64,000 nucleotides of DNA from Brachypterus glaber (Eukaryota > Arthropoda > Insecta > Coleoptera > Kateretidae): NCBI GenBank assembly GCA_958510825.1, contig OY294044.1, positions 87,466,895-87,530,894 on the forward strand, in the 5' to 3' direction. This document shows, piece by piece, positions 1 to 64,000 of the stretch. The notes beneath the pieces were generated by a model, which saw only the letters and a program-made list of their open reading frames with translations, did not search any database and was not told where the DNA came from. Both the position numbers and the translations under genes were made by a program. How positions within the stretch are numbered: position 1 is the first letter of the stretch; every line of letters begins with the position of its first letter.

Positions 1-419
1 TATTAATAATACTGCTGGTAATAAAACAATAATTAAAAAAAAAATGATAAGGGATAGAAAAAAAACATTTTGAATTTTTACACAAAATTATAAGAGGTAT
101 GGTCAATCGTAAGCGAAACATTACATTATATTGTACTGATTACTTTTTATAAAATGCCCACCCTCAGCTTTCAACGAGGCTTTCAAGATCAACCAACTGG
201 TTACAGTTACTGTTCTCTTTGACAATACTTTTCAACTAAAGTTTTGTTTAGTGGAGGTGTTTCTTGTTAGCGTACATATTATAGAATTTCAACTAACTTT
301 TCCCCAATAAAAAATTATACAGTTTGTCCAAAAACTTCCCTGCGAAATGGAAACCCCAGATACCAGACGATTTTTTGTTGATTTATCCTAAATTACTTTA
401 ATCCAAAAATACTTCCTAA
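1..419. other. AT-rich DNA, no gene seen
   Basis: No coding potential or clear repeat structure is visible. An in-frame stop at 417-419 marks where the reading frame of the following LINE fragment ends on its 5' side. Confidence 0.5.
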
Positions 420-1308
420 GGGAGCTTCAATGCCTACATTGACGACCTTCATACTCTCCTGGCTAAAGCCCCTGCTGGATGCTTTCTTGGTGGCCTAAAA
501 GTCAACTGCATCAGCTACGCCGATGATATGGTCCTTCTTTGCCCCTCACTTCAAGGTCTACGTATGCTTATAAAAATATGTGAAGACTTTGCCAAATCAC
601 GTTCTCTTAAATACAATAGTAATAAGAGTAAAGTTTTAGTGTTCAAGTCCACAAATTATAGAGACCTCTGTGTTCCTCCTGTTTATTTAAATAACTCTGC
701 TGTTGAACGCGTGTTCGAAATCAAATACCTAGGTCACGTTATCAATGATATGCTAAGTGACAACTCTGACATTCAGCGTCACAAGAAAAACCTTTGTGCC
801 CGCGCAAACATGTTAGCTAGAAAATTCTCTAAGTGCTCTGTCGAGGTTAAGAACTCTCTTTTCAGGACATTTTGTTCTAACGCTTACTGTAGTGAAATTT
901 GGCTTGATCATACGGTGGCCTCGTGGCGAACTCTTCGCGTATGCTATAATGATGCATATCGCATTATCCATAGACTACCGCGCTATAGTAGTGCCTCGGA
1001 AATGTTTGCCTCTGCCCGAATTGATACCCTGGATGCTCTGAGACGCAAGTTGCTCGCCTCTTTTGTGAAGCGGCTACTCTCCAGTCCTAATGTTTTCCTA
1101 AAAGCGTTTGTATCTTCGGACTGCTTTTGGGTTTCTGCACAAATCGCCACTTGGCGACGCCTTTGTTTCTTACAAGTGACCTAATCATTTTATTTATTTA
1201 TAAATTATAATTATTTTGTTTTGCTTTATTTTTATTTTTAATCATTTTATTATTTTGTAGTATATGGCCATTGTGCTGTAATAAAATTATTATTAAATTA
1301 TTATTATA
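420..1308 (+). mobile_element. 5'-truncated LINE: reverse transcriptase C-terminal half
   Basis: An open frame from about 423 to the TAA at 1182-1184 reads like the palm and thumb of a non-LTR retrotransposon reverse transcriptase. It starts in FNAYIDDLHTLL, passes the catalytic YADD box (near 516-527), then NSNKSKVLVF and KYLGHVI, and continues into the thumb region. This enzyme copies its own RNA into DNA at a nicked target. Only the C-terminal half is left. The endonuclease and the finger motifs are missing, with a stop just upstream, which fits the usual 5' truncation. The 3' side is AT-rich and ends in an ATTATTATT-type tail near 1300. The coding part is more GC-rich than its surroundings. 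The clade (CR1/Jockey group) is a guess from motif style. No target duplication was found. Confidence 0.85.
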
Positions 1309-1853
1309 TATAGTTCTTTAAAGATAGTGCCTTCACGTCAACTTTTTTCAAATATCTCAAAAGAGGCGTCATTTGAAAATTTTAAACTTGGCACAGTAAC
1401 TAAGCTTCTTACACTTATATAGAAAAAAAAGTTGGACGCCAAAAGAAACCTGTCAGCCGACTTTTATTTTTTGCAGTGTTGAAAATTAGGTTTTTATAAT
1501 GTACGTTGACAAGCTAGGTCAGTTTGATTTTTTAAAATTTATAATATTTAACATAAACATCATAACTGACAATTCTTAATTATTTAAACAATGTTTAAAA
1601 TTTTTCTAAATTTTGATAACAATTTGTAACCTCAATAGAGGAGATCTATTTACGGTGGCCGATTTATCATACAGTTCTATCGGAAAGAAGTGAGACACTT
1701 AAAATTGTGTTCAAAATTTTAAGTGTCACTTTTTTATCAAATTTTAGAACGTTAGGGTTTTTTTTATAATATTAATGTGCTCTTGTTTAAAGTCGCTTTG
1801 ATGCACGGTTTTCGAGAAAAATATATTCAAGCTTTTTCTGCTTCATGTATATA
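1309..1853. other. AT-rich DNA, no gene seen
   Basis: Nothing coding is visible. A short hairpin lies near 1,690-1,735, where AAAATTTTAAGTGTC-like words face each other. Confidence 0.4.
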
Positions 1854-2123
1854 GGGGAAGGGACCCTAAGATGATGAATGTAAGCTTTGAGGATTTTATT
1901 TAAATCATTTTTTTTTTAATTTGGAAGGTGGTAATTTAATTAATAGTCTATCTAATTTTTATATTTTGTTTTAATTATTGATTTCCTTTAAAAAAAAATA
2001 ATAAAAAAATATAAAATTAGTCTTCTTACCACCAGAAGAGGGTATGTTGACGAGGGAAGAAACAAAAAAAAACCTTTATTAAAAAAAAATAATAATAAGA
2101 ATAAGAAAAATAGCTTAAAACTT

Positions 2124-2437
2124 GTTAGAATAATGAATGTTTGTTTGTTTAATCATTTAACGTCGTTTTTCGCTGCTATGGCCTAATTGACGGGACCGCC
2201 ATCTTTACGTGCCCTCCGAAGCACGGTCCTCAACAGAACTCGCATCCACCCTGAATGTGTTTACAGTTTACAGTTTCACCTGCAACCCACATTACAGATA
2301 GTCATCGTAGTTCCATCTACCGACTATTTACACCACTATACATCCATGCTCTATGTGGGACTCGAACCCACAATCTCAGTGTTGGCAGCCGGACGCACTA
2401 CCAACTGCGCCACCGAGATCGGCGTTAGAATAATGAA
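2124..2437. repeat. 14-bp target-site duplication of SINE
   Basis: GTTAGAATAATGAA occurs at 2124-2137 and again at 2424-2437, exactly bordering the SINE. This is direct evidence of retrotransposition by target-primed reverse transcription. Confidence 0.9.
2138..2423 (-). mobile_element. tRNA-derived SINE
   Basis: Read on the minus strand, the 5' end is tRNA-like. It has an A box TGGCGCAGTTGGTAGTGCG and a B box GGTTCGAGTCCC, so it should carry an internal RNA polymerase III promoter. The body follows, including a GTGCTTCGGAGGGCACG stretch and TGGCGGTCCCG, and the 3' end is a short (AAAC)n-type tail. It would rely on a LINE reverse transcriptase in trans. It is 286 bp and flanked by a 14-bp duplication. 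A 102-residue plus-strand ORF over it is an accident of the SINE sequence. Confidence 0.9.
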
Positions 2438-2739
2438 GGGTATTTTAATTTTTACAAAAATCACAAATCCAAATCTTTATTTTGGTTTCTTTTGAACTTA
2501 TTTCATTGCAGTAAGTATGGGCCCATTATATGCAGCTAAAGCATTAAAACCATGCCTCATTATCTTTACCAATGTCCTCGCATATTAGACAGTCCTTTTT
2601 ATTCGATATTTTGTATGTATATTATAGTATCGTCATCTTACCCGAATTTAGTTTTCGTCATCTTATACACTGATTTTATTTAAATAAAAATAATTATTGT
2701 TAAAAAATCTTAATTTGAAACTTAATTTAATTTAAGGTA

Positions 2740-2880
2740 AAAATGTTACGTAACACTTATAATTATAAACATAAAATGTTTATTGGATCACGTTTTTAAC
2801 AATGATCTAGGCCTAAAGAGACGCATTCCTTGCAAAAATGCCAAATTTTGCGTTACGTTATACTTGAACGTTCCCAAAGT
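2740..2880. mobile_element. GTTACGTAA-family MITE remnant
   Basis: GTTACGTAACACTTATA on the left and GCGTTACGTTATACTTGAACGTTCCC on the right are the ends of the same family as the elements at 29062, 52537 and 61446. The stretch at 2758-2833 matches 61356-61441 in opposite orientation. Confidence 0.55.
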
Positions 2881-3050
2881 TAGTACACTTAAAAATGTAA
2901 CAAATCACTGATTTAAACAAATATGGCTTCTACGTCGACAACTTTGTTTTGGAAAGAATAACACTAAAGCTATAGTCAGGCAGTTACCACATGCTTGTTA
3001 TAGACGATTCGTCATCTTACCCAATACGTTATCTTCGGGTCCCTTCCCCT

Positions 3051-3718
3051 GCACCATGATGAAAAAATAGAAATTTGTAGATTTCAGCATTATTAATTTT
3101 TTATACAATTTTTTAAGGTATTTGAAAAAAATTGACGTGACGCCATCTTCAAAGAGCACTTGGGTAGCATTTGGCACGAGAGTTTTTGAACACGCGGTAT
3201 ATTTATAGAGTACCATTACGGAACTTCCGTATCTACCTCAAAAACTTCCTTATGTCGAAAACAAAAACGGAACCCTTGAATCACTCGGTTGTCCGCCTGT
3301 CCAAACATCTGTTCGGTTCTCTTAGGAATTATATAACTTAAAAATATTAAATTTGGTATATATTGCCAAATTTCAGATTTCTGAGATAAACGGCTGTAAC
3401 GGACGAACAGAGGGACAACCGGTTTCAACCAAGCGATCATGTAGTGTTTCTGTTTTCCATTTTTGAGGTACCGTACCCTAAAAATAATTCTGCTTTGTAT
3501 CACAAAGTTTTAATATTAAATATTTATTTGTTTAAATTTTTTATAAATTTTAACGAGGCCCTTTACATCCTGCCCATGTATAAAAAATACTGTTCCTGAG
3601 TTCGTGAGGTGACTTCAAAAACGGTTTTACAAACAACAATCAGTATTGACGATATAAAGAATGTAACAAAAGAAGCTTATTGAATTTCAATGTGTACATA
3701 CGCCCATTAATATATATA
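3051..3718. other. Unresolved repeat-like stretch, no gene
   Basis: No convincing coding frame. Two short minus-strand ORFs have no recognisable content. Phrases such as TTGTCCGCCTGTCC and GGACAACCGG around 3,290-3,420 resemble the CTGTCTGTC-type stretches of other insect repeats, so this is probably transposon remnant. Confidence 0.35.
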
Positions 3719-4122
3719 TACCGGGTGTCAAAAGAAGTTTTGCCTACGAATTATCTCCGTAACTATAAAAGATAATGTCAAGTTTCAGAAATATTCCAAT
3801 ATGAACGTATGCCGTAGGATCGCCATTTTGTTTTTATGAAAAATGGTTCCTGTGGCGTCATCTTTAATGCAAATATCGACTTGTGATATATTAATGAAAA
3901 GATAATTTAAAGGCAAATCCAACAATGTAAACAAATATATAGGGCTCCATTTAAAAATCAAAAATTGGTATCACTTCCGCTTAGACCGGAAGTGATATTT
4001 TTTATAATGACCAATCCGAAATGGGGGTATTTATGGTTCATACAAGCTCTGTAAATTTTAAAAAGTTTTCTTTTATAGTTACGGAGGTAATTCGTAGGCA
4101 ATACTTCTTTTGACACCCGGTA
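3719..4122. mobile_element. Foldback MITE, TACCGGGTGTCAAAAGAAG ends, TA duplication
   Basis: The left arm from 3719 (CCGGGTGTCAAAAGAAG, then GCCTACGAATT and TCTCCGTAACTATAAAAGA) is mirrored by the right arm ending at 4122. TA lies on both sides, which suggests a Tc1/mariner-type MITE. The centre contains a smaller palindrome around CACTTCCG...CGGAAGTG (3971-3995). It has no coding capacity. Confidence 0.8.
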
Positions 4123-4251
4123 TATGTATATTTCATTTTGCTTTTTTGAATAAAATAACTAAACAAATAATGGTATATTACACATGTCTAGCTGCAGCTC
4201 TATAAAATAAAACACATTTTAAGGTACCTGGGTTCTGTCAAGGGATTCTAA

Positions 4252-4781
4252 ATCTACCTAATGCCTATTTACTAGCCTAATAACTAAAGACTTTCTACCA
4301 GAGATAATTATAATTGATCCTAAACTTGTAAAATAGAAAAATTAATTAGAATTTTGACAGATTACACAATTTGTTTGAAAATAGTATCCCATTATTTTCA
4401 AGGTTGCTGATTAAAAAAAATAAAATTCAAAATGGCGGATCCAATATGGCGTCGAAAATTTTAAAAATTACAATATTTGTTGCCGAAAATTAGTGATTAA
4501 GTATTTTTGAGGTCGCTGAAACCGAATCCGATGTTAAAAATTCAAAATTAAAATTTCGATGCCATGTTGGATCCGCCATTTTGAATTTTAAATTTTTAAC
4601 ATCGTATTCGGTTTCAGCAACCTCAAAAACCCTGGGATACCCATTTTCAAAAATATTGTGTAATTTGTCAAAGTTCTAATTCATTTGTTATTTAAATAAG
4701 TTTGAGATTAATTATCTCAAAAACGGTGTTTAGTAGAAAACTTTTAGTTATGAGACTAGTAACTAGGCATTAGGTAGACTT
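4252..4781. mobile_element. Foldback element with ~190-bp inverted arms
   Basis: CTACCTAATGCCT at 4254 is mirrored by AGGCATTAGGTAG ending near 4779. Matching inverted blocks continue inward (TACTAGCCTAATAACTAAA, TTGACA...ACACAAT, GGATCCGCCATTTTGAA). It is non-coding. Confidence 0.75.
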
Positions 4782-5325
4782 TTTTTTTAGTTTTATTACA
4801 GAGAGATTTTTTTGTGGAAGTTTTTGTATGAGTTGGAAAAATATTTTTTCTTCAGCCCATTCCTGACTGGTGAGATGTTAAAGTCCGCGAAAATGGTGGA
4901 TATAACCTAAAAAAATACTCGCTTCATTGACCGAACCTAATATATAGAGCGGTCCAAAAGTCACCCCCCTCCTTCCTATATTAACTTTTGAACAAGTTGA
5001 GATATCGACTTCAAATTTGGAACACTTAAATAAGAAAACCCAAACTATCTTTTTGTATATATTTGATATTTTCAGCTGTTAAAATGAGGGCAGGGGGCAT
5101 GGTGAGGGGGATTTTTTGAATGGAAACATTTTTTTTTGGGGTTTAAAATAGGATTGAAAATGGTTATTTCCGTTTAAATTTCTTTAAAAAAATCAAACAA
5201 TTTTTGAAAAATAATTGTTTTATGTTGCAAAAACGTAAATATAATCTTAACTAATTTTAGTCGATATAAATAAAAATTAAAAAAAAAACTTAAGAAGTCG
5301 AATTTTATTATTCCATCAATCTATT
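4782..5325. other. Repeat-derived DNA, no gene
   Basis: Begins with AT-rich DNA. From about 4,943 it holds a diverged copy of the GCGGTCCAAAAGTCACCCCC end found at 6113, followed by words also present near 6,300 and 24,300 (GAGATATCGACTTCAAAT, TATTTGATATTTTCAG). Confidence 0.5.
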
Positions 5326-5349
5326 TTCTAATCATCGTACAGAGTGATA

Positions 5350-5394
5350 TTGGTAGACTGACAGTTTCGGGCTGCTGGCCCTCTTCAGTACCAA
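5350..5394 (-). ncRNA. Hammerhead ribozyme, type I, copy 1
   Basis: Read 5'->3' on the minus strand the 45 bases fit the hammerhead core exactly. Stem I is UUGGUA pairing UACCAA (6 bp, no mismatch). The core is CUGAAGA. Stem II is GGGC / GCCC with loop CAGCA. Then comes GAA, and stem III ACU / AGU with loop GUC. Cleavage is predicted after C, between 5356 and 5355. All invariant positions of CUGANGA...GAA...UH are present. The very short stem III is typical of metazoan retroelement hammerheads, which often act as dimers. It would cut multimeric transcripts into 307-nt units. Confidence 0.9.
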
Positions 5395-5656
5395 GAGTCA
5401 ACTCTGCACGCTGATTAAGAAAACTTTTTAGGCTTTATTCGCAAACGGAATATAATCATTAGATTGATGTAGACTTATGCGCCATCTATTGCTAAATGTA
5501 GACAACTACTCATACCTCTCCTAGTCTGGAGACTTTGAATGGTAGCAAGTTAAAGACGTGTGTGCACATAGTACCACTAACGTGTGGTGAGACGTAGAAT
5601 TAGTAAGGACAGAAATTAAAAAAAAAAATTTTTTCTAATCATTGTACAGAGTGATA

Positions 5657-5701
5657 TTGGTAGACTGACAGTTTCGGGCTGTTGGCCCTCCTCAGTATCA
5701 A
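5657..5701 (-). ncRNA. Hammerhead ribozyme, type I, copy 2
   Basis: Same fold as copy 1, with core CUGAGGA, stem II GGGC / GCCC with loop CAACA, and stem III ACU / AGU. Stem I is UUGAUA against UACCAA, with one A-C mismatch. Predicted cleavage lies between 5663 and 5662, so cutting at both sites would release 5356-5662, a 307-nt RNA. Substitutions relative to copy 1 sit at the variable N7 position, in the loop and in one stem I pair. Confidence 0.87.
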
Positions 5702-5729
5702 GAGTCAACTCTGCACGCTGATTTTAGAA

Positions 5730-6112
5730 TTATTTAATTAACTTGTTAGGGTAGATAAACATGTGTACCAAATTTCAGCTCTCTAAGTTTATTTCAAGTG
5801 GGTGAAAAAGCATTTGGCAAAGAGGACAAATATACCTGTATGGAAGTGAAGTAATAGAAGGGTAAAAAAAACGTTAAAATACATTTTAAATATTGTTTTG
5901 AAAAAAGTTACAGAAATTCGAATACGGGATTCCTATAAGTGTATAAATTGGGATTTTTAGCGGTCAGCCACGTAGGCAAGTATTTTTATTTTGTAAAAAA
6001 CACATTTTTGCGTTCATTAAAACCTAGGTCATATTAACACGGGCTCACTCCCTCCAATTCTTGCGGACTGATTCTGCAATCACTTAAGTAGAGATCCTAT
6101 ATATATATATAT
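5730..6112. other. AT-rich DNA, no gene seen
   Basis: Nothing coding is visible. It ends in a short (TA)n run at about 6099-6115. Confidence 0.4.
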
Positions 6113-6240
6113 ATACAGTGCGGTCCAAAAGTCACCCCCCCCCCTTTTAGCTTTTGAACAAGTTGAGATATCGACTTCAAATTTAGAACTGGTTCAAAAG
6201 TTAAGAGGGGTGGGGGGGGTGACTTTTGGACCGCTCTGTA
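6113..6240. mobile_element. Short foldback MITE, CAGTGCGGTCCAAAAGTCACC ends
   Basis: Left arm GCGGTCCAAAAGTCACCCCC and right arm GGGGGTGACTTTTGGACCGC are inverted copies, closed by TACAG...CTGTA. It is 128 bp and non-coding. A relative starts near 4,943. Confidence 0.8.
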
Positions 6241-6473
6241 TCGTATGTACTAATGTGTTAAAATTATGTATCACACAGCACCCCTTTCTTTTTAAAATAT
6301 ATCCACTCATGCCCCCTTGCCTACATTTTAAGATCTGAAAATATCAAATATACGCGAAAAGATAGTTTCAGTTGTCTTATTAAAGGATTCCAAATTTAAA
6401 TCCAGATGTGGATCTCGGATCTCATTTTTTTTTTCTTGCTTTATAATATTTAGTTTCGAAAAAAATCTGTGTA

Positions 6474-7600
6474 GGGGAACAGGGGGCACAGTGAGTCATT
6501 GGGCACAATGAATCGTTGACTATAACACTACCAATATTAGTTTTAGAAATGCCGCTTTATAATGGCACGCTAAGAAGACGTTTCTCTAGATAAAGGGTCA
6601 GTTGCCGGCAAACCTGCGTGGCGTGTGTTGAAGCGAAGAGGTGGCTGCATAAAATAAATAATGAAAGTATTTTTTTTGTTAATCTGTTAATTTGGTATAT
6701 TTGTACTACTTTTACTTAAATTCCAGTGTAATTTGGCATTTTTATATTCTTTATTAACTCTTAAATAAGTGTGTTTACACAAATTTATCAGATATTTGGT
6801 ATGTTTTTTTATGTCCACTTTGAACTGGTCTGGTTACTGGGGGGACACAGTGAGTCAAAGACCGATTGGACTCAGTGGCTCATGATCCACTGTGCCTCAA
6901 CTATGAATAAATAAATGTTCCTGTAAATCTATAATTAAAATTATTGTAGGAATTTTGCTTTCCCATTTTGAAAATTTTTAAAATTTAGGAAAAAAAAATT
7001 TTTGCGTATTTTTGCGTTTTATGACGAGCGAGAACAATATTTGTTTACAAAAATTTGAAAACTTCATTATAAGGGTTTTTAATATTGTTGAAATCGAATC
7101 TGATAATAAAAAAATTCTAACTCCACTCCCGTAGGGGCGAGGTGGTAAATATTTTAAAATATTTTTCTTATATTCGTGAAAATTTGAATATAACCCCCAT
7201 TTGAGGTTGATAAAACTAAATCTTGAAATTATTTTTTTCCAAATCCACCCCCTTAGGGGTGGTGATAATTTTTTTAAAATTGGTTTATACAATATAAAAT
7301 CAATGTATACATTTAACATTGTTTTTCAGGGTCTTGATTTAGTTTATTTTGACTTTTGTTTTTTTTTTCTTAAGAGTTTCATTTTCAAGGTTTTGATTTA
7401 CCTACACTAATTAATTTTAAGTTTTGTTTTTTGTTACCAAAGAGTTTTATTTAAGTTTATTTAACTATGTAGGTATCTAAAATAAACATTTTTTTAAATT
7501 AATAAATTGACTCAATTTATTTAAATATCACGATTAACTTTACCCCATACTGACTCACTGTACCCCTTGCAGTGATTCACTGTACCCCGTACTGGGGGCT
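6474..7600. mobile_element. Non-autonomous element with repeated CACAGTGAGTCA words
   Basis: The left side has GGGGAACAGGGGGCACAGTG then AGTCATTGGGCACAATGAATC. The right side has CTGACTCACTGTACCCC, GATTCACTGTACCCC and GGGGGCTCAGTGAATCA. Further copies lie at about 6,841-6,900 in both orientations. It is about 1.1 kb with no transposase. It contains a copy of the GCTGAAA...GAATCTGATAATAA repeat (about 7,020-7,340) that is also arrayed at 13.4-14.5 kb. The right boundary is uncertain by some tens of bases. Confidence 0.6.
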
Positions 7601-8440
7601 CAGTGAATCAAATGACATACTGTCAAAAAAGTACTTGTAAAAAATCATGGTCTATTCATTTTTAATTTAAACCTGCAAATTATGTTAGCTTAATTATAGA
7701 ATAAATATTGCATAATTATAATAAATATAGCGACTAAAATAATAAATAAAGGCGTCAATCTAAGCTTGGTGTCATTTTAATTGCTATTCTAGCTGAATAT
7801 TCATTACAAAAATAAAAGTAAAAATGTCCCCGTTCTTACGAGACCCATTAAAAATGGAACACGTAATAAAAATGTATCTGGAAGCTTAGACAGATAAGAT
7901 AAGCCACTTTTTGCTAGTTAATATGCTCTTCGCAGTATTCAGCAGTCCTGAACAATTTTTATTTTTTTGACAACAACAGCGTTAGTAAAAAAAAATTACA
8001 TTGACGTGTAAAAAGGTCCACACCGCTGCCGTTACTCGATATTATCGAGCGACGAGAGTGGTCCATTTTTACTAAGGAAAATTAGAAAAATATAGCCCAG
8101 CTTTTTGGGCAGATTTTACAAGAAAAGCTTAGAAAAAAGTCTTAGCTACGGCTTGTTGATATCTAGTGATGCGTTATGACAAGCTGCGGCATTCCCATTT
8201 TTGGCAAAAAAAATAGTCTCGTTATTAGTTTAAAAGGCCCATTTTTAGCAAAATGGTTCAATTTTGATTTGTTTAAAAAATAATTTTGTGCCCAATATAT
8301 AAGGATAGGCACTTAGATACACAACTATACCTTATAAAACGCTGTGCCGCGGCATGCCGTCTTTCTGTATGTCACAAGTTTCAGCAAAACTTTTGTTCTA
8401 TTAGAGAAAAAACCTTATTATTTGCAAAAACAAATTAATT
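7601..8440. other. Non-coding DNA, no gene seen
   Basis: No supported frame. A small palindrome CTCGATATTATCGAG lies near 8,035-8,049. Confidence 0.4.
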
Positions 8441-8708
8441 ATGATGATATCCGCCCCGGATTTTTTTCAAATACCCCCCGTTTCGAAAAAATGATTTTTT
8501 TTAATTTTTTTCAAAAATTTTAAAATTCTCGAAAATGTGACATTGACGTGCAACAACATAAAAACTATTTAACCTACAGAACTGCGGTTTTCACCATTAA
8601 AAAAAATCATATTTTTTTCTATCAAATTGATATAAAGTGGATTTTTCATGTTATTATTTTACTATTAATGATATAAAGTGGAACATTCTATCACTAATGT
8701 TGTGAAGT

Positions 8709-8850
8709 GGTAAATTCGGTTATAGCCGAGCGGTTGATTATAACTTTTATTTGTTAACTTACTCAATTAGGTTGGCCATCCAATCTTCTATCGTATAGAT
8801 GAAGTATACCCGAGCGGAGAATATACTTAACCACCAGTTAACACTTTCAT
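8709..8850 (+). mobile_element. Possible tRNA-like SINE remnant
   Basis: GGTTATAGCCGAGCGGTTGATTATAAC resembles the 5' half (A box) of a Leu/Ser-type tRNA. A second ACCCGAGCGG follows at about 8,818. No clear B box was seen, so this is a weak call. Confidence 0.3.
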
Positions 8851-9374
8851 CACTTTATTAGGAAGCCGTAAGTTCCAGTGAGATGGCGCTTTGGAAACAG
8901 ATTAAAACAATAATTTCTTAAAAATAATATATTAAATAAATGTGATTAAATTCTTCAAGAACGTGAAATATCAATTCTTACTTCTAAGTTCTACTCCTAT
9001 GCAAAGTTCCTAAGTTCTAATTTTTATAATATAGTAGTTTGCCATTAAATACTTTTAAATTAAAACATTCTATGTTTGAAGTTGCAACTTTTCAACATAA
9101 TTTTCAGAGCCCAAATTATTGTCCACATTTCTCTTAGTGTAAATATTAAAACCGGTACGTATGTCTATAAATATTTTTACAAAATATTTTTCAAAGTTCA
9201 TTATCAACAAAATTTCTAACAGTGTAGATAGAAAATCGAACCGAATAAAATTCAAAAATATTTTAAGTGTTTAAACTATGATTCCAAAATCGCGTTATGA
9301 ATATTAACATATAAGTCCCAATAATTTTCAAAGTTCAAAACAAAAATATTATTTTTAATCAAAATTATTTTTAA

Positions 9375-9376
9375 TA

Positions 9377-9431
<55 letters not shown>
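9375..9431. repeat. (TA)n microsatellite
   Basis: An almost uninterrupted TA dinucleotide run of about 50 bp. Confidence 0.95.
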
Positions 9432-9432
<1 letters not shown>

Positions 9433-10372
9433 CTATATTCACCTTAAACCTACATTGCAATGGACACTACTTTTCACTGTTTACTTTTTAATTAACAAGA
9501 AGAAATATTTTTCAGGACTAATCATCTCTAAAATTTGGGCCCCCTTTTATTCTCTTTGAAAAGCGATAAATTAAAATGAGGCATATTTAGGTCATATAAG
9601 CTTATGTGTTTCTAGGTGGAGCTCGGGCGACAACATCTCAAATCCCCACTACCAGAGTATTCACGCTTGTTTTTAAGAACCAAAGATTATAGACTGTGTA
9701 TATTAAAATAAAATTATTTTCAAAACATTTTAAAATATGAAAAATATTTTAAGCATCATAACAAAATTTTATCAAATTAGTTTTGACAGTTTTTTGATTT
9801 TTCAAGCTGGCCGCGAAAAATGTTAAGGCCATTTTTCTCAAACACTCCATTTTCTATTTTTTTGAAACTTAGGATCAAGTACTAATTATGTGTACTTTTA
9901 ATTAAAAAAATCAAAAATAGTACTTTTTTGTTATTGTTAAGGCTGATTGAGTTATTGCACGTCAATGTTTGATTTTCGAGAATTTTAAAAATTTCGAAAA
10001 AAAAAATAAAAAAATCATATTTTCGAAACGGGGGGATTTTGAAAAAAAAACCGGTGGGCTACACATAAAAAAATAATCAGCCAAATCCCTGACCTGAGCC
10101 CTGCCTGAATCGGCGCGGATCTCATCTTATATAAAAAAATTTATAGAGAGAAAGAACTATTATTAGCAAAAGCAAATTATTTATATACAAAAAAGTCATA
10201 GAGACACTTTTCAAAAAATATATAAATAATAAAAGGAAAAGTCTGATAAACTATAATTTTTTTTGGAAAACGTTACTTTAATTAATTGATCATTTATACC
10301 AATTTTGAAAAAAATTCATTAATAATTATGTATAATTATAATTACACTGCTCTACACTCAAAAATTTGCCGA

Positions 10373-10862
10373 CACCATTTTAAGTGTTTGGTTTGGTTTT
10401 CAACGTTTTAGTATTTAATTTTTCGTCCATGAACCGTGAAATTTCACATTCAAATTAATTTTTCTCGAAAACGGTTAGTCCTACAGTGTTACAATAAGAG
10501 TACCTTTTTATGTATTTTGACCTGAGGAATCATATACCAAAAATAAAATTAAAAAAAGTTATACAGAAAAAAGTTTGTGACAAAAAACTGATAAGGCTCC
10601 CCTGTTTTGCAGGCCCCTGGTTAAATTAAGTACATAAAAATAACATACGATGATAGGCCTTATTAAGATTAGTTCACGTGCAAAATCTCGTTGCTATATC
10701 TTAAAGGGTTCCTGAGTTATTAAATAAAAACCAAGTTGTTTGACTTCAAAGGGGCGTAGCTCCCTTACGACGCAATTTAGACATGTTATTCAGAAGTTTT
10801 TGTCATATTCCGTAATGTATCGCCCCTTAAAATTTGGGACCCTATTTCAAATACACCGTGCA
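10373..10862 (-). mobile_element. Diverged single arm of the 18-kb foldback family
   Basis: The order of blocks matches the right arm of the element at 18046-19221: GTATTTAATTTTTCGTCC, GAACCGTGAAATTTCAC, TTTTGACCTGAGGAATCATA, ACTGATAAGGC, GGGTTCCTGAGTTATTAAA, AAAGGGGCGTAGCTCCCTTA, ending in ATTTCAAATACACCGTG. It is older and more diverged than the copies at 18 and 53 kb, and no opposite arm is present. Confidence 0.75.
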
Positions 10863-10865
10863 CTG

Positions 10866-11110
10866 TAAAAACTGCATGTAAAATAATGTAAAAATACATG
10901 AATTTACATAGTACGGAATAGCAAATTTACTATACTGGACTATGCATAATTCATGAATTTATGTAAAAGAATGTAAAATAATGTAAAATAATGTAAAGTA
11001 ATGTAAAATAATGTGAAATAATGTAAAATAATGTAAAAGAATGTAAAAGAATGTAAAGAATGTAAAATAATATAAAACAATATATTTACATTGATTTACA
11101 TATTTTTACA
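10866..11110. repeat. ATGTAAAATA-type minisatellite, partly palindromic
   Basis: About a dozen 10-base units of the form ATGTAAA(A/G)(T/G)A lie at 10,970-11,080. Inverted copies (TTTACATGA, TTTACAT) flank them on both sides, so the block can fold back. Confidence 0.8.
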
Positions 11111-11275
11111 TGATTTTACAATGTCGGGCTATGTTATTTTAAGACGCGCGTGCGCTTTGGACAATAACCAAGAAGGCGTCGCATCATGAGACGGACTGTT
11201 TAGTATTGTTATTGTTAGAGAGATAGCGACTCATGCTGCTTAAAGTGTTAAAAGTGTAAAAAAAGGTAAATATTA
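11111..11275 (+). other. CG-containing island, possible lone 5' exon
   Basis: In contrast to the flanking AT repeats, this stretch has several CG steps (GACGCGCGTGCGC, GGCGTCGCATC) and ends AAAAAAAG then GTAAATA, a possible splice donor near 11,266. No coding frame is clear. It could be a non-coding first exon or simply old element sequence. Confidence 0.2.
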
Positions 11276-11524
11276 TTCATGTACGATATTTAAATGCTTT
11301 ATTTGTGGCCTAAAATTTACATTCTATAAATTACGATCTTTATCAGCCAATATATCTTTAAAGAAAGATGTAAGCAGTTTATATTCGTATTAAGGGTGCA
11401 AATCGTTTGGTTTATTAAACCAAATGAACTTTACGCTACGATATTTCAAAAAAGCTTTGACACAGAGACTTGTGATTTGGAACAAACATTTTTTAAGTAG
11501 TAAATATTTTTTTTCAAATTTCAA

Positions 11525-11665
11525 GTCTATGCAAAATATTACCATTCTGGACTATGTAATTTTTAGCGTTCCGGTCTATGCAAAATATTACTATTACGGA
11601 CTATGTAATTTTTACCATTCCGGTCTATGGCAACATATTACCATTTACGGACTATGTAATTTAAT
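11525..11665. repeat. ~50-bp tandem repeat, about 2.7 copies
   Basis: Units contain GGACTATGTAATTTTTA, then (G/C)(C/A)(G/T)TCCGGTCTATG, then CAAAATATTAC. The 81-residue ORF over it is a translation of the repeat and not a gene. Confidence 0.8.
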
Positions 11666-11669
11666 GTGA

Positions 11670-12470
11670 TTTATTTTTACCGTGTGGATACTATTCACTA
11701 TGAAGAGCATAATATGGAATGCGAAGCATTATAATCTTCACGGCTTGTTTATTTATGAAATGGCTCAATAAATTTGCAGGAAATTAAGTTGTAGTAAAAA
11801 TGATACGTTCATTAAAATTATCAAGTACTCACTAAAGATTTCCGAGAATATTACAAATTTAAATATTGAGATGTTTAAAATGCTGACAAGATAGCTTCTA
11901 GAATTCTGTCAAAGAATTTTGCTTTATTGATATAAAAAAGTATACTTTTTATTTATAAAAGAAAGGGTTTATAAAACGAATTAATCCTTATTAAAATCTG
12001 GAATGACGCCAAGCAGGGGTAAGGGGGGCGCCACCCCTCCACGCTCAAGTTGGGATAATCTAAATAGAAAAATTAAGGAGTTGATGATCTCAGGGATGTC
12101 CCCAGAGGGGCGGGGATATCCTGTTAAGTTGGGCAGTTGAGAAATTTGTAGATGCGGTGAGCGTTTTTTTTTGTAATTAAATTTACTAGTTGGGAAAATT
12201 TGGGTGGAGCAATTGGGAAATTTGTAGTATTAGTCGGGAAAACCGAAGCGGTAGAGTTGGGAAAATACCTTTTTTTTAGTTATTAAAATTTTCTTTTTTT
12301 TTCTTTCAGAGGGCAGGATCTTTTTTTGGTCATTAAAATTTATCGTTAGGAGTAAGCTTTTTTTTAGAGGGGGTTGGGAAACTTCTTAATCTTTAGTTGG
12401 AAAATGTTTGTCCTGCCCCCATCCCAAAAAAATATCTCTCGTCCACCCTGATTAAAATATTGTTAATTAA
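11670..12470. other. Non-coding DNA, no gene seen
   Basis: Contains imperfect repeats of GTTGGGAAAATTTG and GGTCATTAAAATTT type between 12,120 and 12,400. There is no supported frame. Confidence 0.4.
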
Positions 12471-12605
12471 GGGCCACTTGCACCAATGATAGTTTAACTT
12501 TAAACTTGGATTAAATTGACGGCTGACCAATCAGAACGCAGCATTTTTAACTTAAACTCGGTTTAGCTGAGTTAATCCCGTACCAAAATTTGGTGCAAGT
12601 GGCCC
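12471..12605. mobile_element. 135-bp MITE, GGGCCACTTGCACCA ends
   Basis: GGGCCACTTGCACCA at 12471-12485 is mirrored perfectly by TGGTGCAAGTGGCCC ending at 12605. The inner arms (AGTTTAACTTTAAACT and AACTTAAACTCGGTTTA) also partly pair. The flanks are TAA and TGA, close to the 3-bp duplications of PIF/Harbinger elements. That superfamily is an inference. Confidence 0.85.
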
Positions 12606-13429
12606 TGAGTGGTTCCAATAGGGTTATGAGTGCAGTAAGTGACTTAAGCTTAAAGAGTTTATGCTAAAATATTTAGCTGAATGAATCTAATCAAGTAAAA
12701 AATAAAAGAACACATCAATTAAGGTAATAGACTTTTTCTTATAAAATTTACCTTAAATAGGTACACTGGCCTACTATAGTTGAAGTCTCGATTAACGTCC
12801 TCTATAGACAATTTTCTTTGCATATTGTTCTTAATTAAGTGGCAATTAGGTTTTCATTCAAAATACAATATACCATTAAAGCTGTTCCATATTTCATGAA
12901 AATAATAAACTTTTATCAAACAATACCTTGAATATAATATTTCATGGTAATATATTAAATTGGGCGTTTCATTTTGGTAAGAATAATATTCTGGTTATGA
13001 GATCACCGCATTTATATTTTTACAGGGGCGTAGCAGAATAAAATAAAGTTTAAAACTGTGTGCACATTAAGGGGTTATATACCTTCTGGCTCAGGAAAAT
13101 TAATTTGCTCCGAAACGCCTTTTGCTTTCCCATTTTGAAAATTTTCAAAATTTCGGAAAGCCTTGTATTCGTGCAATAATTTTCAAAATTTTTGCGTATC
13201 TTTGCGTTTTATGACGTTTTATGTCGATATAAATCAATTTCAAACAAAATGTCGATCGGTCTGTCCGGGAAATCTTGTGGACACGATAACTTAAGAACGA
13301 TTTAAGCTAGAGACTTGAAATTTGACATACGGGTATGTTACCAAAAGTTCTAGCTCGGATTGTTTTTGGTGAACATTGGGGTGCGGCAAGGGGGACAAAT
13401 GGGGAAAAATGTATTTTCTTTACAAAAAT
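12606..13429. other. Non-coding DNA with repeat traces, no gene
   Basis: Around 13,120-13,260 there are words TTGCTTTCCCATTTTGAAAATTT and TTTGCGTTTTATGACG that recur at 6,956-7,025, so this is element-derived. A typical repeat phrase (CTGTCCGGGAAATCTTGTGG) follows. Confidence 0.4.
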
Positions 13430-14480
13430 TTGAAAATTGCTATATAGGGGTTTTGAGGTTGCTGAAATTGAATCTGATAATAATTTTTTTCCAACTCCAC
13501 CCCGGGGGTAAATTAGCGAGGGGGTAAATATTTTTAAATATAATAATAATAATAATAATGTCGTTTATTGCATAATCTATACAAAAGGCCATTGACCGAA
13601 GTCCTTCAGCCCATATAACATAATAAATTTAAAATAAATCAATTTTAACAAAAAATAAATAATAAAATGTATATAAAAAAAAAAAATAATTGGATTTAGT
13701 AAAAATAAATAAAAATATTAGTAACAGTCTTTAGTTTTTGAGATCATTCAATATCTGGAAAAGTGTTCTTTCTGGAAATCTCGCACGGGGAGGGTTTTGG
13801 TTCCGAGGGATACAGAAGCTGCTTAATGTGGATTGATTAAACTCGGATAACGCAAATTTCTTGGAAAGCTCTTGAAGGCGGGTGGTAACTGAAGTAGTGA
13901 CTGTCATATAAATATTTTCAATATTTTCGTCAAAACTGGTATATAGGGGTTTTTGGGGTTGGCGAATATGAATCTGATAATATTTTTTTTTCTAATTTCA
14001 CCCCTTGAGGGGTGGGGGATAGTTTTCGTGAAAATTGGTATATTGGGGTTTTTGAGGTTGCTGAAAGTGAAACTGATTATAACAAAATTATAACTCCACC
14101 CCCAAAGGGGCGGGGGAAGTTTTCGTAAAAATTTGTATATTGGGGTTTTTCAGGTTGCTGAAAGTGAATCTGATAATAAAAAAATCTTACTCCACCCCTT
14201 GAGGGGCAGGGGGTAGTTTTCTTGAAAATTTATAAATTGGGGTTTTTGAGGTCGCTAAAACTGAATCTTTTAATAATTTTTTTCTAATTTCACCCCCTGA
14301 GGGGTGGGGGGTAGTTTTTGTAAAAATTGGTGTAATGGGGTTTTTAGGGTTGCTGAAAGAGAATCTGATAATAAAAAAGTTCTAACTGCACCCCCTAAGA
14401 GGGGGAAGGGGGTAGTTTTTGTGAAAATTGGTATATTTTTAAGGTTGCTAAAAGTAAATCTAATAATAAAAAATCCATTA
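13430..14480. repeat. ~105-bp tandem array, interrupted by a LINE
   Basis: About seven to eight units run GAAAATTGGTATATTGGGG, TTTTTGAGGTTGCTGAAA, GTGAATCTGATAATAA, then CTCCACCCC(C/T) and GAGGGG(T/C)GGGGG. Each unit carries a short CCCC...GGGG hairpin. Single copies occur at 7,020-7,340, 28,350-28,420 and 41,085-41,180. An ORF inside reads through the repeat and is not a gene. Confidence 0.85.
13535..13908 (-). mobile_element. 5'-truncated LINE 3' end with 10-bp target duplication
   Basis: On the minus strand an open frame of about 54 codons ends in FCIPRNQNPPRARFPERT, then LFPDIE and stop (stop near 13,745). An untranslated region follows, and the tail is (ATT)n. This layout is typical for the end of a LINE ORF2. 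TAAATATTTT occurs at 13525-13534 and again at 13909-13918, exactly where the surrounding array is broken and resumes. The element jumped into a pre-existing repeat array. The clade is not determined. Confidence 0.7.
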
Positions 14481-14527
14481 CACGCGCGGATGTAAAAAAT
14501 GGGAAAGCTCTTTTATTGGGCAGTGTA

Positions 14528-14847
14528 TTTTTTGCGGTCACCAACATTTCTTCGAAACCAATTTACCAATAAATCTGAAATTTTTGGGTGTTGTTCCTAA
14601 TTACAATAGCTAGTTCGCGAACGACGGGTTTCGCAAAAAAAAATACGAAAATGAAGATGATTTTTCCAAAAAAATGATTTTTGATGTTTCGAAAATTGAG
14701 TCTTTCGGCTGGAAAAAGTAGAAATTTTCGTTCAAATAAAAACCCCTTCGTTCACGAACTAGCTATTGTAATTAGGAACAACACCTAAATATTTCAGATT
14801 GATCGGTAAATTGGTTTTCGAGAAATCGTGTTCACCGCAAAAAAAGG
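14528..14847. mobile_element. Foldback element, GCGGTCACCAACATTTC ends
   Basis: The left arm (TTTTTTGCGGTCACC, AACCAATTTACC, TGTTGTTCCTAATTACAATA, GCTAGTTCG) is mirrored by the right arm (CGAACTAGC, TATTGTAATTAGGAACAACA, GGTAAATTGGTTTTCGAG, CACCGCAAAAAAA). Arms are over 110 bp and nearly identical. It is non-coding, so the 73-residue ORF on it is a shadow. Confidence 0.85.
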
Positions 14848-15000
14848 CGTTTCGAGGCCAGGTTCTCGGTTTCCACAATTTTCCGAACTTTCCAATAAAA
14901 AAACACATCAAAACACATACTATTTGATATTTTGTAGGTCGTTCGAATAAAGTTGTGATTACATACCTAAAAAATATCAATTAATTTTCCCAAGCTAGAA

Positions 15001-15310
15001 GGTATCAGGGTGTTTACTAAGTACGGTAGGTAACTTCAGGGTATAAAACCTTACCCAAAAATAAGAAAAAAAGTTCCCATAAACATACGACTCGTAAGGG
15101 AGCTCAACCCCTTCATATGGGTTTCCAAAAATTCGACTTTTATTTAATAACTCAGCAACTCTTTGTGTTATAGCAACAAGGTATTGCATGTGATCTATCT
15201 ATAATAAGGCCTATCAGCCAATGGTATTTGCATATAGGTTAAAACCAGTGGCGTCCGAAATGGGGGGACTTATCACTTTCTTACCCCAAACTTTTTTCTT
15301 AGTAATGCAG
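15001..15310 (+). mobile_element. Diverged left arm of the 18-kb foldback family
   Basis: It begins CAGGGTGTTTA, then has GTAAGGGAGCTCAACCCCTT, TTTATTTAATAACTCAGCAACTCTTTG, AATAAGGCC, GGGGGGACTTATCA and CAAACTTTTTTC. These stand in the same order as the left arm at 18046. No matching right arm lies close by. Confidence 0.65.
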
Positions 15311-15856
15311 TGAATGCAGTGAAGTTTTAAAAGAATACAGGAGTGGTAGAAGTGAGCTCTTTTAGTGAAAGCAGAAGTAGTGAAATAGTGAATAATAGTG
15401 AAAATGAGAGCTGATATTGAAAATTTTTGGAAATAAGAGTGAAAGCGAAAGTAATGTCAGTGATTAAGAACATGAATGTGAAAATTTAAATTTTCAAGAA
15501 ATATTATCTAAAGTGTGTTGTGATTCAAGTCTGAACCACAAACAAATATATTATACCTATTCTGATCCTCCTGTTTAAAAATAATAACCTTTTTTTGCAC
15601 CTGTTTGATTTCTATCAAAAATTAGATCAAAAATATACTGCTAAACTAGGTTTTCTACAAACCTAGCATGATATTTTCGAGCTAATTTAGGTCCTAAATA
15701 GCATGCTATTTTTAATCCAAATAAGGCTATTCAGGAGCTATTTTAGGTCGATATTTTCAATCTATTATATGACGAAAATAGCATGCTATTTAAGGTTTCT
15801 AAATGGGTCAAAAAATAGGAATAAAAATGCGAGCTATATTATTAGGGCTAGTTGTG
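15311..15856. other. Non-coding DNA, no gene seen
   Basis: A purine-rich stretch at 15,300-15,500 has repeated AGTGA words. Around 15,640-15,800 GCTATTTTAGGTC-like and GCATGCTATTT words recur in both orientations. Nothing coding was found. Confidence 0.4.
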
Positions 15857-16017
15857 TAGGGTCACTCGATCGGTTGTTGCTTTGTCTACTTTGTGTGTTA
15901 GTGTGTTTTGGTGGTTGGTTGGTTGGTTGGTTGGTTGGTTTGGGCGAAAACTACCAGAAACCCAAACGGCTAACCACCAAAACGCTAGAATAAGTAAAAG
16001 CTGATCGAGTGACCCTA
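15857..16017. mobile_element. 161-bp MITE containing a (GGTT)n microsatellite
   Basis: TAGGGTCACTCGATC at 15857 is mirrored by GATCGAGTGACCCTA ending at 16017. A (GGTT)n run lies at about 15,909-15,941. The two ORFs across it are repeat translations. Confidence 0.8.
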
Positions 16018-16107
16018 TAGTTTTGTGCATTTGGGGACATTTTAAGGACGTTTCTAGACCATAAATATAGCTCGCATTTAGTGCACTAGTTTCTGGGAAG
16101 TTACACT

Positions 16108-16157
16108 AAGATGTGATCAATGGTAGATTATGGTCTTGTACCATTGATCACATTACA
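16108..16157. repeat. Hairpin TGTGATCAATGGTA / TACCATTGATCACA
   Basis: A perfect 14-bp inverted repeat with about a 17-bp spacer. It may be the collapsed end pair of a small MITE. Confidence 0.6.
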
Positions 16158-16358
16158 ATAAAATATAAATATATAATTTTTTTCTATAACTGTTTAATAT
16201 TTAAATTCTCACAAAATAAATAGTGTGTAGGAATAATGGTGTTATCAGGATAGACTCTTTCCGTTGTTATATTTAAAAAAATGGCTTTTAGAAAAATATA
16301 AAAGTAAATTGTGATCAAAGGTACAACAGTCTCCCCTACTATTAATCAGATCTGCAAA

Positions 16359-16720
16359 AAGTCCAAACGCATTTTCGGGCGCTGAAACCAAATTTGACAA
16401 TGAAAAACCTCGCTGACCCTCAAATTACCGTGCTCCCTTCTTATGTAAAAGTGGTTTTAGTCAGATTTGGTTTAGATTTGGCTGAATTTTGGATATATTA
16501 TAGTTCTCGATATTTTAGTCAAAAGTATATTTGGGTAAAACTTCCAAAATTTAATAGTTTACGCCATAAAAAACTTTGAAGAATCCGAGCTAGCTGGTCC
16601 AGTAATATTTTTTGCAGTTTTTTGAGAAAGATATATCTTTTTCAAAAAACTCCATATATGGGGTCAGCGAGGTTTTTTACTATTAATTTCGTTTTCAGCA
16701 CACAAAAATACGTAAGAAAA
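16359..16720. mobile_element. Foldback element, CTCGCTGACCC ends
   Basis: GGCGCTGAAACCAAATTTGAC...AAAAACCTCGCTGACCC at 16,378-16,420 is mirrored by GGGGTCAGCGAGGTTTTT...TTTTCAGC at 16,658-16,700. A strong internal hairpin CAGTTTTTTGAGAAAGA / TCTTTTTCAAAAAACTCC sits at 16,614-16,652. Confidence 0.7.
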
Positions 16721-16778
16721 ATATAGTATGATTAATAGTAATTAACTTCTTTTTTTTGGGCCTGTGTTAATGACGTTA

Positions 16779-17837
16779 TAGTCGAAGAGCTGGTGACCAT
16801 TTTTATTTCATTATTTGCTCCCGGCTATATTTTATATATGTCTTAAAGTACATTCAGATTAAGCTGTTTTTAAATTGTTAGACTCCGGTTCCTTTGGGTG
16901 CCAGAATCTCCAAAAGCTATGACAACGAGCTACCAAAAAATCTATTTTTAACTTGCCGAGTCGTATACATTTCATTTAATACATTCAGATTAAGCTCTTT
17001 TCATAGTTATACACAATAATTCTGGTTCCAAGGGGGTGAGAACAGTCTTTAAAAAGTGCCTTTAAAATATGTGATACCTAATTTTTTAAAGAAATGAGAA
17101 TTTATGAAATGAAATTTTAATTAAATGAAAATTAAAGAGAGTTTTTAGTGTTGACATATGTCAGATAAAGTCTGAGGAGTTGCGTTCCACCCGTGGAACC
17201 GGCAACAAGAGTCTACGGCGCGATTGGTAAATCATTTAACGGTGTTTAGTCACAGCCAGACTGTTTTATGTTAAAATGTGATTGTTAAGAAAATATCTAT
17301 ACTACGAAACGGTTCTACATATTTAAATTGAGTTAAATTGAATATTTTATGTTTGTGATGTACTTTTGTAGGTTAACCACGTTTTTTTGTGAGGTTATGT
17401 TAATAAGAAATTATATTTAGTTGAAACGATTAGAGAGACTCGCTTCAAGTCTCTAATACTTGTACCTGGTCAATAAGAACGAGAGTTCAAGACCATTAAG
17501 TCCTTTTGGGTCACTTTAATTTAGTGTCCAAAAGGAAATTTTGAAGAAGAAGAAGAAGAAGAAGACAGATAAAGTCTTTTTTAACTCTTAGCTTAGTGAA
17601 TAATTGTGTAAAACTGTGAAAATAGACTAATCTAAATGTAATAAATGTAATTTGTTTGACTCGGTAAGTTAAAAATATATTTTCGGGGGCCCCATTTCAC
17701 CACCTTTTCAAGGCTTTTAGCATCCAAAGAAACCCGATCCAGGACCTGGCGATTTGCAAGTAACTTAATTTTAATCAACTTTAAGACACAGCTGGGATCA
17801 AATAATGAAATAAAAATGGTCACCAGCTCTTAGACTA
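16779..17837. mobile_element. 1.06-kb element with AGAGCTGGTGACC ends
   Basis: The left end TAGTC..AGAGCTGGTGACCATTTTTATTTC continues ATTATTTG. It is mirrored by CAAATAATGAAAT, then AAAAATGGTCACCAGCTCTTAGACTA. TGTCTTAAAGT at 16,840 also faces ACTTTAAGACA at 17,778. The interior is non-coding, with a GAA repeat at about 17,544-17,564 and a stable hairpin GTTGCGTTCCAC / GTGGAACCGGCAAC at 17,178-17,206. Confidence 0.75.
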
Positions 17838-18041
17838 TTGGAATAATAATCCCTAAATACTGTTCAGTGAACAGTTCATTGTTAATCGCCTTCAAATTTT
17901 AAATTATTCTAATTTAGGATTAAGTATACAATTATATAATATTAAAATATAATTTCATCTAATCGTTCTGTTGTTTTTTTATTAATATTAATAATAAGCT
18001 AACTATAGTAACTAGCACTACAACTGTTGTACATACATACA

Positions 18042-19225
18042 TGTATACAGGGTGTATTTGAAATAGCGTAGGAATTTTTAACAGGTGACATGATAAAATA
18101 TGACAAAAAGTTCCTATAAACATATGTCTAAAAATGCGTCATAAGGGAGCTACGCCCCTTTGAAATTGGCTAAAAAAATCGGTTTTTATTTAATAACTCA
18201 GGAACCCTTTGAGATATATCAACAAGGTTTTGCACGTCAACTAATCCTACCAAGGCCCGTTTTTATGTGTTATTTTCATGTACTTATTTCAACCAGGGGT
18301 GTGCGAAACGGGGGGCTTACCAGTTTTTTCTCCCAAACTTTTTTCTGTGTAACTTTTTTTGCAATTTTATTTTTGAAATATGATTCCTCAGGTCAAAATA
18401 CATAAAAAAGGTACTCTTGTTGTAATACTGTAGGATTAACCGTTTTCGAGAAAAATTCATTTGAAGGTGAAATTCCACGGTTCGAGGACGAAAAATTAAA
18501 TACTAAAATGTTGAAAACCAAAATTTGAATGATGCAGGGCGAATGTACATTAAAAACTAAGAAAAAAACCTCATATACAGGTACTTCCAAAAATGAATCC
18601 TAATGGAGCTATGGTCTCCTAAATATGCACCATTTTTAAAGGGCTATGGTAGCTTTAAAAGCGTTTTTTCGACCTACAAGTATGGAAACTTTTTTTCTTA
18701 GTTTTTGATGTAGAATAACACTGCATCATTAAAATTTTGGTTTTCGACATTTTAGTATTTAATTTTTTGTCCTCGAACCGTGAAATTTCACCTTCAAATG
18801 AACTTTTATCGAAAACGGTTAATCCTACAGTATTACAACAAGAGTACCTTTTTTATGTATTTTGACCTGAGGAATCATATTTCAAAAATAAAATTGCAAA
18901 AAAGTAACACAGAAATAAGTTTGGGACAAAAAACTGATAAGGCCCCCCCCCCGTTTCGCACACCCCTGGTTTAAATAAGTACGTGAAAATGACATACAAA
19001 GATGGGCCTTATTAGGATTAATTCACGTGCAAAACCTCGTTAAAATATCTTAAAGGGTTCCTGAGTTATTAAATAAAAACCGATTTTTTTAGCCAATTTC
19101 AAAGGGGCGTAGCTCCCTTATGACGCATTTTTAGACATATGTTTCTATGAACTTTTTGTCATATTTTATCATGTAGAATCACCTGGTAAAATTTCCTACG
19201 CTATTTCAAATACACCCTGTATGTA
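18042..19225. mobile_element. 1.18-kb foldback transposon with ~490-bp arms
   Basis: The element spans 18046-19221. Left arm TACAGGGTGTATTTGAAATA and right arm TATTTCAAATACACCCTGTA start a nearly continuous inverted match of about 490 bp. It includes GGGAGCTACGCCCCTTTGAA, TTTATTTAATAACTCAGGAA and TGATTCCTCAGGTCAAAA. A loop of about 180 bp sits in the middle. TGTA lies directly on both sides (18042-18045 and 19222-19225), a likely 4-bp target duplication. No transposase is encoded, so the short ORFs within the arms are not genes. Other copies are at 10373, 15001 and 53438. The arm identity suggests a fairly recent insertion. Confidence 0.9.
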
Positions 19226-20005
19226 AATAGCTGTATCTACGTATCTCTGTTACCTATAATATTTAATAATTACTTTTAAATAGATTTTTAATGGTATCTA
19301 GAAACACTTAACATAAATTTAATGGTTACTTGCAAATTAATATTTTTTTATTCAGTTTTAAGATAAATGATATAACTGGTTCATTAATAATAATTATAAA
19401 ATCCAGTATGGAAAACTGATTTTTTAGACAGCCATACTTATTCGGTACTTTTTTTTAGAGAAAGAAGTGAATTTCGGACACATTTATTAAAAGTAAAACA
19501 GAAGAAATCTTCGTTCCAAAAAAACACTTTCGTTCTATATTGATAGGCAACTGAAGCATTTTTTCTTACACATTTTACTCCATACAGGAATTTTTAAACT
19601 GTGATACTGTTATAAATTTAGATATCAATGATTAAATCTGTGACTTGGTTCTAAAAGGGACAATGTCAGTTTGTCAATAGCAGCATTTTCAAAATATTAC
19701 ATTAGAGTTGACGTGAAAACAATGCTTTTAACAAAGTGACATTGGGCCTTTTAGAAGCAAGTCACAGAAATATAATCTGGTCCAAACAGCCAAACCTTAA
19801 TTTCAAATAGGTAATTAATATTAACGAATGCTTGTAGTTTTATGTAAAATTTAAGGACAAGGGCGTCATTTCGTCGTACAAGGGGGGGGGGCAGGGGGCT
19901 GGGGGCAACGGCCCCCCTGGCATTTTAGAATTAGGCCATTAGGTCTTAAAAATTAAGAATGTTTAAAGTAATAAATATCTGCCTTCTTATAATGCATACA
20001 AATTA
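19226..20005. other. Non-coding DNA with a G-run, no gene
   Basis: Mostly featureless. At 19,881-19,918 there is a run GGGGGGGGGCAGGGGGCTGG continuing GGGCAACGGCCCCCC, which could form a G-quadruplex or a hairpin. It resembles the G-rich ends of the elements at 26271 and 55084. Confidence 0.45.
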
Positions 20006-20154
20006 AAATTAAATTAATATAAAGAACTTTCACTTTCGGGTTTAGACCGTGTTAATGGATTTTCAAAAATCCATTAACACGGTCTAAACCCGAAAGTGAA
20101 AGTTCTTTATATCTTAATGGCCGTGAAAGCTTAAAATCTAAAATTAAATTAATA
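20006..20154 (+). mobile_element. Foldback retroelement, sibling of the 55.3-kb hammerhead element without its core
   Basis: The insert 20020-20140 is flanked by a perfect 14-bp duplication AAATTAAATTAATA (20006-20019 and 20141-20154). It is a 96-bp palindrome (about 20017-20112) of the arm ATATAAAGAACTTTCAC, CGGGTTTAGACCGTGTTAAT, followed by CTTAATGGCCGTGAAAGCTT and AAAATCTA. The same arm and the same 3' tail occur at 55171-55410. There an extra palindrome with the hammerhead motif sits at the centre, and here the centre is only CA. Target duplication without TA or TTAA choice suggests a retroelement and not a DNA transposon. Confidence 0.85.
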
Positions 20155-20419
20155 GTTATAATAAGCCTTTTAGCACAATTTCCAATTGTCGTTGATAAAG
20201 GGTTCCTACAGTTCAGGAAAAACAAGGAAAAGTCAGGGAATTGAAAGGGGTCATCTGGGAAACCTGGATTTTAACTACTTTTTGCCTAAAATACAGGGAA
20301 AATATTAAGCATCTTAAAAAAAATAGGGAATTTTGGCTATTTTATTTTATCTGTTCAATTTTTATTTTGTAATTTTTGAGGTAATTATTATATTGTGCGC
20401 TCAAGTGTAAATTCATAAA

Positions 20420-20990
20420 AATTTTGGCCTGAGGCGCTATATCTTTCTTACATTTTAGTGTAATTTGTAATTGTAAAACTGTTTTAAAATGTTAAAATAA
20501 AAATTTGTAAAAATAACTACCTGGGGCTTTCTTACGTTTTTTTTATTTAAGATTGTAGAACTTTTTTTTATTTATTTATTTATTTTAAAAAACTAGTTTA
20601 AAGTTAAAATAGAACATTTGATTTGTAAAAAATTTCGCCTGCGGCGCTAGCACTTTCTTTTTTTATTTAAGATTGCAGAATTTAAACGTGAAATTGATAA
20701 AAATTTTCTTGCATATTTTTGAAATTTAGAATTTTAAAAGTGTTTAAAAATTAAAGTAGGCTATCAAATTTGTAAAAATTTTCGCCGGCAGCGCTGGGGC
20801 TTTCTTTCTTTTTTTTTATTTAAGTTTCTCAAACTTAAACAGAAAATAGGTAAAAATTTCCGCTTGCGATGCGAGAGTTTTTTTCATTTTTTTTTAATTT
20901 TAAATTACGGATTTAAAATTGACCATCAAATTTCTAAAAATCTTCGCCTGCGGCGCTAGGGCTCTCCCAAGTTTTTTATTATTGTAAAAT
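20420..20990 (+). repeat. Degenerate ~109-bp array with TTCGCCTGCGGCGCTAGGG
   Basis: About five units each contain AAAATTTTCGCCTGCGGCGC (or a variant) followed by T(A/G)G(G/C)..CTTTCTT and a T-rich stretch. Related arrays occur at 37730-38125 (same strand) and at 42535-42660 and 43790-44420 (opposite strand). No protein is encoded. Confidence 0.75.
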
Positions 20991-21082
20991 TTTACTTACA
21001 TTCTTAAATAGGGCTCTGATTAAGAATATATTTTTTCTTTTAAAGTATGTTTTATTTTTATTTTAATAAAACAAAGAATCAA

Positions 21083-21307
21083 ATGAAGCTGAAGTTTGCA
21101 ACGTTTTTTTGCATCGAAAATTCAAACAGTATATTAAAGCACTTATTCCATAACACGTTTTTAGCGCACTAGTACTTTAGAAAACTCGCCGCAAACAACT
21201 TGTTTTTTAAACTTGCTCGTGCGTTAAAAACGTATCTTATAAAACCAGTATTTTAATATACTCTTTGAATTTTCGTTGCAAAAAAACGTTGCAAACTTCA
21301 GCTTCAT
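21083..21307. mobile_element. 225-bp hairpin MITE with ~100-bp arms
   Basis: TGAAGCTGAAGTTTGCAACG and TTTTTTTGCATCGAAAATTC on the left pair with GAATTTTCGTTGCAAAAAAA and CGTTGCAAACTTCAGCTTCA on the right. The central part has AACACGTTTTTAGCGCACTA, then ACTCGCCGC, words also present at 39889-40025. Confidence 0.85.
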
Positions 21308-22687
21308 AGAATCAACTGATCTCCTTAATAGAAACCCGTTAAAATAAAATTCTTTTTTCTCATTTTTTTTACTTGTATAAAAATAAATCCAAAAAATATT
21401 CATATTTTTTACGTTTGACATAGGGAATTTCCTGATTTTGGTCTGTGAAAACCTAGAAAAGAGAGGGAATTTGAAAATTTAATATTTGTAGGAAACCTGT
21501 GATAACATTCTTTTTTAGTCACCAAAAATTCTAGCCAATATAACTAACCAGCAACAACTTTGCTGTCATTAATTTTATTAGTATATTTCATTTAATGACA
21601 AGCGCCTAATTGCAACTGTCCGTGCCGGAGTTTGTTTTGGTTTTTTGTTGTTTGTTGTTTTTTTATTTAATGAGGGGGCCTTGGTTTACGTTTTCGTTGG
21701 TTTGGCGTCTGTTGGTGTTTTTTTTTGTAAAAAATTTTTTTTATTTAAAATAATATATTAAAAACGGTGTGCGCATACGCAGTTTATCAAAACGCGGCAT
21801 GAACAGCTGCATACAACCGCTCCTATTTAATGTGGACATTGTTTTGTTAAAAAAAAATAATTAGTTTTTTTTTAAGGTTGTACCTACCCTTCGGTACAAA
21901 CAGCCCGGCATTCAACCTGTGTGTTATGTCCTATTTTAGAACGTAAGAGAATTATAATCTGTTGATAGAATTGTAACTGTCAACAGATATAACCTCAATT
22001 TTTAATTAAATTTAATTCAAACAAATTGTACCCCTAAGACGTCCATTGCCCTATTGTTGCACCTAGGAGCAGAAGAGCATTTTCCATATATTCAAAAACA
22101 ATAAACAAAAAACAGGAGGCGTGATCACCTAAAATTTGGAAAAAATAAGCTAAAAATAATAAAATGTTAAATTTTAAATATAAATCCTAACATACAAATT
22201 ATAATATATGTGAACAATACAATAATCCAAATTTAAAAAGTATTAAAATGATCATAAAATGGTTCAATTTTTTTCCCAGCAAGCTTTTTTGATTTTAAAA
22301 AATTGAAAGGATTTAGTGTAAAACACACGAAGGAAAACTTCATATGGCAAAACGGGAAAAATTTAATTTCATATCATTAAACTTATAATAAATCATTGTA
22401 CGAGTCATAAAAAGTTTTATTTCTCTAGCCATTACTAAAGTTTCATATGTGAACTCCCGTCAGAGAAGGGCCTATTTTCTCACTTAGGTACTTGTAAACC
22501 GTACCGTAAGGAAACAATGACCTTAAAAAACTCTTCAAATGCTCTCAAAATGATCCTAAAAAACTGTGCGATGCATCGCGATTTTGCCAAATGATTTTAA
22601 TAGCATTCGGTACCACAGAGGTGCCCGAAGTTGCCTCCTCTTTCTATAAATAGTATTATGCTAAATTAAATTACTTTGCATTTTATC
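21308..22687. other. Non-coding DNA, no gene seen
   Basis: T-rich and low in structure. TGTTGATAGAATT / ACTGTCAACAG near 21,960 forms a short inverted repeat. Other small repeats (TTTGTTG, 21,640-21,660) are present. No frame is convincing. Confidence 0.4.
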
Positions 22688-23520
22688 TAAAGTGAAAATA
22701 AGTAACCAAGTCCTTTTGGGGACCCTAGATTTAAATTAATTTACCGTTAATGGTCAAGCGGTGTTGCCAAGAGCTGCATCAAAGGCTGACAGGGCAACAT
22801 AACCTCAAAAATTCATGTTTACTTTTAAAATGTATTAAAAAAACAATTAAACCATACTCGAAGCAAATTTAAACAATTTTAGGCGTTTTTGAATAAAAGA
22901 CACGTTAACCAATCCAGATGATTCAGTTAAACGCCTTTAAAACTGGACTTATATTACCAAAAAGAAAACAAAACAAAATACTTCTCAACAGACCTATTAT
23001 TATATTTTTTCGGCTTACATAATGTTTATTAACTAAATCTAAGTGCTTCGATCCAATTTACATTTAATTTTTACCCGTTGGTCAGTTTTATACCATATTC
23101 AACACATTTTTTATTCATCGGTCAATGTTGTATACCATCTCCAGGACACATTTTTTACATAGTTCAGTGTTAAAAGTCACTTTTCACAGAGTGGAAAACC
23201 TCGCTCAAAAATTTGTACAATAATGAATTCCAGGGAGGTTAACCCATTAATCTCCACATAGTGCAAAACCATAATTTTAGCTATTTTAATATAATAATAT
23301 ATAATGATATTAACACTAGGTATTATTAGTTAAAATTACCTTTGCAGTACAAGGAGTGAAAATGATTTTTGTCTACTAAAAAACCAAACAATTTGAAATC
23401 TCGTAAAAAATATTTAATAATTATTGGGTTTAACCAGAAGTTCTTGACCAAGAACCCAGACTCTCAATCAAGTTCTTCTGTCAGTAAAATTTACAATATA
23501 TAGTCAAATTAAAGCATCAA

Positions 23521-23689
23521 GCAAGTTGCAAAACAACTTTACACTACGATATTTCCAGAACGCTTTGATATAGAGACTTGAAATTTGAAACACATTTTCT
23601 CTACTACTTAGAAAATCTTTGTTCCAAATATCAAGTCTCTATGTCAAAGCGTTCTTAAAATATCGTAGTGTAAAGTTGTTTTGCAACTT
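23521..23689. mobile_element. Foldback element, CAAGTTGCAAAACAAC ends
   Basis: CAAGTTGCAAAACAACTTTA, CACTACGATATTTCCAGAACG, GAGACTTGAAATTTG is mirrored by CAAATATCAAGTCTC, CGTTCTTAAAATATCGTAGTG, TAAAGTTGTTTTGCAACTTG. A second, diverged set (23,735-23,880) and a partial one at 11,424-11,480 belong to the same family. Confidence 0.85.
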
Positions 23690-23734
23690 GTCTGCTGCTT
23701 TAATTTGAATATAGTCGTATTAATCGTGGGAGTC

Positions 23735-23880
23735 TCTTGCAAAGCAACATTACACTACGATATTTCTAAAACGCTTAGACTTAAATACTTTGGACCAAAG
23801 ATTTTGAATGAGGCAAAAAACTTTTGGCCAAAATTTCAAGTCCCTATGTCAAAGCGTTCTTAAAATACCGTAAAGTTTTT
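23735..23880. mobile_element. Second, diverged foldback of the same family
   Basis: TTGCAAAGCAACATTACACT, ACGATATTTCTAAAACGCTT on the left and CAAGTCCCTATGTCAAAGCG, TTCTTAAAATACCGTAAAG on the right repeat the pattern of 23521-23689 with more changes. Confidence 0.65.
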
Positions 23881-24296
23881 TTTGGTTTCGCTTACCTGCA
23901 CCAGTAATACTTTATTCCAATATTATTAATGGAACATTTTAAATCTTATAAATCAATCAATAAAAAATAAATTTGTATTAGAAATTAATTTTATTTGTTG
24001 TAAAAATATTATTTTAATCTCATAAATGCATTCATCAAAATTTTAATAAACTATTTAGTATGTGAAGTAAATTTTATCTGTGCAGTGGGATTTTTTTTTT
24101 AATTTACACTAGAAATCGGGTAAAAAAATACAAAAATATAGTAAATATTTTAATCACAAAACAAAATTTACAAAAAATATATATAAAATTAAATCAATAA
24201 TAATGAAAGTTGTAATAACAATTGAGATAATTTGAAAAAATAAATAGTAGGTACATTATAATAATTATTAACAATTCCCCTCTTAATTGTTGATTG

Positions 24297-24715
24297 AGTT
24301 GAGATATTTACTTAAAATCAGTAACAGTTAAATAAGACAACTAAAACCATCTTTTGGCATATATTCGATATTTTTAGCTTAAAAAATGTGGACATGGGGG
24401 GCATAGTTGGAATTTTTTTTAAATAGAAAGGGGGGTCATGTAAGACATCCATTTAAAGCTTATAAAATTTTCTATTTGACCACGATTTTTTTTATTTCTT
24501 TAAATTAAAAAAATCCCCCCTGTGCCCCCTGTCCACATTTTTTTAACTACCCTATTGAAAATGACGGGTCTGGGCGGGTATAAATGGTGCATACCCGTCA
24601 TTTTCAACAGGGTAAAAATATCGAATATATGCCAAAAGATGGCTTAAGTTTTCTTATTGGTGTGTTCCAAATTTTAAGCCGATATCTCAACTCATTCAAA
24701 AGTTACGAGGTATAA
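24297..24715. mobile_element. Foldback element with inner GGGTATAAATGGTG palindrome
   Basis: GAGTTGAGATATTTACTTAA, ACCATCTTTTGGCATATATT, CGATATTTTTAGC is mirrored by the TATCGAATATATGCCAAAAG, CGATATCTCAACTC side. Inside it, TACCCTATTGAAAATGACGG / CCGTCATTTTCAACAGGGTA forms a second hairpin (24,549-24,613). The outer words recur near 4,990-5,080 and 6,330-6,400. Confidence 0.75.
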
Positions 24716-25187
24716 GCTAGAACTTTATTATACAATAGAATAAAAATAAATTATTTTATATCTGTCTCATTTGAGGCATTTAATCAGAAATGTTATTCTT
24801 TTTCTGAGCCATTTTGCTCTTCTAAGATGAACAAAAATCTGGAAAATACTAAAAAATTAAGTTTTTTAAGGGGCACCTATATCTAGGTGCTAGGAAAACG
24901 GTATTGCGTAAGATATTTTGTCTGTTTGTCAATACCTGAAATCTAAAAAAATTAACTTTGCCTACTTAAATTCTCTTATTAAAATTAGTAAAACATTTTT
25001 TAATTATTCAAGAACTGTAAAATACTTATGTATGTGCAGCATTTTCATTTAAAACGAACCTTTCTTTGATAAAGCATAATTTATTCTACAAAATATGCGA
25101 ATTTGTCAAAAGCTGAGATCTAAAAAAAAAACGTTACTTATTTAAACTCATACATTATATATTGTATATATAATTTTAAAAAAATAC

Positions 25188-25411
25188 TTATCCCTGTTCG
25201 ACATCAGACTCAACACTTTCATCAGAGTCATCATTATCATTTATATTAATAACTAGTGGTAAAGCATCTTCAGCACAATCAAACTGTGCCTCGTGTTCCC
25301 AATATTTTTTAATTTCTCTTTCTGTTTTATCAATACAATTGGCCCATACCTCTTTAGTTGCTAGCTGTAATGCTTCTTTCCACATTTCCTCGCTGTCTTT
25401 TATTGTCTTAC
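25188..25411 (-). pseudogene. Split transposase, last exon (C-terminal tail)
   Basis: Minus-strand exon with acceptor CTTTTTAG just before 25411 and stop TAA at 25188-25190. It encodes GKTIKDSEEMWKEALQLATK, then EVWANCIDKTEREIKKYWEH and an acidic end rich in D, S and E. It joins in phase with the preceding exon (G from 26046 plus GT here gives Gly). A conserved tryptophan-cysteine helix after the DDE core followed by an acidic Asp/Ser tail is what I know from arthropod transposases of this group. The codons upstream of 25411 in the same frame look like intron, so the ORF start at 25496 is not used. Confidence 0.75.
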
Positions 25412-25662
25412 CTAAAAAGGTGTCTGTATAGAGCTCATAAATTATGTTACATAAAATAATTGTATAATTATTGTCAACTATAACAGTTATTGTCAAGTAT
25501 ATTTTTGGCCCCTAGCGCAATCCAGAAGCTTATTTTGGGCTCTACAATACTGTATGATGCCAAAATAAATAAATAATAAGCTAAATTAATCTATACAATA
25601 AAGGAGAAAAAACCTGGGTATGTATGTAGGGTTGTCCGGGTTTGAAGACCCACTTTCAGATA

Positions 25663-26022
25663 AGCTAGAAACTTGAAATTTGGCATGTACATGAAGTATC
25701 CCCCACGCTCCCAGGAAAAATCCGAAAATTGACCACCGACCCCCCCTAACCCCCCCATTTATTAAAAACACTTCTAAAATAGCTAGAAACTTGAAATTTG
25801 GCATGTACATGTAGTATCCCCCCACGCTCCCAGGAAAAATCCGAAAATTGACCACTGACCCCCCCTAACCCCCCCCCCATTTATTAAAAACACTTCTAAA
25901 ATAGCTAGAAACTTGAAATTTGGCATGTACATGGAGTATCCACCCACGCTCCCAGGAAAAATCCGAAAATTGACCAAGGACCCCCCTAAACCCCCATTAA
26001 TTAAAAATAGCTCATACCTATT
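25663..26022. repeat. ~120-bp tandem repeat, three copies
   Basis: Units start with GCTAGAAACTTGAAATTTGG at 25663, 25782 and 25904. They run through CATGTACATG, AGTATCC, CCCACGCTCCCAGGAAAAAT, CCGAAAATTGACCA and a C-run, ending TTTATTAAAAAC. They sit inside the last intron of the transposase. The two minus-strand ORFs over them are repeat translations fused to exon sequence. Confidence 0.9.
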
Positions 26023-26045
26023 CCTATCTATGACTTCACACTTAC

Positions 26046-26200
26046 CATCTCTTCCAATATGTCTATTATAGTAAGTTTTGGTGATGCCCCACACCATCTC
26101 AATGGGATTAAACATGCAATGGTATGGAGGTAATCTTAATATAGTATGACCATATTCTTCAGCTAGTTGGTCCACCTTGTAAATTCTTGGGGGTTTATTT
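26046..26200 (-). pseudogene. Split transposase, DDE C-terminal exon with third catalytic acid
   Basis: Minus-strand exon bounded by acceptor TTTTTAG (26201-26207) and donor GTAAGT (26040-26045). It encodes NKPPRIYKVDQLAEEYGH, then TILRLPPYHCMFNPIEMVWG and ITKTYYNRHIGRD. The NPIE motif with its glutamate is the third catalytic acid of Tc1/mariner and IS630-type DDE transposases, which cut and paste DNA at TA sites. The exon needs two bases from an upstream exon, but the exon at 26827-27010 supplies one. At least one exon is therefore missing between them. Confidence 0.85.
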
Positions 26201-26270
26201 CTAAAAATTATAACAATATAATATTTGTTGCTTGTTTAGCCTGGTTTCTGGCAATCTGCCATGCCTAGAG

Positions 26271-26617
26271 TAGGATGGGGGGTCTCTTGAAGAGATGGGG
26301 CCCAATTAAATTTGTGGGCATAGGCGCCAACTCCGGGGGCCAGGGGTCATGGCCCCCTGAACTCATAGCAAGGGGCCGAGCCCTCTCTTGGAATATTGTC
26401 TATACTTTTAATTATAAAAGCTTCACATTTTTTAAATATATTGTTACTCTATTTTTCATTTAATGAAAATGTATATTTTATATATTTTTGTTACTTATTT
26501 ATTTATTTTATTTATCTTGACCTCTAAGCAGTTATAAAACTGGTAAAAAAATTTTGGGCCTCCTCTGGGATTTTGAAAAGTCGGCGCCTATGTATGTGGG
26601 GCCCTGTCCTACAGAAT
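26271..26617. mobile_element. Element with CATAGGCGCC ends nested in the transposase intron
   Basis: GTAGGATGGGG and GGGGCCC...GGGCATAGGCGCCAACT on the left face GTCGGCGCCTATG, GGGGCCCTGTCCTAC on the right. The interior (CCCTCTCTTGGAATATTGTC, TATACTTTTAA, GGGCCTCCTCTGGGATTTT) resembles 55084-55535, so both belong to one family. It replaces the place where the DD part of the catalytic core should be. Confidence 0.65.
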
Positions 26618-26826
26618 AGGTTACAAAGAGCTTCTTAATAAGGTTGTGGTAATCAAAAGTTTGCTATGATAGTTATAATTATATAATTATATATTAATAT
26701 TGTAATAATTATATGTATTTGTAATTTTGACATGTTCAACACCCTTCAGGGTATTTCTGAGCAAATAAATGATAATCTAATATGGGTATAAAAAACAGGT
26801 ATCAATAAAACAAAAATTTAACTTAC

Positions 26827-27010
26827 TATCTTCATACATCGTGTAAATTTGCCTTCTAATCGCATTGCATGTTGCACCATCTACATCCACCACTGGCCTT
26901 ATCGCATCTTTTCTGGGGTTTTTTGGAGGGGTTGACACAACATTCTTCTTCACATCAGACGAAACTCTTTGTACTGTCTTAAGGCTCAAACCTAGAGCAT
27001 CAGCTGCTCG
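26827..27010 (-). pseudogene. Split transposase, second exon (helix-turn-helix part)
   Basis: Minus-strand exon between acceptor TTTTAG (27011-27016) and donor GTAAGT (26821-26826). It encodes RAADALGLSLKTVQRVSSDV, then KKNVVSTPPKNPRKDA and VVDVDGATCNAIRRQIYTMY. The first part is a helix-turn-helix for binding the transposon ends. The STPPK...R(K) stretch and the RR.IY.MY helix are typical linker features of this transposase group. It joins the first exon in phase 0 and ends in phase 1. Confidence 0.8.
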
Positions 27011-27622
27011 CTAAAATTATTAAAATTAAATAAAAATTATTAAAATTAAATAAAAATTATTAAAATGAGGTTAAAAGATTAAATTTTTACTATTGTACAT
27101 CTACTATAATAAAAATATATTTTTGAAATTTTATTAAACTACCTATCTAAACTTTTGTATCGCAAAAATAAATGTATCTTACATATTATGTAAATATTAT
27201 GTAATTGTGTAACCAAGGGGTTTATTTATTGAAAAAGAAGTGTACAAGGATTATAAGAATAAAATATTGTGGAAGACTGTCAAAAGGATTGTGGGTCATT
27301 TTAGTTTTTATTTATTTAGTTTTTATAAAAACTAAAAAAAAGGTCTTTAACTCTGAAACTAAAAAAAAGCTTTACCCCAGGGGGAAAAATTTTAAGATTG
27401 AAGATGACTTTGGAGGAGGAAGATGATTGTGGATGATTGTCACAGATTGTTAGGAATTGTCAAGGATTGCAAAAGATTGTTGAATAGGATTGTCCAATAA
27501 ATAAACCTCTCGAGTGTAACTATGTAAATTTTCTCTCAGGCTTGTTGTTTTTGCTTTTAACGATTATCTACCAATAGTTTAGGTAGATTTTAATGTACTT
27601 TTATTATTTATCATTAGCTTAC

Positions 27623-27736
27623 CTCTCTTACGGAGTTTAATGGGATAAAAGGGCCATCGTTCTCCCTTTCCCTCTCAAAATAACGTATTAGCGACGCGAC
27701 TAACTGTTTGCTCTGCAAGCTCAAAGGTTTCGGCAT
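27623..27736 (-). pseudogene. Split transposase, first exon with start codon
   Basis: On the minus strand ATG at 27734-27736 opens MPKPLSLQSKQLVASLIRYF, then ERERENDGPFIPLNSVRE (38 codons), ending exactly at a GTAAGC donor (27617-27622). The next exon continues RAADALGLS in phase, giving one helix-turn-helix unit across the junction. It is too short to stand out as an ORF by itself, and was found by looking upstream of the second exon for the family's usual N-terminus. Confidence 0.8.
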
Positions 27737-28344
27737 TTTTCTTATAACAATAGCGACACAAAACAATAAAACAATCACTTTTTAAAACGAAAATTGCAGT
27801 TGTATTCGTAAAATTATCGCCAAAAAATTTTTAGGTTATGTTTCGTAAAAATCTCAGACAAAACCTGGGACCATAGATGCATAATATTCGTAGCGCAATG
27901 TTGGATCAACATAAGAAATGTATCTCTATTCAACATAAAAATAATATATTGCCTTCGGAAGGGCATTTCCTATTCCAAAAAGTAACATTTATATATTTCC
28001 TAATCGAAATTTGATATAGAAAACTAACAATTTGGACCGAAAAATATGCTGTGTACATACCATCGGATTGTTATTAATCTATAGCTTTCTATTGTCTAAG
28101 CTGGATTTGATAGTGGCAACGTCGCCACCTGCAAATAAGTGAAACGTGAAAATCCATCAAAACATTTTAAAAAGTCCATATAATAAGTAGGGTTTTTTTT
28201 TGGTTTGTGTGGTAAACCTTATTACCAAAAAAGGACTTGGTTACTTATTTTCACTTTAAATGTATTCTTTAATAAAATAAAACTACTTTCCCCTTTAGTT
28301 ATGTATAAGAATTCTTCTTAAAAATTATTTTTATTTTTTTTGTG

Positions 28345-28420
28345 AAAAATTGCTTATTGGGGTATTTGAGGTTGCTGAAAGTAAATCTGATAATAATAAA
28401 AGTAAAAATGGGGGGTTGGG
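28345..28420 (+). repeat. Single copy of the GAGGTTGCTGAAA repeat
   Basis: TTGGGGTATTTGAGGTTGCT then GAAAGTAAATCTGATAATAA is one unit of the 13.4-kb array, placed just outside the right end of the Tc1-type transposon. Confidence 0.7.
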
Positions 28421-29061
28421 GGTGACAAAACCAAATAACAAGATTGCCGACCTGTCAAAGTGTCATTTTTTGAACGGGAGGTCTTAAAAACTTGAAACTC
28501 GGTATGTACAAAAATCGACAAACCCAAAAAACAAGATGGCCTCCTAAATACGCCGTTGGCACCCCCAGACCCCCATGGAAGCACCCCAGCTAAAAAGTAT
28601 TTGCACTGTAATCATAAAATAATCGTTGCCCAACTTTGCTTCATAGCGACTATAAGGACCCATTTGGCGGGAGTACACCTACATATTTTTATTACCACGT
28701 GAGATTATTCTGACTAGACAACTGAAATTCGTGAAACCAATTTGATATAATGAAATATTTTATAAATTTTACGACAAAAATTTATTATTGTATAAAAAAT
28801 TTTATCGCTAAATTTTATCAAATATAATTTCAAGATAGAAATCAAGCTTCATTTGTAGGCACACTAACCAACTGGGCTACCTAGTAGATTTAAATCCAAA
28901 ATTTAGGTGTGAAGTTTTTTAAAGTCCAAAAAAGGAGGAGGTTATCAATTCGACGTATGACTTTTATAGTTTTTTTTTTATGTTTGATCCCCCATAACTT
29001 TTGAACGGATGAACGGAATTGGATCAAACCTTTTGAAACATAAGGCCTAGCCAGAAGCTTG
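28421..29061. other. Non-coding DNA, no gene seen
   Basis: Repeat-like words (AAACTTGAAACTCGGTATGTAC, CCCCATAACTTTTGAACGG) but no frame or clear element ends. Confidence 0.4.
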
Positions 29062-29207
29062 GGGAACGTTCAAGTATTAGGTAACGCAAATTTTAATCAT
29101 TTTGGACCCCCACCCCTGTAACGCTATCTCCCTATACCATTAACATGGGCGTAACACTCCGAAATGACCCCCCCCCTAGGAGCCTTACGTATTACTTGAA
29201 CGTTCCC
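29062..29207. mobile_element. 146-bp MITE, GGGAACGTTCAAGTATTA ends
   Basis: GGGAACGTTCAAGTATTA at 29062 is mirrored by TATTACTTGAACGTTCCC ending at 29207. TTG sits on both sides, a possible 3-bp duplication. Same family as 52537-52775, 61446-61563 and the remnant near 2,860. Confidence 0.85.
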
Positions 29208-29335
29208 TTGCATAAGAACATTAAACATAAGAATGCCATGCCGTAATTGGCTTACAAGATACATGGCGGCACATCAAGCCAATCACGGCATCGCATTGTT
29301 ATTTATGTATTGTGATCTTATGCGATCCTGTGAAT
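29208..29335. mobile_element. Small foldback, GCATAAGA ends
   Basis: TTGCATAAGAACATTAAACA, ATGCCGTAATTGGCTT is mirrored by AAGCCAATCACGGCAT, TGTGATCTTATGCGA. The element at 62455-62536 shares CACATCAAGCCAAT and GGCATCGCATT, so both are one family. Confidence 0.65.
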
Positions 29336-29860
29336 ATGTACTTAAAGAGGGCATTCATGGGGTGGTCCCGTTTTTGACGCTCGGATAATGCCGGGTAAGC
29401 CGGATAGTTAAGATAAATGTAATAATTTTAACGCAATTTCATTTAACAACGGCTTAATTTTGTTCTAATATCAACGAAATTTTTAGAGAAATATCGGATA
29501 ACACGGATAAGCCGATAATTTAATGGTCACTCAAATATTACGACAAGCTAAACATCTTTTAAATGCCGCTGAACTTGATTCTGGGGACCTGTAATAATAA
29601 AATACCAAGATAAAATAATAAAATATGTGATTATACAATAAGGTGTTATTTGATTATTACTTAACGCTTAAAGTATAACATATTTCCTTTAAAATAAGGT
29701 TGGTTGGGCTCTTGGGCGCTGAAATAAAAATATTACTAAATTCATTTTTTAGGAATTTATCTTAGTGCGTTGTGACATCAGCAGCTTGCCGAGATAGAAG
29801 GACAACTAAAATTTAGCTTAGATGACGTTATAAATCTACAAGTTCTGCGTCTCTAAAAAG
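29336..29860. other. Non-coding DNA, no gene seen
   Basis: No element ends or frames were recognised. Confidence 0.35.
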
Positions 29861-30076
29861 TCAAAAATAAAAACTTTTAACAAAAAATAAAATAAACCGA
29901 CTTCTATGTCTCTATAAAGTAAAAAAAAAGTTGGTTTCAATCTCACAGCAAACAATTTAATTACAAAAATAATTTTTAGTATTTAATTTAAGGAAATTGG
30001 CACTGACTTATTTTTTTTACTTTTTAGAGACATAGGAAAAGTCGGTTCATTTTTGTTTGTTAAAAGTTAGATTTTT
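29861..30076. mobile_element. Foldback element, CTAAAAAGTCAAAAATAAAA arms
   Basis: ACTTTTAACAAAAAATAAAA, AACCGACTTCTATGTCTCTA on the left pairs with TAGAGACATAGGAAAAGTCG, GTTCATTTTTGTTTGTTAAA on the right. The arms are about 70 bp. Confidence 0.7.
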
Positions 30077-30330
30077 TTCGATAAAACTAATTTTGCATCA
30101 AGTACTGACACTGACAAACATAAGTGTCTAATTTAAAAAGCAAGTCGTTTTTTTTCCGCGGTTGCCAAGCCTTACATGAGCGGCGTTGTCGATAAGCATT
30201 AAAATTCCCTAAAATGTAAGAATAAAATATTTTAAATAGAAAATTTGCAAAAAGTAAGGTTAATTGTCAAATTATTTTACAGTGGAATTTCAAATGTGGT
30301 ACGTTTTAATATGCTTGATTCAAGTTTCTA

Positions 30331-30440
30331 TTATTAACTGAAAAAGGAAATCTGCGCCATAGGGAATCGAACTCACGCTAGCCGGCTTATCAGGTTTTGA
30401 ATTAGATGTCTTAACCCGCTCGGCTATACTCCAATAATAA
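30331..30440 (-). mobile_element. tRNA(Leu/Ser)-like SINE head
   Basis: Minus strand: GGAGTATAGCCGAGCGGGTT is an A-box region and GTGAGTTCGATTCCC a B box, separated by a long variable arm as in class II tRNAs. Then comes TTTTTCAGTTAAT. The same head-and-junction occurs at 58,720-58,805. No CCA or tidy acceptor stem is present, so it is a SINE and not a working tRNA. Confidence 0.7.
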
Positions 30441-30678
30441 ATGGTTTAGTCTTTTACAGACATATACAGACACCGTCGATAAAAAAGAAAGCTAATATAA
30501 CTAATTTAACGTAAGGCATAGCCTCTTCCATCCTGATTGTCACATTATTTTGCCTTTATACTTCGAGGAATTACTATTAATTTTATTTTGAGATCGAAAG
30601 AGGTAGGTCGTGTCACTACTTGATGTCAATGTACTTGAGTTTCAATCGAGGTTCGATATTTTTCATAATTATTTAGCC

Positions 30679-31466
30679 ACACTCATATGTTTATATATTT
30701 TCATTTCATTTCATTTATTATTCGTAATACTACTACTTTCCAGCCTAAGCTTGGGGAGCCTAATGTTGTTTGACCTTGTATTTTTTACATGAATATTTGG
30801 TTGCAGAGGGTACATATTTATGTTTTGTTTAACATATAAAATGGATATATAAAGACATGGAACGGTCATAATATTTAATTCAATAAATTTATGTTGTACC
30901 CCATCTTGATACCCTAAACTCGTCATAATGCGAAGCACTTTCCTCTGCAAAGCAAATATTCTTTCTGTGCCAGATGCATGATCCCAAACTATCAGACCAT
31001 ACCTAATTTTAGAAGGGGCATAATAAGCGGTTTTTAGTACATTAAAGGAAACCATTCTAACCAAGTTTCTGAATATGAAAACAGATTTAGACAGAGAATT
31101 TGAGAGTTGGTTGGTATGTTGTTTCCAGTTTAAATTTTGGTCCAATAGTAGACCCAAATACTTGACCTTGTGAGGATTGGTAAAATTATGTAGAGGTCTG
31201 TGTGTAAAAAATATGTCGACAGTTTTGCTTTTGTTTAACGAAAGCTTATTTGCCGAGAACCACTCCTGAATATTTGACTGGCCCCCATCCATGAGCTGTT
31301 TAGTGTCTAAAAGGTCGACATTACTAGAAATTATATTTGAATCGTCAGCAAATAGAAAATTTTCCCAAATAAGAAGGGCATTTTTTAAATCGTTTATAAA
31401 AATCAGGAACAAAAGCGGACCAAGCACCGAGCCTTGCGACACGCTACACTCATATGTTTATATATT
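30679..31466. repeat. 21-bp target-site duplication flanking a LINE
   Basis: A perfect 21-base word beginning ACACTCATATG and ending TATATATT occurs at 30679-30699 and 31446-31466, immediately next to the two ends of the LINE fragment. Confidence 0.95.
30700..31445 (-). mobile_element. 5'-truncated LINE: reverse transcriptase C-terminal part
   Basis: The minus-strand frame from 31442 to 30711 encodes 243 residues: QGSVLGPLLFLIFINDL (motif 4), FADD catalytic box, NKLSLNKSKT, KVKYLGLLLDQNLNWKQH, and the thumb-side helices. It stops 11 bp before the 3' end, which carries (GAAAT)n. It lacks the endonuclease and early polymerase motifs because the insertion is 5'-truncated at 31445. The frame is uninterrupted and the flanking duplication is perfect, so the insertion is young. 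It is a different lineage from the LINE at 420-1308. A Jockey/CR1-group enzyme is likely from motif style. Confidence 0.93.
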
Positions 31467-32307
31467 AATACAATCAATGTGCCATATTATTTTTATGTCA
31501 GGGCCACTTCTATATGCGCTATATTATGTACCCAACTATTAAATATTATACATAATATATTATTTTATAAACTTTTCTTTATTAAGTTTAGAATAAAATT
31601 AATAATATTAATTAAATAAATATATTAAATATGTAAATATATTTTATTTATTAATATTAAAAGATCCGGCAAATTGAATCAGTTTTGGAGATAGAGGTCC
31701 TTAACCTTGCGATTTTTGCATTTAAAGCATACACGGAAAAAAACCAAATCTATAGTCAAGAATAATCATATACTTAAAATTTTACACTTGTTCTAAGTAT
31801 AATATTCTTTTCATTATTTGAAGCCAATATACTCTTATACTTGTTTTCCAAACAGTCACTTTAAGTAATTTTGTATTTGAAAAAATAATAAATTGTCTTA
31901 TATACACTCTTAAAAGGTGAATAACATCTTTAGCGAAAAATAAGCTATTGTATAAATACTTTTATATAATTATAAGTAATCTTAATTTTATTTAGACTTT
32001 AAATAAGTATACTATTCTCACCACATTTCCAAGAATTACTATTCTCAAGGTTATATTATGTGACATTTTATAGATGTTATTTAGTACAGGCTTGTGTAAT
32101 TTTTCAATGTCAGTGAACTTGACAGTGTTATGCTATAGGTGGCGCAACATGTCATTTCCTACCACTAACAAAACTTTTAAAATTAATAAAGTCGTTCTTG
32201 GAATAGTTTCGATACACATTATAGGGTTGGTATGGATCAAGATATCTGCAGGCTTTAGCATAAAGGAACTAGTTCCTCCAGTCATCTTGGGGAACATCCC
32301 CACTTTC
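31467..32307. other. Non-coding AT-rich DNA, no gene seen
   Basis: No structure was recognised. The ORF at 32,074-32,451 covers the following minisatellite and shows no family signature. Confidence 0.4.
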
Positions 32308-32377
32308 GGTTTCCTCACTACCGGTTTCCTCACTTCCGGTTTCCTCACTTCCGGTTTCCTCACTTCCGGTGTCCTCA
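32308..32377. repeat. 15-bp minisatellite, GGTTTCCTCACTTCC
   Basis: Four full 15-base units and a fifth partial one. Since 15 is a multiple of three, it gives the GFLTS repeat in one frame and RKPEV in the reverse, which is why two ORFs cross it. Confidence 0.92.
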
Positions 32378-33178
32378 AATTATTGAAAATGGATTTATGT
32401 GGGGGTGCATGTCTAGGGGTAGATGTAGATTTTTTTCCGTGTAGTTGGTAGTGCTACCAACTAAAAGAAAATATGAAAGAATATTTGTTTTCATAACATT
32501 ATATTATTTATTTATTTATTAAAAATAGGAAACGTTACAATTTAGTTATTAAAAATATGAAACGTTACAAGAAAAGGATGTTCGTAAAAGAAAAGTTACA
32601 GTTACAGGCCTGGAAAAAACATGGCAACGGGTCAAAAATGTTAGCTCTCCTGTATTAAAATTAACATCATATGTATCATCGTGTATGCTGCATAAGAAAA
32701 AAACTATTTAAAAAAGTTAAAATTCCAGAAAAATAATAATACAATTTAAAAGTCGGACATTCAGAAAAATTACATACCTATATAGTCTGGTATACTCTCA
32801 AAAAGCTCGAGGGCCTAAAAATATTCTCACGAGCCCAATTATTCAATTATATTCTGACTTATATACAAGTTCGTATACGAAGAGATACCCCTCGTAGGTA
32901 TAATTATGTTAATTTTAATATGTGTTTTACATTGTATACTGCATCAGGTTTTAAATTATATTTTTTGGCCTCTACTTGATCGCTACTATCCCTCTATTAT
33001 ACACGGTGTTTCAAATATACTATATACTAAAGAATATGGCACAAAACGTTGCTTTTTGGTGACCTATGCATATATAAGCAATGATTTGGTGAAAGGGATA
33101 AGGCTTTAATTCTGCTTGAGTAATTTAAATAGTTGGCATTTTGAATTCTACTTCTTGCGCGAAATTTAAATTGCCAGG
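32378..33178. other. Non-coding DNA, no gene seen
   Basis: Contains a two-copy short repeat AAAATA(G/T)GAAACGTTACAA at about 32,522-32,570. Nothing else was recognised. Confidence 0.4.
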
Positions 33179-33330
33179 TTGGGATTGGACGAGAGGCTGA
33201 CCGCGAGGAAATCTTTTGTACAAGCCAGAGGAACTCAGGAGGAACTCTGGAGGAACTCTGAAGAACTCTCGAGGAACTCTTTGCAAAAAGGAACTCTTTG
33301 CAAAAAGGAACTCTTTTGTACAAATTTCAG
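33179..33330. repeat. GGAACTCT minisatellite block 1
   Basis: Repeats of GAGGAACTCTG (10-11 bp) followed by three copies of GGAACTCTTTG(C/T)(A/A)AAAA, ending TTTGTACAAATTTCAGACGC and GGTCAG. The start GGCTGACCGCGAGGAAATCT, TTTGTACAA is an inverted version of that end, so the block has inverted borders. The four ORFs over it are artefacts. Confidence 0.75.
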
Positions 33331-33436
33331 ACGCGGTCAGAAACAATTATTACTTATGCGGAGTAAATATTTTCAAACTAGATGATCCGTTACAAACGCC
33401 TTATCAAAACATTCTACCTATGTGCGCCTTTTTTGC

Positions 33437-33765
33437 AGGGGCGCCATGTTTGGTGGAAACCGTCAGGGATAAAGCTTAATTTTGGGGGGCCAAGTTTGGT
33501 TGAAACCGTTAGGGACAAAGCTTTATTTTCATGAAGGTAATTGCGCCAATTTTTGTTTTGAAGGGGCGCCAAGTTTGGCAGAAACCATCAGGGACAATGC
33601 TTTTTTTTCTTGAAGGTAAATTTGGGCCGCCATTTTTTATTTGAAGGGGCGCCAAGTTTGGTAGTAACCGTCAGTCAGGGACAAAGCTTCATTTCATGAA
33701 GGTATTCTTTGGGCGCCTACTTCTATTTTTGTAGGGGCGCCAAGTTTGGTTGAAACAAAGCTCTT
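33437..33765. repeat. ~80-bp array, GGGGCGCCAAGTTTGG
   Basis: About five units begin near 33437, 33484, 33561, 33644 and 33731. Each has GGGGCGCCAAGTTTGG, GAAACC(G/A)T(C/T)AGGGA, CAAAGCTT and TCATGAAGGTA. It sits between the two GGAACTCT blocks. Confidence 0.75.
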
Positions 33766-33840
33766 TTTTGGGTGCCTTATTGGCAGTAGTGCTTGCATAG
33801 CGGTAATTTCTACGGCTTATTTGCAAAAAATTACCCCTTC

Positions 33841-33925
33841 CAGAGAGGTAAGAGGAACACAGGAGGAACTCCCAAGGAACTCTGAGGAACTCTTTTGTAC
33901 AAATTTCAGACGCGGTCAGCCCCTC
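33841..33925. repeat. GGAACTCT minisatellite block 2
   Basis: GAGGAACACAGGAGGAACTC, CCAAGGAACTCTGAGGAACTC then TTTTGTACAAATTTCAGACG, CGGTCAGCCCCTC repeats the end of block 1. Confidence 0.75.
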
Positions 33926-34861
33926 GGGATTGGATATGTAACCAACTATAAAAAAAACCATAGAAATTACTAATTTTTAACGGTTTTACGATTTAAAAAT
34001 AGCGTTAAAAATGGCGCATGTGACAAAGACAGCATTATGTGTGAGAAAAAAATGGCTGCCATCAGGGTGATGTCAAAAATTTTTATTCGCAGAAGGACAA
34101 TGGGCTTTTCCCTCCTCTAAATCATTGCCTATGAGTTAAGCCGGAAGCTTTTAATCCCATGGACCCATCCTCGTAATAAAATGACAATAATATTATGTTA
34201 ATATAGAGGGACTTTAAATCAAATCATATATCGAAGAAATCTATACCATTGCATTATAAAATTTAGATTTGTATTTGAATATGCCATAAAATATGAAATA
34301 TAAAATATACGAGTTTCAGAAAACGGTTTGAATCTGAAATCATATCGCTTTGAAAGGGGTTGTATAACTCAAAAATACATTTACATATTATATAAGGAGT
34401 AAAATAAAGGAGAACGTTTCTATTCAGGACCGGACAGTGGTTTTGAAACAAGGGTCCAAATTCTGCGACCTTGGCCAAGTTGGCTCAAGCCACCAGCAAG
34501 TTGATGACTAGAGTAAAATTGAATAGAATATTACCTTTATTTCATAAAAAAGACAGTTATAAATTATAACTTATAATAATAAAATACTAATAATTATAAA
34601 ATATTTATAAAATCTTTTAAAGAAACGGTGTCTAAAATACAAATAAAAATTAAATAAGTTAAATAGGTTAAAATCAAAATATTAAAATATAAAAGTTGTA
34701 TGTCAAACCAACTTTTATAATTTTTTCATCGCAAAATTATATAAATTTTTTTATTACTTTTCTTAATTTTTTTACAGGCGTATTCTTTAATTTGGTTAAT
34801 TTAATTCCATTCTCAATTACTAAAGTAAAACTTTTTTTGTCAATTTTTAAATAGCAAATTA
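33926..34861. other. Non-coding DNA, no gene seen
   Basis: AT-rich, with no element ends or coding frame recognised. Confidence 0.4.
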
Positions 34862-35180
34862 TGGTTCTGTCAGTAGTTCAGTAACTTTATGCATTACTGA
34901 CTAGCGCGGTACTGCGATAGGCTTGCTTGTTCATAAAAGTCAACCTATAAAACCCGTCATTACATTTTATAAAAAGAATATATTTGTGGTATTTTTTGGT
35001 AAATAATAAATTATTAATAATTATAAATAGTAATACTTACATTCATATTTGATTATCAATTAGTACCTATGCAATCTTGTTGTATTTTAAAGAGAAATAC
35101 TGAAAAACAAAATACTACAGCGATTCTCACTAGAATTTTCTACAGTAGAAAATTCCCGATATAACTGTAATATGATTGCA
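34862..35180 (+). repeat. Dispersed repeat, inverse copy at 60095-60400
   Basis: Shares, in reverse complement, TACTGACTAGCGCGGTACTG, ATAAAAGTCAACCTATAAAA, AGAGAAATACT and the hairpin TAGAATTTTCTACAGTAGAA with 60,115-60,372. It is an AT-rich non-coding element whose true ends are not clear. Confidence 0.7.
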
Positions 35181-35875
35181 CAGAAATAAACACGTGGCCA
35201 AATATTGTTAAATGATTTGTTGATAAAAACGTTAACAAATAATAGTACCTATGCTATAGGGCGTGTTATAGAAAAAACTCCGTATTGTGATGCCAGGAAA
35301 AAATTGAAGAATAATAAGAAGAATTACCTTATTTAAAAACGGCTTCATGAGCGGTTTCAATTTTTGTCAAAAACTGTTTAGAAATGTCCCAGTGACAACC
35401 TACAATAAAAAATCAGGAGTGGTTTGACTTTTCATTTAACTTTGTTTAAGTCTACCCGTGACCTGTAGCAAACTCATGTACGAAGAACTTTAGGCATTTT
35501 ACATCCTGGACATCGATACTTCCATCGATAAAACTGTCTTTTTCGGTATTGCGTGGGAAGTGCAGGTGATCGTGGGTTTTGGGAGAAATAAGTGTCCATC
35601 GCTGCCCTATTATCAAGAAAAAATAAATTAGCACGAAAAGAGCGATGCATACTGTTCCTCGAACTAAATTTCATTTTCTATTATAAAATTTCTTCATGTC
35701 AAGTAATATAGTAGTAATAAACATACATTTTAAATTACTAAAATTCTAAAATTTACATAAATGTTATTAAAATATTTAAGCACTTACACACAAAAATTTA
35801 GTGGCAAATATGCAGTATAAAATTTAAACGAAATTTAAGAATGATGTTATTCTATTCAAAACCAGTAGAGGCATC
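35181..35875. other. Non-coding DNA, no gene seen
   Basis: Two overlapping minus-strand ORFs (60-66 residues, 35,452-35,674) have no recognisable motif and compete with each other, so neither is called. Confidence 0.35.
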
Positions 35876-36066
35876 TGCGTTACAAGTTTTTCCTACGACC
35901 TAGTAGTTAGTGCGATCAGCTGATTTTACATATCTGCTGTCAGAAAATTAGTTAAAGTTAAACACATAACCTCAAATTCACAAACTAATTTTGAAATAAT
36001 TTTTGCGTTTTTTTTTGCGTTTTTTTTTATTTTTAGGTGTAAGGTCGTAGGAAAAATAGTATATGC
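35876..36066. mobile_element. Possible foldback element, TTTTTCCTACGACC ends
   Basis: GTTTTTCCTACGACCTA at about 35,887 is mirrored by AAGGTCGTAGGAAAAATA at about 36,041. The arms are short, with a low-complexity TTTTTTGCG inside. Confidence 0.5.
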
Positions 36067-36289
36067 ACCTCGACGCATACTATTTCAGTGCACATCGCGT
36101 ACTCGGTGAGTAAGGTATTTAAGACAAATTTTATCTCGCGTTGAATTTCACAATCAACTAAAACTTTTAGCTTATTGTAGTCTAAAAGTGTACTTGTTAT
36201 TAACAAAAATTACATTAATTTACAAAAATTATATTAATGTTAATTTAATTAACCCCTTGACTCACCACTTTTTTTCGAAAAAGTGGTTA

Positions 36290-36600
36290 ATTTTTCGCCA
36301 AAATATAAGTCGCCCGAGATAAGGTAAGGTAAGCGGAGAGGAGCCCAACCTATTGTCAACGAGTTAACTCTGGTGAGCGCATTAAGGCGTTAAAGTTAAA
36401 GCGGGTAAGCGGAACAGAGCCAACCTATTAGGCTTGTTCGAGATTCGAGTTCAGAACTGTTCAGAACTGGTTCTGACCAATGGAGGTTTAATCCTTATTA
36501 CCATGTAACTTTAAATAACCAATAAACAGTAGTCCAGAACTGATTCTAGCGTATCCCGAACCAAGCTATTGTAAACGAGTAAACTCGTGTGTGTGTGCGT
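36290..36600. repeat. CAACCTATTGT(C/A)AACGAGT repeats with a small nested foldback
   Basis: Units run AAGCGGA(A/G)(C/A)AGAGCC, AACCTATT, GTCAACGAGTTAACTC, GCGCATTAAGGCGTTA. One unit is split by a sequence (36,430-36,566) whose ends, GGCTTGTTCGAGATTCGAGT and ATCCCGAACCAAGC, and inner CAGAACTG words are inverted. Confidence 0.6.
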
Positions 36601-37729
36601 TAAGGGGTTAATACAATTTTGTTAATATAATGAATTCATTGATGTATGAAACGAATTTTAAGCATTATCGGGTCAAAATTAATGACATCCATTTGCCGGT
36701 GTATCAAGGTTCAAGCTTAATTTTGATACTTAATTTATTATTTTAAGCAATTTTTTTTGTAGTTAAATAAGTATTCCACGAGTGCTTATCTAACTATAGA
36801 AAGGATGTTTTAAGTAAAAATACACTCAAAAAAATCTCATCTTGTAAAATCAATAAGAAATTATATTAATTTAAAAAAATTGCCTTTTAAAATACTAAAA
36901 GTAAAAATTTTACGTTTTAGTTATGAATAATATTAATTTAAAACAATAATTTTTACACCAAAACGTTTTTCACTTTAAAGTAAAAGTATTGTCCCTTACT
37001 TTCTTATTTTAATGTTTTCTTAATAAAATTATATTTCCCTTTATATTGTTGAAAAATATCAATATATTAAAAGAATTCTTTTTAAAATAACCAGTTTTTG
37101 TATTCAAATCATTTCTAGTTTACGAATGATTTAAAAGGAATCATTTTTCAAATTACAATGAATATTTTTATTTATACAATGGCTTATAAAATTAAAAAAT
37201 ATCTTTTTGAATTAACAGAAAACACTGTCGGAGCAAAAACATATAGGTTTTCTTTTAAATCTTATGACTTTTGTTTGATTTTACAACGATTTTTTTCTGA
37301 GTGTATTAACTAGATTCAAATATAGATATAATAAAATACATTGTATATTATAGTGTAACTTGGTATAACTATAGCTATAAATATATATTATAGATAATTA
37401 CACTATTGAATTTTAATTATAACCAGCCTAACAATAAATTGGGGGCTTGCATCCTCAATGAAAAAAAATACAAACAATATCTTATGGTTGGCCATTAACA
37501 CTAACCTCACTAAAAATTTGAGCAATAAAATTGTATAATTATTTGACACATTTCACCCCCCAGTATAAAATGTATGTAAAATTTGTAGGAAAATATTTTT
37601 TTCTAAATACGCATTTTCATGATATAATCAGGGAGGTTGAAGCCTCCTTCCCAGAAAAAGCAGTAAGGGGCACCAAAACGAGCTTTTTTTAAGGTATATA
37701 TTGCGTTCAAGTGGGCCATAGACCTTTAG
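36601..37729. other. Non-coding AT-rich DNA, no gene seen
   Basis: Very AT-rich and without recognised repeats or frames. Confidence 0.4.
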
Positions 37730-38125
37730 ATTCTTAAAAATTTTGGCCTGCGGCAGTAGAGGTTTCTTACACTTTTGTGAAATTTGGAATTGTAAATACC
37801 TGCGGCACTAGGGGTTTTTCGCATTTTTGTGAAATTTTTAATAATAAAACTGTTTAATAATTAAAATAGACCATCAAGTTGGTAAAAATTTTCGCCTGTG
37901 GCACTCGGGCCTTCTACGTTTTTTTTATTTGAAACTATGACTTAAGCGTAAAAATTTTCGCCTGCGGCGCTTGCATTTTTCTGAAATTTTCAGTAATAAT
38001 ACTGTCTAAGAATTAAAAAAAATCGCCTGTGGCACTAGGGGTTTTTCACGTTTTTGTAGAACTTAAAAGTGAAATTTAAAAAAAAATTCTCCTGCGGCGC
38101 TAGAGTTTCTTGTATTTTTGTGAAA
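37730..38125 (+). repeat. Degenerate array with TTCGCCTGCGGCGCT words
   Basis: Five copies of (A)TTTTCGCCTG(C/T)GGC(G/A)CT followed by GGGGTTTTTC-like and TTTGTGAAATTT, related to 20420-20990. Confidence 0.75.
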
Positions 38126-38674
38126 TTTTTGACACATAATTTGTCAGCAAGTAGATATTACTATTTTTTAGTTTTGTATTCATTTTTTGTTTTATATATG
38201 CACAATGAATGGGTTTAAACAAAAATCTATCAAAATTAAAAAAAAAAAGAAAAAAAATTTCTATATTTTTTATGAATTATGCAGGTCAAATAACGTATCA
38301 TATATTTTTGTTTCATTGCAAAATAAAATTATGTACTTATGGTTAAAGTTAGATAAAGCTTTAAAGAATAGAAATACCATTCTATAACAGTATAATTCTA
38401 AGCAGGTATTGTGCAAATAATTAAAAAAAAAACATTTTTTTTAATCCATTACATCTTTAGTTCTTTAGTTTCAAGAGAATTAAATTTTATAAGATTTTGA
38501 ATTTTTTGAATGAAAAAAGCTTTGGGTTCAAATGTTATTTTCTGCGATGCAGGCGATTTTTTTTAACATTTAGTTCACTTATTTTTAATCACCTCAGATT
38601 TGAAAATAGAATTTAATTTCTTGAAATATTATTTCATAAATTTTAATTAAGAAAATCTCCAATATACAATTTAT
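38126..38674. other. Non-coding AT-rich DNA, no gene seen
   Basis: An A-rich run near 38,238 makes a 66-residue lysine-rich ORF that has no credible function. Confidence 0.4.
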
Positions 38675-39494
38675 TTAGGCACATTTTTTTGGCCAACAGG
38701 AGGGCTCAAAGCTTATTGAGTTTGTTTAAATAAAATTTTGTAAATTAATATTTTCAAACCAATAAAGCATTAAATTCTAACTGGATTCTTATTTCCGACC
38801 CCTGATCTAATGACTTAAATAAATAATATAAAATCCTTATTTGAAATACAAATTCCTTTCTTCTAATTCATTTAAAAAGTTTAGGAACAATTTTTTGGCC
38901 AACAGGAGGGCTCAAAGCTTCTTGAGTTTGTTTAATTAAAATTTTGTAAATTAATATTTTTAACACCAATAAAGCATTAAATTCTAACTGGATTATTATT
39001 TCCGACCCCAGATCTAATGACTTAAATAAATAATATAAAATCCTTATTTGAAATACAAAAGGTAAGGTCCTTCTAATTCATTTAAAAAGTTTAGGCACAA
39101 TTTTTTGGCCAACAGGAGGGCTCAGAGCTTCTTGAGTTTGTTTAAATAACATTTTGTAAATTAATATTTTCAACACCAATAAAGCATTAAATTCTAACTG
39201 GATTTTTACTTCCGACCCCTGATCTAAATACAAATAAATAATATAAAATCCTTATTTAAAATACAAATTCCTTTCCTTCTGATTCATTTAAAAAGTTTAG
39301 GCACAATTTTTTGGCCAACAGGAGGGCTCAAAGCTTCTTGAGATTGTTTAAATAAAATTTTGTAAATTAATATTTTCAACAGCAATAAAGCATTAAATTC
39401 TAACTGGATTCTTATTTCCGACCCCTGATCTAATGACTTAAATAAATAATATAAAATCCTTATTTGAAATACAAATTCCTTTCCTTCTAATTCA
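38675..39494. repeat. 206-bp satellite, four tandem copies
   Basis: Copies start with TTAGGCACA(A)TTTTTTGGCC at 38675, 38881, 39091 and 39297, with spacing 206, 210 and 206. Each contains AACAGGAGGGCTCAAAGCTT, CAATAAAGCATTAAATTCTA, ACTGGATT and TTTCCGACCCC(T/A)GATCT. Identity is high, so the array expanded recently. It contains no coding sequence. Confidence 0.93.
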
Positions 39495-39888
39495 TAATTA
39501 TAATTAAAAATAATTAATTACTCCTATTAAATGTTATATTTATTGTTTTTTTTATTATATTACAAATCACGGATGTACTTAATTCTTGTACACGTAAAAA
39601 TTTTGAACTTGTTGGACCAGTTTTAATCAAGAGAAAAATAAACCGACCGCATCTATGATTTAATCATAGGAAAAAAAGGATATAAGACAGGATGTCTTTT
39701 GCCTTAGACTAAATTGACTTAATTATGCCCGTGTTTTAAAAATAATAAGCTTATCAATTATTTATAACATCTTTTTTGTTTTTACGATTTACTTATATTG
39801 CATTATTTTAATTGCTGTATTAAAGTTACTAGTCAGGAGCCCCGTTCTTCCCACGGGAAAATTTATTTTGTATCTACCTTCTTCTTTT

Positions 39889-40025
39889 TACTATAAAATA
39901 ACAGTATATTAAAGTACTAGTTTCATAACATAACTAGTACTTTAGAAAACTCGCCGCAAGCGGCTCGTTTTCTAAACTTGTACTCGTGCGCTAAAAATGT
40001 GTTATGAAACGAGTGCTTTATAAAA
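39889..40025. mobile_element. Palindromic MITE, relative of 21083-21307
   Basis: TAAAGTACTAGTTTCATAAC is mirrored by GTTATGAAACGAGTGCTTTA. The centre AAACTCGCCGCAAGCGGCTC forms a tight hairpin, as in the 21-kb element. Confidence 0.75.
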
Positions 40026-40659
40026 TTTTTTCTATTTTGCTCTAAAATTTAAAAAAACTTACATTTAAATTGATGACTGATTTAGGGATTTTTGTTTTGG
40101 ATTGGCATTACAGTTTACACCATGTTTAAAATTCTAGGAACAAATGCTATTTTGATATATTTTATAGTCATCTCTTCTCTGTTTTACTGAAATTAACCAA
40201 GCCACAATTTTAACATGGTAAAAATAACCTAAACACAAAATTTTGTAAAAAATTCAACTTTAAAGCGATAGGCCAGGTCTGTTGCCAACCCAAAAGGACC
40301 TAAAGTACAGACCTCTTATGGGCCTATAAGAACACGCAAAATGCGTGTGATTATGAGCCTGTAAGAGTCGCAAAATAGAAAAAAATAAATATGAAACGGG
40401 TACCTTTTCTAGACGGGTGTAAAAATGAAGACCTTTATAAAATAAGATATCAAATTGACTTTGGCTAAACTTCTTGTTTTGGTTTTTCACGAATTCTTCT
40501 CTATTCCTGTATTTTTAATCCATTTCCTTTTGTTTTTTCTTTGTAGATTTATCTGATTGTTTTACTGGCCGAAATGTTATTTTAACTATGATTGAAATTT
40601 TAGTGTCAAAGTTCCTCAATCGTTTGGTGAAAGAATTTTTTAAATCGGACATTCCGTTA
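40026..40659. other. Non-coding DNA, no gene seen
   Basis: The ORF at 40,260-40,490 shows no family signature. CCTATAAGAACACGCAAAAT and GAGCCTGTAAGAGTCGCAAA are short near-repeats. Confidence 0.35.
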
Positions 40660-40790
40660 AAAAGTTACAATGTACATAAAGACAGACAGACAGACAGACA
40701 GGCAGGCAGACCGATATTTTTTCAACATCCACTTTTTTCACATTTTTTCGACGTTTCATGACATTCTTAACCCGAAAATGCAGACGGGTG
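40660..40790. repeat. (ACAG)n repeat within a transposon-like end
   Basis: CCGTTAAAAAGTTACAATGT, ACATAAAGACAGACAGACAG then GTCG/CGACGTTTCATGACATT. The same arrangement (ACAGACAG, a TTTTTTT stretch, AACGTC) recurs at 45,722-45,815 and 50,345-50,420, pointing to one dispersed family. Confidence 0.6.
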
Positions 40791-41084
40791 TTTCCACCCG
40801 TAAAACAATAACATGTAACAAACAATTTTACTATTAACCACAAAGGCGTAGCCAAGATTTTATTCTGGGGGAGGATGTAACAGACTCCGCGCATTAGCCA
40901 TTTACAACATTTTGCATATCATAATTTTATTTATACTTGCGTAACTTGTTGGTAATATTAGCGCCGCGGTCGAATTTTTTTTAAAAAGGTCAAAGGTCAC
41001 GTGACGTAACAATTGAAGATCCAAATGAAACCCAACCTGTCTCTAAGACAATAGATATACATTTATCCATAGCCATTAAGTCTT

Positions 41085-41180
41085 AATTGCTTTCTAATTT
41101 TGAAAATTTTCAAAATTTCGGGAATTTGGTATATTGGGGTTTTGGGATTGCTGAAAGTGAATCTGATAATAAAAAATCCA
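41085..41180 (+). repeat. Single copy of the GCTGAAAGTGAATCTGATAA repeat
   Basis: TTGCTTTCTAATTTTGAAAA, TATATTGGGGTTTTGGGATT and GCTGAAAGTGAATCTGATAA match the 13.4-kb array unit. Confidence 0.7.
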
Positions 41181-41475
41181 TTTTACTCGGCAGTGTATTT
41201 TTGTATTGCGTTAAGGGCTACATAGAACAAGATTCTTCTTAGTATTTATTAATACTAATAATTTATAATTAAGTATACCATATATAAGTAGGCATGCCAG
41301 TTGATGGACTTCTGAGAAATATTTTCCTTGTGCACATAAAATCCTAATTGGTCCCAGTTTCACAATTATGGATGTAATACTATTATAGTAAAATAGTTTT
41401 CGGAATAGAAAATGTTTTTCTAAACACGTTTTTATTTAATACGTGTGTGAGAGTCAGAATGCAATTAATTACTCT

Positions 41476-41881
41476 TTATTGTTTTAAATTAAATTTTATT
41501 TTGCAAATTTGGCATGAGATATATTTAATGGAGCATAAGTTGAGAAATCGGGTTTCTTTTTTGAACATTTGGTAACATTGATTTTTGTAAGAATTTAGCG
41601 CAACTAAAACTCTATCGACATTCCTGCCATTACCCCATTGACATATTACATTATATGAGAGATGTGAATAGACCATTGAGTAATAAATACTTAAAATACC
41701 TGATTCATCCAAATCATATTTCATTTTTAAAATAGCATAGTAGGCGGAGTTAAGTTTTTTGCATACCTGGTCAATGTGATAATCCCATGAAAAGTCATTG
41801 TTAAAAATAGTACCCAAAAATTTTGCACTAGAGGATATTTCAATATTATTAATAATAAAATTTGGATTAAGCTTTTTACAA
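41476..41881 (-). mobile_element. LINE reverse transcriptase thumb fragment
   Basis: The minus-strand frame runs KLNPNFIINNIEISSSAKFL, then GTIFNNDFSWDYHIDQVCKK, LNSAYYAILKMKYDLDESGI, and a segment ending in HLSYNVICQWGN. This is the stretch after the YxDD palm in LINE reverse transcriptases (KFLG...W..H...L...Y). The part after GRNVDRVLVA departs from the family's usual QKRAIR motif, which suggests a frameshift. Both ends are lost. It is a third LINE lineage in the window. Confidence 0.75.
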
Positions 41882-42049
41882 TTAAATTATTCATTTTTTA
41901 GTCGATGATATTCAAAAGTCAAGTAACGTACTTGCAATGTTATGCAAGAAACATTTTTCTCTTTGCACTTTGTTGGTCAATGGGTATTAGACTCGTTTGG
42001 ACGTTTTGAAAGGAGGACCTCTAATATTAAAAGTATTTTTTATATAAGC

Positions 42050-43925
42050 CATAATAATATAAGATTATTTTTTAAGTGTTTTGTCCGTAAATTAATTATA
42101 AAAACAGAATAGAAAAAATGAATATCAATAAATTATAATGTTTTTAATCCTTGCTGACAGTTTCGATCCCTTTTTTTGTGAACATTGTCAAAGCAGGAAA
42201 TTATTAATTTACATGAAATTAATCATGTAGGATTTAAATTAATAGCTATTTAAATATATTTCCTATAATAAAATTTACAAAAAACTGCATTAAATTGCGT
42301 TAACATATTTTTTCGAAACATTGATTAATAGACAAAATCGAAGCTTGTATTTTATCTATACAGGCCCGGACTGGCTTTTTTGGGGGCCCTCGGTTAGAGA
42401 CTGAAGAGGGGCCCCCTTACCAAGAGGGTTCCAGGGCACAGTAATCCCAGAAAAAAAAAGTTACAAAATTTTGTTTTTTTTTTGCACAGTGTCATTTTTT
42501 GCACCGTTGATTACGAAAAAAATAATTTAAAATTTCACAAAAATGCAAGAAACTCTCGCACCGCAAGAGGAAATTTTTACAAATTTTCTGTTTAAGTTTG
42601 AGAAACAAATAAAAAAAGAAAGAAAGCCCTAGCGCTGCCGGCGAAAATGTTTACATAGTTGCCTAATTTCATTTATAAATTATTTTTAAATTGGCATAAT
42701 TGCCAGTACTAAAATTTAAAAAATAAGACGTGCTGGATTTTTTTTAAGGTCAAATTTGGATTCTGCGCCTTTAAATTGATAAGAAAAATATATTTTTTGG
42801 GCTCGGGAAAAAAGTTTACACTATACGTACTTTAATTTTGTTTCTTCTTCATTTATTTACTTTTTACGAACAAACTAAGCAAAAATATTTGTATAAATAT
42901 TTTTGTAGAGAATTTTATAATCTAAAAATTAAGTCCTATAAAATTTTTATATAGATTTGATAGTTTTGCCACAAAAGAGCAATTAAGTAAACTCTGCACT
43001 TTCATTTTAAGCTTTTTATTTTTTTTTGCGTACTTACTCTGACAGTAGATCCTTGGCATATATATTTTTGAGTTCCTCTTTTTTATTAATATACCCTAAA
43101 AGTTTCAAAATCCTATTCTTTTTTTTAAGATTTTGAAAAAAAAAACGTAATTATTTTCTGGACTTATATCTCAAAAATTTTAGGTACTGAAATTTTTCTA
43201 AGGTCAGATTCGGTTTCTACACCTTCGAATTAGTAAGAAAAATTTACTTTACTTTCCGATCGGTGCGAAAAAAAAGTTGAGATATTTTGCCTAGTGTAAT
43301 TGTTGTAAGTGTTTTGTCCGTAAATTAATTATAAAAACAGAATTAAAAAAAAATGAATATCAATAAATTATAAAAAGTTTTTAATCCTTGCTGACAGTTT
43401 CGATCCCGTTTTTTGTAAACATTGTCAAAGCAGGAAATTATTAATTTACATTAAACATGAATTTAATCATGTAGGATTTAAATTAATAGCTATTTAAATA
43501 TATTTCCTATAACATAATAAAATTTACAAAAAACTGCATTAAACTGAGGTAACATTTTTTTTCGAAACTTTGTATCTTGTCGGTTAAATAGAAATATTGA
43601 TTAATACACAAAATCGAAGCTTGTATCTCATCTATACAGGGCCGGACTGGCTCTTTTGGAGGCCCTCGGTTAGACACTGAAGAGGGGCCCCCTTACCAAG
43701 AGGGTTCCAGGGCACAGTAGTCCCAGAAAAAAAAAGTTTTTTTTTGCACAGTGTCATTTTTTGCACCGTTGATTACGAAAAAAATAATTTAAAATTTCAC
43801 AAAAATGCAAGAAACTCTTGCACCGCAAGTGGAAATTTTTACAAATTTTCTGTTTAAGTTTGAGAAACTTAAATAAAAAAAAAAAAAGAAATCCCTAGCG
43901 CTACTGGCGAAAATGTTTACATAGT
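42050..43925. repeat. Direct duplication of ~600 bp (42050-42660 and 43310-43925)
   Basis: AAGTGTTTTGTCCGTAAATT, TTTTTAATCCTTGCTGACAG, CATGTAGGATTTAAATTAAT, ATCTATACAG and GGGGCCCCCTTACCAAGAGG, GCACCGTTGATTACGAAAAA occur in the same order in both. Differences are scattered substitutions and small indels. The copy includes the left end of the element described next. Confidence 0.9.
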
Positions 43926-44764
43926 TGATAAAATTAACATTAAAAAGCCCTAGCGCCGCAGGCGATTTTTTTTACAAATTAAATGTTCTATTTTAACTTA
44001 AACCAGTTTTTTAAATTTAAATTAAATTCACAAAAATGCAGGAAACTTAAGCGCGCCTGCCGATTTTTTTTACGACTTTTACGCTTAAGTTCTACAATCA
44101 TAAATAGAGAAAAACGTAAGAAAGCCTAGTGCTACAGGCAAAAAATTTTAAAAACTAGATTATCTATTTTATTTTTCACAGTTTTATTATTCTAAATTTC
44201 ACAAAAAATGCAAGAAAGCTCCAGTGCCGCCGGCGAAAATTTTTAAGAATTTCAAGCATAAGTTCTAGAATCTTAAATAAAAAAAATAACGTAAGAAAGC
44301 CACAGACAATTTTTTTTACAAACTGTTATTTTAATATTTTAAAACAGTTTTATAGTTCCAAACTACACCAAAATGTAAAAAAAATCTAAGCGCCGCAGGC
44401 CAAGTTTTTTATGAATTTAAAGGTTTATGGTCCACTTGAACACGCAATGTACAAATTACCTCAAAAATTACAAAATATAAAAAATTAAATAAAAAAGTAA
44501 TTAAACTTTTAAAAAGCCAAAATTTCCCCTTTACTTTCCTAGTTTATAAATTATCAACATGCTGTTGTTGCCGGTTGTGGCTCCTTATATCCGCAAAGAC
44601 ACGTACAGATTATGTAAAACACAAATGTACTAATTATAGTTAGTTAAAAAAATTCCTGAGTAATAGAAAATATAAAGCACTTTTTTTCGGGACCCTTTGG
44701 GCCCCCCTTGGGCCGGCGGCCCTTGGCGATCGCCGACTAGCCGACCTGGCCAGTCCGGGCCTGC
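42361..44764. mobile_element. Element with CAGGCCCGGACTGGC ends and internal CGCCGG arrays
   Basis: CAGGCCCGGACTGGC at 42361 is mirrored by GCCAGTCCGGGCCTG ending at 44764. A second left end (CAGGGCCGGACTGGC) at about 43,637 results from the duplication. The right half holds six minus-strand units of the AAAATTTTCGCC(T/G)GCGGCGCT family. No transposase is encoded. Superfamily undetermined. Confidence 0.75.
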
Positions 44765-45719
44765 ATCTACATTATCACAATCTTAGAGGGAAAACTGTTT
44801 GCTCCGTTTCACTGTCATTTCTTCTCATCAGCATAGTCCTGGCATAAAAACTCAATTACGTCAACTGTATTGAAACTACATGGTGTAATTTTTATCAATA
44901 TTAAATAGAATTTTAATGGTACATGTGAATAGCCCTGATTGTGCGTCAAATAGGCAGGTGAATGAAAAAAGTACCATGACAAAAGGCCGGATTTATTGGT
45001 ACAAAAGGAATTGTTGATACAATAATCACGTTCTCCGTCTATGCCTAAGTACGCTAGCCCAGCCTGCTGGAAAGGAATCATGGAAATACAATTTTCGTTT
45101 CAATAATTCTTGTCTTTTCACTTATAAATCGCTGGATTAGTAGGAAGTTACAATGATATTTTGCTTTTGAACTAAATAACGTCAAACTAGATGAAACGTT
45201 GCAAGCACCCTGTCAAAACATCGGCACTATTGTACACTAGAGCCATCTAGTTTGCAATTTTCAAACTAGGTGTTTTGTTTGATTTTAAATTCTGTATCTT
45301 TAAAACATTATATTCTAGCAAAAAACTGTATATAAAGTTTTTTATAGGGCTTAAAAAGAGCTTTTATTTAAAATATGATTTTTTGAAATCGGGTTATAAA
45401 TATGTGAGATATGCTAAAAGAACCTTTTACTGCTTTAAACGCCATTATCTCGAAAACAATGTGTTTTAGGAAAACGTTGTTTATAATATTTTTTGACCAA
45501 TTTAAAATTATCTTTTATATAAGTGCTAAATTAACCAAATACAATAATAATTGCCTTAATTATAAACAAAAAACGCTAAAAATAGGAGTTTTACCCTATT
45601 TTTACCCCCTTACCCCCAATCGTTTACCCCCAAAATCTAATCAGCTCTTCGGAATACGATAAGAAAAACAATATGCAAAAAACCGCAAATCGATATCTCA
45701 TGTAGAAATGGAGTTTACA
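44765..45719. other. Non-coding DNA with repeat traces, no gene
   Basis: 44,880-44,950 holds ATTTTTATCAATATT and AATGGTACATGTGAATAG, one side of the MITE found at 57432-57575. 45,250-45,660 is probably element-derived (TATCTCGAAAACAATGTGTTTTAGG). The ORFs there lack motifs. Confidence 0.45.
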
Positions 45720-45815
45720 CCCAGACAGACAGAAGGATGCAAAAATTTTTTTTTACTGATTTCGACTCAGAATGGTCTAAAACGTCGAGAAATGTGAAAA
45801 AAACGTGGCCAAAGA
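45720..45815. repeat. ACAGACAG transposon-like end
   Basis: CCCAGACAGACAG, TTTTTTTTTACTGATTTCG and GTCTAAAACGTCGAGAAATG correspond to the stretch at 40,660-40,790. Confidence 0.55.
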
Positions 45816-46031
45816 TTTTGACTTTTCGGCTAAGATTTCAATACATCGGCACTCTTAGTAGCACTAAGTTCCGATGTAAAAGGATAAAGCACTGTGACCA
45901 TGATCAAAGCTTGCATCTTTGATTTTTGTTTTTAACCAAAGTTTCTCATTAATAAGACAATATATTGTCTGACATATCATAAATTAAATCTTGATTGGAA
46001 ACATGTTTTGATACATATATATTTTTTTCAG

Positions 46032-46071
46032 GTGGATTTCTGCTCAAAAACCAACAAAACAGAATTTATTA
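46032..46071 (+). other. EPB41L4A: 5' untranslated part of the FERM exon
   Basis: Forty bases lie between the splice acceptor (TTTTTTTCAG, ending 46031) and the chosen ATG. The frame is open here, so coding through from an earlier exon cannot be excluded, but the MLDCFC start resembles the known N-terminus of the family. Confidence 0.6.
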
Positions 46072-47005
46072 ATGATGTTGGACTGTTTCTGTTCCAAAGC
46101 AATCCCAGTCCATTGCAAGATTGTATTTCTAGACGAAACCGAATTGGTACATGAAGTCCAAAATAACACTCCAGGGCAAACTCTATTGGACTTAGTTTTC
46201 AGACATTTAAACCTTCTAGAAACAGCATATTTTGGACTGAGATATTTGGATTTAAACGGACAAACCCATTGGTTGGACCCGACTAAGAAACTCAACAAGC
46301 AAATTAAAGGTCCTGATCCTTACACCTTATATTTTGGAGTAAAGTTCTACGCAGCAGATCCATGTAAACTGTTAGAAGAAATAACGAGATACCAGTTTTT
46401 TCTGCAGATTAAGCAGGATATTTTGCAAGGAAGATTACTGGTTCCATTTGAGTTATCTTCTGAGCTAGGAGCTTATATTCTTCAGTCGGAGTTAGGAGAT
46501 TATGATCCCAGGCGGCACAGTCCGGGTTATGTTTCTGAGTTTAGGTTTTTGCCCAATCAGAGTGTCGAGCTAGAGATGCGCATCGCTGAGCTACATCAGA
46601 CTTTGGTCGGTCAGTTACCTTCCACAGCAGAACTCAACTATCTGGACAAAGTGAAATGGCTGGAAAACTACGGAGTGGATTTACATCCAGTTTTAGGGGA
46701 AGACCACGTGGAATACTTCCTGGGGCTAACACCAAGTGGGATAATAGTGCTCAGAAATAAAAACACGGTCGGGAACTACTATTGGCCGAGAATAACCAAA
46801 ATTTACTTCAAAGGGCGGTATTTTATGTTAAGGGTGACGGATAAAAACAATGACGAGTGTACTTACGGGTTTGAGACTCCCTCGAAGTCCGCGTGCAAAC
46901 ATTTATGGAAGTGTTGTTTGGAACATCACGCGTTTTTCCGGCTGGTTCAAGTTACCCCAACGGCCCCTGATATTTTTGCTCTTGGATCTAGATTCAGATA
47001 TAGTG
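46072..47005 (+). CDS. EPB41L4A: FERM-domain exon of a band 4.1-like protein 4 (NBL4-type) gene
   Basis: This exon encodes 311 residues plus one base and contains nearly a complete FERM domain: F1 about residues 12-92 (FGLRYLD, HWLDPTKK), F2 about 97-195 (DPCKLLEEITRYQFFLQIKQ, ELGDYDPRRHSPGYVSEF) and F3 about 200-295 (YFLGLTPSGIIVL, WPRITKIYF, ACKHLWKCCLEHHAFFRL). It ends in SRFRYSG, which marks the FERM-adjacent region. FERM proteins link membrane proteins to the cortical cytoskeleton. GVDLHPVLGE, LGDYDP and the start MLDCFC resemble vertebrate band 4.1-like protein 4A more than the Yurt/EPB41L5 or FRMD3/5 groups, by memory and not by search. A polypyrimidine tract and CAG (46031) precede the exon. 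ATG at 46072 is the likely start (46075 possible). The donor is G|GTAAGT at 47006, phase 1. No later exons were recognised, so they lie beyond long introns or outside the window. Confidence 0.92.
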
Positions 47006-47596
47006 GTAAGTCTCTTTTATTTATATATTTTTCTTTGAAGGATTACAACTACTTGTAAAAATAAAATCTTGGTTTAAGAAAAACCGTTTTGTTTTTTAGG
47101 TATAATACTATTTCCTAAATAAAAGTACATAGCTTTGATAAAAAAATAAATAAATAGAAAAATCGTAACTAGAAAGGATATCAATATTTTTTAAGGACAT
47201 TTTTTATGTTTTACTGAGAAAACAAAATTGGTATTTTAGCAAGGCGGTCTTAGTAAAACAAGCCTTGATTTGAACAATTATTGGTAATGATTCATAACGT
47301 TAAACTTATACGTTCGACTTTTTATTAATTCTTAAAAAATATTTTTTTCTTCAAGCGTACTAAAAGTAAATGTTCATATTTTATAACTGAATACACTAGT
47401 TAGAAGTGATCTATTTTTTTACAGTAAAAAAATGAGTTCATTGTTGTACGCCGTAACAAAAGTTAGTTAGCAAAACCACCCCTGGCGGCAGCACTCTTTG
47501 ACTTTGATGACAGTCATACTTCAAACTTGTTTGTTTATGTAAACAGGTGGTTGAATCGAGATTCTGTGCAAAAGCCTTGTGTGAAATTGATTAAAA
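47006..47596. other. Intron start of the FERM gene, no exon seen
   Basis: Begins GTAAGTCTC. Nothing resembling the next FERM-adjacent exon was found in this interval. Confidence 0.5.
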
Positions 47597-47725
47597 ATGA
47601 TTGAAGAAAAATATATGGTTGATACACCTACAAATCTCTCCGAAATTGTAAATTCTACATTAGACAAGTTACCACCGAAATCGCGAAAAGTGTACGATTT
47701 AGCTTACGAAAAAAATTTAAAATGA
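47597..47725 (+). pseudogene. N-terminal fragment of a Crypton-like tyrosine recombinase
   Basis: Forty-two codons: MIEEKYMVDTPTNLSEIVNS, TLDKLPPKSRKVYDLAYEKN, LK and stop. The LPPKSRKVYDLAYEK helix resembles the opening of the core-binding domain in metazoan tyrosine-recombinase (Crypton-type) proteins, where L.P.KS...Y..AY..F is common. Such enzymes cut and rejoin DNA through a tyrosine intermediate. The catalytic domain is absent: the frame closes where the family would continue, and no continuation was seen in the other frames over the next hundred bases. It lies about 590 bp into the FERM gene's intron. It could be a broken transposon copy or a piece captured by another element. Confidence 0.5.
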
Positions 47726-47852
47726 GCTAAGGAAGGTTTAAGTTTATTTCGAAAGGGTTTTATTGGCCTATTTTAATAAAAAAAACATAGTTTATTACTG
47801 AATAATTAAAAAAATATATATAGGATGCTTGAAGAAAAAATAGTATGTTTCA

Positions 47853-47950
47853 GAGGAAAGGTGTTTTTTTTACTCGTCTGTAGTTTCCGGACTCCGCTTC
47901 GCGTCGTCCGTAAATTCTACGGACTAGTAAAAAAAGCTTCACTTTTCCTC
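47853..47950. mobile_element. Palindromic MITE, GAGGAAAGGTG ends
   Basis: GAGGAAAGGTGTTTTTTTTA, CTCGTC is mirrored by GACTAGTAAAAAAAGCTTCA, CTTTTCCTC. The centre CCGGACTCCGCTTCGCGTCG, TCCG is GC-rich and hairpin-forming, similar in plan to the elements at 21083 and 39889. Confidence 0.7.
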
Positions 47951-48095
47951 TTAGTAAAAAAATATATTATTGTTGTTTAGTTTCTATTATTATCATCATT
48001 AAAGTACAGAAGCTGTTGCTATTAAGAAATACAACAGGTATGTAAGCAAGAATTACCGAAAAATTTAGCACTTGGTGATACTTAAGAATATTAAG

Positions 48096-49102
48096 TAAGG
48101 TGGTTGCAGGTATTATGGCCATGTATTTATTATTGCCAATTTGCCATATTTCAAAAAGTAAGAATGAAAAAATTTTGATTACAGTATTTTAAGTTAGTGT
48201 TTCTAACAAGATTCCTAGGGCAAGCGCTAGATCGCGCCACTAGTTATGGTTTAAATTCGGCAACGATTTTAGTGATTTTCTTTTCGTTGGTAAACGATTA
48301 TATAAAAATTTTAATATTTTAAAAATTCATAACATTTTATTACGATAAGAACTTTAAATTTTATTTATATTTTATTATAGCAAAACGTCCTATTTAACAG
48401 TTGGTCTATATAGAATTTCAGTCAGTAAACGTAACTTTAACAAAAATTTAGGAAATGTAGTACAATGTAGAGTAATATGGCCAGTTTGTGTGTATAGTAA
48501 TATGGCCATGGCAATAAGCAAGCTTCCTGCAGGAAGCTATGAGGCTCGGTGATAGATGTTACGTTTAGTTACATAAATATTGTGTTAGACTAACAGAAAA
48601 TTACAAAGGACCACTTTTATTCAGATTGTGAATAATTAAAAAAAAATAGCTAGTATAAAATATTTATCAAGTATGTTTTACTTTACCTAAAGCCAATAAT
48701 TGTTTTTTTATAATCATATTCATAATCATATTTATTTGGTGATATATGTTATGAAGTGTATAGTTTTTATTTAACTTTTCATTTTTTTTTTATTTTATAT
48801 AATAAAAGGCAATAAAAAAAGTATATATATAAATACTTAACTTGATAATATTTAGAAAAATAAGATTTATTTTATATGTGGCCATATTACCAGCACAATG
48901 TTGGTAATATGGCCAATTGATACATTTTTTTTAAATGGTCTATAATTTTTTATTTTTTTAACTTTTTTCATGTTTTTCTTTAATAACTTAAGCATAAATA
49001 AGTAATCTGGGCTCTATAAGTATTATTTTGTTTTGAAGTTATCTCCTTTAATTTTTATCAGCAATTACACGTTAGCATGGGCATAATACCTGCACTTACC
49101 TT
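48096..49102. mobile_element. ~1-kb element with repeated TAATATGGCCA words
   Basis: The left end TAAGGTGGTTGCAGGTATTA, TGGCC is mirrored by GGGCATAATACCTGCACTTA, CCTTA. Inside, AGTAATATGGCCA occurs at about 48,472 and 48,496, and GGCCATATTACC with GGTAATATGGCCA at about 48,881-48,915. There is no transposase. Confidence 0.65.
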
Positions 49103-49850
49103 ATTTATTTATAAAAACTATTATTAAACCTACACGAATAAATATTAAAATTATGCATTCGGCTAATCAACTGCCAGTTTTCTTAAGTGTAGTGTGCGCT
49201 CTTTAACAATCATCAATTCAAATCAGATTGAAAATAAAAAATAGGCTAAATATTTATTGAACAAGAAGTGAAATTTCTTGATGGTTGATTAATGCTTAAT
49301 ATTCCTACACAATATTTGTAATTTGATTTAAGAAATTAAGAAATTATCTATACCTCGATCTATAGATTACAAAATTTCCAAATTTAGAGCCATAGGCTAT
49401 ATGTTAAAAATTAAAAATTGTTTATACTGATATGTGTCTAATTAATTTTGTTGTTTTAAATAAATTTTCATATGTAATACACCGACAGAGAGGTATATTT
49501 TCGATATATCCAAAATTTCGGATGTGTCGAAAATATACCGAATCTGAAGGTGTATTTGCAGGACTATTTTTTGAAACAATTTTTAATAATTTAAATCTTC
49601 AAAATAAATTGAATAAATAATTAATAATAATTAATTTGATGTTAATTTATTTTGACACAATAAATTCATGTTTGGCATTTCTAATTTTTTGAATAAAAAA
49701 GATCTAAATTCGTAAAATTTTATTAATATTGAATAAAAATAAGCTAATAAGACATAAAAATTGCCCTAATTTTTGCATTTTAGTTGATATTTTGTTATAA
49801 TATTACATTATTAGGCTTGTTATGTCAAAGAACTAGAAAACTGGTATACT
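49103..49850. other. Non-coding AT-rich DNA, no gene seen
   Basis: TATATTTTCGATATATCC / TGTCGAAAATATACCG near 49,493-49,540 forms an inverted repeat with AAAATTTCGGA between. Nothing coding was found. Confidence 0.4.
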
Positions 49851-50215
49851 TTTCCCTATAGGCCTAGGTTCATTATAAAACGAAAAAAAAAAATAATTTT
49901 TTTTTTTTAATTTTTCAATTTTTTTTTTTTTCATAAAAAGTTTCCTTTTTCGTAAAATGAAAAGTAAATTTAAATACTGCTGACAACAAAATAATACCCT
50001 CCCCTATAGGTCTAGGTTCATTAAAAACAAAAAAAAAAAAAAAATAAACAAAAAAATTTCAACAAAATTTTCAAGTGTTTCTAATATTATTTTTTTTTTT
50101 TCAAAAAAGTTTCTATTTTTGTAAAACGAAAAATAAATTTTAAAAAAAAAACAAAAAAAAACAAAAAAAAAATTAAAATTTTTTTTTTTTCGTAAATTGA
50201 AAAAAATTGTTTTTA
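49851..50215. repeat. A/T homopolymer-rich low-complexity block with a two-copy repeat
   Basis: CCCTATAGGCCTAGGTTCAT at 49,854 and CCCCTATAGGTCTAGGTTCA at 50,001 start two similar segments made mainly of A and T runs. Sequence accuracy here may be poor. Confidence 0.7.
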
Positions 50216-50475
50216 CCCCATTTTAGCCCCGATTTTTACGAAAACTAATCCCAGCTTAGAACTTTGGATAATCAACCTGTGGTTCAAATTTGAAGTCTTT
50301 AGCCCGAAGCGTTCTTGAGTTATCGTGGTCATAAATTTCCCGGACACACAGACCGACAGACGGACAGAATATTTTTTTTGACGGAAATCATATTTTTTGG
50401 ATATAAAACGTCCAGAAATATAAAAAAAAGAAATAAAAATTTTTCGAAATAATTTTATTAATTCAAGACTTTCCT
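50216..50475 (-). repeat. Transposon-like end with GACAGACGGACAG
   Basis: CCCGAAGCGTTCTTGAGTTA, TCGTGG, CCGGACACACAGACCGACAG and AAAACGTCCAGAAATAT are phrases shared with many insect repeats and with 40,660 and 45,720 here. The 95-residue ORF is not a gene. Confidence 0.55.
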
Positions 50476-52179
50476 CGGGGAAAGTAAAATAAAGGCGCAA
50501 TGGGTATTACAATTACCACTAAAAGTAATTTTTGAACCACAATGTGGTTACCACATAGCCTGGATCCAGTTTTTTACTCAGATAGGTTCTGCGTGGAGTT
50601 TATTCCTAGAGATTCTCTAAGAAATCTTGAAAAAGAAAGGCCCAAGAGTATAATTTGAGTATCGTAAGAATTAAACCAAAACGAGTAATTAAATAATTTT
50701 TAATTATTATTATTCAATTTTAAATAGTAACCACAAAACGGTACATATTAAAATTTTAATTATTCTAATTCATTTAATCATGGTTTTTGATACTAATCGT
50801 AATTGATAGTTCCTACTACACGGGTATTTATGAGATTAAATAAACATTAACATTGGTAAAGCTAATGGATATGCCGCGGAAGAGCTTTTGTTGTTTACAT
50901 TCTAAAAATAGGAAATGTGGTAAACGTAGAAGTTATTGTATTGTGAAGTGAGGCACCAAGAACTCTCAAAAATATTAAGTTAGACAAGACATCATCATCA
51001 AGTTACGGTCCGTTTACGTTTTTTGAAAAATTGCGTTACGTAATTTATGGACAGCCCCTAGGCTTTTTTCCCTGATATGATTCATATGTTTTTTAACTAA
51101 TACTGGGTCCGAATCTGGCCTCTTTTGTGCATCAATAAGGGTCAAAAATGAACCAAAAATATATTATGTAATAAAGTTTTTTTATGTCACATTAAAAAAT
51201 GACAATGTGTATGGTAATTTGCTACCCTAGTAACAATTTTTGTCAAGTCTTGAGCAAGCCTGGCTCAAGATTCTTGATCAAGTAACTGCATCCAGATTTT
51301 GAGAACTCTGGCGCAAGATACTGTCGACAGATTCTTGCTCAAGAATTGTCAAAGAATTGCTACATATACTTCGTCAAGATTGTTGGACAAGTCTTGAGCA
51401 AGAAAAATTGAGAAGAAATCGTTTTTTTTATTATTATTTTCAATAATAATTTTTGCAAAAAAAAAATTATTGGTTTATAAAAAGCGATCTCTATCATGAT
51501 CAAATCGTACTTGGTGATCAGACTATAAATGAGATTTCAAATGAGAACCACTGAAGTGCTACATTTCCCATGTCTCAGTGAGAAAGATGGGAGAGGTGCG
51601 AGTTCATGGACAGAGAAAACAAGAAATCCATGGAAAAATCATGATAAGAATCGGTTAGGGGGAAATACCCATGAATGGGATATATTATTGAATGGAACAG
51701 TGCCTGTTTCTGAACTATGCTTCTTAATTTTTGGTTTTTGTTACCATGCTTAGATAGCTCTACATGTGCAGTTAAAAAATAATGAAAAGTGGCAAAGTTT
51801 AGGCAGCTGGGTTTTGACAAATTTAACAAGTTAAAAAGTTAAAAAGTCCAAACAAGTCAAAAGTAATTTTTTTAATAATTTTGAAAGATATTTTATTGAC
51901 GAAAGGCAAAAGTAAATTGTTTGAATTTGGTTTATGTAATAGTCTAGAACAACACGAAACATATACCAAATAATCGAATATTACAGATAAAGGTAAATAT
52001 TTTTATCCTATTTTTTTAAAAATATTGTTAGTATTCTTGAATGGTAAAAATTTTGTTTCCTTGAATGGGACAACTATTTTATTGCATATTTAATTCCTAT
52101 TCATCTCTTTTAAATAAGAAATCACTCTTAAAGGACAGAAATTGTCTAGTGTACTACCCATACAACAATTTGGAACAGT
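50476..52179. other. Non-coding DNA, no gene seen
   Basis: 51,235-51,400 contains several imperfect copies of GTCTTGAGCAAG and CAAGATTCTTG in both orientations. No credible frame was found. Confidence 0.4.
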
Positions 52180-52860
52180 TCCCAGCAAACATTGGTTCGC
52201 TAAACATTGGTGTGCCAATGTTCCTACACTGGACTTTTGTTGGCAAACCCACATTGGGACTACATACTGAGGAGGCATCAGCCGCCTACGGCCGCATACG
52301 GCGGTCCAATGTTGGCAAAACTGAATTGGCCCTACATTGGCCGCCCGAAGGCTATCGAAATTTTTTTCAACTTTCATGTTGGGAATTTATCATTGGCCTT
52401 GGGTTGGTCAACTTACGATGGTTCATAAGACTGCGGCCTTAGATTGGCCAATGTACGATTTTGCAGTCGAAATTATCGTTGCATTTAAAGCGGCTAATAT
52501 AGAACCAATGAAGTGTTGCCAACGTTGGCTCGTTAGGAAAAGTTCAAGTGTTACGTAACGCAAATTGTACCAAAATTCATACCCTTCATACCCAGTTTAT
52601 CGCGTTATTAAAGGCTGTAGAGATTTCATGTTTTGGGTACCCCCCCAAATAGGGGGTGTGTTAGGGGGGCTAACCAAAATATAAAATCTTTACAACCTTT
52701 AATAACGCGGGAACCGGTGTATGAAGTGTATGAATTTTGGTACAATTTGCGTTACGTAACACTTGAACGAACCCTTAGGGCGGCTGATGTCTCCTCAGTA
52801 TGTAGGTCCAATGTGGGTTTGCCAACGGGCGGCCAACGAACCATTGGGTTGGAACTCAAA
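52180..52860. repeat. CCAATGTTGGC-rich degenerate repeat block
   Basis: Many inverted and direct copies of ACATTGG(C/T), CCAATGTTGGC, GGCGGCC and related words lie between 52,185-52,530 and again at 52,780-52,860. They were one block before the MITE at 52537 split it. It is GC-richer than its surroundings. Five ORFs cross it in different frames, and none is a gene. Confidence 0.7.
52537..52780. mobile_element. MITE, AGTTCAAGTGTTACGTAACG ends, TTA duplication
   Basis: Inverted arms AGTTCAAGTGTTACGTAACG, CAAATTGTACCAAAATTCAT extend about 60 bp, including a second half AAAATCTTTACAACCTTTAATAA. TTA lies on both sides near 52,530 and 52,779. This fits a PIF/Harbinger-type 3-bp duplication, which is an inference. 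Confidence 0.8.
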
Positions 52861-53237
52861 TTAAACTAATATTTGATATTGATTTAAGAAAACAGGAATC
52901 AAAGTTTGGTAAAATTATTTAAAGTAAATTTTATGTTAAAAAAAAAGAATGTAACACTTTAACAGCTATATTTTTTGTTATGAAATGACCAGTCATCGGC
53001 GAATTTCCAGTGCTCGCATAGGCGCCGCGTCGATTAGATCGTTGACGCGAGGTTTTAAATATTTACATTTTTATTTTCTTCGAAAAACACCGATATATTT
53101 ACATATTTATAGTTAATATGTATATTCAATATTGTTGTGTGTAACAAATTAGTCGTCAAATGTTTCGATTTAGTGACCTTTATAAAAATTTCCCTCATAA
53201 TTCGGCAAAATTATTCCGTAAGCCTATGTTTTTGTGT

Positions 53238-53437
53238 NNNNNNNNNNNNNNNNNNNNNNNNNNNNNNNNNNNNNNNNNNNNNNNNNNNNNNNNNNNNNNN
53301 NNNNNNNNNNNNNNNNNNNNNNNNNNNNNNNNNNNNNNNNNNNNNNNNNNNNNNNNNNNNNNNNNNNNNNNNNNNNNNNNNNNNNNNNNNNNNNNNNNNN
53401 NNNNNNNNNNNNNNNNNNNNNNNNNNNNNNNNNNNNN
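53238..53437. other. Assembly gap of exactly 200 N
   Basis: A run of 200 unknown bases, probably a placeholder of unknown true length. It falls at the place where the left arm of the nested foldback should be. The missing DNA is therefore expected to be near the reverse complement of 53438-53965. ORFs across it are meaningless. Confidence 0.95.
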
Positions 53438-53965
53438 TTTTTTTCTTAGTTTTTGATGTAGAATAACACTGCATCATTAAAATTTTGGTTTTCGACATTT
53501 TAATATTTAATTTTTCGTCCTCGAACCGTGAAATTTCACCTTCAAATGAACTTTTCTCGAAAACGGTTAATCCTACAGTATTACAACAAGAGTACCTGTT
53601 TTATGTATTTTGACCTGAGGAATCATATTTCAAAAATAAAATTGCAAAAAAGTTACACAGAAAAAAGTTTGGGAAAAAAACTGATAAGGCCCCCCCGTTT
53701 CGCACACCCCTGGTTTAAATAAGTACGTGAAAATTACATATAAAGATGGGCCTTATTAGGATTAATTCACGTACAAAACCTCGTTAATATATCTCAAAGG
53801 GTTCCTGAGTTATTAAATAAAAACAGATTTTTTTAGCCAATTTCAAAGGGGCGTAGCTCCCTTATGACGCATTTTTAGACATATGTTTATAGCAACTTTT
53901 TGTCATATTTTATCATGTAGAATCACCTGTTAAAATTTCCTACGCTATTTCAAATACACCCTGTA
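53438..53965 (-). mobile_element. Right arm of an 18-kb-family foldback, left arm lost in the gap
   Basis: Near-identical to 18,690-19,221: TTTTTGATGTAGAATAACAC, TGCATCATTAAAATTTTGGT, TTTTTCGTCCTCGAACCGTG, ending ATTTCAAATACACCCTGTA. Confidence 0.92.
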
Positions 53966-54854
53966 TAATCTAAGTTAAGTAAAAACGCCGATCGTTTAAT
54001 AACGAAAAACTGTTTTCTAAAAATATAATATTTAACTCAGGTAGGTAAACGATGTTTCCGCACCCTTTTGAAATTATGATTCAAATAAAAAACTTTTAAT
54101 TTAATGAGAATGGTATTAGAAAACTTTTTATACTTCTTTCTGCAAATAGCGGAAAATTACACTTTTAACAATTATATTTTTTTAATTAAAAAAAGTGTAA
54201 CATTGTATACAACATTTAAATAACTAACAAGACATTTATTAATTAAAATTAAATATTATTTTCACGCTAAAAAATAATTTAAAAAATACAGTTAAACATT
54301 GTCGCCCGTGGTGTAGCGTTTTTTTAGGGTTTCGTACTTAAACGCAAAAAACGCAACTTTTATAACAGAGTGCCTTGAAGTGACCTTATTTGCATTAATC
54401 GGAATAAATTCAGTTATGACTCATCAACGTTGAAAATAAACACAGAAACATAGGCTTACGCAATAATTTTGCCGAATTGTGAGGGAAATTTTTATAAATG
54501 TCACTAAATCGAAATATTTGACGACTAATTTGTTACACACAACAATATTGAATATACATATTAACTATAAATATGTAAATATATCGGTGTTTTTCGAAGA
54601 AAATAAAAATGTAAATATTTAAAACCTCGCGTCAAAGATAGAATCGACGCGGCGCCTATGCGAGCACTGGAAATTCGCCGATGACTGCTTATCTGTTAAG
54701 AATAAGAGTGAAAGCATAAAAAAAATCTAGGGAAATAGCAAACCCGCAAAGGTGCTTTTAGCCTTTTCGGATATGTCAAGTTTCTCTTTAGCGGTTAAAA
54801 CATAGTTACCATGGTATACCAGCTAACAAATAACAATTTTTGCAAAATTCCTCC

Positions 54855-54945
54855 CACTTATGTTGAAAAGTTGTATATTTCATTGATCCAAAACAAAAGT
54901 TGTATATTTTATAGCTTCAAAATACAAAAGTTGTATATTTCACGA
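54855..54945 (+). repeat. AAAAGTTGTATATTTCA short repeat, three copies
   Basis: AAAAGTTGTATATTT(C/T)A recurs at about 54,866, 54,895 and 54,926. The 81-residue ORF contains it as KLYIS. Confidence 0.7.
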
Positions 54946-55209
54946 AAAGGTGAGGACCTTTTTTTATTAACTTTTTTGTCGAGGAAAAATGTTGTATTTG
55001 TAGGCTTAAAGGGTCTAGAGGAGGATGTACCTTTCAATGGTGATCCAAATACCTAAAAGGTATATAAACTTAACTACACCTAAAAAGGTTACAAATTGAC
55101 GAAGTGACCTATTGAGACTTATAACAGAGGGAGCTGGGTCCCCTTGGTATATTGTTTATACTTTTAAATATATAAAGAACTTTCACTTTCGGGTTTAGAC
55201 CGTGTTAAT

Positions 55210-55268
55210 GGATTTTCACTTTCCGACGTTTCGTCTCTTACTACTAGAGACATCTTCAGGGATTAATC
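55210..55268 (-). ncRNA. Hammerhead-like motif, left palindrome arm
   Basis: Exact mirror image of the motif at 55282-55340, on the opposite strand. Confidence 0.6.
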
Positions 55269-55281
55269 TGAAACAGTTTCA

Positions 55282-55340
55282 GATTAATCCCTGAAGATGT
55301 CTCTAGTAGTAAGAGACGAAACGTCGGAAAGTGAAAATCC
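55282..55340 (+). ncRNA. Hammerhead-like motif, right palindrome arm
   Basis: The core CUGAAGA (55291-55297) is followed by U, then stem II GUCUC / GAGAC with loop UAGUAGUAA, then GAAACGUC (55318-55325). Stem I can form between GAUU..UCC before the core and GGA..AAUC after it, with an unequal internal loop. Two departures from the standard: one extra U before stem II, and stem III reduced to AC/GU with no loop, so only a dimer could close it. The CUGAAGA...GAAACGUC arrangement is like Penelope-type hammerheads. Confidence 0.65.
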
Positions 55341-56459
55341 ATTAACACGGTCTAAACCCGAAAGTGAAAGTTCTTTATATCTTAATGGCCGTGAAAGCTT
55401 AAAATCTAAAACTTTTAAATATTATAAAAACTTCACAATTTTAAAATATATTTTTAGACTTTTTTTTCATTTTATAAAAGTTTTTAATTTTTATATACAT
55501 TTTTTTACTTGGGCCCTCCTGGAATTTTAAAAAGCCTATGGTAGATGTTAAAAAAAAATAAAAAGCATTTTTAAAAAATATTTAAAAAAAAGTTAATTTT
55601 TTTGTATTTATTTCAAAAACAATGGAAGATAACATTCTAAAAAAATATATAGAGAAGTGCATAAATGTTTTTTATCAATAACTTGCTTAATAATTAGGGT
55701 AAAAAGAAAGAAGCCAGAAACGGAACCCTCAGTGAGTTTAACCCTCTGTCACAGACACGACGTAGATTTTACGCATGGATAGTAGCAATTTGTGATTTGT
55801 CTCAACTCCGACTAACTACGGCTTTCCGCATCTCAGTACCTTTCGGACATTTAGTTTAAGCCCTAAATCCGAGCGGAAAAGTTGGTATGTTGCACAGTGA
55901 TTTTTCACGTATTCATTCAAAATTTGGCGGCGTAAAAAATACGCCGTGTCTGTAAGTACGTAATAATTAAAAGAATAGAGTTTTTTCATTGCAAAAAAAT
56001 ATTATTTTTTTTTTTGATATTTTATGCTTATTTTGTTTAATATTATTTTATAAATATTTTTTTTTCGCTCTTCTATCAAGTTATTTAAATAAGTTTCCCT
56101 AAAAAGTCAAAATTAAAAAGAAAATAATATTATAGTACAAATTGTATAATATAAATAACTCATTTAAATATTATGTCCTATTACATTTATAATTAAATAA
56201 CTAAAGCTATAAAGAACACGTTTAATGAAAAATAAGTCAAAATTAAAAAAAATTATTCGACTATTCGCTAAATTGTTTAAGGGTTACATACCTTTTAAAG
56301 GGACATTTTTAAAAAAAATTGAATACAATAAATTAATTATTATATTTTGACTTTTGGCATATAAAAGTACAATATTTTAAGAAGTTGTAAAAAATATTAA
56401 AAGTTAAGTCGTCTACAGCTGGTTTTCGGAGACCACCTCGAAAAAAGGTGTCCTCGCGG

Positions 56460-57893
56460 TGGGTAGGATGTCTCGCGATCTATTTAACTGAAAAAAAAAA
56501 ACAAAAAAAATCTGTTAGATACCCCAGTTATAGCCACCTTAAGAAAAATTCTGTTTTTATTTCTTTTTATTATGTTCCATTATAATGTTAAGGTTTCAAG
56601 TTTTGGTTTGTCTGAAACTTACAATATATCTCTACTATAAAATAAACGTGTAAACAATTTAACTTCAGCTGATATGTTATAAAATAAAAAACAAACAAAA
56701 TAATACTAATTCTTTAGTTTTAGCCACCCAAGCACCGGTTTTAGCCATAAAAATTCACTAAAAATTCATTTAAAAAAAACTAAAAAGATGTTAAAAATAA
56801 ATTATTTATATTTTTGTAATAGTTTTACAACATTTAAAATTAATAGTTTCTTAAAAATATATACTTCTTAATCAATATTTAAAATGATTTCGTTTTTTAT
56901 TACATTTTTTCTTACATACATCTTTTCTTGGATAATTATCCGATAATTATAAATATTTATTAATTTTATTTATTTTTTATTTATTTGTTTAGAGTCTTTT
57001 TGGGATCTGAACCAGCTGGTAGTTTATACCATATTCGACACTATAAGTTTTACAAAAAACTTTACATGTATGTTACAATTTCACATTGTGACATGTTTAG
57101 TTTTCAGCTTCAGTCTTGAATCATTTGAGTCATTTTGATGGCCCGTTCTCGACTATATTTTGTATAATACTCCTCCTATTTTAATTTAAATGTATTATTG
57201 GCTAATATTTAAAGGTGGTTTTCGCTCAAATCTTTATTATTTGTACAGTTATTTTGACATATTGATATTTTTTGACATTGGCTATAACTGGTACTACTTA
57301 GGTTCCAGTTTTAGCCAATTCTGTGGCTATAGCTAGAAAGAGAAGCATATTAGTGTCCCAGTTATCGCCATGGAAATTTAAGAATAAATTCTGCAAAATA
57401 TGTATTAAAATATTAATAAAGTAACTGTTTAATCAGGCCTATTCACACGTACCATTGATATTGAGATTTGTGGCAATATTGACGAAAATTGCAAGGTCAT
57501 GTATTAAAACTGCATGGGATAGTAATTTTTGTCAATATTGAATAGATTTCAATGGTACATGTGAATAGGCCTGATTGACCTACCTTTAATTTGATATAAA
57601 TGTTTTACGAATTTAATTTTACTTGAATTAGATATTTAAAATTATTTTTCTGGCGGTTTATTAAGAAAAGTCATAAATTACATTTTTTTCAAAATCAAAA
57701 TTTTAAATAGCCGCTGTATTCGTTTCGCTACAGTTAAAACTTATTTAACATATTTGTTGTCCCAACTTTTATCATTCAAATCGGATTTAAACGATCATTT
57801 TGATCTAAAGTCTCCTATTTCTTAGCTATACCCAAAAAACTACTCTGACTGGCTAAAACCGGTACAGTGGCTAAAACCGGTGATCCTACCCTA
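56460..57893. mobile_element. Element with GGGTAGGAT ends and repeated TAGCCAC...ACCGG words
   Basis: GGGTAGGATG at 56461 and GATCCTACCC ending 57891 are inverted. The word GGCTAAAACCGG(T) or its reverse recurs: CCAGTTATAGCCACC (56,524), GCACCGGTTTTAGCCA (56,733), GGCTATAACTGGTAC (57,281), CCAGTTTTAGCCA (57,306), GGCTAAAACCGGTACAGTGG and CTAAAACCGGTGATC (57,851-57,886). The ends are short, so the call rests on the repeated word as well. Confidence 0.6.
57432..57575. mobile_element. 144-bp MITE, ATCAGGCCTATTCACACGTA ends
   Basis: ATCAGGCCTATTCACACGTA, CCATTGA is mirrored by TCAATGGTACATGTGAATAG, GCCTGAT. Innermost of the nested stack. A one-sided relative lies near 44,900. Confidence 0.87.
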
Positions 57894-58569
57894 TATGCTT
57901 ATAGCTCGTGATTGAACGAAGGATTTGAAAAAAAAAGTGTAATGACAGTTTGAAATTCGATGATATGATTTCCGGTAAAATTTTGCCATTTTTCGGTCAC
58001 GTACTGGCTTGTAAAATGGGTTATAATTAAATAAATAAAAAATCCTTCCTTCAGTTACGAGTTAATATTATTTAGGAGTGCAAAATTTCATTATTTTTTT
58101 GAGAAATCTTGCCTACTGACTTTAAAAACATATATTTTATTTATATTATTTTATTGTATTAAAAAAAAAACAAAATAGAAAACATGTGCTTTTTTGCCGT
58201 TTAAAAGGTATGTAACCCCTTAAAGGGAGGCGTATTTTTTACGCCCTGTCTGGAGTAACGTTACATAAATAAGGTGTCTGTGGCAGAGGGTTAACTCGCA
58301 CTTGACCATTTATTTTTCATGAAATTTCATTATTTTAATGAGATTTACATAAAATTTAAATCTGTAGTTAAAAATATACTCGCGTGAAGGGTTTTTAAAA
58401 CTTTAAAGTAAATTTAATGATTTAAAAATCATTATTCCAAAGTTCTAAAAGAAAAATTAAAAATATTAATGAATAAAAATTTTTGATTAAAACGTATTTA
58501 GAACTTATTTTGTTTTAAACTATAAGTTATATTTAATTTTTTTCTTTTTTAATACGTTACATTTTTGTT

Positions 58570-58812
58570 TAAGCTTTTACTATTCTACTTAATTAAGTCC
58601 AGGACTTGTGTGGACTAGTAGTAGAGGGAACCACCGGCTTTAACTGACTTTCGAACCAGTTTATAGGGAGTGTCCGCTTCACCTATCGCCATTGCCAAAT
58701 TTCAGTTACTAATTAACTGAAAAAGGCAAATCGGCCCCTGTGAGAATCGAACTCACGCTAGCCGGCTTGTCAAGTATATGCCCTAGCCCGCTCAGTTAAC
58801 TCCCATAAAATT
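58570..58812 (-). mobile_element. tRNA(Leu/Ser)-like SINE
   Basis: Minus strand: GGAGTTAACTGAGCGGGCTA (A-box part), long variable arm, GTGAGTTCGATTCTCACAGG (B box), then GCCTTTTTCAGTTAATTAG and a body with GGTTCGAAAGTCAGTTAAAG. Shares the tRNA-like head and the TTTTTCAGTTAAT junction with 30331-30440. Confidence 0.75.
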
Positions 58813-59252
58813 AAATTATATCAAAAATTTCCCCTACCCCACCCATTTTTTTCTCGCGATGCCCTACTTCAGAAAATAACTTTTTATAATATAAATTATA
58901 TAGGCATATTCATTAAATAGTTATTTTCTTAACTAGTTTATTAAGTGAATAAAATCACTTAATACACGAGTTGAGAATTTAATTTTATCCAACACCTTTT
59001 ATTTTTAAATAAAAATCTATAATTTTGCGAAAAATTATGTCAAAAATATTAAGATTAAGTTTTCTTAATACTAAAATAATAGGTAGCCATGGCCTAAGTA
59101 TGCCTATTAAAAATAAACATTTGCTAGTTTTACATTTCTTACAAACGTCAAAATGGACGCGATGATGACAGAATTTTTAATAAAAACAGTATTTTATTCA
59201 AAAACTAAAGAATAATTGGGGTTTTCTTTAATTTTTATGGTTTAGTTAACGT
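58813..59252. other. Non-coding DNA, no gene seen
   Basis: AT-rich, with TTATTAAGTGAATAAAATCA / CTTAATACACGAG short inverted words. No frame was found. Confidence 0.4.
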
Positions 59253-59428
59253 GCTTCTATTTATAGAATAGTTATAATACTTAATTAATAGGGTATGTAA
59301 CTAATTTTGGGTGAGATCAAAAGCTGTACGTAAAAGAGTGGCTTCTATTTATAGAATAGTTATAATACTTAATTAATAGGGTATGTAACTAATTTTGGGT
59401 GAGATCAAAAGCTGTACGTAAAAGAGTG
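59253..59428. repeat. Perfect 88-bp tandem duplication
   Basis: 59253-59340 and 59341-59428 are identical, starting GCTTCTATTTATAGAATAGT and ending GTACGTAAAAGAGTG. Either a very recent duplication or an assembly artefact. Confidence 0.95.
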
Positions 59429-60094
59429 GGTGAAAAATTTTTTAGTCACTAGTGGAAAAAAACTCACTTTTGACATTTAAAATAGTGCTCAAAACAAGTG
59501 TTTCTGTGAAGGTGTTGAATAAAATTATTTTAAAAGTCTTAGAAATACTGTTGCTTATAGTAATTTTTTTTTCATTGCTTTTCTTGACGTTTTATAAGCC
59601 AATAAGAGTCCAGGATAATTTTTAACGACAGTAACTCGAGAACGCTTTGAGCTAAAGACTTCAAATTAAGACCATAAAAATGGCTAATTTAAAAAAAAAA
59701 ACGTTTTTTAAAAAAAAGTTTTTGTTTGTTGGCAGCTTTTATTTTTTTTATTTGTAATATTAATTATATATTTAACTATAAATATTTTTTGCAACATCCT
59801 TTAAAAAATCAAGTTCAAGATATTCTATATTTTACGTAGGTTAATGAACTAGTATATCTAGTTTTTAATATAATTCAAAGATTTAATACCTTATTCATAA
59901 TTACTTAAAACACAGGAAGGTGTTTGCAGTTTATTATAAAATATGGAAGAACGAGATACATTTTATGCAGACCTCTAACACAGAGAAAACTTTTAGCAAT
60001 ATTTGATGTTATTTTAATGATTATTTTTAAACGTTTTTATGAACCAGTCATTTAACAATATTTCTGGACACGTTTTTATTTCTGTCCAATCATA
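59429..60094. other. Non-coding DNA, no gene seen
   Basis: TAACTCGAGAACGCTTTGAG and AAAGACTTCAAATTAAGACC near 59,632 match the style of the repeat at 50,280, on the opposite strand. No frame was found. Confidence 0.4.
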
Positions 60095-60400
60095 TTATAG
60101 CTATATTGGGAATTTTCTACTGTAGAAAATTCTAGTGAGAATCTCTGTAGTGTTTTGTTTTTAAGTATTTCTCTATTACAACAAGATTTCATACCAAAAA
60201 CTAATTAATAATTAAATATGAATATATTACTATTTATAATGATTGTTATTAATTTATTATTTACCAAAGAATACCTCAAAATATTCTTTTTATAAAATGT
60301 AATGACAGTTTTTATAGGTTGACTTTTATGAACAAGATTACAAGCCTAGCGCAGTACCGCGCTAGTCAGTATTGCAGTAATAATTACTGCAGGGGCGACG
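60095..60400 (-). repeat. Dispersed repeat, inverse copy of 34862-35180
   Basis: See the copy at 34862. Shared blocks include AATTTTCTACTGTAGAAAAT, ACAACAAGATT, TATAGGTTGACTTTTATGAA and GCAGTACCGCGCTAGTCAGT. Confidence 0.7.
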
Positions 60401-60830
60401 CCCCGGTCGTAATTATTTCCAGACAACAAATTTTCAGCCTCTTGTCTAATTATATATGATAATATCCTATGATATTAAAATTACTTTTTTAAACTCTTTT
60501 AACCCCCTTCGTAAAAAACATCTACAAATATACAAATAGGGGTAAAAACAAGATTTTTGGCAAGCACTACACTAGTTTACAAGATTTAGGGGCGCACTCA
60601 TATCTTCACATTTTATAATAAATCTTTGTCTCCTGAAACCAAATCTGTCAAGATTTTTTTTAGTATTTTTTTGATAGTCATATACAGGATTTTGGTTCCA
60701 TTAATCATAAAAATTTTTTTTTGAATATTTTACTGTTTTTGTGGTTACTTAAGGCAATACAACTAGATTTTTCCTATTCCTTATTATTAAAATATAGCAA
60801 CTGTTGCCATGTTTTACAAACAGGAAACAG

Positions 60831-61123
60831 TACCCTCACAGAATTTTTTAGTAATTATTACTGGATTTCAGTAATTTATTCAAACTAGTAATAAATTGTC
60901 AAGTAATAAATTACTGCCAGTAATACATTTCTAGTATTATAGTTATTATATCTTACCAATACTTGTATAATAATAAATTTATAGTATTATAGTTAGTAAT
61001 AATTTGGCAAGTTATTAATTTCTGCTAATAATAAATGATAAATCATTTTCAGTAATTAATCACTTGCCAATTTATCACTAGTATTACTGCCAGTAATAAT
61101 TACTAAAAAAATATGTGAGGGTA
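60831..61123. mobile_element. 293-bp AT-rich MITE, TACCCTCACA ends
   Basis: TACCCTCACAGAATTTTTTA, GTAATTATTACTGG is mirrored by CCAGTAATAATTACTAAAAA, AATATGTGAGGGTA. The interior is many copies of the palindromic AGTAATAATT type, also seen at the very start of the window. Confidence 0.85.
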
Positions 61124-61353
61124 TAGCAACGCGAAACAAAAAGATCTGATTGGGGCAACCAAATCATCAATTAAATATATTGTTTTATGGTTTAAACCGG
61201 TTTTTAACCCGTTATTGCTTCCGTGTTTTATCCCAAAACCGGTCTCATGTAATTTCCGCAACCGGTTAACCGAAAACCGGTTACTGACTATGGTTTTCCA
61301 TCTCTAATTTGTTTTTGTTTGAAGAATTTAGTGAACTGTTAACCACGCCGTGT

Positions 61354-61563
61354 GCAATAAAATTTGCAAGGAATACGTCTTTTTAGGCCTAGATCATTGT
61401 TAAAAACGTGATCCAATAAAAATTTTATAAGTTTATAATTTTTTAAGGGTTACGTAAATTTTTTACTGACACCCTCCCCCCCCCCCCTCTGTAACGCGAA
61501 GTAACGTTTTCGAGACCCCCTACCCCCCCTAGCGCGTTACGTAATACTTGAACGCTCCCTAAG
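61354..61563. mobile_element. GTTACGTAA-family element plus 85-bp block shared with 2758-2833
   Basis: 61356-61441 (GCAAGGAATACGTCTTTTTA, GGCCTAGATCATTGTTAAAA, ACGTGATCCAATAAAAATTT) is the inverse of the block near 2,760-2,833. Then TTAAGGGTTACGTAA and GCGTTACGTAATACTTGAAC, GCTCCCTAA mark a MITE of the 29062 family with two C-runs inside. Confidence 0.7.
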
Positions 61564-62454
61564 GGCAACAACACAACTTGTTATGGTTAGTAGAAACAAT
61601 ACTTAGATCTGGAGGATCTGGTAAGTACAAAAATTTGTCTTGTCGCCCTTCCCATAGTTCTTGTTCCAGCAACCAAAAAAATAGTTGATAGCAGATCTTT
61701 TTTTTTTAGTCCGATTATTAATATATTGGTAAATTTATTATCCTTTTTCTGCGTTTATAATAAAATATTGAAGGATGAGATAAATTTTACTTAGTTTTTA
61801 TGCAGAGTTATCATGTTTCTATCTATTCACGTTATTTTAATATATTCAGTTAATTCATTGCGAAATGTTACAACTACAACATTATACAGGGTTTCTTAAG
61901 TATTTAAAATACTTAATAAAGCAATATATGCGATTACCTATCTTAGATTTCTTTAGCAATTTTATAAAGATATGCTTCTAGGAACTTTGGCAATATCTTA
62001 TTAAATTATGTAGGTGAATACATCCAAACAAGCATCTAAGATAATATCGATATGATATGATATATCATAAGATCTATAAAATATATAGGTAGGTTAACTA
62101 TAGTCCGTCCAATTATGCAAGAAAGTAGTTTAAAATTCCCGCGATTTTTAAGTTACATCATTGGTTAAAAACTCGTATCTTTTAATATACAAAATATTGT
62201 GACATTTTTTGTCTATGACAATGATTGACGGTCGTTAAAGCTAATAAAAGAAGAGAAAGTTACATAAAAAAAAATAGTTATACTTAATATTATTTTGTAT
62301 GGTATTTAAAAAGGTACTTTTTTGGTTTATTCTTCATACACTCACACTAAATTAGCATATTCTACATATTGTATAAACGTAAATTATATTGAACACAAGG
62401 AAAACGTCAAATTTTTAGGTTACAATTACAACTAAGGCCTATATAGAGGCTCGC
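61564..62454. other. Non-coding DNA, no gene seen
   Basis: ATCGATATGATATGATATAT near 62,046 is a short repeat. Words TAGTCCGTCCAATTATGCAA (62,101) and CTTGCATAACTGGACGGATT (62,664) face each other across 0.58 kb, so an element may span 62,101-62,685. Confidence 0.45.
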
Positions 62455-62685
62455 ATAACAACCATTACAAAATACATGACGACACATCAAGCCAATACTG
62501 GCATCGCATTCTTATGTACTATGCTTGTTATGCGAGTGTTTGGATAGGACCTTTCCAGAAAAACAGTACCGACATCCCTTAAATTTTTGATACACTACGC
62601 TTTATTGATAATTATTATATTTATGTGCGTTGTGGTGTAAAACGGGCCGCGTCCCTTACTATCTTGCATAACTGGACGGATTATA
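62101..62685. mobile_element. Possible element with ATAGTCCGTCCA ends
   Basis: TATAGTCCGTCCAATTATGC, AAGA is mirrored by TCTTGCATAACTGGACGGAT, TATA. The 62455-62536 foldback lies inside. No coding sequence is present. Confidence 0.65.
62455..62536. mobile_element. 82-bp foldback, CTCGCATAACAA ends
   Basis: GCTCGCATAACAACCAT is mirrored by TGCTTGTTATGCGAG. The centre CACATCAAGCCAATACTGGC matches 29,266-29,290. Confidence 0.7.
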
Positions 62686-62979
62686 ATTTTTTTTATTTTT
62701 AAGGCTTTAGCTAATTAATTATTAACTGAACTGCTTGCTTAAACTGTGAACTATGTTTTTATAATTTCTTATCTGCAAAGTTTGGTTAAGTCAGTTGGTG
62801 TTGACAATTGTCACTTGATCCTTTATTGGCGTTTGGATTCCTTTATTATAATTTAATTTTACTGAGTTAGAGCAGATAAGAGCGAAATATTCTCTCACCG
62901 CTTAATGAAGTGATCTTCTTTTTAACCGACTTCCAAAATATGAGATAAACAAAAATACATGAAAATCCATTTTAACTTT

Positions 62980-63130
62980 TATTAAAAAAAGTTCGCAAAA
63001 TATTTGATCGCACAAAAATTTCGCAAAAATAAGTTCGCAAAAAATAAAAGTCGCATGGAAATTGGTTCGCACGCCATTACTTCGCGAGACATAATATCGC
63101 ATAAAATTAACTTCCCAAGATTTTAGTTCG
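62980..63130 (-). repeat. Degenerate GTTCGCAAAA array, first arm
   Basis: About ten units of (G/A)TTCGC(A)AAA(A)... with 12-18-bp spacing. The inverse array at 63600-63765 makes the pair a foldback about 0.8 kb long. Confidence 0.7.
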
Positions 63131-63599
63131 AAAAAATTATTTTAATGAAGGTCAATGAAGATATTTGTTTATTGAACCCTTTTTTGTATTGACATACGTT
63201 TTAAGTTAATTTTAATAAATAAAGTTATAGACGATTTTAAGAAACAACAATCACCGACATTAAAATGGAACAGCATATTCGAGGCGATGTTATTTCACAA
63301 AAAAAATTAAACAAATCCAAAAAGACTTTTTTATTTTAATTTCGTAGTTAATATTACATATAAGTAATATTATTACATAAACATATATTTTTGAGTAACT
63401 TTAATTTTAGTTTTGGGTTTGTTTTAGATTTATTTTTTCTAATATTAGTATATCGAAAATATTATATATACTTTTCTTATTGTAAATTAATTAAAATATT
63501 ATTAATAATATAAATATTTTTCTAATTTTCATATTATTTATGTTTATTTAGTTTCAAAGCAATAATGTCGTTGCAAACTAACAAAAGAAACTGTAAAAA

Positions 63600-63765
63600 T
63601 ACATTTGCGAACTGGACTAAGCGAACTCATTTTTTTGCGAATAAAAATTATGCGAATAAAGTTCTTGCGAATTAAGGTTTTGGGAACTAAAAGTTTGCGA
63701 ACTAAAATTTTGCGAAGAAATTTTTGCAAACTTTTTGTTGCGAGCTTTTTTTTTTTCGAACTAGA
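63600..63765 (+). repeat. Degenerate TTTTGCGAACTAAA array, second arm
   Basis: About ten units of TTGCGAA(C/T)(T/A)(A/A)A with similar spacing, inverted relative to 62980-63130. The two opposing ORFs here, rich in LRIKVLRT and RKLLVPKT, are translations of the repeat. Confidence 0.75.
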
Positions 63766-64000
63766 GACCGGGAACCAGCAGTTATACACCATAGTGTATT
63801 TAATTTACACAAAATATCCAAAACCTATTTAATAACTCCCCCTCGGATTAATTAATTACACTGCTCTACAAAAAAGTTTCTTTTATTCGACGGGGCCCTG
63901 GAAAGCTTTTAGTTACGTCTGGCTATATTTGATGCGCTGATTTCGGAACCTTTTCCCGTTTTTCTCGATCAGCTCATTTTTTTTTGAGATATAGCGTATA
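63766..64000. other. Non-coding end of window
   Basis: AATTACACTGCTCTACA at 63,850 matches 10,340, suggesting another element that continues past the window edge. GTTTCTTTTATTCGACGGGG follows. Confidence 0.35.

What the first reader, a model, noticed from the sequence alone, without database searches (positions are those of the whole stretch)
5350..5701. Two direct-repeat hammerhead ribozymes 307 bp apart
Both copies satisfy every invariant position of the hammerhead core on the minus strand (CUGANGA, stem II GGGC/GCCC, GAA, A15.1-U16.1, C17). Stem I of copy 1 is a perfect 6-bp match and copy 2 has one mismatch. Cutting at both sites would release a 307-nt RNA (5356-5662) that could circularise. 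No reverse transcriptase is nearby, so this looks like a retrozyme-type parasite or a solo pair of Penelope terminal repeats.
Basis: partly seen in the sequence, partly recalled or inferred. Interest (0 to 1): 0.88.

Follow-up and report, generated by a model that had tools for sequence, protein, structure and literature searches.

The report
Self-cutting RNA hitchhiker in insect genome
The window holds one damaged copy of a small insect jumping element made of self-cutting RNA units, and the ends of its sister copies look like those made by the cell's Penelope retrotransposons, which suggests who moves it.

Summary
Two type I hammerhead ribozyme motifs lie in direct repeat on the minus strand, 307 bp apart, predicted to release RNA 5662-5356. 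Rfam misses them. The host is an insect, probably a beetle (inferred). The pair is one 5'-truncated copy (5304-5723) of a dispersed tandem family with 316-, 354- and 375-bp units: a metazoan non-LTR retrozyme, not a solo Penelope terminal repeat.

The new part is how copies end. Insertions stop at one of two sites after the cleavage point: A (median +54) or B (+99). Of 24 independent insertions with an inverted arm, 21 have one outer end at A and the other at B, three have one outer end elsewhere, none is A/A or B/B. Penelope-like elements (PLEs) with hammerheads in the same genome also have two end sites; the 5 two-armed copies read, and a sixth by coordinates, are A+B. A published PLE starts reverse transcription at two internal sites and primes on both strands (PMC11167929). 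I infer that PLE enzymes insert this retrozyme, in print a candidate only (PMC7229834). Cleavage, circles and PLE dependence were not tested at the bench.

The parts
5304..5723 (-). whole retrozyme copy: 5'-truncated unit (unit positions 294-354), one 307-bp unit, then a 52-nt stub ending at site A
   Evidence: alignment to a genomic 354-bp unit
5631..5723 (-). upstream type I hammerhead with extended stem I; one mismatch in inner stem I (UUGAUA/UACCAA)
5663..5695 (-). catalytic span CUGAGGA to C17 of the upstream copy; predicted cleavage between 5663 and 5662
5324..5416 (-). downstream type I hammerhead, inner stem I perfect (UUGGUA/UACCAA)
5356..5388 (-). catalytic span CUGAAGA to C17 of the downstream copy; predicted cleavage between 5356 and 5355
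5356..5662 (-). 307-nt predicted excised RNA; lacks most of unit positions 33-84 that 354-bp copies have, including site A
5604..5612 (-). site B motif CTGTCCTTA inside the unit (unit positions 90-98)
   Evidence: sequence; site mapped on other copies
5304..5314 (-). site A motif GGAATAATAAA, where this copy ends and flanking DNA begins

Best explanation
A non-autonomous retrozyme. Steps: (1) a tandem copy is transcribed; (2) the hammerheads cut the RNA into about 307-375-nt units, some of which are joined into monomer or dimer circles; (3) an endonuclease-bearing Penelope-like element of the same genome binds the RNA, cuts both strands of an AT-rich target, and primes reverse transcription inside the RNA at two sites, A on one strand and B on the other; (4) the two cDNAs, each running once or several times round or along the template, are joined head to head and leave a target duplication; single-armed copies arise when only one cDNA survives. 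Shown here: the motif, the family, the two end sites, the A+B pairing, shared flank strings, and the same pattern in co-resident PLEs. Inferred: cutting, circles, and the PLE enzyme as the agent.
For: Motif not expected by chance. Own-genome DNA search: 85 matches in 38 places counting the window, 40 of 1526 candidates scored. 39 rows from 37 fetched loci (one with two duplicate copies) plus window: 11 A/B and 11 B/A (21 independent), 0 A/A, 0 B/B; direct-arm 3' ends are A in 21 and B in 18 of 39. Flank strings shared by both sides: 27 of 39 rows with 7 bp or more against 16% of mismatched pairs, 18 of 39 with 9 or more against 2.6%; among the 21 two-armed A+B loci 20 reach 7. Inner ends of the two arms lie more than 10 nt apart in 19 of 21, against a fold-back hairpin. 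Arms of one locus share rare variants (10 in 3247 bp, in 6 of 21 loci) more than arms of different loci (14 in 65279 bp). Flanks AT-rich, GC 0.25 against 0.30 farther out, n=37. PLEs with RT and GIY-YIG present; their ends at about +66 to +72 and +96 to +103; 5 of 5 two-armed copies read are A+B, a sixth by coordinates. 13 of 58 cDNA 5' ends lie in +1 to +20, the richest 20-nt window of the unit, 4 of them at +1. Array L037: nine units alternate a-b with 0 differences at lag 2. Published PLE: two internal RT starts, both strands extended, tail (PMC11167929, parts 1-3 of 4 read).
Against: No clear likeness between retrozyme and PLE around sites A and B, so no particular PLE family is matched. 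Three of 24 loci with an inverted piece have that outer end elsewhere (unit positions 189, 203, 86: L041, L049, L065). Only 6 of 14 one-armed rows, and not the window copy, have a shared flank string of 7 bp. The hammerhead is below Rfam's threshold, the minimum-energy fold is not the catalytic one, and the 56 distinct equal-length copies show no two-sided change that keeps a pair. 15 of 21 two-armed loci share no rare variant between arms, and arm-arm distances are not clearly below those between loci. No RNA data. The a-b alternation can come from later unequal crossing-over. In the published PLE assay start sites did not differ between strands, and hammerhead mutants did not affect insertion (PMC11167929).
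Confidence: 0.82

Rival explanations
1. Retrozyme mobilised by another non-LTR element (LINE) by ordinary target-primed reverse transcription, the inverted arms being twin priming.
For: RVT_1 fragments occur in the window; 5' truncation and target duplications are shared with LINEs (recalled).
Against: LINE twin priming leaves one 3' end and an internal inversion (recalled), whereas here both outer ends are 3' start sites of two fixed kinds in 21 of 24 loci with an inverted piece. I see no poly(A) tail at the 3' junctions listed.
Confidence: 0.08
2. Satellite DNA: the arrays grow by unequal crossing-over and the hammerhead is a relic without a part in mobility.
For: Arrays up to 14 units (L032); near-identical units; period-2 arrays in 3 of 7 arrays examined.
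Against: Dispersed insertions with fixed 3' ends, 5' truncation and shared flank strings; cDNA 5' ends cluster at the cleavage point.
Confidence: 0.05
3. The inverted arms come from self-priming (fold-back) of one cDNA, as proposed for Penelope head-to-head repeats in PMC3846280, and not from two primed strands.
For: Proposed in print for PLEs (discussion section read); 2 of 21 junctions are within 10 nt (L045, L064).
Against: 19 of 21 junctions join unit positions more than 10 nt apart, and in these 21 the two outer ends are two different start sites.
Confidence: 0.07

Closest known systems
Metazoan non-LTR retrozymes (Cervera and de la Pena 2020, PMC7229834; parts 1-4 of 6 read)
   Same: type I hammerhead in about 150-450-bp tandem repeats, low GC (307-bp unit 0.381, one 354-bp unit 0.35), no long ORF, dispersed dimers to multimers, TSD longer than 4 bp
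   Different: the parts read do not describe two fixed 3' end sites, inverted arms or the A+B rule; circRNA not tested here
Penelope-like elements, Penelope/Poseidon type (PMC11167929 parts 1-3 of 4; PMC3846280 passages and discussion)
   Same: direct plus inverted terminal arms, 8-10-bp TSD, optional 31-bp tail on one inverted arm, two internal RT start sites, AT-rich targets, a hammerhead upstream of the ends
   Different: PLEs encode RT and GIY-YIG and carry minimal hammerheads; the window element has no long frame and a long stem I with an internal loop
Plant LTR retrozymes (PMC7761336 passages; PMC7229834)
   Same: hammerhead pair that can release a circularisable RNA
   Different: type III hammerhead, LTRs with PBS and PPT, 4-bp TSD, Gypsy as suggested helper

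Membership tests
Metazoan non-LTR retrozyme | type I hammerhead with intact catalytic core | tested here: met
   descriptor scan; one stem I mismatch in the upstream copy; sequence motif only, activity not tested
Metazoan non-LTR retrozyme | tandem repeats of 150-450 bp, many copies | tested here: met
   316-, 354-, 375-bp units in arrays, 38 places
Metazoan non-LTR retrozyme | low GC (below 45-50%) | tested here: met
   0.381 for the 307-bp unit, 0.35 for one 354-bp unit
Metazoan non-LTR retrozyme | no coding capacity | tested here: met
   no stop-to-stop frame of 150 aa or more overlaps 5304-5723; shorter frames not examined
Metazoan non-LTR retrozyme | target duplication longer than 4 bp | tested here: met
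   family level: 18 of 39 rows with a shared flank string of 9 bp or more against 2.6% in mismatched pairs; the window copy itself is at chance level
Metazoan non-LTR retrozyme | loop 1 - loop 2 tertiary contact | tested here: inconclusive
   internal loop UGACUC/UAUC and loop CAGCA or CAACA present by reading; contact not modelled
Metazoan non-LTR retrozyme | expressed as circular RNA | not testable with these tools
   no RNA data
Metazoan non-LTR retrozyme | lacks LTR, PBS and PPT | not tested
   no tRNA-complement or polypurine search was made
Rfam RF00163 Hammerhead_1 | score above gathering threshold | tested here: not met
   no match at gathering nor at E<=5 in 5250-5850
Penelope-like element | RT plus GIY-YIG ORF | tested here: not met
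   no frame of 150 aa in the element; PLE protein of L079 has no match in the window at E<=0.01
Penelope-like element | insertion signature: two 3' start sites, inverted arm with tail, TSD | tested here: met
   family level: 21 of 24 independent insertions with an inverted piece are A+B; the window copy has one arm only. Supports works-like, not membership
Plant LTR retrozyme | type III hammerhead | tested here: not met
   the open helix is stem I

The most novel reading that the evidence does not exclude
Animal retrozymes are parasites of Penelope-like elements. The PLE complex uses two different RNA start sites per insertion, one for each target strand, and accepts hammerhead-made RNA (cut, or circular including dimer circles) as template, so that genomic junctions record both the ribozyme cut and the two-site priming.
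Probability: 0.6. Interest if true: 0.75.

Novelty: new member of a known kind. Interest (0 to 1): 0.62.

Why it matters
What moves animal retrozymes is open: the 2020 paper and later reviews name PLEs (or LINEs) as candidates, from co-occurrence, tandem copies and shared hammerheads (PMC7229834 part 4; passages of PMC7761336 and PMC11722881). The two-site, two-strand insertion signature gives a mechanistic link that can be checked in any assembled animal genome. It may also turn a loosely described feature of PLEs (an optional tail on one of the inverted arms, PMC3846280) into a rule that constrains how PLE enzymes start. I did not find this in print in the library searched: searches, of whose listings I opened only the papers cited and PMC12910113 (passages, nothing on tails); most subscription papers are not held.

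Tried and rejected
Considered and rejected: solo PLE terminal repeats (different hammerhead); plant-type LTR retrozyme (type I, longer TSD); chance hammerheads. L072 carries a diverged match to unit positions 1-32 (84% of 32 bp) about 1 kb from a PLE fragment and on the other strand; read as an old retrozyme piece, not as that PLE's terminal repeat. Arm-arm distance against other loci was inconclusive, so I then used shared rare variants. Compensatory changes: none found, copies too alike. PF26215 as a PLE marker is not in the library. Genome-wide copy number was not obtained: a second DNA search and the core-pattern search did not complete. The cDNA 5'-end clustering was noticed after the fact and its null is an even spread; two of its four exact +1 ends (L044, L046) lie in rearranged arms. 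In three fetched 5' ends first listed at +1 or near, one search was needed to see that L034 and L057 run on past +1.

Ends were called A or B by ranges that I set after seeing the data (48-64 and 92-106). Rows dropped: L040b (segmental duplicate of L040a) where independence is stated; L033 (runs into N on one side); a side match at 1104-1185 of L032; L001 (unrelated hammerhead). L080 and L081 were fetched because one search already showed them to have two arms, and their end coordinates were visible then. C15:40248907/40249150 was judged from coordinates alone, and another B-ended match on the same strand lies 0.8 kb off.

Full report
OBSERVATION. The minus strand of the window carries two direct repeats of 93 nt, 96% alike, 307 bp apart. 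Read from the sequence, each is a type I hammerhead: stem I UUGGUA/UACCAA next to the core, an internal loop UGACUC/UAUC, an outer helix CGUGCAGAGU/ACUCUGUACG and a further UAAUCA/UGAUUA; stem II GGGC/GCCC with loop CAGCA or CAACA; GAA; stem III ACUG-U-CAGU; cleavage GUC|UACC. These are the letters of the downstream copy; the upstream copy has one mismatch in inner stem I and small differences in the outer helices. A strict descriptor finds these two in the window (the upstream one only with one stem I mismatch allowed) and none in 3.84 Mb of first-order simulated sequence. Both fold better than shuffles (z -4.98 and -3.53), but the minimum-energy fold pairs core CUGA with UCAG and is not the catalytic one. 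Rfam does not report them.

HOST. The window's assembly has 648,179,424 bases in 842 contigs. The FERM exon at 46012-47058 is 86% identical to a protein of the beetle Callosobruchus analis, the best-ranked hit that bears a species name; three unnamed ones rank above it. I take the host to be an insect, probably a beetle.

FAMILY. A DNA search of the same genome with 5324-5723 gave 85 matches in 38 places counting the window (40 of 1526 candidates scored, so a lower bound). I fetched the 37 others. They are tandem arrays or short pieces of units of 316, 354 or 375 bp. The window copy is 5304-5723: unit positions 294-354, a 307-bp unit that lacks most of positions 33-84, and a 52-nt stub. The stub holds positions 33-52, which the 307-bp unit lacks; so either the unit lost them after insertion or the template was not a plain 307-nt circle. 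Of 108 hammerheads in these loci and the window (61 distinct), 95 (50 distinct) match the core expression. Over the 56 distinct ones of equal length, 9 changes fall in 12 core positions, 76 in 56 other paired positions and 57 in 38 unpaired ones, and no pair shows a two-sided change that keeps pairing.

HOW COPIES END. With +1 as the first base after the cleavage point, outer ends fall at two places: A at 49-63 (31 ends, median 54) and B at 93-106 (28 ends, median 99). Some of the spread is chance likeness of the flank. In one search there are 39 rows: 37 loci, one of them holding two segmentally duplicated copies, and the window. The direct arm's 3' end is A in 21 and B in 18 of 39. In 22 rows, 21 independent, an inverted arm and a direct arm are joined head to head, with one outer end at A and the other at B (11 rows each way round). 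None is A/A or B/B. Three more (L041, L049, L065) have an inverted piece whose outer end is elsewhere (positions 189, 203, 86). Fourteen have one arm only (7 A, the window among them; 7 B, one of which, L033, runs into N). If the two ends chose A or B independently and evenly, 21 mixed of 21 would have a probability of 2^-21 (arithmetic).

Flank strings of 7 bp or more are shared by the two sides in 27 of 39 rows against 16% of mismatched pairs, and of 9 bp or more in 18 of 39 against 2.6% (the duplicate row is counted). Split by kind: 20 of the 21 two-armed A+B loci, 6 of 14 one-armed rows, 0 of the 3 others reach 7 bp. Examples are ACATATTTATT (L034) and TAACATAAAGGT (L064). So the two-armed structures are single insertions. 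The two arms begin at different unit positions (more than 10 nt apart in 19 of 21), which does not fit fold-back of one cDNA. They share rare variants 10 times in 3247 bp, against 14 in 65279 bp between loci, as if made from RNA of one source; but the shared ones lie in 6 of 21 loci, and plain arm-arm distances were inconclusive. Targets are AT-rich (30-bp flanks GC 0.25, farther out 0.30, n=37, Wilcoxon p 0.004). The window copy is of the one-armed kind, ends at A, and its flank strings are at chance level.

THE SAME PATTERN IN PLEs. The genome holds GIY-YIG matches (31, 150 of 419 candidates scored), and L079 has a 716-aa frame with RVT_1 and GIY-YIG. One PLE family has a minimal hammerhead CTGAAGA...GAAACGTT|GG. 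Of 13 PLE loci held (L069-L081), 7 match its terminal region; 5 of those show both arms (L076, L077, L078, L080, L081), and all 5 are A+B, with A at +66 to +72 and B at +96 to +103; L074 shows one arm, ending at A, and L073 is the source of the query. A sixth two-armed copy is seen by coordinates only (C15:40248907 and 40249150). L080 and L081 have long shared flank strings (AATATACTACTAGAATA; ATGTAATAAAT; read).

RNA INTERMEDIATE. A monomer cut by the hammerhead ends at unit position 354, so cDNA started at +54 or +99 could only reach +1. Arms that run on through that point, which include every multi-unit array, had an uncut or circular template. But the 5' ends of cDNAs cluster at the cut: 13 of 58 in +1 to +20 (binomial p 1.7e-5 against even spread; this is the richest 20-nt window of the unit), 4 at +1 exactly (two of the four in rearranged arms). 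RT running off a cut RNA explains this; a pause in the structured stem I would too. L037 has nine units that alternate a-b-a-b with 0 differences at lag 2 and 2 at lag 1; L044 and L046 show weaker period 2; the other four arrays examined (L032, L041, L043, L054) do not. A dimer circle copied several times would give this; later unequal crossing-over would too.

COMPARISON WITH THE LITERATURE. PMC7229834 (parts 1-4 of 6 read) defines metazoan non-LTR retrozymes and names PLEs as a strong candidate helper, from shared type I hammerheads, tandem copies and co-existence. PMC11167929 (parts 1-3 of 4 read) shows for the anole PLE that reverse transcription starts at two adjacent internal sites, that both strands are cut and extended, that the genomic tail corresponds to the stretch between the two sites, and that targets are AT-rich; it saw no difference of start site between strands, and hammerhead mutants still inserted. 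PMC3846280 (passages and discussion) gives the typical PLE insertion: direct terminal repeats plus an inverted one, 9-bp TSD, an optional 31-bp tail on one of the inverted repeats; it explains the inverted arm by self-priming. My result ties the retrozyme to this signature and sharpens it. I found no such statement in the searches, of whose listings I opened only a few.

VERDICT. A real copy of an animal retrozyme, a new member of a known kind, with one weakened hammerhead and an internal deletion. The general finding is the A+B insertion signature shared with resident PLEs. Which PLE family helps is not known: the A and B sequences of the retrozyme and of the PLE family seen are not clearly alike.

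Noticed in passing
window 420-1184 (+) and 30711-31457 (-): Fragments of reverse transcriptase (Pfam RVT_1), not matched by the PLE protein of this genome.
   Followed up: partly
window 25783-26235 (-): Weak DDE_3 transposase remnant (E 0.0009, under the curated cut-off).
   Followed up: no
window 46012-47058 (+): Single open exon with the three FERM domains, band 4.1-like protein 4, best named hit a beetle (86%).
   Followed up: partly
window 4935-5101, 6111-6400, 24275-24705: A dispersed repeat in direct and inverted copies on both sides of the retrozyme (GCGGTCCAAAAGTCACCCCCC in the near copies).
   Followed up: no
L001 (C10:30938340): A different type I hammerhead, 45.8 bits to RF00163, the only match reported in the genome search (73 of 69482 candidates scored); another ribozyme family in the same host.
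   Followed up: no
L037 (C2:9909400-9915500): Nine retrozyme units alternating exactly between two variants (lag-2 difference 0).
   Followed up: partly
L079 (C556:5200-9700): PLE in tandem: 716-aa RT plus GIY-YIG frame, next copy about 3 kb away with a 1.0-kb stretch at 99.4%.
   Followed up: partly
L072 positions about 315-400: Diverged sequence like retrozyme positions 1-55, near a PLE fragment on the other strand; may be an older retrozyme subfamily.
   Followed up: partly
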